This document shows positions 1-52,066 of a stretch of DNA of 52,066 nt, one piece after another (position 1 is the stretch's first letter; each line of letters begins with the position of its first letter). The notes below the pieces were generated by a model. The model did not search any database. It was given only the letters and a program-made list of their open reading frames with translations, and was not told where the DNA came from. The stretch comes from Candidatus Bathyarchaeota archaeon (GTDB lineage Archaea > Thermoproteota > Bathyarchaeia > 40CM-2-53-6), in assembly GCA_005888745.1 (NCBI GenBank), contig VBBS01000029.1, positions 1 through 52,066 of the forward strand. The letters are read 5' to 3'. A program made the translations under genes and the position numbers.

Positions 1-7
1 CTTCATA

Positions 8-340
8 ATGCCGATGTTTGCATTCGGGACCTCGAACATTACGGATATGATGGGTATGATGAGCGGAACCATGGCGGGATTTAGTGGCGTGATGGCTATG
101 ATGATGGGTTATTCATTCGCATTCACTTTTGTGGGACTGGCGTCTGGAGCATTCGTGATCTTGGGCTCTATCATGCTTTACAATCGTCCTTCAGAGAGCC
201 AGATTTGGAGCGCCCTGATCGTCGCTTTCTCTCTGCTAAGCATTCTTGGAGCTATGGGAGGGTTCATGGTCGGCCTTCTAATGGGAGTACTTGGCGGTGT
301 CTTTGGCTTGGTTTGGAAGCCAGCAACCCCTCACGGATGA
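8..340 (+). CDS. Met-rich small membrane protein, possibly 5'-truncated
   Basis: The product has 110 residues with an N-terminal part unusually rich in methionine (residues 1-35, including runs such as MMGMMSG and MAMMMGY). Three to four hydrophobic segments follow at about residues 20-60, 66-85 and 85-102. The frame stays open to the left edge of the window, so the true start may lie outside. No family is recognised. Methionine clusters in membrane proteins can bind copper, but nothing nearby supports that role here. Confidence 0.6.
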   Translation: MPMFAFGTSNITDMMGMMSGTMAGFSGVMAMMMGYSFAFTFVGLASGAFVILGSIMLYNRPSESQIWSALIVAFSLLSILGAMGGFMVGLLMGVLGGVFGLVWKPATPHG

Positions 341-436
341 TTGGTCTCCATGTACACGACTGACCCAAGGGGTTTCGCAGTTCGCATGTGAGTGCTGTCC
401 CGTTCATAGTTGGATCTTGTTTTCTTTGATTCATCC

Positions 437-525
437 TAGAATCTCATCGATGACATAGGCGTGAAACACTAGGCTCCGACCACACGGTCATTCTTCGATT
501 GCGAACTGACTACTAGGCCCCCAGA
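437..525 (-). pseudogene. Short remnant resembling the 3' part of a class III CoA-transferase gene
   Basis: On the minus strand this stretch shares the word TTCGCAATCGAA-AATGA and, about 38 bases later, GATGAGATTCTA with the C-terminal coding part of the intact CoA-transferase gene at 8117-9250. Spacing is almost the same. It encodes RNRRMTV where the intact gene encodes RNRKMIV, and then the frame breaks. I infer a decayed fragment of a second copy. The match is short, so a chance or shared-repeat origin is not excluded. Confidence 0.3.
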
Positions 526-627
526 TTCAAAACGTATCGAGTTAGAATAAACGAGAAGCAAGTCCACACCCGATGGGTCATGACAGTAACCTGACAGTGA
601 GTCCCTTTCTTCTGGGCCCTTCCCACA

Positions 628-1158
628 CTACCCAGCGACCAGCGAATATACTGGGTGTATCTCCGCCCAATTGTAATGCTCAGTGTCCAGAACATAGGGG
701 CCGCTAATCGTGATGTGCTGGCCAGCGCTCGGTACCGGGATCTGGTTCGAATAGTTCTGACACGCGGGTATCGCGTCTGTCTGAGTAGGCGGAGTCACAC
801 AGATTATCTCGACCACAAGATCACCATACTGATACTGATCGTTCGCACTATTCGTCAGATTTCCATAAGCCTGATCTAGTATCGTTCGCACGTGAACGTC
901 GCCATCAGCCTCGTGTATCACCCGGTCTACTGTTCCGGAAGCGGTGATGCAAGGCTTGACGATCTGAAGCCGGTAGGGATGATAGACATGACTGCTAATG
1001 GACGCGGGGTCGCTGCAGCTTGAAGATGAGGTTGAGCCGCCTCCAGGCGAAGTTGAACCTGTCCCCGGCGATTGTATGAAATGGTCATAGAGATAGAAAC
1101 TGGCCAAGGAACCGACTAGGACTACGGTCACCAATGCCACAGCCGGTCGTGCTCTCAT
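628..1158 (-). CDS. Secreted/anchored protein with Ser/Gly linker and OB-like C-terminal domain
   Basis: The product has 176 residues. Residues 8-25 form a signal anchor. A low-complexity Ser/Gly/Thr linker runs from about residue 31 to 48, and a compact domain fills about residues 50-176. The C-terminal motif YNWAEIHPVYSL, preceded by ISGPYVLD, resembles the end of small extracellular OB-fold-like domains, in which W-x-E-[IL]-H-P is typical. The same W-E-[IL]-H-P motif recurs in the two large secreted proteins at 10285-11949 and 32698-34386. Four cysteines suggest disulphides outside the cell. Function is unknown. Confidence 0.7.
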   Translation of the reverse strand: MRARPAVALVTVVLVGSLASFYLYDHFIQSPGTGSTSPGGGSTSSSSCSDPASISSHVYHPYRLQIVKPCITASGTVDRVIHEADGDVHVRTILDQAYGNLTNSANDQYQYGDLVVEIICVTPPTQTDAIPACQNYSNQIPVPSAGQHITISGPYVLDTEHYNWAEIHPVYSLVAG

Positions 1159-1272
1159 AAGTTGTCATAGAACGGCAGGCTAACTAAGAGTTTGTCCAGT
1201 CGCCGATGGAGGCCAGTGCTGAAAGTTCCATGTATCATACGCTTACTCTTTGGGTGACCGCAAATCATACTT

Positions 1273-1430
1273 GTGATAGGTAGTACTGAACCGGTTATGG
1301 TCGATTATGGAATTATCCTGGGGCTCTTGGGAGTCGCTTCCGGAGCAGCCTCTCTCATCTATTCCAGAAGCCAAGTAGTCGCCGCTCGACGGCAGGCCGA
1401 GCAGGCTACTCGCGCAACTCTGCTAGAGAG
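1273..1430 (+). pseudogene. 5' half of a membrane-protein gene interrupted by a TnpB element
   Basis: The frame opens with GTG at 1273 or, more likely, ATG at 1297 (MVDYGIILGLL). It encodes one transmembrane helix, about 20 residues, followed by a basic/coiled stretch (SRSQVVAARRQAEQATRATLLE). Beyond 1430 the frame runs into the end of the insertion element and stops there. If bases 1431-2706 are removed, the codon broken at 1429-1430 is completed by base 2707 and the frame continues to the stop at 2983. This gives one protein of about 136-144 residues. The product is an unknown single-pass membrane protein. Confidence 0.7.
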
Positions 1431-1444
1431 GGTTCTGTTAACTC
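1431..1444 (+). repeat. Terminal inverted repeat of TnpB element copy 1 (tnpB 3' side)
   Basis: The sequence is GGTTCTGTTAACTC. It contains the palindrome GTTAAC, and the tnpB stop codon (TAA, minus strand, 1438-1440) lies inside it. Confidence 0.75.
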
Positions 1445-2640
1445 TTCGTTGGTTGAGTTAGCTTCGGGGCATCGACTCCGGGGATTACCGTAGGCGTCGG
1501 GTTCCCCTTCATTGCTTCAACTGCTCCGCCTTGCGCCTCGATGATGGGAGGCCGGGAACGTGCGAACCTCACCCGTCCCCGCCGAGCCAGGTTAACAACC
1601 GCAACCATGTCCCGGTCCATTACTACCCGACAGTTGCTGCACCAGAGCTTGCGGGTCAGTCTCTTGTCCGATTGGAGTCTCTCCCCGCATCTCGGACAAG
1701 TCACACTGGAACCTCTGGTCTCACGCCTCGACAAACGGACAAGCGGTAGTCCGACCCATCGGGCCTTGTACTCTATCTGTCGTTGAGCCTCACCGAAACT
1801 CCACCCGTTCATCCTACCACGATACTTTCTACCCTGACCGTTACCCTTACGATAGAGGGATCGGATCCCCTCGATGTTTTCAAGAACTATTGCTGTTCTC
1901 CGCTGGACTGCCACCGCAACAATCGTCTTTGTCGCAGTGTGGAGTATGTGGCCGGTTCTAGAGGTTCTTCGTCGCCCGTGCTTTGACGCTATTTTCATCT
2001 TTATCCTATTATCGTCCCGTGTGAAAGAGGCGACGATACGTACCGTAGTGTTGGCTATTCTGACACACTTCGAGAGATCATAGCGGCTTGTCTGCTGGTC
2101 ATTTCCAACTGTGAGGTTTCGAAGGTTACGGTCCACACCGACAGTGGAGTTGCATTGTAATAGGGGAGTGTCGCGGGCGATGCAGAGGCTCAGTCTATTC
2201 TGGGTGAGGGTGAAAGAACGAACCTTGACTCCCGGTTGAGATGCGACCTCTAACACGTACTTGGTCAGGGGTATTCTGAAACGTCTATCTCTCGAGAGAG
2301 GCATCTCCAGAAGACCGTTCCCTATCTTGAACCCGTAGCAAGAGATGAGCATTGGTCTGACAGCGTAGGGAGTTTTAGTCGGGAAGCCTCTGCGAATAGA
2401 CTTCTTCCTGGCCGCTAGTATTCCTGCGGCTCTGCTTATGGCGCAGAGCTTGTAGTAGCTGGGAGAATCGTACTGGGCGAGCTGGTTGTAGGAAAGAAGT
2501 GAAAGTTTTCTCAGCGACGAAGCATCGTTAGCTATACCTATCCGCAGGGACTCGTTAACCATCCTCCTGAACACGTCCAGCAATCGGAGAACATCGCTTG
2601 ATGGAACATAGTATTGCCAGACAGACTTAAAGGCCAACAA
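1438..2640 (-). CDS. tnpB: TnpB RNA-guided nuclease-like protein, copy 1
   Basis: The 400-residue protein has the full TnpB architecture. An N-terminal helical/WED-like part is followed by a split RuvC domain: RuvC-I Asp in VGVDRNLRNL, RuvC-II Glu in AIVLENIEG, RuvC-III Asp in MDRDMVAVVNL. A zinc ribbon CPRC...CSNC lies between RuvC-II and RuvC-III. All catalytic and zinc ligands appear intact. TnpB proteins cut DNA using a guide RNA made from the right end of their element, here extending into the flank left of 1431. The gene fills almost the entire element. A second, very similar full-length copy lies at 21295-22536, with a remnant at 15545-15877. Confidence 0.93.
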   Translation of the reverse strand: MLAFKSVWQYYVPSSDVLRLLDVFRRMVNESLRIGIANDASSLRKLSLLSYNQLAQYDSPSYYKLCAISRAAGILAARKKSIRRGFPTKTPYAVRPMLISCYGFKIGNGLLEMPLSRDRRFRIPLTKYVLEVASQPGVKVRSFTLTQNRLSLCIARDTPLLQCNSTVGVDRNLRNLTVGNDQQTSRYDLSKCVRIANTTVRIVASFTRDDNRIKMKIASKHGRRRTSRTGHILHTATKTIVAVAVQRRTAIVLENIEGIRSLYRKGNGQGRKYRGRMNGWSFGEAQRQIEYKARWVGLPLVRLSRRETRGSSVTCPRCGERLQSDKRLTRKLWCSNCRVVMDRDMVAVVNLARRGRVRFARSRPPIIEAQGGAVEAMKGNPTPTVIPGVDAPKLTQPTKS

Positions 2641-2692
2641 CGTCGAAGAAGAGAATCCTATCGTTTAATATGTCAGAGAGGGACCCGACGAT

Positions 2693-2706
2693 AAGTTAAC
2701 AGAGCC
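2693..2706 (-). repeat. Terminal inverted repeat of TnpB element copy 1 (tnpB 5' side)
   Basis: On the minus strand it reads GGCTCTGTTAACTT, the inverted partner of 1431-1444. The host-gene frame resumes at 2707. Confidence 0.75.
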
Positions 2707-2983
2707 TTTCATCCTACACCGTTCCCGCATAGTTACAGATGAGCACTGGCGTGTTTGGACCGGAAGCCAGATGGGAGTATATGCGGGTTTACCGCGGTTT
2801 CAATTAGTCTTCAAGCTCGCAAAACGGGAGGGATTTCTTGATCCTGAATTTGTCAGGTTCTTCGAACCTCTCCTCGAAGGTAAGTCCATCCGAGACCCGA
2901 TGGTCCCTACTGGAAATACTAACTCAATGAGGCTAGCTCGCCTTCGGAGACCCAGATCGAAATCGGAAGAAGAGACCGACTAG
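2707..2983 (+). pseudogene. 3' half of the TnpB-interrupted membrane-protein gene
   Basis: From 2707 the frame continues that of 1273-1430. It encodes a soluble tail with HWRVWTGSQ and KLAKREGFLDPEFVRFF and ends in a basic/acidic tail at 2983. An internal ATG at 2771 could give a 70-residue orphan product. Between 2739 and 2804 another frame (FGPEARWEYMRVYRGFN) also looks protein-like, so a small further indel may exist here. The 3' end overlaps the convergent gene at 2980-3276 by 4 bases. Confidence 0.65.
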
Positions 2984-3276
2984 TACGAGGTCTTGGTCTT
3001 AACACCTTTTTTCTTGGTTTTCCGTCTTCTCTTCTTACCCGATCTCTTTTCCCAGTCGTCATAGTATATGCCGGATCCGACCACGAGGAACAGAAGTCCG
3101 AAGGCGAAGAAAAAAGCTAGCACCGGCTCGTAGAAACCGAACTGGTTGAGGATGAAGAACGGCGTGCCGAAAGAAGCCATGAGGTAGATTCCCAGAGCAA
3201 GCAGTTTCGCTCCCTGACTCCTGCCAAGGATGGTCAGGGCCCTTTCCCATGGTTCCTGCTTGCCTCGACTCAACAA
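2980..3276 (-). CDS. Small two-helix membrane protein with basic tail
   Basis: The 98-residue product has two hydrophobic helices at about residues 23-42 and 48-70. A strongly basic C-terminal tail (KRSGKKRRRKTKKKGVK) is probably cytoplasmic. No domain family is recognised. It is transcribed convergently with the interrupted gene on its left. Length and composition support a real gene. Confidence 0.65.
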   Translation of the reverse strand: MLSRGKQEPWERALTILGRSQGAKLLALGIYLMASFGTPFFILNQFGFYEPVLAFFFAFGLLFLVVGSGIYYDDWEKRSGKKRRRKTKKKGVKTKTSY

Positions 3277-3530
3277 GCCAACCCGCAGATATAGGGGGCT
3301 GTCCAGCCTCGACCATGAGCGCTGTGTGCCAGAACTTCGATTGACTCGGTGACCTGTTTCTTAATTATCTACAACGGGTTGGTCCAAGGCAACCACAATT
3401 ACGATCGCGAGTCGTACCAGTTCTGCCTCTTCAGGCTTTGAACCAGGGCAGAGCTCGGGCTAAACCAGTCACCTCAATATCTTGAGGAAATCTCTTTTTA
3501 GAACCGAATTGAAACATCTAAACTAGGGTT

Positions 3531-4607
3531 GTGCTTTTGGCTTCCCAAATCTTGGGAGGTAAGCTCGAAGCTCTATCGAAACAATTCAGATATTTCTCAG
3601 AAAAAGTCTATCCTGGATCATCCCCACTCTACCAACAGCTTGCCGCAAAAATCGCCGAGGATCATGAGATTCTGACTCTCGCTTCCCAGGCGAGAAAGGG
3701 AGAATTGGTTCCAAACCTGTTCTTTGGGGCCATTCATTTTCTACTACTTCAAGGAGCGAAGCACCCTCTCTCCGCATTCTTTCCAAGCGTATCTCATTCT
3801 ACAAGCACAGATGGTGATCCCTACCCATATTTTCGTTCGTTCTCTCTGGAAAACGAAAAGCGCATTCGACCTCTGATATCCTCAAGAAGGGTCCAAACTA
3901 ATGAGGTACAGCGTTGCGCATGTCTGTTGCCTGCCTTCGGACAAGTAGCTCGGGAATCGCCAAAACGACCACTGTCCATCCTGGACATCGGTGCCAGCGC
4001 TGGTCTGAATCTCTTGTGGGACCGATACGGATATGATTACGGCATGGGACGGAAATATGCGGACCCTGACTCTCCCGTACAAATCTCATGCACCCTTCGA
4101 GGAGAGCTAAGACCACCAATTCCGGAAGTCCTACCTCCTGTTGAATCTCGCGTAGGGATAGATCTCAATCCAATCAACGTTCGCAATCCAGAAGAAATGC
4201 TGTGGTTGCGCAGCCTTGTCTGGCCCGAGAATACGAGAAGGGCAGAACTGCTTCAACAGGCGATTGGATTAGCCAAGCAGGAGCCTCCTCGGGTAGTCGC
4301 GGGAGACGTCCTTGACGTTTTACCAGATGTGCTATCAGGGTTGCCGGGAGATACAACAATTTGCCTCTTCCACAGCCACACCGTATACCAGTTCCCTCAA
4401 GAACTACGAGACCGGCTTTCGTCGTTGATCGTCGAGTATTCAAGAAATAGAAATCTCTTCGAGGTTTCATTCGAATGGTGGCGCGGGAAAGATCAGCCCT
4501 TGCTTGAGCTGAGCCGAGTCCATGATGGCCATAGAGAGGAAGAGGTCCTAGCCTATTGTAATCCTCACGGAGAATGGTTGCAATGGACCCGAAGAGATCA
4601 TCCCTGA
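3531..4607 (+). CDS. DUF2332 family protein
   Basis: The 358-residue protein begins at GTG 3531. It matches the layout I know for DUF2332: an N-terminal helical part (FRYFSEKVYPGSSPLYQQL), a middle segment with a SAM-methyltransferase-like glycine loop (LDIGASAGLNLLWDRYGYDY, about residues 152-171), then GIDLNPINV and a C-terminal part with HSHTVYQFP. The loop suggests nucleotide or SAM binding, but the family has no established reaction. It stands alone between a convergent membrane-protein gene and the VOC gene. Confidence 0.85.
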   Translation: MLLASQILGGKLEALSKQFRYFSEKVYPGSSPLYQQLAAKIAEDHEILTLASQARKGELVPNLFFGAIHFLLLQGAKHPLSAFFPSVSHSTSTDGDPYPYFRSFSLENEKRIRPLISSRRVQTNEVQRCACLLPAFGQVARESPKRPLSILDIGASAGLNLLWDRYGYDYGMGRKYADPDSPVQISCTLRGELRPPIPEVLPPVESRVGIDLNPINVRNPEEMLWLRSLVWPENTRRAELLQQAIGLAKQEPPRVVAGDVLDVLPDVLSGLPGDTTICLFHSHTVYQFPQELRDRLSSLIVEYSRNRNLFEVSFEWWRGKDQPLLELSRVHDGHREEEVLAYCNPHGEWLQWTRRDHP

Positions 4608-4745
4608 ACCGTGGCGGCGCTGGGCGAGCCGACCCCTAAGCGGGCGTGAGGGAATCGCTTCGCACTTTCGATTATAAGATCCTGGAAGCAGAGTGTTAGT
4701 CAGCCTCAGTAATTCTTAACTTGAAGAGATGCGTGTGGAGAGCAT

Positions 4746-5207
4746 ATGCAAACTGTCACTAGCAATACAAAGCCGATTCCTCAACGATACGGTACTGTCA
4801 CACCGTACCTAATTGTGGACGGAGTGCCCAAACTTATCGAGTTTTTGAAACACACGTTCGACGCGGAAGAAAGAGAACGTATCAACGACAGGGAAGATCA
4901 CGTTGGTCATGCCGAAGTCAGAATAGGTAGCTCGATTATCATGATGGCTGACTCAACCGCCCAGTACAATCCGATACCAAGTCAGTTGTACGTCTACGTT
5001 GACAACGTCGACCACGCCTACAAGAGAGGACTAGAAGCAGGTGGAATCTCCGAACAGGAGCCGGCAACCCAGTTTTATGGAGATCGAACCGCAGCAGTGA
5101 AAGACCCAACTGGTAACGTCTGGTGGATTGCCACGCACATCGAAGATGTGTCTCCGGAAGAAATGGAGAGACGCATGAAGGCACGCGCCTCACAGGCGAC
5201 ACGCTAA
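4746..5207 (+). CDS. VOC superfamily (glyoxalase/PhnB-like) protein
   Basis: The 153-residue protein has the paired beta-alpha-beta-beta-beta modules of the vicinal-oxygen-chelate fold. It opens with VTPYLIVDGVPKLIEFLKHTF, has GHAEVRIGSSIIMMAD in the middle, and ends in DRTAAVKDPTGNVWWIATH. This layout is typical of PhnB-like VOC proteins of 140-160 residues. Metal-ligand positions include the His of VGHAEVRIG and acidic residues in the second module. The substrate cannot be told. It starts at ATG 4746. Confidence 0.9.
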   Translation: MQTVTSNTKPIPQRYGTVTPYLIVDGVPKLIEFLKHTFDAEERERINDREDHVGHAEVRIGSSIIMMADSTAQYNPIPSQLYVYVDNVDHAYKRGLEAGGISEQEPATQFYGDRTAAVKDPTGNVWWIATHIEDVSPEEMERRMKARASQATR

Positions 5208-5229
5208 CCCCGAGCACCTAGCAGCGAGG

Positions 5230-6180
5230 TTAACATCCCTCAACCTTTTTCGATCGTCTTCGAAGCACAGTCATTATTCCACCGGCGGCTATGACCGCGC
5301 CGCCTCCTCCAATCGCAAGCCAAAATACGGATTGTGAAAAGATAGAGGGATTCGCGAGTGTCGGCGATTGAGGCTGGGGACCGGGGGCGGAGCTAATGGT
5401 TAGCGTCTGGATGGAAGAGCCGCAGGGAGTGCTGGTAGAACGGTTGTTCTGGTCTCCGGTGTACGACGCCTCCCACTGGTATCTTCCCGGGTCTTGAGTT
5501 ATGAAGGGCTCTGACTGATAATTGCCGTTCTTATTCACAGATAGTGTTGAGGTGAACAGGGGAGTACCGGTGCAGGAGCGGTCGAGAGAGAAGACGGAGA
5601 ACGTAATGGTCCCAGTTGGATCAAATCCTCCTAGTAGAGTTGCGATATCAAAGACAGACACTGCCGAGATTCCAATGGTAATCGCTCTAGGATAGACCGA
5701 CGCGGCGAGTTGTAGCTTGGCCTTATCGACATATACCGGAACGGTCGCCGTTGACATGTTAAGTCCATTAGTGACCGTGAAATTGAGTTCGTAGCCTCTT
5801 GGAACACGGCCGCTGCCCGGTGCCCAGTTCAGCGTGCCTGTAACGGGAAAGGTGCTGGTGACTGACGAGAATGTCGCGCCTAGTGACGCGCAATTAGCAC
5901 AATCCAGGACGAGCGTTTGAGATAGAGGATCACTATCTATAGCGGTTATGTTGAACTTGAGGGTTGAGGAGGCTGTCACAGTTTGGTTGCCCGGTATGAT
6001 CAAGATGGGTGGGTTCTTATGAGGCGGGCTATTCGCGGGATAGACCATTATCCGAATTGTTGCAGACGAACTCTTCTGGCCCTCGACAGTCCTAGGCTGG
6101 GAGTCCAGCTGAAGATGCCGGTAACCCTGCCTGTACTGCTGGTTGATGGGAATACAGCGCCTGCTGGGCAGATAGCGCAT
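5230..6180 (-). CDS. C-terminal part of a secreted GH5 protein: Ig/cadherin-like repeats and membrane anchor
   Basis: The frame encodes beta-rich repeats of cadherin/Ig type: NQTVTASSTLKFNITAIDSD near the start, then ELNFTVTNGLNMSTATVPV. A bacterial-Ig-like domain follows, with GTITFSVF and YQWEASYTGDQNN. A C-terminal transmembrane helix (VFWLAIGGGGAVIAAGGI) ends in the basic stop-transfer RRRSKK. Its first 40 or so codons overlap the preceding GH5 frame and do not look like a natural start. It is almost certainly the continuation of 6048-7544 after a frameshift near 6085-6105. The combined protein would be a cell-surface glycosidase of about 750 residues. Confidence 0.8.
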   Translation of the reverse strand: MRYLPSRRCIPINQQYRQGYRHLQLDSQPRTVEGQKSSSATIRIMVYPANSPPHKNPPILIIPGNQTVTASSTLKFNITAIDSDPLSQTLVLDCANCASLGATFSSVTSTFPVTGTLNWAPGSGRVPRGYELNFTVTNGLNMSTATVPVYVDKAKLQLAASVYPRAITIGISAVSVFDIATLLGGFDPTGTITFSVFSLDRSCTGTPLFTSTLSVNKNGNYQSEPFITQDPGRYQWEASYTGDQNNRSTSTPCGSSIQTLTISSAPGPQPQSPTLANPSIFSQSVFWLAIGGGGAVIAAGGIMTVLRRRSKKVEGC

Positions 6181-7544
6181 GATAATGTCAAGGTCTCTGG
6201 AGGCGTATCAGGATCGGAGGCGTTGACCTGGAATGATAGGATCGATCCTTCAATTGCGATGTTACCGGTAGGCGCGGTGAGACTTGGAGGATTATCATCG
6301 GCGACGGGCGGGTTTACAGGCTGGAACTTGAGGGAGCTTCCCCAGGTATCCAGGGCCCCGCAGCATGTTCCTTCGCCGGCCTCCCACCATAGCCATCCCA
6401 TGTTCTGGGAGTCCATCAGACTGGTAAGATACTGGATGAAATGTAGCGTGGTCTTCGAGTAGCTAGCATCATTCGTTCCAACTGCATCAGGGGGTATTTC
6501 GCAACCGCTCTTGCAGGTGTTGTAGATGGTTCCGCCTTCCGTGTCAAGTATATGCATGTGATAGGTGGCACTAGCAATTTGCATCGCCTGGTCGTAGATG
6601 TTCGCTACGCATTCGGCCGTAGTGTTGTTCCATGTACGGGTACTGCTTGGACTGCATATTCCGTAGCCTCCGCCCTGCCAGACATTGTAGAAGAGATATG
6701 GATGAACGGATAGGAGAGTCTGGTTTAGAGGGTCGGTGGTTTTCGGGTAGCAAGACGCCAGCGACGTGGGATCAAAAGAACAGTTTCCGCTGCTTAACGT
6801 GTTCTCGATCGCGATCCAGTGATTATCATGTAGACTTCTTGCCTGGGTGATCCATGCCTGGTATGCTGAGGATAGGAGGGAAACTGAGCCCACAGGCTCG
6901 TTTATCGGCTCCCAGATTATTCTGTCATAATTCCAGTTGGTCGAGAGGACCCCATTCCAGAAAGACAACCATGACGTTTGACAAGCGCTGTCAACTAGGT
7001 CCGAGTAGCCGTGGTAGTCTAGGACCACCCACGTGTTGTACTGCTGGGCCAATTGGACTGTTTCGTTGAACCAATCCATATTCCAGGGGCCTAGCTCTCC
7101 AGACGAGCATTTCGTGATCCCGGCGCCGAATCCTACCCTTACTCCGTTGTATCCTGACTGGTTGAGCATTAGCAAGGTGAGCTGCATCTGCCCGTTCGAA
7201 GCATCCTCTAGAGTGACGCCTCCCCATCCCTGGATCACCGGAACTTTGCCCTCAGCATTGCTAGAGATCGTCGCTATTGTCGAGGTTGGGGAAAGAGCCG
7301 AAAGGTCGTGCCTAGTAAGATCTGAATGTATACCATGGTTGACTGATGCAAATGGTAGTGGAAAATAAGGAAAGACGATCCCGCTAACTGCTAGGAAACA
7401 TAGCACGAACGCCCAATTCCTAGCGCTCAATAGAAGCAAGTCTAGTCCAGTCTCTAAGGGGCAGGGATCAACGAGTACCCATGACTTCCAGGCGTGCTTT
7501 TCGATATAACCAGCACGTCCAAGGAAGAGCACAATCCACCACAC
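6048..7544 (-). CDS. Secreted glycoside hydrolase family 5 (cellulase-like), frameshifted at 3' end
   Basis: The 498-residue frame has a hydrophobic export segment at about residues 43-62, then a GH5-type (beta/alpha)8 domain from about residue 95 to 400. The general acid/base is Glu216 in WEPINEP and the nucleophile is Glu336 in ILDTEGG. VVLDYHG and SVHPYLF are further conserved strands. The domain ends at WLWWEAGEG and is followed by the beginning of an Ig/cadherin-like repeat. That repeat breaks off after SWTPSLGL and continues in the frame of 5230-6180. Likely substrates are beta-glucans or mannans; specificity cannot be assigned. The true start may lie downstream of 7544, nearer the hydrophobic segment. 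Confidence 0.85.
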   Translation of the reverse strand: MWWIVLFLGRAGYIEKHAWKSWVLVDPCPLETGLDLLLLSARNWAFVLCFLAVSGIVFPYFPLPFASVNHGIHSDLTRHDLSALSPTSTIATISSNAEGKVPVIQGWGGVTLEDASNGQMQLTLLMLNQSGYNGVRVGFGAGITKCSSGELGPWNMDWFNETVQLAQQYNTWVVLDYHGYSDLVDSACQTSWLSFWNGVLSTNWNYDRIIWEPINEPVGSVSLLSSAYQAWITQARSLHDNHWIAIENTLSSGNCSFDPTSLASCYPKTTDPLNQTLLSVHPYLFYNVWQGGGYGICSPSSTRTWNNTTAECVANIYDQAMQIASATYHMHILDTEGGTIYNTCKSGCEIPPDAVGTNDASYSKTTLHFIQYLTSLMDSQNMGWLWWEAGEGTCCGALDTWGSSLKFQPVNPPVADDNPPSLTAPTGNIAIEGSILSFQVNASDPDTPPETLTLSCAICPAGAVFPSTSSTGRVTGIFSWTPSLGLSRARRVRLQQFG

Positions 7545-7695
7545 TAAATTGCAATCTCGTCCCTACTCGGCTCCGTCTACTTGTCCGCTGGCATTCGAAA
7601 CTGCTAGGTTCAGCCTTCCTCGACGATAGCGGGCGCGATTTCCGAGACTAGAAGGTTTTAGGCAGTGCTATGCACCACGTGTACGGGTATCTCCC

Positions 7696-7845
7696 GTGGC
7701 CATTATCTCTGTTCGCCTTTCCGAGGATGAGGACGTCAGCGATCTGGTGGAGTCTTTGATGAAGCTCAGCTCGAAGCAGCGGGAACCCGTTAGATTGCGC
7801 TTCAAGAAGTCGGTGACCGAGACTGTGGCCGAGGCGAGAGCCTGA
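7696..7845 (+). CDS. Putative antitoxin-like small protein upstream of a PIN-domain remnant
   Basis: A GTG-started frame of 49 codons reads AIISVRLSEDEDVSDLVESL and ends with a basic helix-like segment (RLRFKKSVTETVAEARA). Codon use and amino-acid pattern look protein-like, whereas the minus-strand frames here look like shadows. The stop at 7843-7845 overlaps the start of a PIN-domain frame. Such overlap is the normal arrangement of an antitoxin followed by its VapC toxin. The antitoxin class is not recognised; the role is inferred from position. Confidence 0.45.
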   Translation: MAIISVRLSEDEDVSDLVESLMKLSSKQREPVRLRFKKSVTETVAEARA

Positions 7846-8097
7846 CCGATTATGTGGACACGAACGTAGTCCTGGCCCGCTTCGCTCCCAGAGATCCCGT
7901 TCACGTGGCCGCAAGAAAATTCTTCTCCTCCCTCGGAGAGAATAATCTTTCCAGTCTCGATTGTCGAGATGAATCGCTCTAGCAGGTCTCGGGCTTATGA
8001 TGCTTCCCCCGCGAGGTGGGAGTCTCACGATCCAAGCCGAACGTGGATATTGCGGCTCCAGCGATCGTCTGGGGGGCTAAGTGTCATTTTGACCTGA
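7842..8097 (+). pseudogene. Decayed VapC-like PIN-domain toxin
   Basis: The first frame (7842-7982) reads TDYVDTNVVLARFAPRDP and then VHVAARKFFSSLGENN. This is the start of a PIN ribonuclease domain with its first catalytic Asp in DTNV. It then hits a stop. In a shifted frame beginning near 7945, VSIVEMNR supplies what looks like the second catalytic acidic residue, before further frame loss. The start is CTG 7842 or GTG 7854. Frameshifts and the missing second half mark it as a pseudogene of a toxin-antitoxin pair. Confidence 0.5.
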
Positions 8098-8116
8098 CAA
8101 TCTCCTCCGAGAATCA

Positions 8117-9250
8117 TCAAGTGCGAAGAGAATCGAGAATCTCTCTTGTGTGTTGTCCGAGTTGTGGGGCAGAAGTTGTTTCTTTCTGACTGGTTCTGTA
8201 GAATCTCATCGGAGACCCTAGGTGCGAGGCGTTTCGCTTTGACCCCACAATCATTTTTCGATTGCGAACGTGAGGATCGTGCATTACGTCCCGAATGCCG
8301 AAGACTGGGGCGACTGGAACCTTGGCTTTGTCAAGAATCGTCTGCCATTCCTTGGCATCTCTGCGCCGAAACATTCGCTGAAGAACGGGGATTAGGAGGT
8401 GTCCGTTCTTGACCCTTGACGGGTTAGTAGAGAACCTCCCATCGCTGAAAAATCTTTCGAGGCCTGCAGCGCGGCAGAAATTTTCCCATTGATGATCATT
8501 CCCGATTGCGAGAACTAGATACTTGTCTTTGCATCTGAATGCTTGGTATGGAACGATGCTGGGGTGGGCTGAGCCTAGCCGTTGGGGTTCTTTGCCGGTG
8601 GCGAAATAGTAGCTGGCAAGATAGGTAAGCCATGACACGATAGAGTCATGAAGGGAGAGGTCGACGTAACCTCCTTTCCCGGTTACGAGTCTTCTGGACA
8701 GAATAGCTAGTATCGCAGTGGATGCATAATGTCCCACAGCCAAGTCGGCGACTGGGACGCTCATTCTGATTGGCGGTCGTCCTTTTTCTCCGGTTGAGGC
8801 CATGATTCCGCTCATCGCGAAGGCGATAAGATCGTAACCCAGCCGATCGCGGTAGGGTCCTGTCTGGCCGAAGCTGGAGATCGATGCATAGACCAGCGCT
8901 TTGTTTAGTCTCCGTAATCTCGGATAGTCGAGGTTGAACCGTGCCATCTGTCCTGGTCGAGAGCTCTCGACGAAAATATCAGAGTCCACAACCAGTTTCT
9001 GAATGACCCTCTGCCCTTCTCGCGTCTTCAAGTCCAGTACAACGCTTTTCTTTCCACGATTGAGGCTAACGAAGTAGGCGCTGATCCCGTTGACAAATGG
9101 TGGACCCCAAGCCCGGGTCTCATCCCCGCCTCCTGGCTTCTCGATCTTGATCACCTCCGCGCCTAGATCCGACAGTATCATCGTGCAGAAGGGGCCGGCG
9201 AAGTCCTGTGTCAGATCGACTACTCGCAAACCCTGTAATGGGAGGCCCAT
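8117..9250 (-). CDS. Class III CoA-transferase (CaiB/BaiF family)
   Basis: The 377-residue protein is full-length for the family. The N-terminus VVDLTQDFAGPFCTMILSDL and VIKIEKPGGGDETRAWGPPF are signature segments. The catalytic aspartate is Asp169 in VPVADLAVG, matching Asp169 of formyl-CoA transferase. YGYDLIAFA-like and SLHDSIVSWL segments follow. Family members move CoA between carboxylic acids such as formate/oxalate, carnitine derivatives or succinate/aromatic acids. The acids used here are unknown. It is a single gene with no acyl-CoA enzymes beside it. Confidence 0.92.
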   Translation of the reverse strand: MGLPLQGLRVVDLTQDFAGPFCTMILSDLGAEVIKIEKPGGGDETRAWGPPFVNGISAYFVSLNRGKKSVVLDLKTREGQRVIQKLVVDSDIFVESSRPGQMARFNLDYPRLRRLNKALVYASISSFGQTGPYRDRLGYDLIAFAMSGIMASTGEKGRPPIRMSVPVADLAVGHYASTAILAILSRRLVTGKGGYVDLSLHDSIVSWLTYLASYYFATGKEPQRLGSAHPSIVPYQAFRCKDKYLVLAIGNDHQWENFCRAAGLERFFSDGRFSTNPSRVKNGHLLIPVLQRMFRRRDAKEWQTILDKAKVPVAPVFGIRDVMHDPHVRNRKMIVGSKRNASHLGSPMRFYRTSQKETTSAPQLGQHTREILDSLRT

Positions 9251-9353
9251 GTTCTTGGTGCTGAAAGAACATCTGGATTAATATCTAGCCTGTCCAGAAC
9301 AAGGGTCCCTTCTCCAGCAATGTTTCTATAAATGTGAGGAAGAACTTGCCAAT

Positions 9354-9542
9354 ATGAAAACACTCAACGTAGTGGTGAGCTTGGTGTTGTACGGAAATAC
9401 ATTTCCTGTTGTCAAATCCGTTGGGCTTTTCTTCACCGGGGCGTCGACATTCGGATCGTTCAGGGTGGTTGAAGGCCTGGTTTGCATTATCGCCGGAGTT
9501 GTAGTTGGGACGATGGGCTTGAACGAGACAAGTAGGCCATGA
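9354..9542 (+). CDS. Small hydrophobic protein, two membrane helices
   Basis: The 62-residue product MKTLNVVVSLVLYG... has two hydrophobic stretches, about residues 4-27 and 39-55. It starts at ATG 9354 and ends 51 bases before the next gene in the same direction. No family is recognised. A minus-strand frame over the same bases looks less natural. Confidence 0.45.
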   Translation: MKTLNVVVSLVLYGNTFPVVKSVGLFFTGASTFGSFRVVEGLVCIIAGVVVGTMGLNETSRP

Positions 9543-9592
9543 ATGGAATTCACGATAATTGTAATCCAGCATTTCTTCGAGGATAGAACGCC

Positions 9593-10144
9593 ATGGAAGG
9601 GGGTAGGCCGAGCGCCGAGGTTCTGGTTGAGGGAGAGTTGTCTCCGTTTGAGCATGAGGCTCTCTACAAGCTTCTCAAGAAACATTTCCGGCTAGAACAG
9701 CCGGCCTACTCTGAGCTTCTCGACGAGACGATCGGGACCCGTGTCAACATTATCTTTCATAATGCTTACGAGCGTAGCTTCTTCACCGAGACTCTCCAAG
9801 ATGACTGGCGCGGTCTCAAAGAGTTGTTCAAGCAGATCAGGTACCGGAGAGGTCGGCTGGGTGCAGCCTTCACCATGACCTTTATCGATCAGAAAATGCG
9901 TCTTGTCTTCTCTCTTGGGTTGTCGGGGGATGAGGAGCTGGGTTCGGCTATGGACCAGATAGGACATCTAACCGGTATTGTCGGGCAGATGATGCGTTCG
10001 GAGATAATGGTTGAGCCTCTGGGGCAGGTCGAAGCGTCTTATGATAGGAAGACTGATAGATGGCAGTGGTTTCGGGGTATCGGACTGAACGATAAAAGGG
10101 TGTATGTTTTTGATGAATCGTTGTTTCGATGGAAGACCGGCTAG
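9593..10144 (+). CDS. Conserved-looking archaeal protein of unknown function
   Basis: The 183-residue soluble protein has no signal peptide. An N-terminal acidic helix region (LSPFEHEALYKLLKKHF) precedes alternating strands (TRVNIIFHNAYERSFF, AAFTMTFIDQKMRLVFSLG) and a C-terminal segment rich in aromatics (DRWQWFRGIGLNDKRVYVFD). The pattern is that of a compact alpha/beta domain. I do not recognise a family. Confidence 0.7.
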   Translation: MEGGRPSAEVLVEGELSPFEHEALYKLLKKHFRLEQPAYSELLDETIGTRVNIIFHNAYERSFFTETLQDDWRGLKELFKQIRYRRGRLGAAFTMTFIDQKMRLVFSLGLSGDEELGSAMDQIGHLTGIVGQMMRSEIMVEPLGQVEASYDRKTDRWQWFRGIGLNDKRVYVFDESLFRWKTG

Positions 10145-10284
10145 AGCCTAGTGTGCATACTGCGGTCCTACACCAGGTGGCCGCTCGGATCACAAGGTGT
10201 GCTCTCTTGTGCTATCTTCTAGTTCATTGTGGACGGCCCGTACAAATATCCACCAACGCTATTGCAATAGAATAAGAGGTTGTA

Positions 10285-11949
10285 GTGGAATTGGGGACCG
10301 CAGGTCGTGCCCGTCGAACGTGGACTAGATCCTTTTGTCGTATCATACCGCTTTTCGTGATTCTCTCAGCAGCCCTGATCGGAGGACGCCTAGTTTCGGT
10401 CCAGGGTTCAGCTATACCCCCTGGCGGATTGCCATCATGGAATCCTTCTGTCCCTTGCACGGCATTGCTGACGACCATTGAGGGAGTTGTCGGCAACCAG
10501 TCCAACGCGAACGGAGGGGGTTCCTTTGGGGGAGGCAAGGTCCAGCCAGGCGTCCCTGATAAGAGATCAACCTCTCCTCCGTGTACGGTAAATGGAAATG
10601 CGACTTTCGTCGAGATTCATCGAGTCCAGATGGTAACATTATCCTACACCGTAGAGGACTGTGCGCAATATCCGAACGGGAACTTTTGTGATACAACGTT
10701 CAATGTTCAAGACCCAAACTGCACCAGCCCCGATGTCTACATGTGTAGATTACACTTGGAGATTGACCAGGCGTGGAAGTCCTCGGGTATTGCTCCCGGG
10801 GAGCCTCCCGTCACAACTCAGCTCTTTGACGTGCAGGGCTTTGTCTACTGGGACGCCGAAGGTGTTGGTGGTGATTGGCATTCCTTCAGCGGGTGGGAGC
10901 TTCATCCCCTCTCAGCTTGGAGGCTTTCGAACAGCACGACTGCCGACTTTAGCATAACCTCGAATCCGGGACGTTTTGCCGTTCCTCAAGGCTCATCCCC
11001 GTCAGGCACGATCATAGTGAACAGTCTTGACGGTTTCGGGGGTACTGTCAACATGTCTGCGACAGTAGATGCTGCTGTGGCGAATAACGTCAGCCTCTCC
11101 CTTAGCGCGATGACCGTTTCGATTCTCCCAGGCGGATTTGCATCGGTCGTCCTAGCGGTTCAAGTTTCTCTGTCTACGCCAACCGGATACTGGACCATCT
11201 TCGTAAAAGGGATGAGCGGAAGCGTGGCTCATACTCTTCTCATCACACTCCGAGTCACACCTGCACCTCCAAACTTCAGCATCTTCTCCACCTCGCCAGC
11301 AGCCACTCCCGTGGGTTCTTCAGCAACCTCCGCCATTACCGTTACGGGATTGAGCGGGTTCGCGGGAAATGTCTCCCTCTTCGATTCTCCCCTCCCACAA
11401 GGCCTAACTTGCGGCCCCATCAGCCTGGGCAGCCTGAGTCTGCCGCCGTCGCCTGCCAGCGCTAGTCTATCCTGTAACTCCTCGAGGGCAGGAATTTACA
11501 CCCTGACTATAGCTGGCTTCAGCGGGCCGTTGAATCATACGATAACCTCGATGTTCACCTTTACTGACTTTAGCATCTCCGCCAGCCCAACAAGCATGAC
11601 CGTTGCGACCGGTTCATCTGGAACGTCCACAATCTCTCTCGGCAGTCTATACGGCTTCACAGGCTCTGTGAGCCTAACAGCTACAGTCGCTCCGATGGAT
11701 ATTTCTAGCTCGCTATCTCCAGCCTATCCAACTGCGTCTCTAAACCCGGCCAGTGTCAATATACCTGCTAACGGGACAGGCGCTTCAACCTTGATCGTCT
11801 CAGCATCGCTCCTTACGATTCCGGGAACCTACAAGGTGACCGTCACAGCCCACAGCCAGACACTGACGCATTCGACCACAGTGTTCGTCACGGTACCATT
11901 GCCTCTTTTGACAACAATAGGGTTTACCCTGAATCATTTTCTGTTCTAG
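10285..11949 (+). CDS. Large secreted protein: conserved N-terminal domain plus three Ig-like repeats
   Basis: The 554-residue protein starts at GTG 10285 and has a signal sequence at about residues 13-35. A Cys-containing domain of about 180 residues ends with DWHSFSGWELHPLSAW. Three repeats of about 95 residues follow, each opening with a form of DFSI-x-SP followed by GSS-x-T and GF-x-G-x-V. Such repeats are common in archaeal and bacterial surface proteins. The N-terminal domain (HLEIDQAWKSS, DVQGFVYWDAEG) is shared with 32698-34386. No transmembrane anchor is obvious at the C-terminus. The substrate or ligand is unknown. Confidence 0.85.
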   Translation: MELGTAGRARRTWTRSFCRIIPLFVILSAALIGGRLVSVQGSAIPPGGLPSWNPSVPCTALLTTIEGVVGNQSNANGGGSFGGGKVQPGVPDKRSTSPPCTVNGNATFVEIHRVQMVTLSYTVEDCAQYPNGNFCDTTFNVQDPNCTSPDVYMCRLHLEIDQAWKSSGIAPGEPPVTTQLFDVQGFVYWDAEGVGGDWHSFSGWELHPLSAWRLSNSTTADFSITSNPGRFAVPQGSSPSGTIIVNSLDGFGGTVNMSATVDAAVANNVSLSLSAMTVSILPGGFASVVLAVQVSLSTPTGYWTIFVKGMSGSVAHTLLITLRVTPAPPNFSIFSTSPAATPVGSSATSAITVTGLSGFAGNVSLFDSPLPQGLTCGPISLGSLSLPPSPASASLSCNSSRAGIYTLTIAGFSGPLNHTITSMFTFTDFSISASPTSMTVATGSSGTSTISLGSLYGFTGSVSLTATVAPMDISSSLSPAYPTASLNPASVNIPANGTGASTLIVSASLLTIPGTYKVTVTAHSQTLTHSTTVFVTVPLPLLTTIGFTLNHFLF

Positions 11950-12010
11950 CCAGAATACTCCAATAGTCCGAGGGATCTACCGCGCGCCTCCAGCTATAGG
12001 GGCAGACTGG

Positions 12011-12400
12011 CTAGCCTTCTCGATTATTCCGGGATGTTTCCCTAACTGGTAGGACTTCTGATGGCTCATGATTCTGTGTTATGATTACAAGAACGCCAGC
12101 TAGCAAGAGCGCTACCAGGAATCCAATGAAAAACCACCCAATTCCTATGAACCCGTATCCGTTGGGGGCAAAATAGGTCCCGGCTCCAAAATAATATGCT
12201 GTAAGTGACCAGAAGACCGGCGAACCGTTCGGAGGATCGGGCCCCAGTGGACAGGGTATTCTCTCACGGGCGCAGGGCGGAGCAACGTTAGTGTCGAAAC
12301 GGACCACGGGAAGTAAGACTGGAGACAGCAGAACAATAGCTACTAACAGCAATAGAAACTTGATCCCGATACTCAAGTCAAGATCCCTAAAAGGGGTCAA
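12011..12400 (-). CDS. Membrane protein with two helices and an extracellular Pro/Cys loop
   Basis: The 129-residue product has helices at about residues 12-33 and 85-107. The loop between them carries two cysteines and many prolines (APPCARERIPCPLGPDPP), consistent with an outside disulphide. It overlaps the upstream gene 12387-13073 by 14 bases in the same direction, so the two are probably co-transcribed and translationally coupled. Function is unknown. Confidence 0.65.
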   Translation of the reverse strand: MTPFRDLDLSIGIKFLLLLVAIVLLSPVLLPVVRFDTNVAPPCARERIPCPLGPDPPNGSPVFWSLTAYYFGAGTYFAPNGYGFIGIGWFFIGFLVALLLAGVLVIITQNHEPSEVLPVRETSRNNREG

Positions 12401-13073
12401 CTAACAATAAGACGTTTCTCAGATCTCTAGAACCCACCTGAGACGTCCACATCTTTGAAGCTATAGCTTCCTCCTTCCTGTAGACCAGCGCCGCAATCAA
12501 GGAAGCAACCAATAGAATCGACCCTGCTATTCCTACGTAGACGATTGGGGAGATATTTTGGAAAAATGAAAAAAGAGTATTAGTCTTGATACAAGATACA
12601 GGTGGACGGTTAGGCCACAACCCGCAGGAAACCTCCTCGCTCCCCCACAGATAGTGGACCGCGCAGAAATGCCCGTAACTATCGGTGATGCAGGTGGTCC
12701 AGAATCCAAATTCGGCGCTGTCCGCAACTAATCTGCCGGAGTGGTTGCTCCATGGATCAAAGCTCACCAATCGAGGCATAGAGAACCATTTCGTGACATT
12801 AGGCCGAAAATCGGTTACATTTTGCGTGCTAACCACGGCGTTGTCGAGAATAACCTTGATTGTAAGATTCTCCGCAACTGGCCCCGTATTTGTGAGCTGA
12901 AAAGTGACGTTGAGGAGTTGTTCAGTGCCGGTGTAATAGAAGGAGTCTATTTTCACACCGTTATGAGAGCCTTGCTCGGCTGTAGCTTCCAAAATTGAGA
13001 GGCTGATTGAGAGAGCGATAAGAACCAGGCCTACTAAAGCCAAGCAAGAGAGAACAAGAGTGGTCCTGTTCAA
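12387..13073 (-). CDS. Type-I-like surface protein with Ig-like ectodomain
   Basis: The 228-residue product has an N-terminal signal anchor at residues 6-28. Its extracellular beta-rich domain contains LNVTFQLTNTGPVAENLTIK, a pattern of CARDB/Ig-like folds, and several NxT/S sites. A second helix at about residues 173-195 precedes a cytoplasmic tail. Four cysteines lie in the ectodomain. It heads a two-gene operon with 12011-12400. Function is unknown. Confidence 0.7.
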   Translation of the reverse strand: MNRTTLVLSCLALVGLVLIALSISLSILEATAEQGSHNGVKIDSFYYTGTEQLLNVTFQLTNTGPVAENLTIKVILDNAVVSTQNVTDFRPNVTKWFSMPRLVSFDPWSNHSGRLVADSAEFGFWTTCITDSYGHFCAVHYLWGSEEVSCGLWPNRPPVSCIKTNTLFSFFQNISPIVYVGIAGSILLVASLIAALVYRKEEAIASKMWTSQVGSRDLRNVLLLVDPF

Positions 13074-13224
13074 GTTTCTCGTCCGACTTTCCGTTGTCGC
13101 GAGAATTCAGTATGTCATCCTCTCCCAAGTAGGTATTGCGAAAGGCCTAAGTCTCCCAGCCGCCTCTTCTCCACCTTCTGCTGTATCGAAGGAAAAAGAA
13201 GGTTGGAAGCTATAGGCCCGGAAC

Positions 13225-14559
13225 TTACCAACCATGCAATGCGATACTGCCGCTTGTTACGGAACCCTCATTGGTAAAGCCGTCGCTGAAGCTGAAACTG
13301 ACCCAGCCGGGTGATGTCGGCGTTGTCTCTACTGCCATGTAGGTGAAAGAAACTGGGAGTCCGCTGGTGATTTCTAGTCCACCAGTGGTGCCTAGTTCAT
13401 CGATGGTGCCAAGTCCAATGATGGTCACTGTCCTAATGACCTGGCCGAGTTGGACTGACTTGTCGACTTGGACTGACTGGATGACTTGGACTGACTGGAT
13501 CGAGGTAGAGTGGAAGTCCTTACCGTCGCCCCGATCTGTGGATGAGACCTCATCGTTCTGGTTATCCTGGCACATGTGGTGATCATGTCTGAAATGATGT
13601 TTGAAATGTCCATGACCATGGGACCCTTCAAATTCTCCCTCGCCATCATTCTTCTGGCAATTGGTTTTGAAAGCTTGGTAGCCTATCTCGTTCGCCAAGA
13701 GCTTCAGATCCTGAAAACCCTGCTGGAAATAGTCATACCTCCACTCTATCGACGTAGTTGTGGCAACAACCAACCCGTCACCATAGCGGTATTCAATGAA
13801 CACTGGCCCGTTCGACTCGCTAAGAATTATTGTAGTGCCTGCTGGCAGGTTGGTAAAGTAGCCGTGAGATGCGTATTGCCAACAGTCAAGATCTTGGAGG
13901 CAACCATCGTCGACGATTTGGCCTCCATCGGTTCCACCGAATTGGCCGGTAATTATCGGATGGGACTGAGAGATGATGCTATTGTCGTTGGAGAAGAAGA
14001 CTACGTGTGTGACCCCTCCCAGGAAAGTGTAGGAAGATGACGAGTCTCCGCAGGAGGTAAACGACCAGCTTCCCCCGGAGGCACAGTCTGCCAGGTTGGC
14101 CGAGAGAACGCCTCCATGTTGAACCCAGTCAGAAATACTGGGGTCAATCGAGCCGCCTGGGAAGAGGTTGTCATAAAACGCCTGGTTCTGCGTGGAAGCG
14201 ATGATTATCTCTGAGAACTGAGCTAGGTTCGTCGATCCAAGCTGGTCTGAGCTTATCATGCAGAATGGTAGGTTCTGGGCCATCAGCTCGTTTACATCCG
14301 CCCCGTTGGGATCGTGGTTCGATGCTGAGAAACGTGGCGGATCGTCTTGAATTAGCAAGACGGTCTTGGATGAGTCACAAGGGAAAGTAGTAGGGTTGGC
14401 CGCGTTCAGCCTAGGAGCTATGGCCGTGGGGACCAATAGTGCAACCACCAACAGGACGAGCGCGGCCGGTCGCACTTTTACTCTCACGACCCGTTTCTTG
14501 ATATCCTTTTCAGTTGTCTCCATATTCATCTCGCAACGCTTTCCTTCACAGCCCTCCAC
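13225..14559 (-). CDS. Secreted protein with glutamine-amidotransferase-like (ThuA/DUF4350-type) domain and His-rich segment
   Basis: The 444-residue protein has an N-terminal hydrophobic export segment at about residues 30-50. Residues 65-300 resemble the Rossmann-like class I amidotransferase fold used by ThuA/DUF4350 proteins (TVLLIQDDPP, EIIIASTQNQAFYD, ISDWVQHGGVLSANL, VATTTSIEWRYDYFQQG). A histidine cluster follows (SHGHGHFKHHFRHDHHMC), then a SVQV-x-QSVQV-x-KSVQLGQ repeat and a short beta domain. The His cluster could bind metal. The start may be one of the internal ATGs (MNMETTEKD). Confidence 0.75.
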   Translation of the reverse strand: MEGCEGKRCEMNMETTEKDIKKRVVRVKVRPAALVLLVVALLVPTAIAPRLNAANPTTFPCDSSKTVLLIQDDPPRFSASNHDPNGADVNELMAQNLPFCMISSDQLGSTNLAQFSEIIIASTQNQAFYDNLFPGGSIDPSISDWVQHGGVLSANLADCASGGSWSFTSCGDSSSSYTFLGGVTHVVFFSNDNSIISQSHPIITGQFGGTDGGQIVDDGCLQDLDCWQYASHGYFTNLPAGTTIILSESNGPVFIEYRYGDGLVVATTTSIEWRYDYFQQGFQDLKLLANEIGYQAFKTNCQKNDGEGEFEGSHGHGHFKHHFRHDHHMCQDNQNDEVSSTDRGDGKDFHSTSIQSVQVIQSVQVDKSVQLGQVIRTVTIIGLGTIDELGTTGGLEITSGLPVSFTYMAVETTPTSPGWVSFSFSDGFTNEGSVTSGSIALHGW

Positions 14560-14849
14560 GACCCGCTCCTAGTAGCCGTGTACCCTAGTGCTAGAAATAT
14601 CGCACACCGAAAAATTCCAGTCGATTCTGGATAGCCAGCCATGGCCGTAGCAATCCACGGGATCCGTGGAATTACCAGATAAACTGGGCGTTTACAAATG
14701 GTGGCAAAAGTGTTGCGTGTAATCGGTATCGAGTGATGGCATCAGCTTAGATTGAATCCCGGTTTGTCGGGTTGTCCCGAAATGGAACATGATGGACCGA
14801 GAACCAGTCGGTCAGTACAATAGTGAGCTAATCCTGACCCTCTGCTTCG

Positions 14850-15428
14850 TCACTCTTGGTTCAATCTCCGTGTTTTAGCCTGATGCCAATTCAGGAATAG
14901 CATGCGGAAAATCAGAAAGCCTAACGCCGTTGCGGTAATCAGAAGCGTGTAGTCGTTGAGAAGATACGCTCCAAACCCGAGCTTCGTGTGGATATATGAT
15001 TGCATGTAAGGGTTGGAACCATACTCCTGGACTAGGAAGGCGTATACGACTAGAAACAGGCTCCAGCCGATAACATTGAGCAGCATTGTTGGTGAAATCC
15101 AGTCCCTTCGAGATCCCTCATGCTTTACGGCACTCCAATCCTTATCTGAACTGAAAATCGCCCCCACTCCCCTCCGTGCCACCTTACCCTTTCGTTTGCT
15201 GTAGTCCACGTTTCCAAAGCTTGAGATGTCATGGAACTCATCTTCACGCTCAGAAGAGCCAGTCTCGTCTCCTATCCCAGTCAGGTGTGGAGCCTCTTGC
15301 CCCACCGACTGGGGGATGCGAACGGAGTGAGCCCTACGCGTTAGCTGAACCCAGACTATTCCTGAGAAGATCAAGGCCATGCCTATCCCGTAAAGCCAGA
15401 TGGGCAGTTGACCAAAGGGATTCACCAC
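14850..15428 (-). CDS. Three-helix membrane protein of unknown function
   Basis: The 192-residue product has helices at about residues 10-30, 113-133 and 155-177. A polar, charged cytoplasmic segment of about 80 residues lies between the first and second. No family is recognised. The 290 bases upstream of the next gene on the right-hand side (14560-14849) show no gene. Confidence 0.65.
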   Translation of the reverse strand: MVNPFGQLPIWLYGIGMALIFSGIVWVQLTRRAHSVRIPQSVGQEAPHLTGIGDETGSSEREDEFHDISSFGNVDYSKRKGKVARRGVGAIFSSDKDWSAVKHEGSRRDWISPTMLLNVIGWSLFLVVYAFLVQEYGSNPYMQSYIHTKLGFGAYLLNDYTLLITATALGFLIFRMLFLNWHQAKTRRLNQE

Positions 15429-15505
15429 CTGTGTTACACCCGGCCCCTAGAACAGTTGAATACGAATAGAAAGCAGTGACGTGACTATAGAAGCTTACGA
15501 ACGGT

Positions 15506-15872
15506 GGCTCTGTTAACTTATCGTCGGGTGGGTAGGACCACCATTTGTCCGTTTGTCCCTATGTCCGTTTGTCTAGGCGTGAAACCAGAGGTTCCAGTAC
15601 GGCTTGTCCGAGATGCGGGGAGAGACTCCAATCGGACAAACGACTGGTACGCAAGCTCTGTTGCAGTAACTGCCGAATAGTAACGGACCGGGACGTGGTT
15701 GCCGCGGTTAACCTGTCTCGGCGGGGACGGGTGAGGTTCGCACGTTCCCGGCCTCCCATAATCGAGGCGCAAGGCAGGGCAGGTGAAGCCGTGAAGGGGA
15801 ACTTGACGACTACGGTAATCCCCGGAGTCGATGCCCCGAAGCTAACTCGACCAACAAAGAGTCAGCAGAATC
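15506..15872 (+). mobile_element. Internally deleted derivative of the TnpB element, copy 3 (about 367 bp)
   Basis: The left end reads GGCTCTGTTAACTTATCGTCGGGT (15506-15529), the same 24 bases as the 5' end of copy 1. It is joined directly to the C-terminal third of tnpB. The right end, GAGTCAGCAGAATC (15859-15872), matches GAGTTAACAGAACC at 11 of 14 positions. About 900 bases between the left end and the zinc-ribbon region are missing. Such a two-ended deletion derivative could still be moved by an enzyme in trans. Confidence 0.7.
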
Positions 15873-15877
15873 CCTAG
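15545..15877 (+). pseudogene. tnpB: C-terminal remnant of TnpB (zinc ribbon and RuvC-III)
   Basis: The frame retains RLSRRETRGSS, the zinc ribbon CPRCGERLQ...CSNC and RuvC-III TDRDVVAAVNL. It lacks the N-terminal part and RuvC-I/II, so it cannot be an active nuclease. An isolated zinc-ribbon fragment might still bind the element's RNA or DNA, but this is speculation. Confidence 0.85.
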
Positions 15878-16347
15878 CTTGACCAGGAGAAGCTCCATGG
15901 GGGAATAGTGCAGCCAGTTGGGCAGGAGTAGCCCGCGCAGATGTCGAAATCGCCAGTTGAGGATATTGTTGTAGATGTTCCAGATGTTAGGGTCGTGGAT
16001 CCTGAGCAGCTAGATGCTGAATGGGAAACATACCCGACCGAGGTTATCTCTGTTGGTGGGTTGAACGTGGGAGTATCAGCTCCAACAGTTGTCACTGTAA
16101 AGGCTCCGCTTGAAGGGGGGCAGGTGTATCTGAGAGTGCCGGTGCCTGGTGCGGGTCCACCGCTCAGAACGAGGGTCCCGTTACATGCGCTGGAGGTCAC
16201 AGCGTTCTGGGAAGGGATGATCGTCGACGGTATATTCAGTGTCGTTATAGCTGCTGCAGCTCCGACGAACAGGATCCCCGCCATGATCAGGACCATAGGC
16301 TTGAGGTACGCGGAATGGAATAGTTTCCTCTTTCCCCCAGTTTCCAT
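15874..16347 (-). CDS. Secreted/anchored Ser-Thr-rich protein
   Basis: The 157-residue product has a basic N-terminus (METGGKRKLF) and a signal anchor at about residues 16-38. A beta-rich Ser/Thr/Gly domain with six cysteines follows. It ends in an aromatic/Ser tail (PPWSFSWSS). The stop codon adjoins the end of the deleted TnpB element. Function is unknown; it could be a small surface or pilin-like protein. Confidence 0.6.
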   Translation of the reverse strand: METGGKRKLFHSAYLKPMVLIMAGILFVGAAAAITTLNIPSTIIPSQNAVTSSACNGTLVLSGGPAPGTGTLRYTCPPSSGAFTVTTVGADTPTFNPPTEITSVGYVSHSASSCSGSTTLTSGTSTTISSTGDFDICAGYSCPTGCTIPPWSFSWSS

Positions 16348-16665
16348 AAAGTTACCTATCGTGGCTCCATTTGCTTTTAAGCTTAAAGTCGTTGGTTTTC
16401 GAACACATCGGAAGAGATTGCTTTACGTTTTCACTGAGTCACTTTTGATGGAAAACGTGTAAAGTCTGCACCAATCAATCGCTCTGAGGATTTCTCTCAA
16501 ATCTCTGACCAAATAGGTGTGGGGGAGAGGAAAGAGACTAGCTTGCTCCTGACCTTGGTAACAACACCTATAGACTAACCATGGCTAGCTCGTGCCTACA
16601 GCAGGAGAAGACAGTTAATAGTAGCACGCAACAGAGCAAAGTCGAGCAACACCGTCATTCTTGGC
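16348..16665. other. Intergenic region without recognised gene
   Basis: These 318 bases separate a minus-strand and a plus-strand gene and should hold two divergent promoters. An A/T-rich stretch near 16370-16390 (TTTGCTTTTAAGCTTAAAG) contains the near-palindrome CTTTTAAGCTTAAAG and could be a TATA/BRE region. I see no other structure. Confidence 0.3.
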
Positions 16666-17235
16666 GTGGGCGCAGCATCTCAAAAAGGACGACCTTCACA
16701 AAACCACTCGTTCAGACTAGACCAGGATACAATTGACGGACTGCATGCTATTTCAGACAAGGAGAGAGTCAACGTTAACGTTTTGGCGAATAAGGCACTC
16801 CGAAGATACGTCGAGTACGATTTTCTTGCCGAGAAATTCGGATTCATAACCATATCCAAAGCCTTGTTGAAAACCCTCTTTGCTCTGATGACAGAAGAAC
16901 AGGCTAGGGATTTGGGCCGAAAGTCAGGAAGTGAAGCGGGCCCAGGATTCGTAACTTTCTGGTACAAGAAGTTCGATCTGGAGAACACCATCAAGGCAAT
17001 TGGAAAAGTGACGTCTGAATACGGGAGAAACTTTAGCTTCGACTCGTCTTTCGACGGCAAGACACATGTTCTGATCATGCGTCACGAAAGTGGGAAGAAC
17101 GCTTCTGCGTACTATGCCGAGTCTGTGAAAGCTGTATTCTCAATGCTCGGGCTTGAGTGTAGAATAGAGGAGAATGAAGACCAGGTTACAGCACGTGTTG
17201 ACGTGCTCCCCACACACGCCCTGCCTCACCTCTGA
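16666..17235 (+). CDS. Ribbon-helix-helix-like DNA-binding protein with C-terminal sensor-like domain
   Basis: The 189-residue protein starts at GTG 16666. Residues 14-50 (HSFRLDQDTIDGLHAISDKE, then VNVLANKALRRYVEYD) have the strand-helix-helix pattern of CopG/MetJ-type DNA-binding domains. The remaining 130 residues form an alpha/beta domain with a heme-NO-binding/V4R-like rhythm (THVLIMRHESGKNASAYYAESV, LGLECRIEENEDQVTARV). I infer a one-component regulator. The ligand is unknown. Confidence 0.7.
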   Translation: MGAASQKGRPSQNHSFRLDQDTIDGLHAISDKERVNVNVLANKALRRYVEYDFLAEKFGFITISKALLKTLFALMTEEQARDLGRKSGSEAGPGFVTFWYKKFDLENTIKAIGKVTSEYGRNFSFDSSFDGKTHVLIMRHESGKNASAYYAESVKAVFSMLGLECRIEENEDQVTARVDVLPTHALPHL

Positions 17236-17387
17236 ATCAAAAAAAATCGACCTCATGTGATCCGTCTCTATCTTTCTCCCTCGCGCCCTGAGCCACATTT
17301 CTCCTCTCTTTTCTGCAGTTGTGACCTATGCATTCGCCCCGGGTCTGGATTTAAAACCTGGCCATTCCATCATTTTGCGCAACGAAA

Positions 17388-17675
17388 TTGGAGAAGCTGA
17401 GGTCCGCGGACTACAAGGCTCCGGGGGGGAAACTGGTCAGGGTCCGGTTGAGAGAGGAGCAGGGTCAGATCCGATCGGTCAAGATTACAGGCGATTTCTT
17501 TCTGATTCCTGAGGAGAGTCTGGGGAAGCTTGAGAAGATGCTGGAGGATGCTCCATTGCGGGAAGCAGAACTTCGTCTTCTCGTCGATCGATTTTTCCGG
17601 GGGACGGGAGCCCAAGGGCTAGGCGTCTCATCTGACGATTTTGTCAAAGCGATACTCTTAGCAAGGGAAGGGTAG
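17388..17675 (+). CDS. lplB: Lipoate-protein ligase accessory subunit LplB-like
   Basis: The 95-residue product begins at TTG 17388. It matches the C-terminal accessory domain of bacterial LplA, a separate protein in Thermoplasma (KLRSADYKAPGGKLVRVRLR, GDFFLIPEESLGKLEKML). It ends 2 bases before the catalytic subunit gene. In archaea with this split, both subunits are needed to adenylate lipoate and transfer it to 2-oxoacid dehydrogenase E2 or GcvH. Confidence 0.85.
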   Translation: MEKLRSADYKAPGGKLVRVRLREEQGQIRSVKITGDFFLIPEESLGKLEKMLEDAPLREAELRLLVDRFFRGTGAQGLGVSSDDFVKAILLAREG

Positions 17676-17677
17676 CG

Positions 17678-18445
17678 ATGGAAACTTGGAGGCTAATCGA
17701 TCTCGAGTATCGTGATAATCCGTTCATGAACCTCGCTGTTGAAGAGGCGATACCCCGAGTGGTCGGGGAGGGAAAGGCTCCTAGCACGGTCCGTTTCTGG
17801 CACAACTCCAACACGATCGTCATCGGATGCTTCCAGTCCGCCAGACTAGAAGTGAACATGGAGGCGTGCAAGGAGACTGGGACCGAGATTGTTAGGAGGT
17901 TTACCGGCGGCGGAGCGGTCTATCATGACATCGGGAATTTGAACTATGCGATATCCTTGCCGAAGGGACACCGGCTGGTCCCGGACCAGAATCTACAATC
18001 GGTATTCCGGAAATTATCGGAGGGCGCGGTCGAGGGTTTGCGAGAGCTAGGTGTAAGGGCCGAGTTTCAACCCGTCAACGACATCCAAGTTGAGGGAAAG
18101 AAGGTGTCGGGGGCCGCAGGAAGCATCCGCTGGAACTCCGTGTTCCATCACGGCTGCATTCTTGTCGGTTCGGACTTGAGCATTCTCGGAAAAGTGTTGA
18201 ATGTTCCGCGCGCGAAGCTAGAGGATCGGCATGTTGCGAGTGTGCAGAAGCGGGTGACGACTGTGGGGAACGAACTAGGCCGAGAAGTATCTACTCGGGA
18301 AGTTCAGGAGGCTATCGTGGATGGAATCGAGAACTGTTACGGGGTTAAGGTGGAGTCTGGCGTGTTGATGAAGGAGGAGGTTGGGTTGGCGGAGGAGTTG
18401 TATCAGACTAAGTATAGCCGATTGGAATGGAACTTGGAGCCCTGA
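17678..18445 (+). CDS. lplA: Lipoate-protein ligase A catalytic subunit
   Basis: The 255-residue protein contains the lipoate ligase hallmarks. RRFTGGGAVYHD (about residues 74-85) forms the lipoyl-AMP pocket. NDIQVEGKKVSGAAGS carries the catalytic lysine. HHGCILVGSDL and LEDRHVASVQKRVTTV follow. It lacks the fused C-terminal domain, which the adjacent upstream gene supplies. The two genes are separated by 2 bases and form an operon. The target lipoyl-carrier proteins are outside the window. Confidence 0.95.
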   Translation: METWRLIDLEYRDNPFMNLAVEEAIPRVVGEGKAPSTVRFWHNSNTIVIGCFQSARLEVNMEACKETGTEIVRRFTGGGAVYHDIGNLNYAISLPKGHRLVPDQNLQSVFRKLSEGAVEGLRELGVRAEFQPVNDIQVEGKKVSGAAGSIRWNSVFHHGCILVGSDLSILGKVLNVPRAKLEDRHVASVQKRVTTVGNELGREVSTREVQEAIVDGIENCYGVKVESGVLMKEEVGLAEELYQTKYSRLEWNLEP

Positions 18446-18660
18446 TCAAGACTCGGCTCTGGCTTTGTCAAGGGCTCAATTCTAGTCCTTGCCTCGGGCA
18501 TGGTGATCTTGGTTAAGAGTTCGCCGTGTGTTCTGAACCAGTCAGGTATTATAACTGCGCGCAATAGCTCCTGAACTGTTACTCCTCGGTCCTTCGCCTC
18601 CCCATCTAGAAGGTCGAAGGTCTGTTGTCCGAACGCTACCATCACTTTAATCGAGGACAT
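18403..18660 (-). CDS. Small ribbon-helix-helix-like protein
   Basis: The 85-residue product has the pattern strand-helix-helix (IKVMVAFGQQTFDLLDGEAK, RGVTVQELLRAVIIPDWFR), related in spacing to the 66-residue protein at 25315-25515. The last 14 codons lie antisense to the 3' end of lplA, a 43-base tail-to-tail overlap. The upstream region holds a small hairpin GGGGTC/GACCCC (18695-18715) that could be a control site. A transcriptional regulator or antitoxin role is inferred from fold only. Confidence 0.55.
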   Translation of the reverse strand: MSSIKVMVAFGQQTFDLLDGEAKDRGVTVQELLRAVIIPDWFRTHGELLTKITMPEARTRIEPLTKPEPSLDQGSKFHSNRLYLV

Positions 18661-18810
18661 TTTCTTGTTTTCACACTTATTTTCCGTTTATACTGGGGTC
18701 CTAGAAAGTGACCCCCGATGAGATATTTTAGACGTTTGATACATTTACACGCTGCAAATCATTTAAGCCTGCCGGAAAAATCAGGTGCCGAACGGCCACG
18801 TCGACTATGA

Positions 18811-19153
18811 GGACATAAGCCAGCCAAGAACGTCGACGCTTACCTCGAGACGGTGCCGGACGATGTGCGAGTCGCCCTCGAGAGGCTTCGCAAGATCAAT
18901 AAAGCCGCGGCGTCCGAGACAACAGAGTCGCCCCTTGGTCGGGGTTAGTGCAACAGGGAATCATTGTCCGTTCTACGACATGAGTTCCAGGATGATTCCC
19001 AAACTGGCGCGCACGCGAGTTAGCGAACTCAAAGGATTCGATGTTAGCTGTGTCCACCATCCATTTCACCCCCGACAAACCCTTCCCGGCTCGCTCGTGA
19101 CGAAACTCGTCAAAGAACGCATTGCCGAGAACGAGAAACGCGCTAGAAAGTGA
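18811..19153 (+). pseudogene. Decayed DUF1801 (YdhG-like) gene
   Basis: One frame begins AKNVDAYLETVPDDVRVALE, the classic start of DUF1801 proteins. After a frameshift near 18925 another frame gives the rest: NHCPFYDMSSRMIP, ELKGFDVSC and LVTKLVKERIAENEKRARK at the end. The central segment (normally around GMPAF) is missing. An intact DUF1801 member lies at 44567-45013. The family has an iron-chaperone-like fold of uncertain role. Confidence 0.65.
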
Positions 19154-19159
19154 GGCCGT

Positions 19160-19459
19160 CTAAAATGTTGTTCTTCTCGTTTTGCCGCGTTGCGACAGGT
19201 TCTCCTTCAGGACACCCCTTTCCGGCCCGTACCCGTAGGTTCTGAGCCAGAGCTTGACGACCGCGACGCATTTTTGACAGCGTATTCTTTTGGCTTGAAC
19301 CAGCTTCCTCTTCCACACCTCTCGAGCAGCGTTCCAGCTCTCCTGGCCGGCCTTTTTCAGCTGCCGACTCCTGTTGTAATAGTCCGTCCAATAGTCGACC
19401 CAACCTACGGGTGTAGTGGGTGCAGATTTTCCATGTCCCACAGGATGGTGGCCGGTCAT
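19160..19459 (-). CDS. Possible small basic protein, unknown
   Basis: The 99-residue frame has a natural-looking helical core (WVDYWTDYYNRSRQLKKAG, EVWKRKLVQAKRI) and a single CQKC pair. The overlapping plus-strand frame looks less protein-like. There is no recognised family and no clear promoter. Moderate doubt remains. Confidence 0.35.
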   Translation of the reverse strand: MTGHHPVGHGKSAPTTPVGWVDYWTDYYNRSRQLKKAGQESWNAAREVWKRKLVQAKRIRCQKCVAVVKLWLRTYGYGPERGVLKENLSQRGKTRRTTF

Positions 19460-19711
19460 TCTAGCTCTCCTGTCGAGACTCCTGGCGCACCTGTATGACC
19501 CTTTCCGTACGTTCTGTCTTGATTATGAGGAGGATCTCAAACTGAGAGAGTTTGCGAAAAACCTACTTCTCGCAGTCCGATTTTCACCCATCTCCAAAAA
19601 AGAGAGCGGTTCAACTGTTAGTTGGAGAGATTCGGCATGCCAGAAGCGACTCGGAAACATTGATGACCTGCCCGCGAGGGCAAGGGCAGACCTGTTCCAA
19701 TCAGGAAACAC

Positions 19712-19870
19712 ATGCAGCAGACCGTGGACCCTTATCATTCCTGCAAGATCTCGCCCTGCGGGGTCCCGTCCAAGTGTCCGGAAAAAAGTTCCTTGGGGAA
19801 CCGCGCTCTCCTCGAATCACTCGACAGTGAAATCGAGACCGCTCTCACTGTAATTGTCAAACTAAATTGA
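19712..19870 (+). CDS. Possible small Cys-containing protein or gene remnant
   Basis: A 52-codon frame reads MQQTVDPYHSCKISPC and KCPEKSS, then an acidic helix (ALLESLDSEIETALTVIV). The frame continues upstream with protein-like sequence (EGKGRPVPIRKH) to a stop at 19664, so it may be the 3' end of a decayed gene occupying 19500-19870. No family is recognised. Confidence 0.25.
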   Translation: MQQTVDPYHSCKISPCGVPSKCPEKSSLGNRALLESLDSEIETALTVIVKLN

Positions 19871-19935
19871 TCATGCATCAGGATCTAATGGGGGTCTAAA
19901 AAGGGGGGAGGGTTGACGGAGCTATTATAGGATGA

Positions 19936-20454
19936 TTACGCTTTGAAGAACGGTGCATAAGCGAGAAGTGTCTCGCTCTTGAAGATACCATCAAGGTGAC
20001 TAACTTTCTCAACGGAGGTCTTCACAATGTCTTCAGAGGTTCGTGCTTGCCAGAGGGCGACTATGTCAAACTGTCCGGGTACCGTAGATGCTTCTACGAA
20101 GCCTGGGATGCTGCTGAGCTGCTTGATGACGTTCTCGCTGGTAGTGTGCTCACAGTTCAATAAGGAAAAGCCGAGAGCCATTTGGTTCTCGAATTTCTTA
20201 GTGGGCTGAATACCGTCGAAGCCGGTGTGAGTGGCGGTTGTGCGGATGTCTTTGATCTCGCGGATTTCTTTGACTGTCTGGAAGATGTTGTGTGGAGTGT
20301 TTGGCTTCAGGCGTAGAACTAGGTCGTATCTGCCTGTGACTGGTGCGATGATGTCAATCTGGCTGTTTCGCTTTAGCTCCTCAACCACGTTGGTGCTGCG
20401 GCCCGGATTGACGGTCGCGAACACGTAGGTCGGGAAATTCATATTGGTTTGCAT
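19936..20454 (-). CDS. Tandem AsnC/Lrp ligand-binding (RAM) domain protein without HTH
   Basis: The 172-residue protein consists of two RAM (Lrp/AsnC C-terminal) domains: residues 7-85 (TYVFATVNPGRSTNVVEEL, YDLVLRLKP) and 90-170 (ALGFSLLNCEHTTSENVIKQ, FDIVALWQA). No helix-turn-helix precedes them. Such stand-alone RAM proteins sense amino acids or similar ligands and may act through a partner. It is divergent from the ACT-like gene at 20562, with a palindrome between them. A start at the second Met (MNFPTY) is possible. Confidence 0.85.
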   Translation of the reverse strand: MQTNMNFPTYVFATVNPGRSTNVVEELKRNSQIDIIAPVTGRYDLVLRLKPNTPHNIFQTVKEIREIKDIRTTATHTGFDGIQPTKKFENQMALGFSLLNCEHTTSENVIKQLSSIPGFVEASTVPGQFDIVALWQARTSEDIVKTSVEKVSHLDGIFKSETLLAYAPFFKA

Positions 20455-20487
20455 TGTTGTTTTTTCTACTGCATTTTATTGCAACAT

Positions 20488-20503
20488 AGTAACACTTGTT
20501 ACT
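20488..20503. promoter_or_regulatory. Inverted repeat in the divergent promoter region (operator candidate)
   Basis: AGTAACA-CT-TGTTACT is a perfect 7+7 inverted repeat with a 2-base centre. It lies between the divergent RAM-domain and ACT-like genes, next to A/T-rich bases (TTTAAGG at 20509-20515) that could be a TATA element. It could bind a dimeric regulator. Confidence 0.4.
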
Positions 20504-20561
20504 TGCATTTAAGGCTTTAATTCTAGATCCAACGATATATTACGCGAGGAGTCACAGAGAC

Positions 20562-21275
20562 TTGACAGCCCAAAGGAACACTGTTAGCGTCCCAGAAGCG
20601 GTGCGCGAGATTCTGACTAGAAACTACCCCATCTATCAATGCTTGAAGATGAAGCTCATGAACTTCCACTCCCTCGCAGAACTCATCCAACCCCAAGTCA
20701 AACAAATGAGCGGACGAGAGGCAACCATCAACACGCTAGTAGTAGCGATCAAGCGATTCTCCGACACCCTATCCAACACAAAGACCCCTGACGCATCAAG
20801 AGTTCTCAAGGACGCGAGAATCTCCCTTTCAAGTGGCATAGTCGACGTGACAATAAGAGCGCCCAGGACAAAATTCTCAACCATAATCAGAGAATTGTCG
20901 GAAGTCTGGAGCGATCTCTCAGAGTTCCCACATGTCTTCCCGCTTTCAAGCTCGATCAAACTGATTCTGCCCGGAGAAGATTATGCTCTCGTCCGGGGAA
21001 AACTGGAGCATCTTCGGGAGGCGACGACACAAGCGAATGTTGCGAAGTTGACACTCAACCTCTCGCCTCGCGCCGAAATGACCCCTGGAATAGCATCCTA
21101 CATCACCGACGTACTGTTCAGAAACGGAGTCAACATCCTAGACGCGTTCCTAGGCTACGGGGACATCATCATGGTCGTCGACGACAAAGACGGACCGCTA
21201 GCCTATGACGTACTGCGGAGAGAAATCCACGGCTCGATCAAGTGGAAAGCTGGAAATCACGAGCCCTCACATTGA
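20562..21275 (+). CDS. ACT-like domain regulator/sensor protein
   Basis: The frame is open from TTG 20496, but TTG 20562 (MTAQRNTVSVPEAVREIL) is preferred because the earlier codon lies inside the palindrome and likely promoter. Residues 8-70 form a helical domain (VREILTRNYPIYQCLKMKL, LAELIQPQVKQMSGREA), as seen N-terminal to ACT domains in many archaeal proteins. Two alpha/beta ACT-like modules follow (VDVTIRAPRTKFSTII; AKLTLNLSPRAEM with GVNILDAFLGYGDIIMVVDD). A small-molecule sensor is inferred. Confidence 0.75.
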   Translation: MTAQRNTVSVPEAVREILTRNYPIYQCLKMKLMNFHSLAELIQPQVKQMSGREATINTLVVAIKRFSDTLSNTKTPDASRVLKDARISLSSGIVDVTIRAPRTKFSTIIRELSEVWSDLSEFPHVFPLSSSIKLILPGEDYALVRGKLEHLREATTQANVAKLTLNLSPRAEMTPGIASYITDVLFRNGVNILDAFLGYGDIIMVVDDKDGPLAYDVLRREIHGSIKWKAGNHEPSH

Positions 21276-21294
21276 AGCTGAGCCGCTCCCGCAT

Positions 21295-22536
21295 CTATGC
21301 AAACTTTCTTGAAGGTTCTGTTAACTCTTTGTTGGGTTGAGTTAGCTTCGGGGCATCGACTCCGGGGACTGCCGTAGGCGTCGGGTTCCCTTTCACTGCT
21401 TGAACTGCCCTGCCTTGCGCCTCGATTATGGGAGGTCGGGAACGTGCGAACCTCACCCGTCCCCGCCGAGCCAGGTTAACAGGTGCTACCATGTCCCGGT
21501 CCATTACTATTCGACAGCTACTGCACCAGAGCTTACGTTTTAGTCGTTTGTCCGATTGGAGTCTCTCCCCGCATCTCGGACAAGTCACACTGGAACCTCT
21601 GGTCTCACGCCTAGACAAACGAATTATTGGTAGGCCTACCCATCGGGCCTTGTACTCTATCTGCCGTTGAACTTCACCGAAGCTCCAGCTGTTCATTCTA
21701 CCCCGATACTCTCTGTTCTGACCGTTACCCCTACGGTAGAGACATCGTATGCCCTCGATGTTCTCAAGAACTATCGCTTCTCTCCGCTGGACTGCCACTG
21801 CAACTATCGTCTTTGTGGCGTTGTGGATTATGTGACCGGTTCTATCGGTTCTCCGCTGTCCATACCTGGATGCTAACCCTGTTCGTAGCCTAGCGTCGTC
21901 TCGTGTGAAAGAGGCGACGATACGCACCGTAGTCTTGGCTATTCTCACACACTTCGAAAGGTCATAGTAACTTGTCCCCTGGTCGTTTCCAACCGTGAGG
22001 TTGCGAAGATTACGGTCCACGCCTACCGTGGAGTTGCACTGTACTAGGGGAGCGTCCCTAGCGATGCAAAAGCCCAGTCTGTTCCGGGTGAGGGTGAAAG
22101 AGCGAACTTTGACTCCTGGTTGAGATATGACCTCTAAAACGTGTTTGGTCAGGGGTATCCTGAAACGTCTACCTCTCGACACGGGAATCCTCAGCCCTCC
22201 ACTTTCTAGCTTGAATCCGTAACAGGAGACGAGCTGCTGCCTGACAGCGTACGGAGTCTTAGTGGTGAAGCCTCTCCTAACAGACTTCTTTCTAGCCGCT
22301 AGTATTCCTGCGGCTCTGCTTATTGCGCAGAGCTTGTAGTAGCTAGGAGAATCGTACTGGGCGAGCTGGTTGTAGGTGAGGAGTGACAGCTTTCTCAGTG
22401 ACGATGCACTGTAGGCTATACCTATGCGTAATGAATCGTTGACCATCCGTCTGAACAAGTCCAGCAATCGCAAAACATCGCTTGATGGATCATAGTATTG
22501 CCAGACAGACTTGACAGCCAACACGATAAACGACAA
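21295..22536 (-). CDS. tnpB: TnpB RNA-guided nuclease-like protein, copy 2
   Basis: The 413-residue protein is very similar to copy 1 throughout. RuvC-I VGVDRNLRNL, RuvC-II AIVLENIEG, zinc ribbon CPRC...CSSC and RuvC-III MDRDMVAPVNL are intact. One extra base near the 3' end relative to copy 1 (GTTGGG against GTTGG) shifts the last codons. The frame therefore reads through the element terminus and ends ...LTEPSRKFA in flanking DNA. An N-terminal start a few codons later (LAVKSVWQYY) would match copy 1. Confidence 0.93.
   Translation of the reverse strand: MSFIVLAVKSVWQYYDPSSDVLRLLDLFRRMVNDSLRIGIAYSASSLRKLSLLTYNQLAQYDSPSYYKLCAISRAAGILAARKKSVRRGFTTKTPYAVRQQLVSCYGFKLESGGLRIPVSRGRRFRIPLTKHVLEVISQPGVKVRSFTLTRNRLGFCIARDAPLVQCNSTVGVDRNLRNLTVGNDQGTSYYDLSKCVRIAKTTVRIVASFTRDDARLRTGLASRYGQRRTDRTGHIIHNATKTIVAVAVQRREAIVLENIEGIRCLYRRGNGQNREYRGRMNSWSFGEVQRQIEYKARWVGLPIIRLSRRETRGSSVTCPRCGERLQSDKRLKRKLWCSSCRIVMDRDMVAPVNLARRGRVRFARSRPPIIEAQGRAVQAVKGNPTPTAVPGVDAPKLTQPNKELTEPSRKFA
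21314..21327 (+). repeat. Perfect terminal inverted repeat of TnpB element copy 2, left
   Basis: GGTTCTGTTAACTC, identical to 1431-1444 of copy 1. Confidence 0.75.
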
Positions 22537-22577
22537 GAGCCAAAATCCTGGGATAAGTCAGAGAGGTATCCGACAAT

Positions 22578-22591
22578 GAGTTAACAGAACC
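22578..22591 (-). repeat. Perfect terminal inverted repeat of TnpB element copy 2, right
   Basis: The minus strand reads GGTTCTGTTAACTC, 14 of 14 identical to the left repeat. Confidence 0.75.
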
Positions 22592-22622
22592 CTCTTGAGC
22601 AAGAAAAGGCCTGATCTGTCCC

Positions 22623-22802
22623 ATGCCAATTGTTAGAGTTTTGATGTATCCGGGGAGGACGCAGCAGCAGAAAGATGACCTTGCAAAGGCGATCACGGAC
22701 GCCTTGGAGAGGATCGCGAACGCAAAACGGGACCAGACAATCGTCGTCATACAAGAAGTCCGTAAGGAAGAATATTACGTCGGGGCAAACAGGGCGGCAT
22801 GA
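22623..22802 (+). CDS. 4-oxalocrotonate tautomerase family protein
   Basis: The 59-residue frame starts MPIVRVLMYPGRTQQQKDDL. After Met removal, Pro1 would be the catalytic base. GR at residues 11-12 and the helix KDDLAKAITDALERI, followed by TIVVIQEVRKEEYYVGA, match the small 4-OT/tautomerase subunit of about 60 residues. Its stop overlaps the start of the broken alpha/beta hydrolase by ATGA, so the two were one operon. Substrate is unknown. Confidence 0.88.
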   Translation: MPIVRVLMYPGRTQQQKDDLAKAITDALERIANAKRDQTIVVIQEVRKEEYYVGANRAA

Positions 22803-23640
22803 AATTGAGCTATCTGCAGGTCCGCGGAGGAAATCTATACTACGAGACTGCAGGCGAGGGTCCCCCTCTCGTGCTGATACACGCAGGTTTCCTTGATTGC
22901 AGAATGTGGGACGAGCAGTTCCAGCTCTTCGCGAAGAATTCGCGAGCCATACGGTATGATGTGAGAGGGTACGGGAGGTCAAGCGGGCCCAGCGAAGAGT
23001 ATTCAGACACAGAGGACTTGCTAGCTCTGCTCAAGCATCTAGACACTGAGAGAGCTAACATTCTTGGCATTCTCCAATGGCGGTAGAGTCGCATTCGACT
23101 TTGTTTCTGCCTACTCCGCAATGGTCAACTCTCTGATTCTCGTCTCGCCCGGGATACGCGGCTATAAGGCGGGTCCCCAGGAAGAGAAAGAATGGGAGGA
23201 GGAAGACAAGATGCTGAGCCGGTCGCAGGAGCTTGCAATCAGCGAAAACAGAATAGATGGATGCTGTAAAGATGGATCTTGACTTTTGGGCTCCTGCCCA
23301 AGGGGAGAAGAGCAAAAGTCGCATTCGTGAGATAGCAATGGCCAACTCTCATATTCACAAGAACCCACCGTACAAGCTACAAAAATCTCCTGATCCACCG
23401 GCCTTCACAAAGCTAGATCAGATTCGCATACCCACGATCCTAATCACGGGAGACAGAGACGGAAAACCTGAGCAGATGATGACAAGGAGACTGCACGAAC
23501 TAATACCAGGGTCGAATCTCAGCATGATAAGAGGCGCGGACCATATCGCCAACATGTCCAGACCTGAAGAGTTCAATGCCATCGTATCCTCGTTCCTTCA
23601 ACAACTGGATCAGGTGTCTCTCGCAACGTCTCAGGTATAG
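22799..23640 (+). pseudogene. Alpha/beta hydrolase broken by two frameshifts
   Basis: Frame one (22799-about 23068) gives YYETAGEGPPLVLIHAGF and RAIRYDVRGYGRS. Frame two (from about 23069) gives AFSNGGRVAFDF, the nucleophile elbow with Ser in SNGG, then LILVSPGIRGY. Frame three (from about 23257) gives IPTILITGDRDGKP, the acid residue, and RGADHIANMSRPEEF, the catalytic His. Together they make a normal hydrolase of about 280 residues. Both frame changes are by one base. The catalytic residues are all preserved, which suggests either recent inactivation or assembly indels. Confidence 0.8.
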
Positions 23641-23696
23641 CCTATTTGTTGTCACGTCCCTATCCGCATTACGAAGACGAGGATGGCCTAACGAAG

Positions 23697-24332
23697 CTAC
23701 TTGATTAGTCCAACGTTTCTCGCAATGTAGTGTTCGATCAGAGAACCGGCGACTAGCACGGCAAGCAGGTTCTGAGCTGCTATCCAGACAACTGCGCCTA
23801 CGACCTCTGATATTGTCAGCACGAGCAGTCCGATGAAAACGGGCCTTGTGCTGGAGAGCTTGAAGAAGGACAAACCCTTCTTCACATTGTCAGCGATATG
23901 ATGCTCAACGAAAAGCGCCACAAGGAAAAATATGAACGCCAAAATCCCGTTCACGGGTATCAGTACCAGCCATACAACCCAGATCACAGATTCGAGACTA
24001 CTGAAGGTCAAAATCTCCACAAGCTGTTTTCCTGACGCGAATCGTCCCGTTGCGTCCACCTGGGTAATGATATGCTCGACTAGTAGGAATACTGCGAGGA
24101 CTATCGCCGCAAAGCCTGTCATTCCTACTCGGGAGGAGATGGCTCCGATTTGCAGTATCGGGTAGGATTGGCCGAGAACCGTTGTAGGGTTCCCTCCTCT
24201 CGAGAGCGCTAGCCACTCGATGAGTCCGACGATCTCTATCCCTGTGAATATCACCACGACGAGGAAATGACCGAGCCCGGGGAAGTGTAATAGTCCCGGC
24301 TGCTTCTTGCTTACCTCTGGGCTAGTCAACAA
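23697..24332 (-). CDS. Six-helix membrane protein with repeated EH-H/Y-I-A motif
   Basis: The 211-residue protein has about six hydrophobic helices arranged as a repeated unit. Three helix ends carry related motifs: LLVEHIITQ, LFVEHHIADNV and SLIEHYIARNV. The repeated Glu-His pairs in membrane segments could be ligands or part of a pore. No family is recognised. Confidence 0.7.
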   Translation of the reverse strand: MLTSPEVSKKQPGLLHFPGLGHFLVVVIFTGIEIVGLIEWLALSRGGNPTTVLGQSYPILQIGAISSRVGMTGFAAIVLAVFLLVEHIITQVDATGRFASGKQLVEILTFSSLESVIWVVWLVLIPVNGILAFIFFLVALFVEHHIADNVKKGLSFFKLSSTRPVFIGLLVLTISEVVGAVVWIAAQNLLAVLVAGSLIEHYIARNVGLIK

Positions 24333-24453
24333 TTCACTTCCAAGTGTTCAACAGTCCTGTTTTTGATTGTCAAGCTCTGGGCTTATCCTCTCACGTACGC
24401 TTGGGAAGCCTTCAAAAGACTTCTCCATCAATTCAGTCCGGAAAGACTCCCGG

Positions 24454-24813
24454 CTAGGCTGCGAATCTTAGGCTCGGGGTTGTCGGATGTAACCGATCTG
24501 CTACTACCCTCTCTTTGAGATAGACAAACCTGTCTGGCAGCGAATCGTCATACTCGAAGTTCGGGGGCAGGGCGAACTCTTTGTACAGCTCAACCACCGT
24601 CCTGTAAGCGATAACACGCGCACTCGACCCCAACCTCTCCATCAATGTCTTCACAACATCCTCAAATCTGCCAGGAATGTCCTCCCGGCTGATGCCTTTC
24701 TTGTTCAGGAAATCGTAGATCCACTCGCGTATGGTTCCGCCCATTCCTTGCAGGACACGGTCGAACCAGTAGTCAACCGCCAGTTGAAACCCAGGCATCA
24801 AAGTCGTACGCAT
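24454..24813 (-). CDS. Small conserved protein, paralogue of 30848-31207
   Basis: The start at ATG 24813 (MRTTLMPGFQLAV) is chosen because it aligns exactly with the paralogue (MRNAIAETFQLAM) and makes both proteins 119 residues. Shared motifs are REWIYDFL/REEIFQFL, I-S-x-RF-[DE]-[DE]-V, GSSARVIAYRTVVELYKEF against GNSAHVLVHKTVTELYKEY, and a C-terminal LKE/LREKVV. It is all-helical and probably cytoplasmic. Function is unknown. Confidence 0.75.
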   Translation of the reverse strand: MRTTLMPGFQLAVDYWFDRVLQGMGGTIREWIYDFLNKKGISREDIPGRFEDVVKTLMERLGSSARVIAYRTVVELYKEFALPPNFEYDDSLPDRFVYLKERVVADRLHPTTPSLRFAA

Positions 24814-24858
24814 GAATAGCCCAGACACGTAAGGAAACAAGCTTCGGAACGACCGGAT

Positions 24859-24959
24859 ACGCGTAGCGTTTCCAGCATTCGAGACAAACGGTAACCCTTT
24901 CTTGCCTGCTGGAAGCAACGATTCTTGACGAGGCGTTGCTCGATGCGAACGCTACGCGT
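24859..24959. repeat. 12-base inverted repeat with 77-base spacer
   Basis: ACGCGTAGCGTT (24859-24870) and AACGCTACGCGT (24948-24959) are exact reverse complements. Weaker complementarity continues inward (GCATTCGAG against CGATGC). It lies between two minus-strand genes and could be a long-loop RNA hairpin, a protein site pair or a small element remnant. Confidence 0.5.
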
Positions 24960-24971
24960 TTTTGAAGCGAA

Positions 24972-25193
24972 TCATTCTTTGATCCATCCCTTCCGAAGCC
25001 CCAGAGCCCTAGCCCATTTCTGAAACTCCTCGAACGGGATAGCTTGTTTGATGTCAGCCTCTCCTTCAAGGCCAACTATGACTTCCCGTATCAGGTTGAC
25101 CCAGTATGAAACGGGATGGCGTTCCTTCTGCTCTATCATCTGCTGTAATCTGGCGTAGCTGCGCACCAAACCTGTGACCACGTCTATGGCCAC
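24972..25193 (-). CDS. Small helical protein of unknown function
   Basis: The 73-residue product (LVRSYARLQQMIEQKERHPV, FQKWARALGLRKG) is charged and all-helical, with no membrane segment. It lies upstream of the 119-residue paralogue gene in the same direction, separated by the inverted repeat. No family is recognised. Confidence 0.6.
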   Translation of the reverse strand: MAIDVVTGLVRSYARLQQMIEQKERHPVSYWVNLIREVIVGLEGEADIKQAIPFEEFQKWARALGLRKGWIKE

Positions 25194-25314
25194 TGGTCAA
25201 ACTAGAATAAGGGGTTTCAGTACCCTAACTAGATAGAGTCAACCAAGAGATTACCACAGCTAGCGTCAACTATCTGGAGTATTCTGGCGGACTGTTTCTG
25301 GATGATTGTGACGA

Positions 25315-25515
25315 TTATTGGCCCCGGCGGGTTCGCTTCGTGGGTTCTTCGAAAACTCGTTGATTAACTATACGTCTTTTACCTATCCACTCCTGTATAA
25401 CGCGTTCCTTGAGCAGGTCCTCGATGCTCGTTCTCTTTTTCCGGGCAATACTATCCAGTTGGTCGACTAAAGTGTCGCCAATCACTACTACTAACTTATG
25501 GGTCCGTGTGCCCAA
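25315..25515 (-). CDS. Small ribbon-helix-helix-like protein
   Basis: The 66-residue product has the strand-helix-helix pattern HKLVVVIGDTLVDQLDSIAR, then RTSIEDLLKERVIQEWI, and a very basic tail. It resembles the protein at 18403-18660 (helix LL-x-x-x-[IV]-I-x-[DE]-W). A DNA-binding regulator or antitoxin is inferred; no toxin gene adjoins it. Confidence 0.6.
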   Translation of the reverse strand: MGTRTHKLVVVIGDTLVDQLDSIARKKRTSIEDLLKERVIQEWIGKRRIVNQRVFEEPTKRTRRGQ

Positions 25516-25952
25516 TGACCACCCTGAGACTTACCTTAGATATCGTACCGCTTGAATTTAGATGCATGGTTTACAAAAAAACACATTTGGATATACGCCC
25601 TAGGGCGTGTGTGTTCGTAACCAAACTCTAGGTGATAGGTTCTTGCTTCTTGATCAAGATGCGATAAGTTGATGGTTTTTGTAATCTGCAAAATCCAACG
25701 CTATCCTAGTTTGATGTTCGCGGCGGGCCTCATACCAGATCACTGGCGTTAAGTCATGCACCAACTTATTCTCGTTCCCACTGCCTCTTGGCGAACATTA
25801 CCCGGATCTTTGTCCCCTATCTCCTTCTCATTTGCCGAACCCAGTTCAGCTCCAGGCGTTTACTTTTTTATTGGAACTTCTATACAATGCTATCCTTGTA
25901 GATAATTAGAGACGGCTAGATTCTTCTTATACTCGTGCGTTTTTGGTTTCCT
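25516..25952. other. Intergenic region upstream of the structured-RNA candidate
   Basis: No gene is seen in these 437 bases. The stretch is A/T-richer than its surroundings. TTCTTATACT at 25924-25933 is a plausible archaeal TATA box about 25 bases before the first helix at 25953. Confidence 0.35.
25924..25933 (+). promoter_or_regulatory. Candidate TATA box for the structured RNA
   Basis: TTCTTATACT lies 20-29 bases upstream of 25953, the expected TATA-to-start distance in archaea. It is based on sequence match only. Confidence 0.25.
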
Positions 25953-26419
25953 AGCGGGCCCTCCGGAGTCTTAACCTGATGACCACCCAAGAGACCTTAG
26001 GGTCCTCTTGGTTCGGGTTTTACCGGGGGGCCCGTTCCCAACTTGCAACAACCCATTTCCCCTGGCTGAACGAGCTGGAAAATCCTTGTCGCACCCTCGA
26101 TTCGAAAGAATCCTTTCGAGGAATCGAGAAGCGGCGGTGCAAAATTCCAGCGTTGAGACACTAGTTTGAGACACTAGTTAGAGCTGGGACAGTCTGAGAC
26201 TATCTGGGTCGTTGTTGGTCTACGACCTCAAAGGCATCCATTGACCACCCAGAAACCCTGGGGAAAAAGAACACCTTCCCATCGGAAGGCCGGATCAGAA
26301 ACGGGCGGGAAAATCGGTTTCACAGAGAAGGTGGACTCTTCATAACAGTAGAAGATTAGAGCGAAGAAAATTGTCCGCTCTACGCCGGACTCAGGACGAG
26401 ACGAACGACTCGACGTCTC
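25953..26419 (+). ncRNA. Candidate large structured non-coding RNA
   Basis: A gene-free interval holds a near-continuous series of local helices. Helix A pairs 25953-25966 with 26023-26036 (14 pairs, two or so G-U). Inside it lie 25973-25977/26015-26019 and 25987-25996/26001-26011. Further helices: 26056-26060/26077-26081; 26091-26095/26136-26140 enclosing 26096-26108/26113-26128; 26145-26151/26183-26189 enclosing 26160-26165/26173-26178; 26207-26212/26222-26227; 26274-26279/26284-26289; 26298-26302/26317-26321; 26373-26377/26386-26390; 26398-26403/26414-26419. T-rich bases follow. It does not match RNase P, SRP, rRNA or tRNA signatures I know. The strand is uncertain because helices read on both strands; plus is preferred from the TATA box and the downstream T runs. 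Confidence 0.45.
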
Positions 26420-26859
26420 CATGTTAATTTTGATCGATGGTGATTTTTGATATTAAGATTTGTGGTTCAATAATGCTTCAAAGTATGCTATGGATAGAGA
26501 TGGTCAGCCGGTGATACCTCTGGTAAGTTACGATTGGTTGTCTCATCGAGAATTTTTATATTACTTGTCGGCGTACCGGATGTTGGTCATCAGGTTGGAA
26601 ACGATAAATTGGAAACAATAGCATTGCAACTCAACGCTCTACGCGTCTACAATTCTCGAGTATCTATCCCCAGCTTCTTCCTGCGGCTGGGAGCACGCGC
26701 GTAACGCTATCATCCCACAACATCAAAACTGCGACTCGGACGATTCTGCTCTGCGCGATAATAATCGTCGGCTTCGGCTACACGGCTTCCCACCTATCTG
26801 ATACTGTTCACGCCACAACTATTTCCAATGCATCTATAGCCCCGGCGTTCAACTATGTC
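26420..26859. other. Leader region of the secreted phosphoesterase gene
   Basis: From about 26700 the frame of the next gene is already open and encodes a good signal peptide (RTILLCAIIIVGFGYTAS). No ATG, GTG or TTG is found in that frame back to the stop before it (near 26603). The true start is therefore unclear, or a frameshift lies near 26620-26700. Confidence 0.4.
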
Positions 26860-29040
26860 GTGGTCATTCTCATGGAGAACCATGGCATCAACGACATTAT
26901 CGGCGCCGCAACATTCATGACGACACTAGCTAATACCTACGGTTCCGCGAGCCAATACACCGCGGTAAGCCACCCCTCAGAACCGAACTATCTAGCACTT
27001 GTCGGCGGTGATACCTTCGGAATAAGCGGCGATGGCGTTTGCTGTTGGACTATTAACTCACCGAACATAGTCGACAGGATCGAGAACGCGGGACTGACCT
27101 GGCAAGCATGGGCTGAGGATGCCTCGGGCTCAGGAACTTGCAGTTTCAGCCCACCACGATCCGCCGATCACTTCGGCTTCCTCGAGTTCAGCGACATCAA
27201 CACTGCTTCTCGTTGTGCTAATTTCCACTCGACACAGTCATCATCTGATTCAGAGTTTGTCAACGCTCTCGATGGTAGCCCCTCGAACTTCATGTGGCTA
27301 ACTCCTAACGACTGCAACAACATGCACGACTGTCCCGTTACAACAGGAGATACCTACCTCGCTGGACTCGTACCCAAAATATTGACTAGCAACCTCTTCA
27401 CGACGCAAAAAGCCGCCCTTTTCGTCGTCTTCGACGAAGGCAGCAACAAATATCCCAACGACTACGTATACAGCGTTTGGGCAGGCTCATCCGTCAAGCA
27501 GGCCTACCAATCTAGCAGCCAATATAGTCACTACTCTTTCCTCCGAACAATTGAAACGAACTGGAACCTTCCGTCACTTACATCGAATGATGCCAACGCC
27601 CCGGCCATGACTGAATTCTTCAACACTCCAATGTCGAGTCCACTACAGGCAAGTTTTACCGAAACATCAACGTCCCCGAGTGTCGGCACCGCAGTTACTT
27701 TCATAGCCAGTTCCTCAGGAGGCATCTTCCCCTACACCTATTCATGGAACTATGGCGACAACAAGACAGGGGCAGGGATCTCAAGCACTCACACCTACAC
27801 ATCAGCAGGCACCGAAAGAGTAACTCTAAGGGTCCAAGACTCATCTTCGCCATCCCAAACTGCGACCAGCTCACAAATCGAGATCGTGTCTAATGGACCG
27901 CCCTCTCTTGGTGGAGACTTCGGAACATGCACGGTCCTCCCCCAAGGCTGGAACTGCGGCAATACCAAGGGATTGACAGGAAGTTCCGCCACCATCGTTA
28001 ACGGCGTGCTACAGACACGAGAATCTAACCCAAACGTTGGAAACGACACCAACTACTACTACTCAACAAGCCAAAAGGGGAGGTTCCCATGGTCATCCTG
28101 TCAAGGGCCCGTCAGCGGGATATTGCCCAGTAACATCACAACAGTAAGCACCACATTTACTCCACTTGTCTTTGCACCCTCAGGACATTACCGGTACCAC
28201 ATCTACGTCGCTCTGTATTACTGGCTGCCAAACGGTTTAGTTTCATCAGGCTCCACTTCGTACCGCTGTCTCGACACACAAGTCCGAGTTCAAAACATCA
28301 ACGGCGTATTCAGCCCAGTTGGCACGACGGCAACCTACGATCCCGGCGACTCGTTCGGCTGGGACAACGTCACTGTTGGTCAGATAACTATGGGACAAAC
28401 GTACACGCTTACTGCCAATGTTGACCACCAATGCCGAGCAGATCTCATCGCATGGGGTCTGGCCCCAAGTACGCCGTGCGAACTGGCCGGAATTGAGATC
28501 GGGACGGAAGGCTTCCAGTTCCTAGAACTCGACGTGAACTGGACCAGTGTGAGCCTGGCAACGACCGTCCAAAAACCAATCCTGACCGCCGCCATCAACG
28601 CAACACCCACGAATACGCCCGCTGGAAAGAAAGTGTCTTTCTCCGGCACTGCGAGCGGCGGGACCAGCCCGTACACGTACAGCTGGATCTTTGGTGACGG
28701 AGCAACTGCGATCGGCCCCACGCCAAGCAACACGTACTTGAAGGCTGGAAACTACACAATAACGCTCGTTGTCACAGACAGCTCAGCCCCGATCCAAACA
28801 TACATCGCCACTCAAGTCCGATATGTGGGCACGTCATGTGTCCCCACCACCTACGTCAGAGCTGATGCGAACTATGATGGACGGGTCGACAAGGCTGATC
28901 TCACCCTATTAGCGCAGGCTCTTCAATCCACGCCGTCATCGGCCAACTGGAGCCCTTCCGCCGATCTCAACCAGGACGGAATGGTAAACGTTAGCGATTT
29001 GGCTATCGTAGCGTTTGTGTTCGGCCAATCCATATGCTAG
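26860..29040 (+). CDS. Secreted phosphoesterase (acid phosphatase/phospholipase C-like) with PKD and dockerin-like modules
   Basis: The 726-residue frame begins at VVVILMENHG, the metal-binding start of the phosphoesterase family (PF04185-type). SHPSEPNYLALVGGDTFG and VFDEGSNKYPNDYVYSVWAG follow. A PKD domain lies at about residues 260-345 (FPYTYSWNYGDN), then a beta-rich domain to about 570, and a second PKD domain to about 655 (SPYTYSWIFGDG). The C-terminus carries two dockerin-type calcium loops (DANYDGRVDKADLTLLAQAL and DLNQDGMVNVSDLAIVAF). A signal peptide is encoded upstream of the annotated GTG. It probably releases phosphate outside the cell. Confidence 0.88.
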   Translation: MVILMENHGINDIIGAATFMTTLANTYGSASQYTAVSHPSEPNYLALVGGDTFGISGDGVCCWTINSPNIVDRIENAGLTWQAWAEDASGSGTCSFSPPRSADHFGFLEFSDINTASRCANFHSTQSSSDSEFVNALDGSPSNFMWLTPNDCNNMHDCPVTTGDTYLAGLVPKILTSNLFTTQKAALFVVFDEGSNKYPNDYVYSVWAGSSVKQAYQSSSQYSHYSFLRTIETNWNLPSLTSNDANAPAMTEFFNTPMSSPLQASFTETSTSPSVGTAVTFIASSSGGIFPYTYSWNYGDNKTGAGISSTHTYTSAGTERVTLRVQDSSSPSQTATSSQIEIVSNGPPSLGGDFGTCTVLPQGWNCGNTKGLTGSSATIVNGVLQTRESNPNVGNDTNYYYSTSQKGRFPWSSCQGPVSGILPSNITTVSTTFTPLVFAPSGHYRYHIYVALYYWLPNGLVSSGSTSYRCLDTQVRVQNINGVFSPVGTTATYDPGDSFGWDNVTVGQITMGQTYTLTANVDHQCRADLIAWGLAPSTPCELAGIEIGTEGFQFLELDVNWTSVSLATTVQKPILTAAINATPTNTPAGKKVSFSGTASGGTSPYTYSWIFGDGATAIGPTPSNTYLKAGNYTITLVVTDSSAPIQTYIATQVRYVGTSCVPTTYVRADANYDGRVDKADLTLLAQALQSTPSSANWSPSADLNQDGMVNVSDLAIVAFVFGQSIC

Positions 29041-29098
29041 GCCAGAAATCCAAATCGCGCACTCAACCATCACCCCCTTTCTTTGGATTTCCGATAGG

Positions 29099-30592
29099 TT
29101 AGACAATTTCCGTCAATGACAGTCGAGGGTACCCCCGCTCAAAACCGAATTTCACACCGTGAACGTTAGTAATCGGTTTGACTCCGTAGATGAGCAGTGA
29201 ACCGTTGATGGTCTGCATCTTCAAGTGGTAATCGACTGCTCTCAGAAGCTCCTCCCTCAAGCTGGTTGGTCGTGTTATTACACCAATGCTGAGTGCTCCT
29301 GAATCACGTATGCCAGCTCCAATTTCGGCGAGGCCGGGTAGCCCTAGAGTTTCCCCGTAAAGCTGTACTGTCTTATCGAAATCGTATTTCATCATCCTTG
29401 CGGATGAGATAGCTCCGAGCTCGTGCCATGCATTATTGAACGAGGCCAGATCTTCCGATAGCTTACCTGAAAGCTTCACTCGCCATTTTTCATCGGGAAG
29501 AGCCTGGTTGAACTCTGCGATGCGGACCCTCTCCCTCAGCACCTGGTCTCCGACATACACATTTAGGGACTCAGCCTCGTTTTGTGAGCTGAATATGCTG
29601 TAGGGAATGATGAAGGCGGTCCCTCCCTGATTGATGAAATTAGCTGCCATTATGTCGAGGAGAAGCTTCACTGAGTGTGGTGAGACGGTGCTATTCACAT
29701 CTAACAGAAGAGATGAGCCTTTCCTTACTCCGCCGTCCAACAACACGTCAAGGTCCGGGCTACCCGTAGAATAGGAGCCCTCTGTATTGCGCACAGGACT
29801 TAGCAGTTTTGGATCCAGGGATCCGTTCTGGCCAAAGTGGTATTCGACTCTGGGCAAAAGGGCGAATTTGCCCCCATCGAGCGAGAACAGCGCGCCTTGG
29901 GTGTGGAGCCTGAACCCGCGAAGCTTGTTGACAGTTACACCCCTAACCGTCCTATCTTCCAAGCGGGATAGAGATAGTGTGACGATGCCATCTACGAGAT
30001 AGTCGAGTTTAGGAGAATTTTCGCTTTCGCTCACAATTACCGCGCTTAGCTTGCTCTCTTCCAAGTCCTGAAAAATCGCAGTTTCCATCTCATTACGTCG
30101 TTCCTCCGTCGCGTTCGCTACTGCACCTTCCCAACTGTCGACAACTATGATGCCTTTCTGTTTGGCCCTTTTCAATGCAAGAATTCTGCTGACAATATTC
30201 GCCGCTCCTGCTATTCGGCCATCCCCGCCCAGCCGCGTCCCACTGCTTGTTGCCTCTTTTCCGGACATAGAATCTAGCACCTCATGAACTCCGGGGAAAT
30301 GTCGGTGGAGTTTCGAGGACGAGACCCGGCTTGACACGTATACCTTGTTGGCAGAAATTGTGTGAGGACCGATGCGAGTTCCTTTCGCCTTGTTGAGAAG
30401 TTCAAGGGCGAGGGTTGTTTTCCCGGTGCCTGGGGCGCCTTGTATGAGTAGCACGTTTCCTGGCGATTCTAGGAATCTTGACATAAGGTCCAGAAGGTCG
30501 CCAGGCTTAGCCTTCCCAACACTCGCTTGTTCCATCTCAATCTGGGGTTCTAGAACCGTTTCTTCCTCGCCGGAGTCGTCTTCAGCCATCAT
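29099..30592 (-). CDS. KaiC/RAD55-like P-loop ATPase (GvpD-like)
   Basis: The 497-residue protein has Walker A GAPGTGKTT at residues 52-60 and Walker B GIIVVDSWEG at about 147-156. A second RecA-like half follows (GSPDLDVLLDGGVRKGSSLL) in which the P-loop is degenerate. The N-terminal 30 residues are acidic and probably disordered. Tandem RecA folds with one dead P-loop resemble archaeal GvpD-like and KaiC-like regulators. No gas-vesicle genes are nearby. A regulatory or signalling ATPase is inferred. Confidence 0.8.
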   Translation of the reverse strand: MMAEDDSGEEETVLEPQIEMEQASVGKAKPGDLLDLMSRFLESPGNVLLIQGAPGTGKTTLALELLNKAKGTRIGPHTISANKVYVSSRVSSSKLHRHFPGVHEVLDSMSGKEATSSGTRLGGDGRIAGAANIVSRILALKRAKQKGIIVVDSWEGAVANATEERRNEMETAIFQDLEESKLSAVIVSESENSPKLDYLVDGIVTLSLSRLEDRTVRGVTVNKLRGFRLHTQGALFSLDGGKFALLPRVEYHFGQNGSLDPKLLSPVRNTEGSYSTGSPDLDVLLDGGVRKGSSLLLDVNSTVSPHSVKLLLDIMAANFINQGGTAFIIPYSIFSSQNEAESLNVYVGDQVLRERVRIAEFNQALPDEKWRVKLSGKLSEDLASFNNAWHELGAISSARMMKYDFDKTVQLYGETLGLPGLAEIGAGIRDSGALSIGVITRPTSLREELLRAVDYHLKMQTINGSLLIYGVKPITNVHGVKFGFERGYPRLSLTEIV

Positions 30593-30723
30593 GATACTCT
30601 AGCGACCCTTCTCCTGCCACAAGGATTGTGTAACTCAACAGAGGGTTCCAAGGTAGAACACAATAGAATACTGTTGACACATACGTGGAAGTCGCCGAAA
30701 GGCGAGAGCTTTGATGATTGGTA

Positions 30724-30750
30724 GTCTCGATAACTCAATCTTATCGGGAC
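30724..30750. other. Hairpin in a divergent intergenic region
   Basis: GTCTCGATAA and TTATCGGGAC pair over 10 positions with one T-G, loop of 7. It lies between the ATPase gene and the 119-residue protein gene. Role unknown. Confidence 0.3.
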
Positions 30751-30847
30751 TCAGTCGTTCGGATATAGTCCCCATTTTAGCAAGTCTGCTGTTACACTAG
30801 GCTTAACCTGCAATTGAGAAAATTACATATGTCAGGGAGGCCATTCC

Positions 30848-31207
30848 ATGCGGAATGCGATAGCTGAAACATTTCAGTTGGCGATGAACCAATGTTTCAC
30901 TGCCGTCGTTGATGACATACTTGGCCGGACTGTCAGGGAGGAGATTTTCCAGTTTCTGGAGAGGAATGGAATCAAGTCGGCGGAAATTTCCAGCAGGTTC
31001 GACGAGGTGATCGAAGTCCTTACGAGAATATTTGGGAACAGTGCCCACGTTCTTGTTCATAAGACGGTGACAGAACTCTACAAAGAGTATTCTTTGAGGG
31101 CTGGTTTCGCTTTCGGTGAGTCTCTGGAAGACCAAGTTGCCTTGTTGAGAGAGAAGGTGGTCGGCGACCTTCTGAAACCAAGGCATTATGCCAGCATCGA
31201 ACCTTGA
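30848..31207 (+). CDS. Small conserved protein, paralogue of 24454-24813
   Basis: The 119-residue helical protein aligns end to end with the protein at 24454-24813 (FQLAM/FQLAV; VREEIFQFL/IREWIYDFL; TVTELYKEY/TVVELYKEF). Two equal-length paralogues 6 kb apart suggest a lineage-specific family. No domain of known function is recognised. Confidence 0.8.
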   Translation: MRNAIAETFQLAMNQCFTAVVDDILGRTVREEIFQFLERNGIKSAEISSRFDEVIEVLTRIFGNSAHVLVHKTVTELYKEYSLRAGFAFGESLEDQVALLREKVVGDLLKPRHYASIEP

Positions 31208-31460
31208 CATCAAGCCAAGGGAAACCACAGCAGGTCAATGGCGGAACAATTCTCAGACGAACCTCAGACTCGGAACCGGTTGAGAGCGGTTAGTCTATAA
31301 ATAGCGGGAAAATAGGACGCTTTGTAATGTTAGTTCTTCCTATGGAAGAGGTGCGTCTCCTCTGAAAACCTGTTTGGTGCAACGGGGCAAAAGGCGACGG
31401 ACGAGAAAGTTCGGGCACAATGGTGTAGGGCGAAATAACGCGCAACGGACCAAGAAAATT

Positions 31461-31958
31461 GTGAAGAATATAGATTCCGTGTTGGGACCCGGTAAGAAGG
31501 CTCCTAATTTTTCTCTTAACAGTACACCGGACCAAAAGGTTTCCCTGAACGATTTCCGGGGACAACCTGTGATTCTTGCTTTCTACCCGGCAGACTGGAG
31601 TCCAGTATGCACTGACCAGCTATCGTTGTATGCAATGGTAATGCCGGAATTCAAAAAGTTCAATGCAGAACTCCTCGCAATTTCAGTCGACAATATCTGG
31701 TCCCACCTTGCCTTCGTCAAGGATCGGAAGCTCAACTTCCCCGTCCTAGCAGATTTCGAGCCGAAGGGAGTTGTCTCTCGAAGATATGGTGCCTACAAGG
31801 AGAAGATTGGCGAGTCCGCTCGAGCACTTTTCGTGATCGACGACAAGGGGATTATCAGATGGACCCACCTCTCCCCCGACGGAATCAACCCGGGAGCCGA
31901 CGGCATTCTATCAGCCCTAGAGAATCTGAGCAAGACTCAAGTGACTCAGAAGAGCTGA
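31461..31958 (+). CDS. Peroxiredoxin (AhpC/TSA, BCP-type)
   Basis: The GTG start at 31461 (MKNIDSVLGPGKKAPNFSL) gives 165 residues, normal for the family. The frame is open from 31374, but those extra 29 residues are basic and atypical. The peroxidatic cysteine is Cys50 in DWSPVCTDQL. AISVDNIWSHLAFVKD, FPVLADFEPKGVVSRRYG and ALFVIDDKGIIRWTH complete the thioredoxin-like fold. It reduces peroxides using cellular thiols. The downstream DsbA-like gene starts 9 bases later. Confidence 0.92.
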   Translation: MKNIDSVLGPGKKAPNFSLNSTPDQKVSLNDFRGQPVILAFYPADWSPVCTDQLSLYAMVMPEFKKFNAELLAISVDNIWSHLAFVKDRKLNFPVLADFEPKGVVSRRYGAYKEKIGESARALFVIDDKGIIRWTHLSPDGINPGADGILSALENLSKTQVTQKS

Positions 31959-31966
31959 CCTCGAAA

Positions 31967-32587
31967 ATGTCAGGTACAACAACAGTTGCACGAAAGAGAG
32001 CTACAGGCAAGACACTGCTAGAACCAACCAGCAAGGAAACCGCAGGAAAGTACGAAGCTCCGAGACTCGCGGTTCCTGTAACAGCCGAACGCGACCACAT
32101 AGAAGGACCCATGAACGCCGCTCTCACGTTAGTCGAATATGGAGACTATCAATGTCCATATTGCGGGGCCGCATATCCTGAAGTGAAAAAGGTCCAGAAG
32201 GAACTCAACTCTAAATTACGGTTCGTGTTTCGCAACTTTCCACTGACAAATATTCACGAGCATGCTATGAACGCCGCTGAGACAGCAGAAGCAGCCTCCG
32301 CCCAGGGAAAGTTCTGGCCCATGCACGACTTCCTCTACGAACACCAAGCAACCCTCGGCGACACGAACGTCGCCCTAGGCTACGCAACGAAGCTGAGCCT
32401 CGATAGTCAGAAGTTCGAGCGTGAGATTGCTCAGCACGCGTATCAGAAACGGATCAAGGACGACTTCATGGGGGGAGTAAGAAGCGGTGTCAACGGGACC
32501 CCAACATTCTACGTCAACGGAGTCAGACACGACGGAGACGCAATCGCTAAGGCCCTAATCGAAGCCTTGAATCAAGCCAAGAAATAG
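31967..32587 (+). CDS. DsbA-family thiol oxidoreductase (cytoplasmic, FrnE/thioredoxin-like)
   Basis: The start ATG 31967 gives 206 residues. There is no signal peptide; the first 35 residues are basic and disordered. The DsbA fold follows with active site CPYC (residues 63-66) in YGDYQCPYCGAAYPEVKK, RFVFRNFPL, an inserted helical domain, and the cis-Pro loop NGTPTFYVNGV. It forms an operon with the peroxiredoxin and may recycle it or handle protein disulphides. Confidence 0.92.
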   Translation: MSGTTTVARKRATGKTLLEPTSKETAGKYEAPRLAVPVTAERDHIEGPMNAALTLVEYGDYQCPYCGAAYPEVKKVQKELNSKLRFVFRNFPLTNIHEHAMNAAETAEAASAQGKFWPMHDFLYEHQATLGDTNVALGYATKLSLDSQKFEREIAQHAYQKRIKDDFMGGVRSGVNGTPTFYVNGVRHDGDAIAKALIEALNQAKK

Positions 32588-32648
32588 TTTCCATAGAAAA
32601 ACTGGGCATGGAGAGCCTGTGGCTCGGATGGCCGCGCTGTGCTCTCTT

Positions 32649-32664
32649 AAACCGCAGGCGGTTT
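32649..32664. terminator. Hairpin between convergent genes (terminator candidate)
   Basis: AAACCGC-AG-GCGGTTT is a perfect 7-pair inverted repeat followed by a T-containing stretch. It lies between the stop of the DsbA-like gene and the stop of the convergent secreted-protein gene. Confidence 0.35.
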
Positions 32665-32697
32665 CTCCGCTTGTATTCAGCCGCGTATGGATAAAAT

Positions 32698-34386
32698 CTA
32701 TGTGACTGTAACCGTGAAGGTGATAGAGTGGGAAAGCGATCCATTCGTCCCCGTCACGGTAATTGTATAAGTTCCTACCTGAGTCTTGTTGAAGACCCTC
32801 ACGTTCAGAGTCGAGCTCCCTGAAGCTCCGGGTGTTAGGTTGACTGGATTCAGGCTGAATGACGTCCTAGGTCCGGAAGACGATACTGAAGCCGATAGGC
32901 TTACCGTGCCGCTAAACCCATTCACACTTGTGAGAACTATGCTGAATGTACCGGTCGAGCGTTGTGGGATGGTCATAGACGAGGGGCTACCAGAGATAGA
33001 AAAGTCGGAGGTACTCCCAACCGTAACTTGGACCGTCGTCGAGTGGGAAATGGCGTTACTCGTTCCGGAAACTGTTACTGTGTAACTTCCGATTGGCGTG
33101 GTAGGTTGTGTTGTAACGGTCAAGGACGAGGTTCCACTGCTGCCAGCTGTAAGGGTCACGCTAGTAGGGTTCACGGTGACGGTTGGGCCGCTCGGTGAAA
33201 CGGATGGAGATAGGGTGATTGTCCCGGCGAAACCTCCTAGGCTGGATAGTGTGATTGTCGAAGAGCTGGAAGAGCCTTGTGCAAGGGAGAGTGACGAGGG
33301 ACTGGATGAGATACTAAAGTCTGGAGAAGCTGGTTGGGTCACAGAGACACTCTTAGATGTGGTGGTCGTGCTGCTCGCGGAATCTTGAACAGTTAGTTGT
33401 GCGTTGAAGGTCCCGGAAGTGGAGTAGGAGTGAGTTGTGGGGTTACCCGTGCCGGTTGCTCCGTCACCGAAGTTCCAGTTGAATGTATATGGAGAGGTTC
33501 CTCCTGAGACGGCTGCGGTGAACGTGACCGCTTGGCCTACACTAGGGGAGGATGGATTGAAATTGAAGCTAGCGGCCAAGGAGGGGTTTGACTGGTGGAC
33601 GCGCCAGCCCGTCAGCGGGTGAATTTCCCAGCCGCTGAAACTGTGCCATGCCTGGTTGAGATTGCCCGGGTCCCAGTAGATGAAGCCCTGGAAGTCTATC
33701 AGAGAGGAAGTTGTAGTTTGAGAATTCAACGCCGCGTCGTCACATGTGGTGGATGCTCCACAGTACTTGGCTGCCTTCCAGTCATGATCTATCTCCGAGT
33801 GAATTCTACCGTAACAAGTAGGATCTGAGGTGCTAGTGCAGGAGGTTGAATAGTTCGGGAGAACCGCGGGATCGTAGAAGTTGAATGTTGAGTCGCAGTA
33901 TGATCCGCCGTTGGAACCTCCGCCGTTCACCGCATCGTAGGTCCCTGTGCAGTCCTCGTTAACAAGACTCGCTCGTTTTACCCCATCGATCTCAACGAAC
34001 AATGCAACCGTTCCATGGGAGTTAGTTATCGTGCAAGCCGGGCCGGGAGAAATCCAGCCTGGTGGGGTGTTGCCTGGACTGAGCCATCGCTTGGCAGTTC
34101 CTACGGGCGACGTAATTCCAGGATTGAAGATGCTGTTGCTCAGAGAGGAAGACCCGGTCATATTGTCGGTTATGTCGGTCACTCTGACGATCCATGGTGA
34201 AGAACAGGACACATTCGGATTCCAAGAACCCGATCCTACGGGGAACAGGGAGACATTTGCACCCGCGCTGCTCGGAGCGTTAGCGGATACCAGGGTCGAT
34301 AAGAAAAACATGCTGGCGAGAAGAATTATCACAATTCTTGTCTTCCGGTTCTTGGCTATCATTCTTTGATACCAACCACTAGGCAT
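32698..34386 (-). CDS. Large secreted protein: conserved N-terminal domain, PKD domain and two Ig-like repeats
   Basis: The 562-residue protein has a signal sequence at about residues 14-35. Its N-terminal domain of about 210 residues is shared with 10285-11949 (GSWNPNVSC, HSEIDHDWKAA, DFQGFIYWDPG, AWHSFSGWEIHPLTGWR). A PKD domain follows (SPYTFNWNFGDGATG, about residues 270-355), then two Ig-like repeats opening PDFSISSSPSS and SDFSISGSPSS. No C-terminal anchor is visible. A surface or secreted binding protein is inferred. Confidence 0.87.
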   Translation of the reverse strand: MPSGWYQRMIAKNRKTRIVIILLASMFFLSTLVSANAPSSAGANVSLFPVGSGSWNPNVSCSSPWIVRVTDITDNMTGSSSLSNSIFNPGITSPVGTAKRWLSPGNTPPGWISPGPACTITNSHGTVALFVEIDGVKRASLVNEDCTGTYDAVNGGGSNGGSYCDSTFNFYDPAVLPNYSTSCTSTSDPTCYGRIHSEIDHDWKAAKYCGASTTCDDAALNSQTTTSSLIDFQGFIYWDPGNLNQAWHSFSGWEIHPLTGWRVHQSNPSLAASFNFNPSSPSVGQAVTFTAAVSGGTSPYTFNWNFGDGATGTGNPTTHSYSTSGTFNAQLTVQDSASSTTTTSKSVSVTQPASPDFSISSSPSSLSLAQGSSSSSTITLSSLGGFAGTITLSPSVSPSGPTVTVNPTSVTLTAGSSGTSSLTVTTQPTTPIGSYTVTVSGTSNAISHSTTVQVTVGSTSDFSISGSPSSMTIPQRSTGTFSIVLTSVNGFSGTVSLSASVSSSGPRTSFSLNPVNLTPGASGSSTLNVRVFNKTQVGTYTITVTGTNGSLSHSITFTVTVT

Positions 34387-34662
34387 GAAGGCTGAATCTT
34401 ACAAGTCAAATTACGCTCATTCACACACTTGGCCCCGCTACTCCGCGATTAGCAATCGAGTTCTCCAGTATTTATTCTCCCACTGATCCCGGCCGGCCTT
34501 TGATATAGATTTATATGTATAGCTATATTTAGAAGCCTCAAGATCAGCACAACCCAAACTCGAACGATATCCGATGGACCACGGTCTGCTGGTTTGTTTG
34601 AACAACCTTTCAGTTTTCTTGCCATCTCCTCCTTAACTGCTCCCATCGACTTGGCTCGGCGC

Positions 34663-34854
34663 ATGCGGTCCGTGATAGTCAAGGAGGTCATGTGGTGTTG
34701 GAGTTGCAACAAGGTTATGGAACACGATGTTAGCAATCACCCTGGTTCGGCGGGTGGATGGGTCACTATCGTCTGCAAGGGTTGCAGAGCAACGCAGGTA
34801 GAGCAACTATGGAAAGATGGGCAGATGCGAGATTCTCTTAGAGGCCAAATCTAA
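34663..34854 (+). CDS. Small zinc-ribbon protein
   Basis: The start ATG 34663 gives 63 residues. The pairs WCWSCNK and IVCKGCRA (CxxC...CxxC, about 25 residues apart) form a zinc ribbon. A charged helix follows (VEQLWKDGQMRDSL). The frame is open further upstream from 34594, but that part is not protein-like. An A/T-rich promoter region (TTTATATGTATAGC) lies near 34509. Role unknown. Confidence 0.6.
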   Translation: MRSVIVKEVMWCWSCNKVMEHDVSNHPGSAGGWVTIVCKGCRATQVEQLWKDGQMRDSLRGQI

Positions 34855-35014
34855 GGCGATTATGTCCGAAACAGCGACTCGTTTGCTATTCCTAGTCTCG
34901 CTAAAACCTCCTTTTCCCAGACTTTGAACGAGCCTTCTTTTTTCCGGAGCGGTTTCCGTCCGACCCGTTTACTGGGAGGTCCCACGATTCACGGTGTCTA
35001 GGGCTGGAAGCTGT

Positions 35015-36025
35015 CTAGGTGAGGCCTGCAAGGGTCAGAACATAGTATGATAGGCCGGCTATTGCGGCCGCGGCGGGGATCGTGAGGACCCAGGCGTAGA
35101 CTATTCTGCGGGCCACTCCCCATCTCACAGCTGAAAGTCTGCGCGTCGAACCCACCCCCATGATCGCCCCAGCTATAGTGTGCGTTGTGCTGACGGGGAT
35201 TCCAAGAGATGCTGTGGCAAAAAGTGTTGATGCGGCTGCTGTCTCGGCACTGAACCCTCCGAAAGGGTGCAACTTCGTAATCTTCATTCCCATTGTGCGA
35301 ACTATCCTCCACCCCCCGAAATATGTTCCAAGGCCCATAGCGGTTCCCGCCAACAGAATGACGTAAAAGGGGACGTAGAACGTCGAACCTAATAGTCCCT
35401 GCGCGAAAAGAAGGGCAGCTATAATCCCCATCGTCTTCTGCGCATCATTCGTCCCATGCCCTAGACTGTAGAGAGCCGCGGAGACGAGTTGAAGCCGTCG
35501 GAACGCGTGGTCGGATGTGGAACGGGAATACCGCATGGCAATTCTCACCGTAAGCAGAACCAAGCCAATTGCGGCGAAGAAGCCAATCACGGGAGACAAC
35601 AATATGAAGTATGCTATCTTGCTGACGCCAGCGGTCTGGACTACGCCCCACCCCCCCTTCACCACCCCGGCGCCGATGAGGCCGCCCACCAAGGCGTGAG
35701 ACGAACTCGTTGGCAGTCCAAACCACCATGTTATGACGTCCCAGACTATGGCACCGGTGAGAACCGCAAGAAGCAGCCAAGCGGTGACTATCTTGGGATC
35801 TATGGTCCCTTTACCGATGGTTGAGGCGACATTGACTCCGAAGGCGAAGGCTGCCACGAAATTGAAGAACGCGGCCCATAACACGGCGACACGGGGAGTG
35901 AGAACCCTCGTAGAAACCACAGTGGCAACGGAATTCGCGGCGTCATGAAATCCGTTCATGAAATCAAAGCCTAGGGCAACAACAACGACCAGGACAACTA
36001 TCTCAAACGGGACTGTCGTGGACAT
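35015..36025 (-). CDS. pit: PiT-family inorganic phosphate transporter
   Basis: The 336-residue membrane protein has the duplicated PiT signatures. FDFMNGFHDAANSVATVVST is at residues 20-39, and SLGHGTNDAQKTMG is in the second half. WFGLPTSSSHALVGGLIGAG and LGIPVSTTHTIAGAIMGVG are the paired re-entrant motifs. About 10 helices are present. It lies 19 bases downstream of the DUF47 gene in the same direction, the standard low-affinity phosphate uptake pair. Confidence 0.95.
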   Translation of the reverse strand: MSTTVPFEIVVLVVVVALGFDFMNGFHDAANSVATVVSTRVLTPRVAVLWAAFFNFVAAFAFGVNVASTIGKGTIDPKIVTAWLLLAVLTGAIVWDVITWWFGLPTSSSHALVGGLIGAGVVKGGWGVVQTAGVSKIAYFILLSPVIGFFAAIGLVLLTVRIAMRYSRSTSDHAFRRLQLVSAALYSLGHGTNDAQKTMGIIAALLFAQGLLGSTFYVPFYVILLAGTAMGLGTYFGGWRIVRTMGMKITKLHPFGGFSAETAAASTLFATASLGIPVSTTHTIAGAIMGVGSTRRLSAVRWGVARRIVYAWVLTIPAAAAIAGLSYYVLTLAGLT

Positions 36026-36044
36026 CGGGGACCCCTTTTTTTGG

Positions 36045-36680
36045 CTAGGAATACTCTAGAATAATGTCCCGGATCACCTGGACAACATCCTCACACTTGT
36101 CAGTAATTGTCTCCATCAGTTCGTAGACCTCCTTGAACTTTATGATGGAGATCGCATCGTTCGTCTTGAAAAGGGCGGCAACTGACTCGTTCAGAACAAC
36201 ATCCGCCTCGTTCTCCAAGGTATCGACCTCATTGCAGCGGGCCTCAATCTCAGAGGCCTTGATCTTTTGAATGCTGGCGAAGGCGAAATCGATTTCCCGG
36301 ACTGACTTCAAGACCAAATCAGCGAACCGTCGCATCGGTTCTGTTGGTAATTCAACCTCATAGAGAAAGAGACGGTTGACAGCGGCGTAGATGTAGTCCA
36401 AGACATCGTCGTAGAGAGACGCGAGCTTGCTAATGTCCTCTCTATCAATGGGAGTGATGAAGGTCTTTACGAGACGGTCATAGATTGAATGAACAATTTC
36501 GTCTCCGTGGTGTTCTATGTCTTTCATCTTGTTCCTATTGTCGCTCAAATGGTCGAAGTTCTGGATCAACTCATTGAAGGCTACGGCCCCCGCCAAGACA
36601 TTCTTCGACTCTTCCTCAAGAAGTTGGAAGAAGATTTTCTCCCGAGGTATGAGAAGCTCCCTTAGTCCCATAGACAACAA
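36045..36680 (-). CDS. DUF47 (PhoU-like) phosphate transport regulator
   Basis: The 211-residue all-helical protein matches DUF47/PhoU-like proteins: FFQLLEEESKNVLAGAVAFN, IEHHGDEIVHSIYDRLVKTF, TPIDREDISKLASLYDDVLDYI. Acidic residues in these helices normally bind a metal cluster. The gene leads the operon with the PiT transporter, whose activity it is expected to control. Confidence 0.93.
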   Translation of the reverse strand: MLSMGLRELLIPREKIFFQLLEEESKNVLAGAVAFNELIQNFDHLSDNRNKMKDIEHHGDEIVHSIYDRLVKTFITPIDREDISKLASLYDDVLDYIYAAVNRLFLYEVELPTEPMRRFADLVLKSVREIDFAFASIQKIKASEIEARCNEVDTLENEADVVLNESVAALFKTNDAISIIKFKEVYELMETITDKCEDVVQVIRDIILEYS

Positions 36681-36828
36681 GAGGGCATAACTGCCGAGAT
36701 AAATTGTTTAAGTAACGAGACGGGTCGATATCCTTGCTTTTCCTAGGCACCGCGCGAGCTTTGGGAAATAGACCTATTGTCAGCCCGGTGATCCTTTTGG
36801 GACTTGTTCGCGCATCTCTTTCGAAGAA

Positions 36829-36979
36829 TTACGATATCGCGGGAGATATCTCAGCCACCATTCCCTGCTGCTCATACCGTTTTCTTCCTGTCTCGATTTC
36901 ACGTTCTGATTTCCCATTGCCAATGATGACGGTGTCAAAAGTGCCCTTGCTCGTACGTTGTTTTTCTGATGTATGCCAT
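36829..36979 (-). pseudogene. Tiny gene with a one-base frameshift
   Basis: The minus strand reads MAYIRKTTYEQGHF and then, after removal of one A/T from the homopolymer at 36937-36940, continues FDTVIIGNGKSEREIETGRK and ends MVAEISPAIS. The restored product would be about 49 residues and looks protein-like throughout. The plus-strand frame over this region is less convincing. Family is unknown. Confidence 0.4.
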
Positions 36980-37082
36980 GATATAGAGGAGGTCTGTTGG
37001 TTCTATGACAGAACCCGATAGTCCTTATACGGGGTTTTGACAGCGCATCATTTCTAGCCTGAGAAGCGAATAGGGCTGTAAG

Positions 37083-38531
37083 ATGGAATACAAGTACACT
37101 GTTCTGACGAACACGACTATCGGCGCGTTCATGTCTCAGCTTGATGGTAACATTGTCCTCATCGCCCTGCCAACGATAACCCGGAAGCTGAATGCGTCAG
37201 CTTTCGAAGCTCTCTGGGTCTTAATGGGCTACATTCTCATGACCGCGGTTCTACTCCTCTTGTTCGGTCGACTGGCTGACATGTACGGCAAGGTCCGTCT
37301 CTACAACCTTGGCTTTCTCATATTCACGATAGGCTCCGGGCTCTGCAGTCTCGCCCTCACAGGGACAATGCTTGTTTTCTTCCGTCTTGTTCAGGGAGTA
37401 GGAGCGGCCCTCATTTGGGCCAACAACGCCGCCATATTGACCGATGCGTTTCCTCCTAGCGAGCGCGGCCGGGCAATCGGGATCAACCTAGTAGCTGGAA
37501 TCAGCGGATCCGTAATCGGTCTCATACTAGGCGGGGTTTTGACAGTGGCCTTGGGCTGGCAATCCATATTCTGGATAAATATCCCGATAGGCGCATTCGC
37601 GACATTCTGGGCCTACAAGAAACTCAAAGAACTGGGAACGGTCAAGCATGAAAGAATAGATCTCCCAGGGAACTTTCTGTTCGCAGGAGGATTGTCCGTA
37701 TTCCTCATCGGGTTGACATTGGGAGCACTGTCAGGATATACTCTTCTTGATCTGGCCATGATGGTCGCGGGGTTGGTCGCGCTTGCAGGTTTTGGTTATG
37801 TGGAGCTGAAAACGCCGACCCCATTGATGGACTTGAAGCTGTTCAAGATCAGACCTTTTACAGCTGGAATATTGAGCAATTTCCTTGCTTCCATATCAAG
37901 AAGCGGGATCTCCCTCGTACTGACTATATTCTTCCAAGGAGCGCTGCTCTATGATGCGCTTACGGCCGGTATTCTTCTGATACCGTTTGCGGTGGCCTTC
38001 GTTACTGTCGGCCCTTTGAGCGGGTTTCTCTCCGACAAGTATGGCGCGAGAGGGTTTACTACTGGAGGTCTCCTGATCTCTGCCGCGGCGCTGTTTGGGT
38101 TCGCAGTAGTCCCGGGCGATGCGTCCTACGCGACGCTTGCATCGCTCATGGTTGTAAGTGGGACTGGGGGCGGCATGTTTGTCGCCCCGAACATAAGTTC
38201 CATCATGAACGCGACCCCGGTAACGAGAAGAGGTGTTGCCTCTGGAATGTCCGCCACTCTTGTCACTACAGGCGCTCTTCTCAGCCTCGCGATGGTTTTT
38301 GTTGTACTGGCAACGAACATTCCATTGAACGTTCTCCAAGCTGTCTTTGCTGGCGAAACCCCGGGCGGTTCAAACGCGTCTAACATTACTCTCTTTGTGA
38401 ATCCCATGCATACCACCTTCCTGATCATGGGCATCATGAGCGTTGTCGCAGTGATCCCCTCAGCATTAAGGGGCCAAAAATTCGAAGGAGTTCCCGAATC
38501 GAAAACCGCCGGTGCAGAACCAGTAGGATAG
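37083..38531 (+). CDS. MFS drug-efflux transporter, DHA2 (EmrB/QacA) family
   Basis: The 482-residue protein has about 14 transmembrane helices. Early DHA2 motif LDGNIVLIALPTI lies in the first helix, motif A GRLADMYGKVRLYNLG follows helix 2, and the motif C region GISGSVIGLILGG lies in helix 5. FLSDKYGARGF is the repeated motif A of the second half. It is a proton-driven exporter; the substrate is unknown. Confidence 0.93.
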   Translation: MEYKYTVLTNTTIGAFMSQLDGNIVLIALPTITRKLNASAFEALWVLMGYILMTAVLLLLFGRLADMYGKVRLYNLGFLIFTIGSGLCSLALTGTMLVFFRLVQGVGAALIWANNAAILTDAFPPSERGRAIGINLVAGISGSVIGLILGGVLTVALGWQSIFWINIPIGAFATFWAYKKLKELGTVKHERIDLPGNFLFAGGLSVFLIGLTLGALSGYTLLDLAMMVAGLVALAGFGYVELKTPTPLMDLKLFKIRPFTAGILSNFLASISRSGISLVLTIFFQGALLYDALTAGILLIPFAVAFVTVGPLSGFLSDKYGARGFTTGGLLISAAALFGFAVVPGDASYATLASLMVVSGTGGGMFVAPNISSIMNATPVTRRGVASGMSATLVTTGALLSLAMVFVVLATNIPLNVLQAVFAGETPGGSNASNITLFVNPMHTTFLIMGIMSVVAVIPSALRGQKFEGVPESKTAGAEPVG

Positions 38532-38633
38532 CCCTTCTGAACGGTGCTTATGCTTACGTCAAATGAGTGAGAAGGTGATGGCAGCACGTGTTCTATAAGG
38601 AAGGCTTCAACACATGTCACGCTGGACCTTCCT

Positions 38634-39689
38634 TTGCACCGTCGCTCTACAGTCGTTTTTTGGCCATCATTGGTTCGTCAAGCTTCACGGTTGAGGTTTC
38701 CCTTCTGGCTCTGGGCCATCATCATTGGGTTCGTTCCCACCAGGCTACTCGCTACCCTCGACTATCTCATAGTTCCTCCCGGTGGACCCGGCGGCTACTT
38801 GCTAGACACCGCCCTGGTCCTAGCGATTTTTCTTGTCTACTTCGTCTATGCTATCCGTTTCATCTCGAATAGAATGGAACAGCTAAGCGATTATGTCAGA
38901 CAGATGAGTCCAGACGTGCCCGACGATGGCTTTAGAATACCGTTCCGGCTCGCGAACATCCTTGCAGTTTGGGCGGTACTCCTAGTCGCTATCACTCTTC
39001 TCTTCGGCTTCCCAAGTCCTGCGACAATCTTCTCCGAACATATTGCAGTCATCGCGTACTTCTTTCTGATACTAGCCTCCTTTCTATGGGTCTACGGCTA
39101 CTCGATGTACGCGATCTACCAGGCAGGCAAACTACCGCTGCGACTCAAACCCTTTACTGAAGACAGAACGCTAGGGTTGAAACCATTCGGAACAGCCTCA
39201 CTCAGACTGGCAAGTATTTACGCAGTGTTCCCGGTTACGCTGACTTTCGTGGAGTTGGTAACTCTCAATGTGGAGATCCCGGGAGGAATAACGATCTCCC
39301 TTGCTCCAATCAAGCTTATCGACATGATTTTCAGCGTTGGGCTCATTCTCGCAGGGATCGCTTTGTTCTTCCTGCCTCTGCTTAGTATCCGGAAGAGGCT
39401 TCAGGAGGCCAAGCGGCAGGAGCTGAGTTGGGTAACACCTCGATACACAACAATCATCAAGAAACTCAAAGAGCAAATCTCGAAAACGCCTCTGGAAGAC
39501 GAAGCGAACCATACGCAGGCCTTGGCTGATGAACTCACAATGATGCGTCAGGTACAACAAGACGTACAGAAGATCCAATCCTGGCCCTTTGACCTTGGCG
39601 TCGTCAGCAGACTTGCAACAGTTCTCGTCATTCCTCCCATCCTTGGTGTCCTCGCGAGAATCCTAATCCTCGTCTTCCTTCATCTCTGA
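38634..39689 (+). CDS. Multi-pass membrane protein of unknown function
   Basis: The 351-residue protein has about seven hydrophobic helices, at roughly residues 25-45, 53-73, 108-128, 135-158, 190-210, 228-250 and 325-348. A long soluble helical insertion (KRLQEAKRQELSWVTPRYTT and on) lies before the last helix. A start later than TTG 38634 is possible, near FWLWAIIIG. No family is recognised. Confidence 0.75.
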   Translation: MHRRSTVVFWPSLVRQASRLRFPFWLWAIIIGFVPTRLLATLDYLIVPPGGPGGYLLDTALVLAIFLVYFVYAIRFISNRMEQLSDYVRQMSPDVPDDGFRIPFRLANILAVWAVLLVAITLLFGFPSPATIFSEHIAVIAYFFLILASFLWVYGYSMYAIYQAGKLPLRLKPFTEDRTLGLKPFGTASLRLASIYAVFPVTLTFVELVTLNVEIPGGITISLAPIKLIDMIFSVGLILAGIALFFLPLLSIRKRLQEAKRQELSWVTPRYTTIIKKLKEQISKTPLEDEANHTQALADELTMMRQVQQDVQKIQSWPFDLGVVSRLATVLVIPPILGVLARILILVFLHL

Positions 39690-39772
39690 AAGTTGTCGAT
39701 TGCAAGTTATTCAACAAGCATCATTCGTCAAGCAGCTGCTGAGAAGCGTCTATTTTTCCAGAGGACCGAGGC

Positions 39773-40684
39773 CTAGGCGGTGTAGTGTTCGTGAGGATGG
39801 TCATGAGGATCGACTACAGGGACAGGCGTTACGACTAGCCTCCGAAGACCCCTGATCCTAGTTTTGACCGAGGCTTCCAGTTCCGTGGCAACCTCGTGAG
39901 CCTCGTTCAACGTCATGTTCCCTTCAACCTCCACTTCGAGCGCTCCGACTATGAATGGACCTGCTCTCCGCAGCCGCAGATCTCTTATTCCCCTGACATC
40001 GGCGTGTGATCTTATCAGACGTTCTATTTCGTGAGAGAGTTCTGGCTCGTGGAACTCGTCGAGGAGTACTAGGGAGGATTCTCGTAGCGCCACATAGGCC
40101 ACGGTGAGAATGTACACTGCTACCAGCATTCCTCCGATCGAGTCCGCCAGGTGAATTCCGAATGACGCGACGAGAACGCTGGCGAAGGCTACGAAGGACG
40201 ATGACGCATCTTTTATTGAATTTCTAGCGTCAAGCTTCAGAGATGTTATGTTGTACTTGTTGGCGATCTTACGCATCTGGAGAGCGCGGTAGAGAGAGCC
40301 CAAGCCTGCGGCTAGAAGGACAACTAGAGCGAGAAGGGGAAGCCTCAGGGGAACGGGATTCTGGAACGCTCGGTAGGATCGGAGGAATATATAGCCTGAG
40401 ACTCCTACAAGAACGATCGCCGTGATAAGGCCGGTAAAACTTTCGACTTTATAGTAGCCGAATTGGAACCTACGAGTGGGCTTACGGCGTGAGATACGGA
40501 GACCCGCCCAGACAAAGAAGCTTACTACCGCGTCGGAGATGGAGTCGATGCCATCTGCAAGGAGAGAGATGCTCCCACTGATCAGGCTGAAGACTATCTC
40601 AAGGATGCCGAGGGCCAATAAAGTCCACACTGAGACTTTTGCAATCTGTTCGCCCTCCTTGAAACCGCGGGTTTCGTCATCCAA
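39773..40684 (-). CDS. Cation diffusion facilitator (CDF) metal efflux protein
   Basis: The 303-residue protein has six helices and a cytoplasmic C-terminal domain. The metal site in helix 2 is ADGIDSISDAV (Asp-x3-Asp type), and helix 5 has ADSIGGMLVA. The C-terminal ferredoxin-like domain (LRLRRAGPFIVGALEVEVEG) ends in a His-rich tail DPHDHPHEHYTA that may sense metal. Zn, Fe, Co or Mn is likely; Asp/Asp in helix 2 argues against a simple Zn-only assignment. Confidence 0.93.
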   Translation of the reverse strand: MDDETRGFKEGEQIAKVSVWTLLALGILEIVFSLISGSISLLADGIDSISDAVVSFFVWAGLRISRRKPTRRFQFGYYKVESFTGLITAIVLVGVSGYIFLRSYRAFQNPVPLRLPLLALVVLLAAGLGSLYRALQMRKIANKYNITSLKLDARNSIKDASSSFVAFASVLVASFGIHLADSIGGMLVAVYILTVAYVALRESSLVLLDEFHEPELSHEIERLIRSHADVRGIRDLRLRRAGPFIVGALEVEVEGNMTLNEAHEVATELEASVKTRIRGLRRLVVTPVPVVDPHDHPHEHYTA

Positions 40685-40761
40685 CCCTGGCCAAACGCCT
40701 TAGTTATTAGCGACATCTTGTCGGTGACTATTAATTATTCGACCGCTGTAACGTCCTAGTC

Positions 40762-41193
40762 ATGGTCTTGGTCGCAAAGGATGTTGTCGAGAAGGATTTT
40801 CTTTCGGTGCCGCGAGACACGAGTGCTCTGGATGCGGCTCGACAAATGAAGGCAAAGAGACACGGCTTCGCCATAATTGCATCCTCTACGGGTAGTCCAG
40901 AGGGGATAGTTACCGAGTGGGATTATCTCTCCAAAATAGTGGCTGAGGGAAAGGATCCCTCACAAGTGAGGCTAGGTGATATTATGACGAGTGATCTGGT
41001 ATCTGTGGACGCGAACGTGGGGCTGGATCAGGTCGCGGAGCTGATGGCGCGGAAGGGGATCCGCAGAGTTCTAGTGTTAAAGGACAGGAGAGTTATTGGC
41101 GTAATCACCGCGAGCAGCATGCTTTCCAGATTGAAAGAGTATGTTGACCAAGTCTCCTCTACGATCGCAAGACTCCAGTCCCCAATGATGTAG
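40762..41193 (+). CDS. CBS-domain pair protein
   Basis: The 143-residue protein is a stand-alone Bateman module. The first CBS motif runs from DTSALDAARQMKAKRHGFAI to GIVTEWDYLSKI. The second runs from VSVDANVGLDQVAELMARKG to VIGVITASSMLSRLKEY. Such modules bind adenine nucleotides and regulate partners. Its 3' end overlaps the convergent cupin remnant by 35 bases. Confidence 0.92.
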   Translation: MVLVAKDVVEKDFLSVPRDTSALDAARQMKAKRHGFAIIASSTGSPEGIVTEWDYLSKIVAEGKDPSQVRLGDIMTSDLVSVDANVGLDQVAELMARKGIRRVLVLKDRRVIGVITASSMLSRLKEYVDQVSSTIARLQSPMM

Positions 41194-41681
41194 AAGACTC
41201 ATCTATTGCCCGAACAGTTTCAGCCTGTACTTCCTGGCTAGGTTGGGTGGGTACAACCCCATTCATCCCATCAGAGGGTGGTGTGATATTTGGATCGCTG
41301 GCTTCGTCAAAGAAGTTCTCAAAGCCCGGCGGCGAGATAATCTCTACGAGCCTTAGCCATTGTCTGTCCGAGGTTCCCAAGGTGTTTGGAATATTTCTAG
41401 GCTTCGGGATGTATGAGCCTGGACCTGCTGTGGCGATTTGGTCTCCTATCCTTGCACCGACTTTCCCCTGGACTACAAAGGAGAGCTCGTCTTCATCCGC
41501 GTGCATATGTGACGGGACCAGAGTCTTTCGGACGAATAGGGTGTTTGACGATCGAGAACGCGCCTCCGGTGTCTTTGCCGAAGAGTTTGAAGATCACTCC
41601 TATATCTCCCATCGAGACGGTCTTTCCCTCCTTGGGACGACGAATAATACTTGCCCAGATTTTTCTCAGACGCGTGAGATT
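41159..41681 (-). pseudogene. Cupin-domain protein, frameshifted
   Basis: An upstream frame gives IIRRPKEGKTVSMGDIGVIF and DTGGAFSIVKHPIRPK. It breaks near 41510-41530. The frame 41159-41506 continues with VPSHMHADEDELSFVVQGKV (cupin motif 1 H-x-H-x3-E-like) and GPGSYIPKPRNIPNTLG (motif 2). Together they form a normal single-domain cupin of about 165 residues. The downstream frame can start at an internal ATG (MHADEDEL), giving a 115-residue product that lacks the first strands. Confidence 0.75.
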
Positions 41682-41798
41682 TCATGACGCATTCAGCGCT
41701 GTTATGCGCTAATGACGCAATCGGGTTGAAAGGCTCGCCTTGCCCTTTCGAGGGTAATGTTTAACACGGGAATTTGCCCATATCTAGTTTGATTTTCT

Positions 41799-42764
41799 GT
41801 GGCTCAGATGCTCCAGTTCAACGGACACGGGGATCTGGCAGCGGAGATTCTGCGTCTGAAAGAGGAGAGAAACGCGGTCATATTATCTCATAATTATCAG
41901 GTTCCAGAGGTCCAGGACATTGCAGACTTTGTCGGCGACTCGCTAGGCCTCTCGCAAGCTGCGGCTAGTACACCTGCTGACGTGATTGTGTTCTGTGGGG
42001 TTCATTTCATGGCGGAAACGGCCTCGATAATCTCGCCAAAGAAAACTGTCCTGTTGCCGGATCTTGGTGCGGGTTGTTCGTTGGCGGCGACGATTGATGG
42101 GGAGAAGTTGCGGGCTTGGAAGAACGAGCACCCGAACGCTGTTGTTGTTTCGTACATCAACACGACTGCCGAGGTTAAGGCTGATAGCGACTATGTTTGT
42201 ACCTCCGGTAACGCAGTGAAGGTGGTGAACAGTATTCCCAGAGATCGAGAGATTCTCTTTCTTCCTGATCTATTTTTGGGCGCTTTTGTGAAAGAGAAGA
42301 CGGGACGCGAGATGGAGATATGGCCAGGGGAATGTCATGTTCATGCAGGAATAACGCCCGATGTTGTGAATCGGAAGCTTGCGGAGAATTCTGACGCGGA
42401 ATTCTTGATCCACCCCGAGTGTGGTTGTGTTACGCAGTTTCTGTATTTTGCTGAGAAGGGTGATTTCAATTTGCCGATGACGCATGTTGCTTCAACGGAG
42501 GGCATGGTTCGTCGGGCGAGAGAGTCGAGTGCCGACAAGTTCTTGGTGGCGACTGAGACGGGTATTCTTCATCGGATGAGGAAGGAGAACCCTGACAAGA
42601 CTTTCCTACCTGTCAAGGAGGATGCTGTCTGCCAATACATGAAAACTATAACCTTGGAGAAGGTCGCTAACTCGCTGAGAAACATGGTCTACGAGGTCAG
42701 AGTTCCAGATGAAACGGCTCGAAGGGCTCGCCTTGCCATCGAACGTATGCTACAGCTAGCCTAG
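41799..42764 (+). CDS. nadA: Quinolinate synthase NadA
   Basis: The 321-residue protein starts at GTG 41799. NadA condenses iminoaspartate with dihydroxyacetone phosphate to quinolinate in NAD synthesis. The three [4Fe-4S] cysteines are at Cys93 (LGAGCSLA), Cys179 (WPGECHVH) and Cys278 (EDAVCQYM), with family spacing. ILSHNYQVPEVQDIADFVGD is the N-terminal substrate motif and VASTEGMVRRA is the triplication motif. nadB or an aspartate dehydrogenase and nadC are not in the window. Confidence 0.97.
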   Translation: MAQMLQFNGHGDLAAEILRLKEERNAVILSHNYQVPEVQDIADFVGDSLGLSQAAASTPADVIVFCGVHFMAETASIISPKKTVLLPDLGAGCSLAATIDGEKLRAWKNEHPNAVVVSYINTTAEVKADSDYVCTSGNAVKVVNSIPRDREILFLPDLFLGAFVKEKTGREMEIWPGECHVHAGITPDVVNRKLAENSDAEFLIHPECGCVTQFLYFAEKGDFNLPMTHVASTEGMVRRARESSADKFLVATETGILHRMRKENPDKTFLPVKEDAVCQYMKTITLEKVANSLRNMVYEVRVPDETARRARLAIERMLQLA

Positions 42765-42805
42765 GTTGAGAGGCCCGTCGGATAATTTAGAGGCGAGGGC
42801 GTTTA

Positions 42806-43114
42806 GTGTCCGTATTCGATGTTGGGTCGGGAACGATCGTCCCCGCGCTCGTCGTGCTCGCGATAGGCTTTCTTGTAGGTCTCGTGCTCAAAAAGACGGT
42901 GAAGCTCGGATTCGCCATTGTTTCTCTCGTAGGTCTCCTCGTCGCAACAGGTTACATCAACCTCGAGTTGAGCGAGTCCTCGAAGGCAACCATCTACAGG
43001 GTCTTTTCGCAAGCACCACAAGTAGCCAGCCAGGCCTCCACGGTCGCAAACATACTGCCAATTACTTCCGCGGCCTTTCTAGTGGGCCTCGCCTTAGGCA
43101 TCTGGAAGGGCTGA
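42806..43114 (+). CDS. FUN14-like small membrane protein
   Basis: The 102-residue product starts at GTG 42806. Helices at about residues 11-28, 33-48 and 80-98 surround GFLVGLVLKKTVKL, the pattern of FUN14-type proteins, which are widespread in archaea with unknown function. It follows nadA by 41 bases in the same direction and may be co-transcribed. Confidence 0.65.
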   Translation: MSVFDVGSGTIVPALVVLAIGFLVGLVLKKTVKLGFAIVSLVGLLVATGYINLELSESSKATIYRVFSQAPQVASQASTVANILPITSAAFLVGLALGIWKG

Positions 43115-43178
43115 TGCAAGCAGTTTTCGCTGTACCCTAGAACTGGACGTCGGGGGAACATCACGATTTAGATGGAGA

Positions 43179-44114
43179 TTGGCGAAGAAGGGTGTGGAAC
43201 GTCACATGTCAAGAGTCCAAGAAAAGAATTCTGACCTCTTCAGCGAATTTTCAAACACGAGTCTGAAGGATAGATGCGAATCGTGCAGCAATGCTGAAAC
43301 TTGCAACGTATGTGGTGGCTCGATTTCCGGGTTCGAACATATCGGTGTAAGGGCGGCGTCCGAACACGAATCGGGAATCTGGCACTACACGAACCCCTGC
43401 CGCCATCTGAACCAGCTTCGCGCCAGATCTGCGAATGTGAAATATGGTGGAGGCCCATTGTGGAAGAACGGTTACACTTGGCAGAACATATACTGGGGTC
43501 CCTATTTTTCAAGTCCGGCCAATGCGGCTTGGGTAAAAGGTATCGAGAGAGCTGTCTTAGACATCGAATCGGACAAGACATATTCCGTGGGGCTATCGCA
43601 ATACAATGTTGGAATCGGGAAGCTCAACTCGCTCGTTACAATCAAGACGGCTCCTGCGACGAAAATAACTGATGGACAAATCAGACAGAGCCTTGCCAGT
43701 TGGATTGCATCAGGGACTATTCCCAATTTGGGAACCAAGGGGGCGTACAACATATTCCTGCCACCAGGGGTCACAGTATCCCTTTCGCCCGGTGAAGCAT
43801 CATGCGCTGTCTTCTGTGATTATCACAATACCGTGAATGGATCTAACGGTCCATTTTACACGGTTGAACCCTATCCGTGTAGCAAAGGGTGTAACCAGTG
43901 CACCAACAATCCTTTGGATACCCTGACGCAGGGACTGTCGGAGGAGATGGTAGAATTGAAGACTGATATGAATCCGGGAACAGGATGGGTCATAGGAAAC
44001 CTTGAGCTCTGCGACTATTGTGACGCGAAGTTCGTCTGCAACCGAATCACCGGCGGCGAGTACGTCAACTCCTGGTACGACAAGAACAAGAAAGCCTGCT
44101 GGAAGGGAATCTGA
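43179..44114 (+). CDS. EXORDIUM/PHI-1-like protein with N-terminal zinc-knuckle
   Basis: The 311-residue protein has a Cys cluster at about residues 33-46 (CESCSNAETCNVCGG). The remainder resembles the phosphate-induced-1/EXORDIUM family: YGGGPLWKNG, QNIYWGPYFSSPANAAWVKG, NIFLPPGVTVSL, CAVFCDYHNTVNG, then a Cys-rich region and ELCDYCDAKF. No signal peptide is evident, although relatives are normally secreted. The start may be an internal ATG (MSRVQEK). Biochemical function of the family is not settled. Confidence 0.65.
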   Translation: MAKKGVERHMSRVQEKNSDLFSEFSNTSLKDRCESCSNAETCNVCGGSISGFEHIGVRAASEHESGIWHYTNPCRHLNQLRARSANVKYGGGPLWKNGYTWQNIYWGPYFSSPANAAWVKGIERAVLDIESDKTYSVGLSQYNVGIGKLNSLVTIKTAPATKITDGQIRQSLASWIASGTIPNLGTKGAYNIFLPPGVTVSLSPGEASCAVFCDYHNTVNGSNGPFYTVEPYPCSKGCNQCTNNPLDTLTQGLSEEMVELKTDMNPGTGWVIGNLELCDYCDAKFVCNRITGGEYVNSWYDKNKKACWKGI

Positions 44115-44228
44115 ATCTCTAGATTTCGATCCATGGCAAGCCCTGTAGATTTCTAGACATCTCGCCCAAGACAAACACGCGTCATGTTGATTAGAACCCG
44201 GATGCAATTTCCTGACAGTTGCTAAGAA

Positions 44229-44516
44229 ATGATGATGGCTGATGTGAAATGGCTGATACTGTTCGGAATCGCATCTTACGGGTTCGGGGCACTCTCCGTC
44301 ACAGCAGACGAACTCTATGGAATCGCCCAATCCTACGGAAGCAACGGTGTCTACTATTTCCCAATCCTCGGAGCAAGAGGGCTGTGGGATGCGTGGGTCT
44401 ACGTGTTCACAGGATTAGGAATTTGCTTCTTTCTGTGTGCCTTTTCAGTTCTAATGCTTCAACGGACAAAGGCGACCGGAAAAAGAGGCCCTAGAACAAA
44501 GGCAAACCTAGAATAG
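44229..44516 (+). CDS. Small two-helix membrane protein
   Basis: The 95-residue product has helices at about residues 6-27 and 56-78 and a basic C-terminal tail (RTKATGKRGPRTKANLE). The loop between the helices is aromatic and glycine-rich and probably outside. No family is recognised. Confidence 0.6.
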   Translation: MMMADVKWLILFGIASYGFGALSVTADELYGIAQSYGSNGVYYFPILGARGLWDAWVYVFTGLGICFFLCAFSVLMLQRTKATGKRGPRTKANLE

Positions 44517-44566
44517 AGAAGGTCTCCCTTTATGACTTGTTCCCAGAAGGCGGGAGTTGACTTTCT

Positions 44567-45013
44567 ATGACCAACGTTGTGGAAGAATTTCTTTCGAACT
44601 ATCCTGAGGAAACACGGAGGATAAGCTTAGTGCTGCGCAAGATGGCAAGAAACACTATGCCTAGAGCGCACGAGTTCCTTTACTATGATGCCATCAACTA
44701 CTCAATTGACGATTCTCCGCTCAGGCGTATCTGCTACATTTCGCCGATGGACAAGTACGTCACGCTCGGATTCTTGTTCGGAGCGCAGCTCGACGACCAG
44801 CATCACTTGCTCCAAGGCAGCGGCAAACGAGCACGCCACGTCAAGATCAGAACATTAGAAGAAACGAAAAATTCAGTCCTCAAAGACTTGGTCAAGGCAG
44901 CGTGGATCCATGGGGCCGATCCCGTCCCAAAGATCAAGCGCAAGATAAGACGGCGCGCAGTTGCCCATAGACACACCAAGCGAGCTCCACGATCTAGACA
45001 CCGAAGACTGTAG
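44567..45013 (+). CDS. DUF1801 (YdhG/frataxin-like fold) protein
   Basis: The 148-residue protein begins VVEEFLSNYPEETRRISLVL and contains ICYISPMDKYVTLGFLFGAQ with a LLQGSGKRARHVKI turn. This is the DUF1801 core. A basic tail rich in Arg, His and Lys is added (KIKRKIRRRAVAHRHTKR), which could bind nucleic acid. A decayed relative lies at 18811-19153. Confidence 0.8.
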   Translation: MTNVVEEFLSNYPEETRRISLVLRKMARNTMPRAHEFLYYDAINYSIDDSPLRRICYISPMDKYVTLGFLFGAQLDDQHHLLQGSGKRARHVKIRTLEETKNSVLKDLVKAAWIHGADPVPKIKRKIRRRAVAHRHTKRAPRSRHRRL

Positions 45014-45072
45014 GAGCCTTACCTATCAGTAGGCCCGTGGGGATCGTTCGTTTGAGATTGCTCGAACTATAG

Positions 45073-45423
45073 CTATGGTACGGTGATCATGCTTACTAGG
45101 GTCTTGTATTCTTCAGCTCGCTTGGTCCCCCAGGCCTTGAGACCACAAGCATTGCAGATCACGTGACTCCCACCTTCAGGACGAAAGCCGAGGCCACACT
45201 CTAGGCAGACGAGCTTGTCTTTGAGCCGGCGGATTCTCCGAGGTTTCGTTCCATTTCCGCTAGACGGCGAGGCGGGTGGAATTTCTCCTATTCTTGGAAT
45301 AGCGCCTGTTGGGTCTTGAATCAGCAATGGGGTATCGAGGGCTGCTGTCAGCAGAGAAAGTGTACCCGGCAGCCGTGCTTGAGCTATTGGATTCTTCTGT
45401 TCTACCTGTCTTTCTAACGCCAT
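45073..45423 (-). CDS. Zinc-finger protein with GATA-like CxxC pairs
   Basis: The 116-residue product has a Pro/Ser-rich linker and a C-terminal zinc finger, CLECGLGFRPEG...CNACGLKAWG, close to the GATA/zinc-ribbon pattern (CxxC-x17-CNxC). It ends in an acidic/basic helix. A DNA- or RNA-binding role is possible. It stands alone; promoter-like A/T-rich bases lie upstream at 45500-45530. Confidence 0.65.
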   Translation of the reverse strand: MALERQVEQKNPIAQARLPGTLSLLTAALDTPLLIQDPTGAIPRIGEIPPASPSSGNGTKPRRIRRLKDKLVCLECGLGFRPEGGSHVICNACGLKAWGTKRAEEYKTLVSMITVP

Positions 45424-45753
45424 GTTTCCAATCTCCGATAGCCATCAATGAGTGAGTGAAAGATAAGGAATGTTCAGCCAGGGAATATTCTCGGATTTCG
45501 ATATAAGCCGAATTTTTTATGTGGTTTGGAATGGGACATTTGTTGTTGACAACATAACTCAGTCGAAGAAGTGATGGATCCAACAGGGGATCATGTTCAT
45601 TCCATGATTCAATTTGGAGTAAATTTAGTTGTATACTTTTGTGTACACAGACGCCATGGACCACAAAGAGCAATGATATGGTCCCTTACCCGGGGAAACC
45701 GACGAACAAAGATGTGTTCTATCTGTGATCCTGCTAAAGCCAAGCACATCGAC
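45424..45753. other. Intergenic region with a zinc-finger-like fragment
   Basis: No convincing gene is seen. Near 45712 a short plus-strand frame reads MCSICDPAKAKHIDLD, like the start of small archaeal CxxC-HTH proteins, but it runs into the 3' end of corA and stops. GTATACTTTTGTGTAC near 45631 is an imperfect palindrome. Confidence 0.3.
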
Positions 45754-46830
45754 TTAGATCCAGCCGCTTCTCTTGAAGTAGTAGACAAATCCCAATGATA
45801 TGACGAACATTGTTAGTATGAGGATGTAGAATCCGAGTGGGTCGCTGGATCCAGGCTGGAAGAAGCCTGGGCTGAAGTTCATTCCGTAGATTCCGGCAAG
45901 CAGCGTGAGTGGTAGAAATATTGTTGCGACAAGTGTGAGCACCTTGATGGTATTGTCTGTTGAAGCTGAGTGGAGGCTGATGTAGAGGTCTCGGACATCG
46001 CTTGTCCTGTCTCTATCGTTGTCGATCGTTTCCAATAGCTGGAAGGAATGGTCATAGACGTCTCTGAAGCTTCTAAGACTTGTATCAGCGACGAAGGGCA
46101 CCGCTCCACGCATTACCATTCCAAGCATATCTCTAGTCGGGGTGAGAGAGTGTCTTAGTGTCATCAATCGTTTTCGCACAGCTTCAATAGTTGTTATGAT
46201 TGTGATGACGTTCTCCATTCTCTTGACCCGCGTCTTGAAGGTCGTGGCTGCTTGTTTGTCGAGTTCTTCAAGCCGATTCTCCACCTCGTCAAGGATGGGA
46301 TAGTAGGCGTCAACCGCAAAATCTAGGAAGATGTAGAACAAGAGGTCAGGGGAGGGAGTGGTTGCGAGGGGAGAGAGACCTCTTGTCCTTATCCGCGAGT
46401 CTACCGCATGGATCAGTTCGGATTCAACGGAGTGGATGGTTATGATCCAGCTCTTCTGGAAGAACACGAAGAGTTCGACTATCTCGCTCTTCCTACTCTT
46501 CACAACGGGGACGTGGATGACGGCGAAGACGCTCTTCCCATAGTCCTCAAGTTTCGGCCTCTGATTCCTATGAACCACGTCTTCAACCGCGTAATCGTCG
46601 AGCCCAAACCTCTGCTTTAGGTCAGCCAACTCCTGCTCCGTCGGACTCTCAGCATCAACCCAGAGCAGCTCCCCCTGCCTCACCTCGCCAGGAAACCCCT
46701 TCAAGGTCTCCGTTCCCGCCCCTCCATTAGACTTGAGAAGTGTGAGACTGATCAACGGCCAGAGCAAATAGGCGGTGGGAGTATCGAATAATAAACTGAT
46801 GACAGTTCGCCCAAGAAACACTTTGTACAC
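45754..46830 (-). CDS. corA: CorA-family magnesium/divalent-cation channel
   Basis: The 358-residue protein has the CorA layout. A soluble N-terminal funnel (LDDYAVEDVVHRNQRPKLED, FFQKSWIITIHS) and a long stalk helix (VENRLEELDKQAATTF) precede two C-terminal helices. The pore motif GMNF sits in LAGIYGMNFSPGFF, and the C-terminus is basic (YYFKRSGW). The first 35 or so residues look unusual; a start nearer LLKSNGG is likely. Confidence 0.95.
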   Translation of the reverse strand: MYKVFLGRTVISLLFDTPTAYLLWPLISLTLLKSNGGAGTETLKGFPGEVRQGELLWVDAESPTEQELADLKQRFGLDDYAVEDVVHRNQRPKLEDYGKSVFAVIHVPVVKSRKSEIVELFVFFQKSWIITIHSVESELIHAVDSRIRTRGLSPLATTPSPDLLFYIFLDFAVDAYYPILDEVENRLEELDKQAATTFKTRVKRMENVITIITTIEAVRKRLMTLRHSLTPTRDMLGMVMRGAVPFVADTSLRSFRDVYDHSFQLLETIDNDRDRTSDVRDLYISLHSASTDNTIKVLTLVATIFLPLTLLAGIYGMNFSPGFFQPGSSDPLGFYILILTMFVISLGFVYYFKRSGWI

Positions 46831-46932
46831 CGGGTTTCAGGACCAAAGAACCGGAGGTCCGAACAGCGCCGTACTCGGCGACTCGATAGATAACGATATT
46901 TCGGCATGGTTAGATGAGGGATCGGCTGAAAA

Positions 46933-47334
46933 ATGGCTAATACCAGGCTAGCTGTCAGCAAGTGGGTCCGCAACTACACGAAAGCATGGCTGAAGAAAGA
47001 TGCAAAAGCGATTACCTCGCTCTTCACTGAGGACGCGACCTACCACTCGCATCCCTTCCGGCCTGTGACCCACGGCAGGAAGAGTATCCTGGACTATACG
47101 CTAGGCGCGTTGGATGTTGAACAGGTGTATGAGGCTCATTTTGGAAAACCGGTCGTGGAAGGCTCGCGAGCCGCTGTAGAATACTGGACCACGATGAAAG
47201 AGAAAGTGGAAGACGTAACCCTCGCTGGCTGCATTATGCTACACTTTGCAAAGAACGGGCTATGCAGGGAATTACACGATTACTGGGTTCTGCAAACCGG
47301 AAGACAGCAAGTTCCGCTCAAATGGGGCCGCTGA
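46933..47334 (+). CDS. SnoaL-like (NTF2 fold) protein
   Basis: The 133-residue protein has the NTF2-like cone pattern: WVRNYTKAWLKKDAKAITSL, FTEDATYHSHPFRPVTHGRK and GCIMLHFAKNGLCRELHDYW. Such proteins are isomerase-like or polyketide-cyclase-like, or unknown binding proteins. The ATG start is clear and the length is typical. Confidence 0.88.
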   Translation: MANTRLAVSKWVRNYTKAWLKKDAKAITSLFTEDATYHSHPFRPVTHGRKSILDYTLGALDVEQVYEAHFGKPVVEGSRAAVEYWTTMKEKVEDVTLAGCIMLHFAKNGLCRELHDYWVLQTGRQQVPLKWGR

Positions 47335-47377
47335 AGCAACTCTAACGCATCAGCTTGAGAAGTAAGGCCGACCCGTA

Positions 47378-47887
47378 CTAGGCGAGAGGCACCAAGAGTC
47401 CAAGAAAGACTCCGTAGACGAAGTGGGACGCCAAAGCGACCAACAGGCCGCGATCTGAAATTCGCGTACCGCCTGCAGATTCGAACAGTCTCCGAGGTGC
47501 AAACATGAAGATGATCCAGAGTGCAATACTGTAGACTACGGCATCCAGAAGAACCGAGACGTTTCCATCGGGTAGCAGCGTCAAGACAGGTAGAAGAAGT
47601 CCGAACACGATACCGGCCGCAACTCCATGCCACAAGTGGAGGGTAATGGTCCATGAGATTCTTGGTTCCCGGGCTCTGTCTGGGCTTGCTCTTGTGAGCT
47701 TAGAGAGGATTACCCAGTTGGTTTGCCATTCAGCCACAGCATTCATTCCCCCCCATTTCCAAAAAGGGAACTCGAACAGAGTCATAACGACGGCGGCTAC
47801 TACACCAGCAAAAGCCGCGCCAAAGAGGCTTGACGAGGCCAAAAGCCTCCGCGCAGAAGGCGCACGCATAAAATAAACTCTTGTCAT
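47378..47887 (-). CDS. Four-helix membrane protein of unknown function
   Basis: The 169-residue product has helices at about residues 18-38, 84-104, 112-130 and 145-165. WKWGGMNAVAEWQ and HLWHGVAAGIVFGLL carry conserved-looking Trp/His residues near the membrane. No family is recognised. Confidence 0.7.
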   Translation of the reverse strand: MTRVYFMRAPSARRLLASSSLFGAAFAGVVAAVVMTLFEFPFWKWGGMNAVAEWQTNWVILSKLTRASPDRAREPRISWTITLHLWHGVAAGIVFGLLLPVLTLLPDGNVSVLLDAVVYSIALWIIFMFAPRRLFESAGGTRISDRGLLVALASHFVYGVFLGLLVPLA

Positions 47888-47986
47888 GCTCGATCACTCG
47901 TTAGGGATATGGCTTGGAAAGAATTAGGTCCAACGAACTGGGCCCAATAGTAAAGGGTCGGGCCTCGACGCGTATTGTAACTCTGT

Positions 47987-48334
47987 CCTAGGATTGTGTG
48001 ACAGGCGTTTCATGTCTCACTGGAACTGACGGTCGGAAAGGTAGATCACAAGTCGGGCTAGCACTAGCATACACCGGTTCCCTCCTCCTCGTCGCTGCCC
48101 AGTCTTCTCTGATGTGGGCAACCTTTCCAATGACGGGAGCGAAGAACGGCTTCTCCCCTAGGTGCCAATAAAGGAGCCGGCGTATTCTCCATCAACCTCG
48201 GCTACGACAAGCCAGTCAAATCGAATCCCCTGAATCCCGGTTAGGTCGCAGAACGGGTCTCCTGCGTTGTCCAATCGGCCATAATGTCCTTCTATCTTCG
48301 GCAGATCGGACTCAGTTGAATAGCGAACGATCAT
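47987..48334 (-). pseudogene. GNAT acetyltransferase, frameshifted and truncated
   Basis: From ATG 48334 the frame reads MIVRYSTESDLPKIEGHYGR and WLVVAEVDGEYAG and then stops at 48158. A shifted frame continues WHLGEKPFFAPVIGKVAHIR. This is the GNAT pattern YVAE-x-DG-x-x-AGFLYWHLGEKPFF. The acetyl-CoA-binding second half is absent. Its start overlaps the peptidase stop by ATGA, so it was translated in the same operon. Confidence 0.7.
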
Positions 48335-49734
48335 GTCGGGGGTTTAGCGAACTCCTCGATGACCCTTGCTATCCACTTGCTTCCTTTGACGAACACGTCG
48401 ATCCTCTGGTTCTCGTTAGGAGCATGAGTATTGCTCTTGGCATGATTACAGCCGATAGCCACCGTTGGAAGCCCTAGTGTATTTGTGAAATAGTGCATGG
48501 GACCCGAAGCCGCGGAGGTCACCAGTGTTACAGGTTCTTTGCGAAAAACCTCTCTCCCAGCACGAGCTGCAATCTTCGCGATCCGCGCGTCGATAGGTGT
48601 CCGCGCAGCAGGATTCTCCGCCTGAAGATTCACTTCCACATCAGCAAACTCGTGACGCACCAAGTGCTGCCTCAACTTCCCAGCCAGCTTTACCGGGTCC
48701 TGGTTGGGCACGAGTCGAAAGTCCATCTTCGCCTGTGCAACTGATGGAAGAACTGTCTTGTGTCCTGGGCCGGTGTATCCTGACCATATTCCGGCGATAT
48801 TTGCTGTAGGGTTTCCGTAGAAGGCTTTCTTGAACTCGAATCCTGTTAGGCCGAAGAGAAAATTCTTGACCCCTAGCTCATCTCGAATACTATGCTCCTC
48901 TAGCGGCATCGCGCGTATGGCCTCCAGCTCTTCTTGAGTGAATGGTCTGACATCGTCGTACCAGCCTTCTACCATAATTCGCCCATCCTCGTCCGTGATA
49001 GTGTCCAACATTCGGACAAGACGCCACGCCGGATTCTCGACCACCGCCGCGCGAGCTGAATGCGAATCCTTCAGAGCGGTTTGAACTCTAAACTCAACAT
49101 AGAGCATTCCCTTCAAGCCCAAAGTGACCAGAGGGCGATCCTCATAGTCGAGACCTCCAAACTCCCAGATCGCCGAGTCTCCGGTCAGCCTCTCCTTGTA
49201 GCGCGTAATGAACTCGGAGAAATGGGGACTGCCAATCTCTTCCTCACCTTCGATCACCCATTTGAGATTGCAGGGAACGGTTCCGGTCGCCTTCAAGAAC
49301 GCGCTAATGGACATTAATCGAGAGATGATGTTTCCCTTGTTGTCGCTCGCCCCTCTCGCGTAGACTTTGCCATCGTCCACTGTAGCCGAGAACGGAGGAT
49401 TCTTCCACAGCTCAAGAGGCTCAACAGGCTGCACATCATAATGATTGTAGAAGACGAGCGTCCTTGTTCCGATTCTTGATGGTAGCTCAGCGAATACTAT
49501 GGGCGGACCCTTGCTTGGCGAGAACATCTCCACTATGAAGCCAGTCTCTTTGAGAAATTTGCCAACTAGCTCAGCAGTCTCGTAGAGTCCGAGGTTCTGG
49601 GCCGAAACGCTCGGCTGTCTGCAAAGAGCCTGGAGCTGTTCAACAAACATTTCACTACTCTTATCGATCTCGTGGAAAATTTCGTCTTTCCATTCGGTAA
49701 TAGTTTCGGTTGGAACCTTGACCACCGGAATCAA
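48331..49734 (-). CDS. M20 family metallopeptidase (dipeptidase-like)
   Basis: The 467-residue enzyme carries all M20 metal-site motifs: NHYDVQPVEP (His and Asp), RGASDNKG (bridging Asp), VIEGEEEIGS (catalytic and ligand Glu), the Asp of IWEFGGLDYED, and the C-terminal His in THAPNEN. A dimerisation domain lies at about residues 215-370. It hydrolyses short peptides or acylated amino acids with two Zn ions. The downstream GNAT remnant overlaps its stop by 4 bases. Confidence 0.95.
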   Translation of the reverse strand: MIPVVKVPTETITEWKDEIFHEIDKSSEMFVEQLQALCRQPSVSAQNLGLYETAELVGKFLKETGFIVEMFSPSKGPPIVFAELPSRIGTRTLVFYNHYDVQPVEPLELWKNPPFSATVDDGKVYARGASDNKGNIISRLMSISAFLKATGTVPCNLKWVIEGEEEIGSPHFSEFITRYKERLTGDSAIWEFGGLDYEDRPLVTLGLKGMLYVEFRVQTALKDSHSARAAVVENPAWRLVRMLDTITDEDGRIMVEGWYDDVRPFTQEELEAIRAMPLEEHSIRDELGVKNFLFGLTGFEFKKAFYGNPTANIAGIWSGYTGPGHKTVLPSVAQAKMDFRLVPNQDPVKLAGKLRQHLVRHEFADVEVNLQAENPAARTPIDARIAKIAARAGREVFRKEPVTLVTSAASGPMHYFTNTLGLPTVAIGCNHAKSNTHAPNENQRIDVFVKGSKWIARVIEEFAKPPT

Positions 49735-49863
49735 CAGAATAAGGAGAGTTGGAACCAGATATCAACAATTCTCTCTCTTTCCTACCCGCGTTGAGTTCCT
49801 AGAGGGATAGTGGAAGGACCCTTAAACTGGAGTCACTATTCAAAAAAGCGTCGGAATAACAGT

Positions 49864-50212
49864 TTGATAGAGATTGTGAACCTCACCAAGAGGTTTGGTG
49901 ACCTGACTGCAGTTGATGGTGTGAGTCTCCGCGTTAAGGAGGGAGAAGTCTTCGGATTCCTGGGACCCAACGGAGCAGGAAAGACTACAACGGTCAGGAT
50001 GCTTTGCTGTTTGATATCAAAGACCAGTGGAGCGGCCAGGATAGCAAACTACGAGATAGGCAACGACGAAGATTCTTTGAAGATCAGGAAAATCATCGGA
50101 CTGGTCCCTGACAGCGTGGGTCTCTACGATGACCGCCTACGACAACTTGGATTTCTACGGGAAATTGCATAAATGTACGGAAACGCAAAGGAGAGAGAAC
50201 ATCCTGTTCTAA
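49864..50212 (+). pseudogene. ABC transporter ATPase, frameshifted and truncated
   Basis: The start TTG 49864 (MIEIVNLTKRFGDLTAVDGV) is preferred to 49810. Walker A GPNGAGKTTT is intact, and the frame reaches the Q-loop region (GLVPDSVGLYDD). A frameshift near 50125-50135 moves the continuation (TAYDNLDFYGKLHK) to another frame, which stops at 50212. The signature LSGGQ, Walker B and H-loop are missing. It cannot be a functional ATPase subunit. Confidence 0.75.
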
Positions 50213-50274
50213 GGAAATTCCCAAACGGAAAACCGATAGCGATAAAAACTAACTTGGTTGAAAGCTGAGACTCA

Positions 50275-51138
50275 ATGCCAATTGTTAATGTCGGTCAGGA
50301 AAACTCTGGAAGTATTGATCTCTATTATGAGGATCATGGTGCGGGCAAACCCGTTGTACTGATCCATGGTTATCCGTTGAGCGGTGCTTCCTGGGAGAAA
50401 CAGGTACCAGTTCTCCTTGATGCTGGCTACCGTGTAATCACGTACGACCGTAGAGGTTTCGGCAAGTCGAGCAAACCAACCATGGGCTACAACTATGACA
50501 CGTTTGCCAGAGACCTTCACAAACTCGTGAGCCACCTTGACCTGCGTGATTTCGCACTGGTCGGCTTCTCTATGGGCGGCGGGGAAGTTGCGCGCTTCAT
50601 AGGACAATACGGATCTAAGGACGTCAGTAAGGCAGTATTCATCTCGTCAGTCCCACCATATCTCTTGAAAGGGCCGGACAACCCGGAAGGAGTCGACAGA
50701 AGCGCGTTCGACGGGATTCAGACCGCGATCAAAGCGGACCGTTACGCGTTCTTTACCGAGTTTTTCAAGAACTTCTACAACGCCGACCAGTTCCTAGGAA
50801 CGAGGGTCAGCGAACAGGTCATCCAATCTAGCTGGAACATCGCCGCGGGCGCGTCAGCCTCCGCCAGTCTTGCCTGCGTTCCAACATGGCTTGAGGATTT
50901 CCGCAAGGATCTAGCTCGCGTCCAAGTGCCCACCCTGGTCATTCACGGTGATGCGGACCGTATCGTTCCCTTCTCTGCCTCGGGACAGCGGACAGCGAAA
51001 CTGGTCCCGGGAGCACGCCTAGTCGTGGTCAAGGGCGGGCCGCACTGCATTTCTTGGACACATGCCGACGAAGTCAACAATGCACTGCTGAGCTTTCTGA
51101 GAGAAGAGAAGAAACTCGAACTGACGACCCCTGCCTAG
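50275..51138 (+). CDS. Alpha/beta hydrolase, non-haem chloroperoxidase-like
   Basis: The 287-residue protein has VVLIHGYPLSGASWE with oxyanion-hole residues, YDRRGFGKSS, nucleophile Ser99 in GFSMGGGE, acid Asp228 in HGDADRIVP and His257 in GGPHCIS. This matches esterases and cofactor-free haloperoxidases, which run perhydrolysis or ester hydrolysis. It lies just upstream of the DyP peroxidase gene in the same direction. The substrate is unknown. Confidence 0.9.
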   Translation: MPIVNVGQENSGSIDLYYEDHGAGKPVVLIHGYPLSGASWEKQVPVLLDAGYRVITYDRRGFGKSSKPTMGYNYDTFARDLHKLVSHLDLRDFALVGFSMGGGEVARFIGQYGSKDVSKAVFISSVPPYLLKGPDNPEGVDRSAFDGIQTAIKADRYAFFTEFFKNFYNADQFLGTRVSEQVIQSSWNIAAGASASASLACVPTWLEDFRKDLARVQVPTLVIHGDADRIVPFSASGQRTAKLVPGARLVVVKGGPHCISWTHADEVNNALLSFLREEKKLELTTPA

Positions 51139-51207
51139 ACCAGCAACAAGACATCCCTAAGGTAGAGACGGCAAACGTTTTCTGCACTCTAGGCGAGCCG
51201 CCGTTCT

Positions 51208-52066
51208 ATGACGCCTAAAGCGTCTGATGGTCTGTCCCCAATTCCACAGTCTGTTGCTACGCCGCTGACCCGTGCCGCGATTTTCCTTGTTGCTATTGTT
51301 AATTCGGGTCCTGGGCATCGAGCTGTAATCCGACAGTTCTGTGCTGACATAGCAGCGCTCGTCCGCTCCGTAGGATTTCGCGAACAGGAGGGGACTCTCT
51401 CATGTGTTGTGGGGTTTGGGTCCGATGCATGGGACAGGCTATTCGAGAAGCCACGGCCTAGGGAGCTGCACAAGTTTCGCGAGATCGGGGCGGGAGAGCG
51501 CCTTGCCGTCTCAACACCAGGCGACATACTCTTCCACATCCGGGCGCAACGAATGGACTTGTGTTTCGAGCTGGCGACGCAGATCACTACTCGGCTTGGA
51601 GCGGCAATCTCGCCGGTTGACGAGGTTCACGGGTTCCGCTACTTCGACAGCCGCGACCTCATCGGCTTCGTCGACGGGACGGAGAACCCTAAGGGAAAGG
51701 ATGCGATTGATGCCACGCTGATAACAGACGAGGACCCCGATTTCGCTGCCGGAAGTTATGTGATCATTCAGAAGTATCTCCATGATCTGGCCGGCTGGAA
51801 TGTCCTACCGACTGAAAAACAGGAGAAAATCGTCGGTCGCACAAAACTGAATGATGTGGAGCTCGACGATAAGGTCAAGCCAGCCTACGCCCATAACGCG
51901 CTGACCAAGATAGTGGAGGGTGGGAAGGAAGTCAAGATTCTCCGGGACAACATGCCCTTCGGGTACGCCGGTCAGAAAGAGTTCGGGACATATTTCATCG
52001 GCTACAGCCGCTCACCAAGGACGATCGAAGAGATGCTTCAGAACATGTTCGTCGGCAAGCCACCAG
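51208..52066 (+). CDS. DyP-type haem peroxidase, 3' end outside the window
   Basis: The frame starts at ATG 51208 (MTPKASDGLSPIPQSVATPL) and is open to the window edge after 286 residues. The DyP motif GFVDGTENP carries the distal Asp. KPAYAHNALTKIVEGG contains the likely proximal His, and ILRDNMPFGYAGQKEFGTYF carries the distal Arg and ends in FIGYSRSP. These are class B DyP features. The enzyme oxidises dyes or phenols with peroxide, or may act on haem. Little coding remains beyond the edge. Confidence 0.92.
   Translation, partial: MTPKASDGLSPIPQSVATPLTRAAIFLVAIVNSGPGHRAVIRQFCADIAALVRSVGFREQEGTLSCVVGFGSDAWDRLFEKPRPRELHKFREIGAGERLAVSTPGDILFHIRAQRMDLCFELATQITTRLGAAISPVDEVHGFRYFDSRDLIGFVDGTENPKGKDAIDATLITDEDPDFAAGSYVIIQKYLHDLAGWNVLPTEKQEKIVGRTKLNDVELDDKVKPAYAHNALTKIVEGGKEVKILRDNMPFGYAGQKEFGTYFIGYSRSPRTIEEMLQNMFVGKPP

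Follow-up and report, generated by a model that had tools for sequence, protein, structure and literature searches.

The window, by which we mean the whole stretch of 52,066 nucleotides of archaeal DNA that was analyzed, encodes on its plus strand a phosphoesterase (Pfam: PF04185) that also carries PKD and dockerin domains and for which a non-AUG start was inferred (26704–29040). Upstream of this gene lie, in order, a hairpin RNA (25950–26038, plus strand), a foldable middle stretch (26040–26222), and a small conserved reading frame of 64 amino acids on the minus strand (26228–26422), which is convergent with the hairpin. Elsewhere in the window, Pfam domains were assigned to a GH5 cellulase (6048–7544), a GvpD/KaiC-like ATPase (29099–30592), and a PKD-domain protein (32698–34386), all on the minus strand, as is a TnpB-like frame with a Cas12f1-like TNB domain (21295–22536; E 1.1e-13). 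The latter frame ends at 21295, 4.7 kb off, which rules out an omega-RNA of TnpB. A search with the 4227 families of Rfam 15 produced no match at the gathering score in the whole window and none at E ≤ 10 in 25300–26900, ARAGORN predicted no tRNA or tmRNA in the window, and the archaeal RNase P and SRP RNAs of the host genome were located on contigs C38 and C33, away from the locus. These searches agree with the initial annotation, in which no RNase P, SRP, or tRNA signature had been recognized at the locus, and they match it to no known Rfam family.

The initial annotation had described the region as a dense chain of hairpins forming a single orphan structured RNA of ~470 nt. When the 491-nt stretch was folded against dinucleotide shuffles, both strands exceeded the controls (z −3.16 on the plus strand and −2.75 on the minus strand, 0 of 100 shuffles each), and the overall fold therefore stands, but the signal is uneven, with 26223–26430 at a z of only −0.31. 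The 14-pair stem was recovered exactly where it had been placed (25953–25966/26023–26036), and the two further stems inside it are present in the fold. The strongest signal comes from this first part: 25950–26039 reaches a z of −5.15 on the plus strand versus −1.67 on the minus strand. There, the 14-pair outer stem is followed by the helix AACCUGA/UCGGGUU (25973–25979/26013–26019), a 7-nt bulge with the sequence UGACCAC (25980–25986), and an inner stem that begins at 25987.

Homologs of the hairpin were collected at increasing taxonomic depth. At the DNA level, 13 of the 21 family genomes searched, the window's own among them, contain a match. A first covariance model (R1, from 15 hairpins), searched against 38 genomes of the order, retrieved 17 strong copies in 13 genomes, plus weak reverse-strand echoes of some of these, and a diverged copy in genome G004 (contig C67, 20933–21022; locus L068) scored 35.7 bits with the same model. 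A second model (R2), which includes the diverged copy, recovered the same 18 copies from 256 genomes of the class, a search whose filters are stricter, so that weak matches could be lost. Hence, the hairpin is represented by 18 copies, that of the window included, in 13 of the 256 genomes of the class, all of a single family. The main hairpin pattern had no match among viral contigs; the second seed pattern matched one (L223), inside a reading frame and without a proper outer stem, which we regard as chance. The first hairpin pattern had no match in a wider collection of genome contigs, in which the second pattern returned 37 stretches, 14 of them on contigs already known and 23 bacterial ones taken as chance given the length of the pattern.

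The alignment of the 18 copies (17 distinct) exhibits standard pairs in 94.9% of pair cells and changes on both sides at 13 of 23 pairs (37 cells), and neither value was reached in any of 500 shuffles; the alignment was fitted to the covariance model and is biased in the model's favor. When one strand of the hairpin was slid by one to three columns, pairing fell to 22–62%. When 15 copies were aligned with MAFFT, RNAalifold predicted 22 pairs, of which 8 have changes on both sides. The compensatory changes anticipated in relatives are thus present, and they are unevenly distributed: the outer stem varies widely, the variation of the inner stem comes from the diverged copy only, and the helix beside the bulge (five pairs) is invariant in the main group. 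All 18 copies fold on the plus strand with z ≤ −3.0; the plus strand is the better one by z in 17 (L021 being the exception) and by raw energy in 14, and a hairpin RNA on the reverse strand, less stable by z in those 17 copies, was rejected.

A TATA-like box, TTATAC, lies at 25927–25932, 48 nt before the CCUGA of the hairpin. This box, pointed out in the initial annotation, occurs in all six long-type loci, and more widely a TTATA or TTATT box is found 46–53 nt upstream of CCUGA in 17 of the 18 hairpins, L068 being the one that lacks it. The position of the box therefore places the predicted 5′ end of the RNA close to the base of the outer stem. At the other end, where T-rich bases had been noted after the element, inspection of the copies' 3′ flanks by eye revealed no conserved terminator. 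Four short-type loci (L007, L008, L009, and L010) share a common AATCCAGCGATATC upstream of the TATA-like box, ~65–82 nt before CCUGA. Taken together, the fold, its compensatory changes, the placement of the promoter box, and the lack of an Rfam match indicate that the first ~90 nt is a conserved plus-strand RNA structure and a candidate non-coding transcript; to this extent the orphan structured RNA was correctly recognized, and the remainder resolves into a foldable stretch that is unconserved on the plus strand and the convergent small reading frame.

The middle stretch (26040–26222) folds with a z of −3.35 on the plus strand here, but with −0.01 to 1.36 on that strand in five relatives. 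Its minus strand gave −4.35 here and −1.97 to −2.41 in three of the five relatives, and a minus-strand structure is possible. The unstructured part beyond it (26223–26430) contains the small frame, which makes up the last 195 nt of the reported stretch and begins METSS.SSRPES.V.RTIFFALI... in its conserved portion; the earlier statement that no protein frame is credible consequently fails on the minus strand. This frame (64 codons here, 60–67 amino acids in relatives) is kept in six of six long-type loci, with an ATG start in five and a TTG start in one. The variable columns of its first 23 codons are distributed 8/2/14 by codon position; of the nucleotide differences, 82 belong to synonymous codon pairs and 85 to non-synonymous ones, and the loci diverge past ~25 codons. 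Its own TATA-like box, CTTAATAT (26450–26459, minus strand), is conserved in the six aligned long-type loci. About 70 bases upstream of this promoter (GATATTAAGAYTTGTGGT ... GGTCAGCCGGTGATACC, within 26450–26530) also look conserved in long-type loci and are possibly an operator.

Two readings of the hairpin as part of something larger can be weighed on these data. A single structured RNA of ~470 nt would account for the z of the whole stretch and of its middle, yet the middle is unstructured on the plus strand in the five relatives, the 3′ part has neither structure nor, in 11 of the 17 copies compared, any sequence match, and it is occupied by a minus-strand frame; only the first ~90 nt is conserved as plus-strand RNA, which largely refutes this reading and makes it very improbable. 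Alternatively, the hairpin could terminate, or form the 3′ end of, a minus-strand transcript that carries the small frame, downstream of which it lies in the six long-type loci, with a minus-strand z of −1.97 to −4.35 in the intervening stretch in four of the six. The better folding of the plus strand in the large majority of copies, a promoter box that points to the plus strand, and the lack of a matching small frame beside the same 11 copies stand against it, and we give it hardly any credence.

The main point of the analysis, absent from the initial annotation, is that the hairpin contains a segment complementary to the predicted beginning of the downstream mRNA. The seed UUAACCUGAUGACCA (25971–25985, plus strand) can form 15 contiguous pairs, two of them G-U, with the target site UGGUCAUCAGGUUGG (26584–26598, plus strand), where the phosphoesterase mRNA is predicted to begin, with a duplex energy of −24.3 kcal/mol; within these, the hairpin segment AACCUGAUGACC (25973–25984) is the exact reverse complement of GGTCATCAGGTT (26585–26596). 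The target site lies 0.55 kb downstream of the hairpin, ~25 nt past the TATA-like box of the phosphoesterase gene (TTATA, 26556–26560, plus strand) and more than 110 nt before the inferred start codon. The exact core 12-mer occurs three times in the genome, namely, in the hairpin, in the target site, and at one site without a TATA-spaced setting, and with up to one mismatch there are 20 matches versus 10 for the reversed control; the short word alone therefore proves little, and its setting does more.

A site in the same place was found in 14 target genes, and the 14 hairpin–target cases, which cover all 13 hairpin genomes, exhibit contiguous duplexes of 13–17 pairs, with energies of −24.3 to −28.0 kcal/mol in 13 cases and −27.2 kcal/mol in the 14th. 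A-to-G changes in the targets of G001 and G010 retain a G-U pair. Scanning the 38 genomes with the pattern TTAWWN{20,25}TTGGTNNTCRGG returned a site in 12 of the 13 hairpin genomes, in none of the eight family genomes that lack the hairpin, and in 1 of the 17 others (G027), and the reversed control gave three matches in the same 38 genomes. The G027 site (GA in the seed), in a genome with no hairpin match, is taken as chance. In G005, the remaining hairpin genome, CGGTCATCAGGTTG follows GTTATAAC in the same setting, ahead of a phosphoesterase gene that is on a different contig from the hairpin. Seven of the eight hairpin-less family genomes carry phosphoesterase paralogs yet no TATA-spaced site; nine one-mismatch sites were seen in these eight genomes, and the eight sites with a locus lack, by eye, a correctly spaced TATA-like box. 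A one-mismatch site in a genome of another family (G033, L168) follows an AT-rich stretch. The genomes compared are draft assemblies.

As to layout, hairpin and target are divergent neighbors in 10 of the 14 pairs and tandem in 2, one pair is 8 kb apart, and one has its members on different contigs. Because they are neighbors in 12 of the 14, co-occurrence would be expected from co-inheritance alone. A riboswitch or cis leader was ruled out, given that the hairpin is mostly unlinked or on the opposite strand, with only the two tandem cases otherwise. In the window's genome the TATA-spaced pattern returned the phosphoesterase site only, and no further target was accepted there after the contexts of the 12-mer had been read by eye. 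Four genomes (G006, G011, G012, and G013) possess a second long-type hairpin, for which the stretch fetched contained no target site. These sequences show the long, evolutionarily conserved complementarity to a target mRNA that is one mark of a base-pairing regulatory sRNA.

The diverged hairpin of G004 provides a second specificity. It reads AAGCCUGA-GUACCA where the main group has AACCUGA-UGACCA, giving the seed AAGCCUGAGUACCA, and a corresponding second site, UUGGUACUCAGGC, is present 23 nt after a TTATA box and precedes an integrase frame. This arrangement, TTATA-N23-TTGGTACTCAGGC before a frame with a phage-integrase domain (E 3.9e-8), is on the same contig, 8 kb from the hairpin. The two RNA–target pairs of G004 reach −26.8 and −27.1 kcal/mol when each RNA is matched with its own target, versus −16.5 and −13.4 kcal/mol when swapped, and a TATA-spaced scan allowing any two letters at the changed positions found exactly these two sites in the genome, which is rated 52% complete. 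A word search for the second seed with up to one mismatch gave four matches, the hairpin itself included, versus nine for the reversed control, so the integrase site is set apart only by its TATA-spaced setting and leader. The co-changed seed and site are strong evidence, and the strongest we have, for a predicted antisense pairing, albeit one instance: the helix that presents the seed is invariant in the main group, and the seed–target covariation therefore comes from this single diverged copy. Between the hairpin and the integrase frame of this stretch (L176, G004:C67:19500–29182) lie ~8 kb of small frames, among them one for a MarR/HTH-type protein; the arrangement resembles an integrated mobile element that is truncated where the contig ends.

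Thirteen of the 14 targets, that of G005 included, encode PF04185-type phosphoesterases and one encodes the integrase. These phosphoesterases are numerous, with 3–11 matches each in 20 of the 21 family genomes, and the family appears expanded in relatives, as seen in G000, whose 2.2-Mb genome contains eight matches to the window's phosphoesterase (contigs C35, C46, C36, C33, C25, C64, C38, and C23). The linked copies in G001, G009, G010, and G016 have 34–39% identity to that of the window versus 48–58% for other copies in the same genomes, and the control module therefore seems to have been retained while the protein differs.

A second anomaly concerns the starts of these genes. The window's target gene has no in-frame ATG, GTG, or TTG upstream to the preceding stop, nor in its first 45 codons; its inferred start is an ACG (26704–26706) overlapping an other-frame stop (26702–26704) in the motif UAACG (26702–26706), behind a Shine-Dalgarno-like GGGAG (26689–26693) that is predicted to be mostly paired (unpaired fraction 0.25). 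Across the 14 targets the inferred start is CUG in 12 and ACG in 2; in the 13 targets first measured it lies 10–11 nt after a GGAG, which is part of GGGAG in the leaders except in G004 and G010, where UGGAG is found. The start overlaps an other-frame stop in 13 of 13 targets (CUGA in 11, UAACG in 2), and an overlap is likewise present in G005. In 12 of the 13, no ATG, GTG, or TTG falls in frame ahead of the inferred start, counting from the in-frame stop upstream (G016 has one TTG), and in 8 of the 13 that stop is at most 9 nt before the start. The G005 target has no canonical start upstream and a stop 6 nt before, two N breaking the frame further on. Many of these target sequences are closely related, so that independent events are fewer, estimated at about six. 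As a control, a single rule was applied to linked and unlinked genes, counting any in-frame canonical start codon that lies past the preceding stop and at least 30 codons ahead of the catalytic motif, a substitute motif being used for G001. Among the unlinked paralogs, 27 were looked at and 24 were resolvable, and all 24 contain a canonical start codon; 6 of the 12 linked phosphoesterases do so, 5 of them only downstream of the CUG and one through the upstream TTG.

On this basis, we consider it probable that the hairpin acts as an antisense sRNA on the 5′ end of the mRNA, whichever the sign of its effect, with repression the somewhat favored effect. A non-coding RNA of ~90 nt would be transcribed from ~25950 on the plus strand and form one long hairpin, in which the seed would be presented by the 7-nt bulge together with the 5′ side of the adjoining helix; the seed would then base-pair with the 5′ terminus of the target mRNA, here that of the phosphoesterase. 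Production of the RNA and its pairing in the cell we infer from these sequences. Translation of the target may depend on ribosomes that enter from the mRNA 5′ end after translating another frame, because the CUG or ACG start sits behind a mostly paired GGAG (unpaired fraction 0–0.28 in 13 of 14 predicted leaders) and overlaps the stop of another frame; by covering the mRNA 5′ end, the RNA would keep such ribosomes out. That the upstream frame is translated first remains putative: the overlapping frame shares the frame of a 5′ UUG in only 8 of 13 leaders, and it is nearly absent from the G004 phosphoesterase leader, being open for 11 codons only and without a start. Translation from the 5′ UUG was accordingly dropped as a general rule. 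The codon-position counts of the upstream frame are 9/3/7, from four closely related sequences only. A more speculative extension, which we hold tentatively, is a retargetable module in which a hairpin with an exchangeable seed controls ribosome entry at the 5′ end and the main protein would be made solely by termination–reinitiation at the CUG or ACG, with two such circuits in G004, one on the phosphoesterase and one on the integrase of a probably mobile element.

The opposite sign has also to be considered, namely, that the RNA protects or activates its target, the duplex shielding the mRNA 5′ end from decay or opening the leader. Stabilization of some mRNAs is reported for the archaeal sRNA154 (PMC5867862), and in the predicted folds of the leaders of G011, G012, and G013, although not in that of the related G006, the free 5′ end pairs with sequence near the start codon. 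When the target site was blocked in silico in the 14 folded leaders, however, the GGAG was freed in none, and the start codon became clearly more open in two and less open in five; a cis refolding that would free the GGAG on RNA binding was rejected on these grounds, and protection or activation is to us a possible but doubtful reading. Further from an antisense role, TGGTCATCAGGTT could be a transcription-factor site present at the gene start and, in the opposite sense, within the hairpin, the complementarity being a by-product. Both copies do adjoin promoters, hairpin and gene are mostly divergent neighbors, and a second factor could account for the second G004 sequence. Such a pair of DNA operators would nevertheless leave unexplained why a paired, strand-biased, and covarying hairpin surrounds one copy, why that copy is placed across the bulge and the adjoining helix, and why changes in the target retain G-U pairs, so that we judge it unlikely. 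Antisense pairing at the mRNA 5′ end is the reading that we retain.

The target, the region that pairs with it, the promoter, and a naturally occurring compensatory pair are all legible in the sequence, so that the proposal could be tested in a laboratory archaeon with no need to grow the host itself. The CUG and ACG starts that overlap a stop are of practical consequence too, as gene finders restricted to ATG, GTG, and TTG would misplace them, which the open-reading-frame lists used here did. A literature search on small or non-coding RNAs of Bathyarchaeota or Bathyarchaeia, judged by titles and opening abstract text and with most subscription journals outside its coverage, found nothing of this kind, and one on archaeal start codons of CUG, non-AUG, or near-cognate type had nothing similar among the matches listed.

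Locus-linked antisense RNAs of bacteria, such as IstR/tisB, are encoded beside their targets, which are small toxic peptides, and pair upstream in a long leader. The hairpin resembles them in being a small RNA beside its target that would pair upstream in a long leader, whereas its targets are phosphoesterases and an integrase, in archaea. Research on the mechanisms of archaeal sRNAs is described as still in its infancy in one review (PMC5867862). As reported, sRNA162 of Methanosarcina mazei pairs with a cis-encoded mRNA 5′ untranslated region and with a trans mRNA, and its trans interaction masks a ribosome binding site via a single-stranded linker (PMC3510493). Pairing of an archaeal sRNA with an mRNA 5′ region would be common to both systems; unlike in sRNA162, the complementarity here lies in a bulge and helix within a single hairpin and is directed at the very 5′ terminus of the mRNA, a comparison made by description only. 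According to the same review, sRNA154 of M. mazei is, like the hairpin, a conserved, structured, intergenic archaeal sRNA that reaches its targets by loops, but it has several targets in nitrogen metabolism, stabilized or masked at the ribosome binding site (PMC5867862), whereas one target was found here per RNA, mostly next door. Termination–reinitiation at overlapping genes has been reported for archaea, with ATGA or TGATG named as the overlaps (PMC6728339); stop and start codons overlap here as well, although as CUGA or UAACG with non-AUG starts and behind a short, putative upstream frame. Archaea are already known to have sRNAs that pair with mRNAs in cis and in trans, and on its sequence features the candidate hairpin RNA belongs to that working class.
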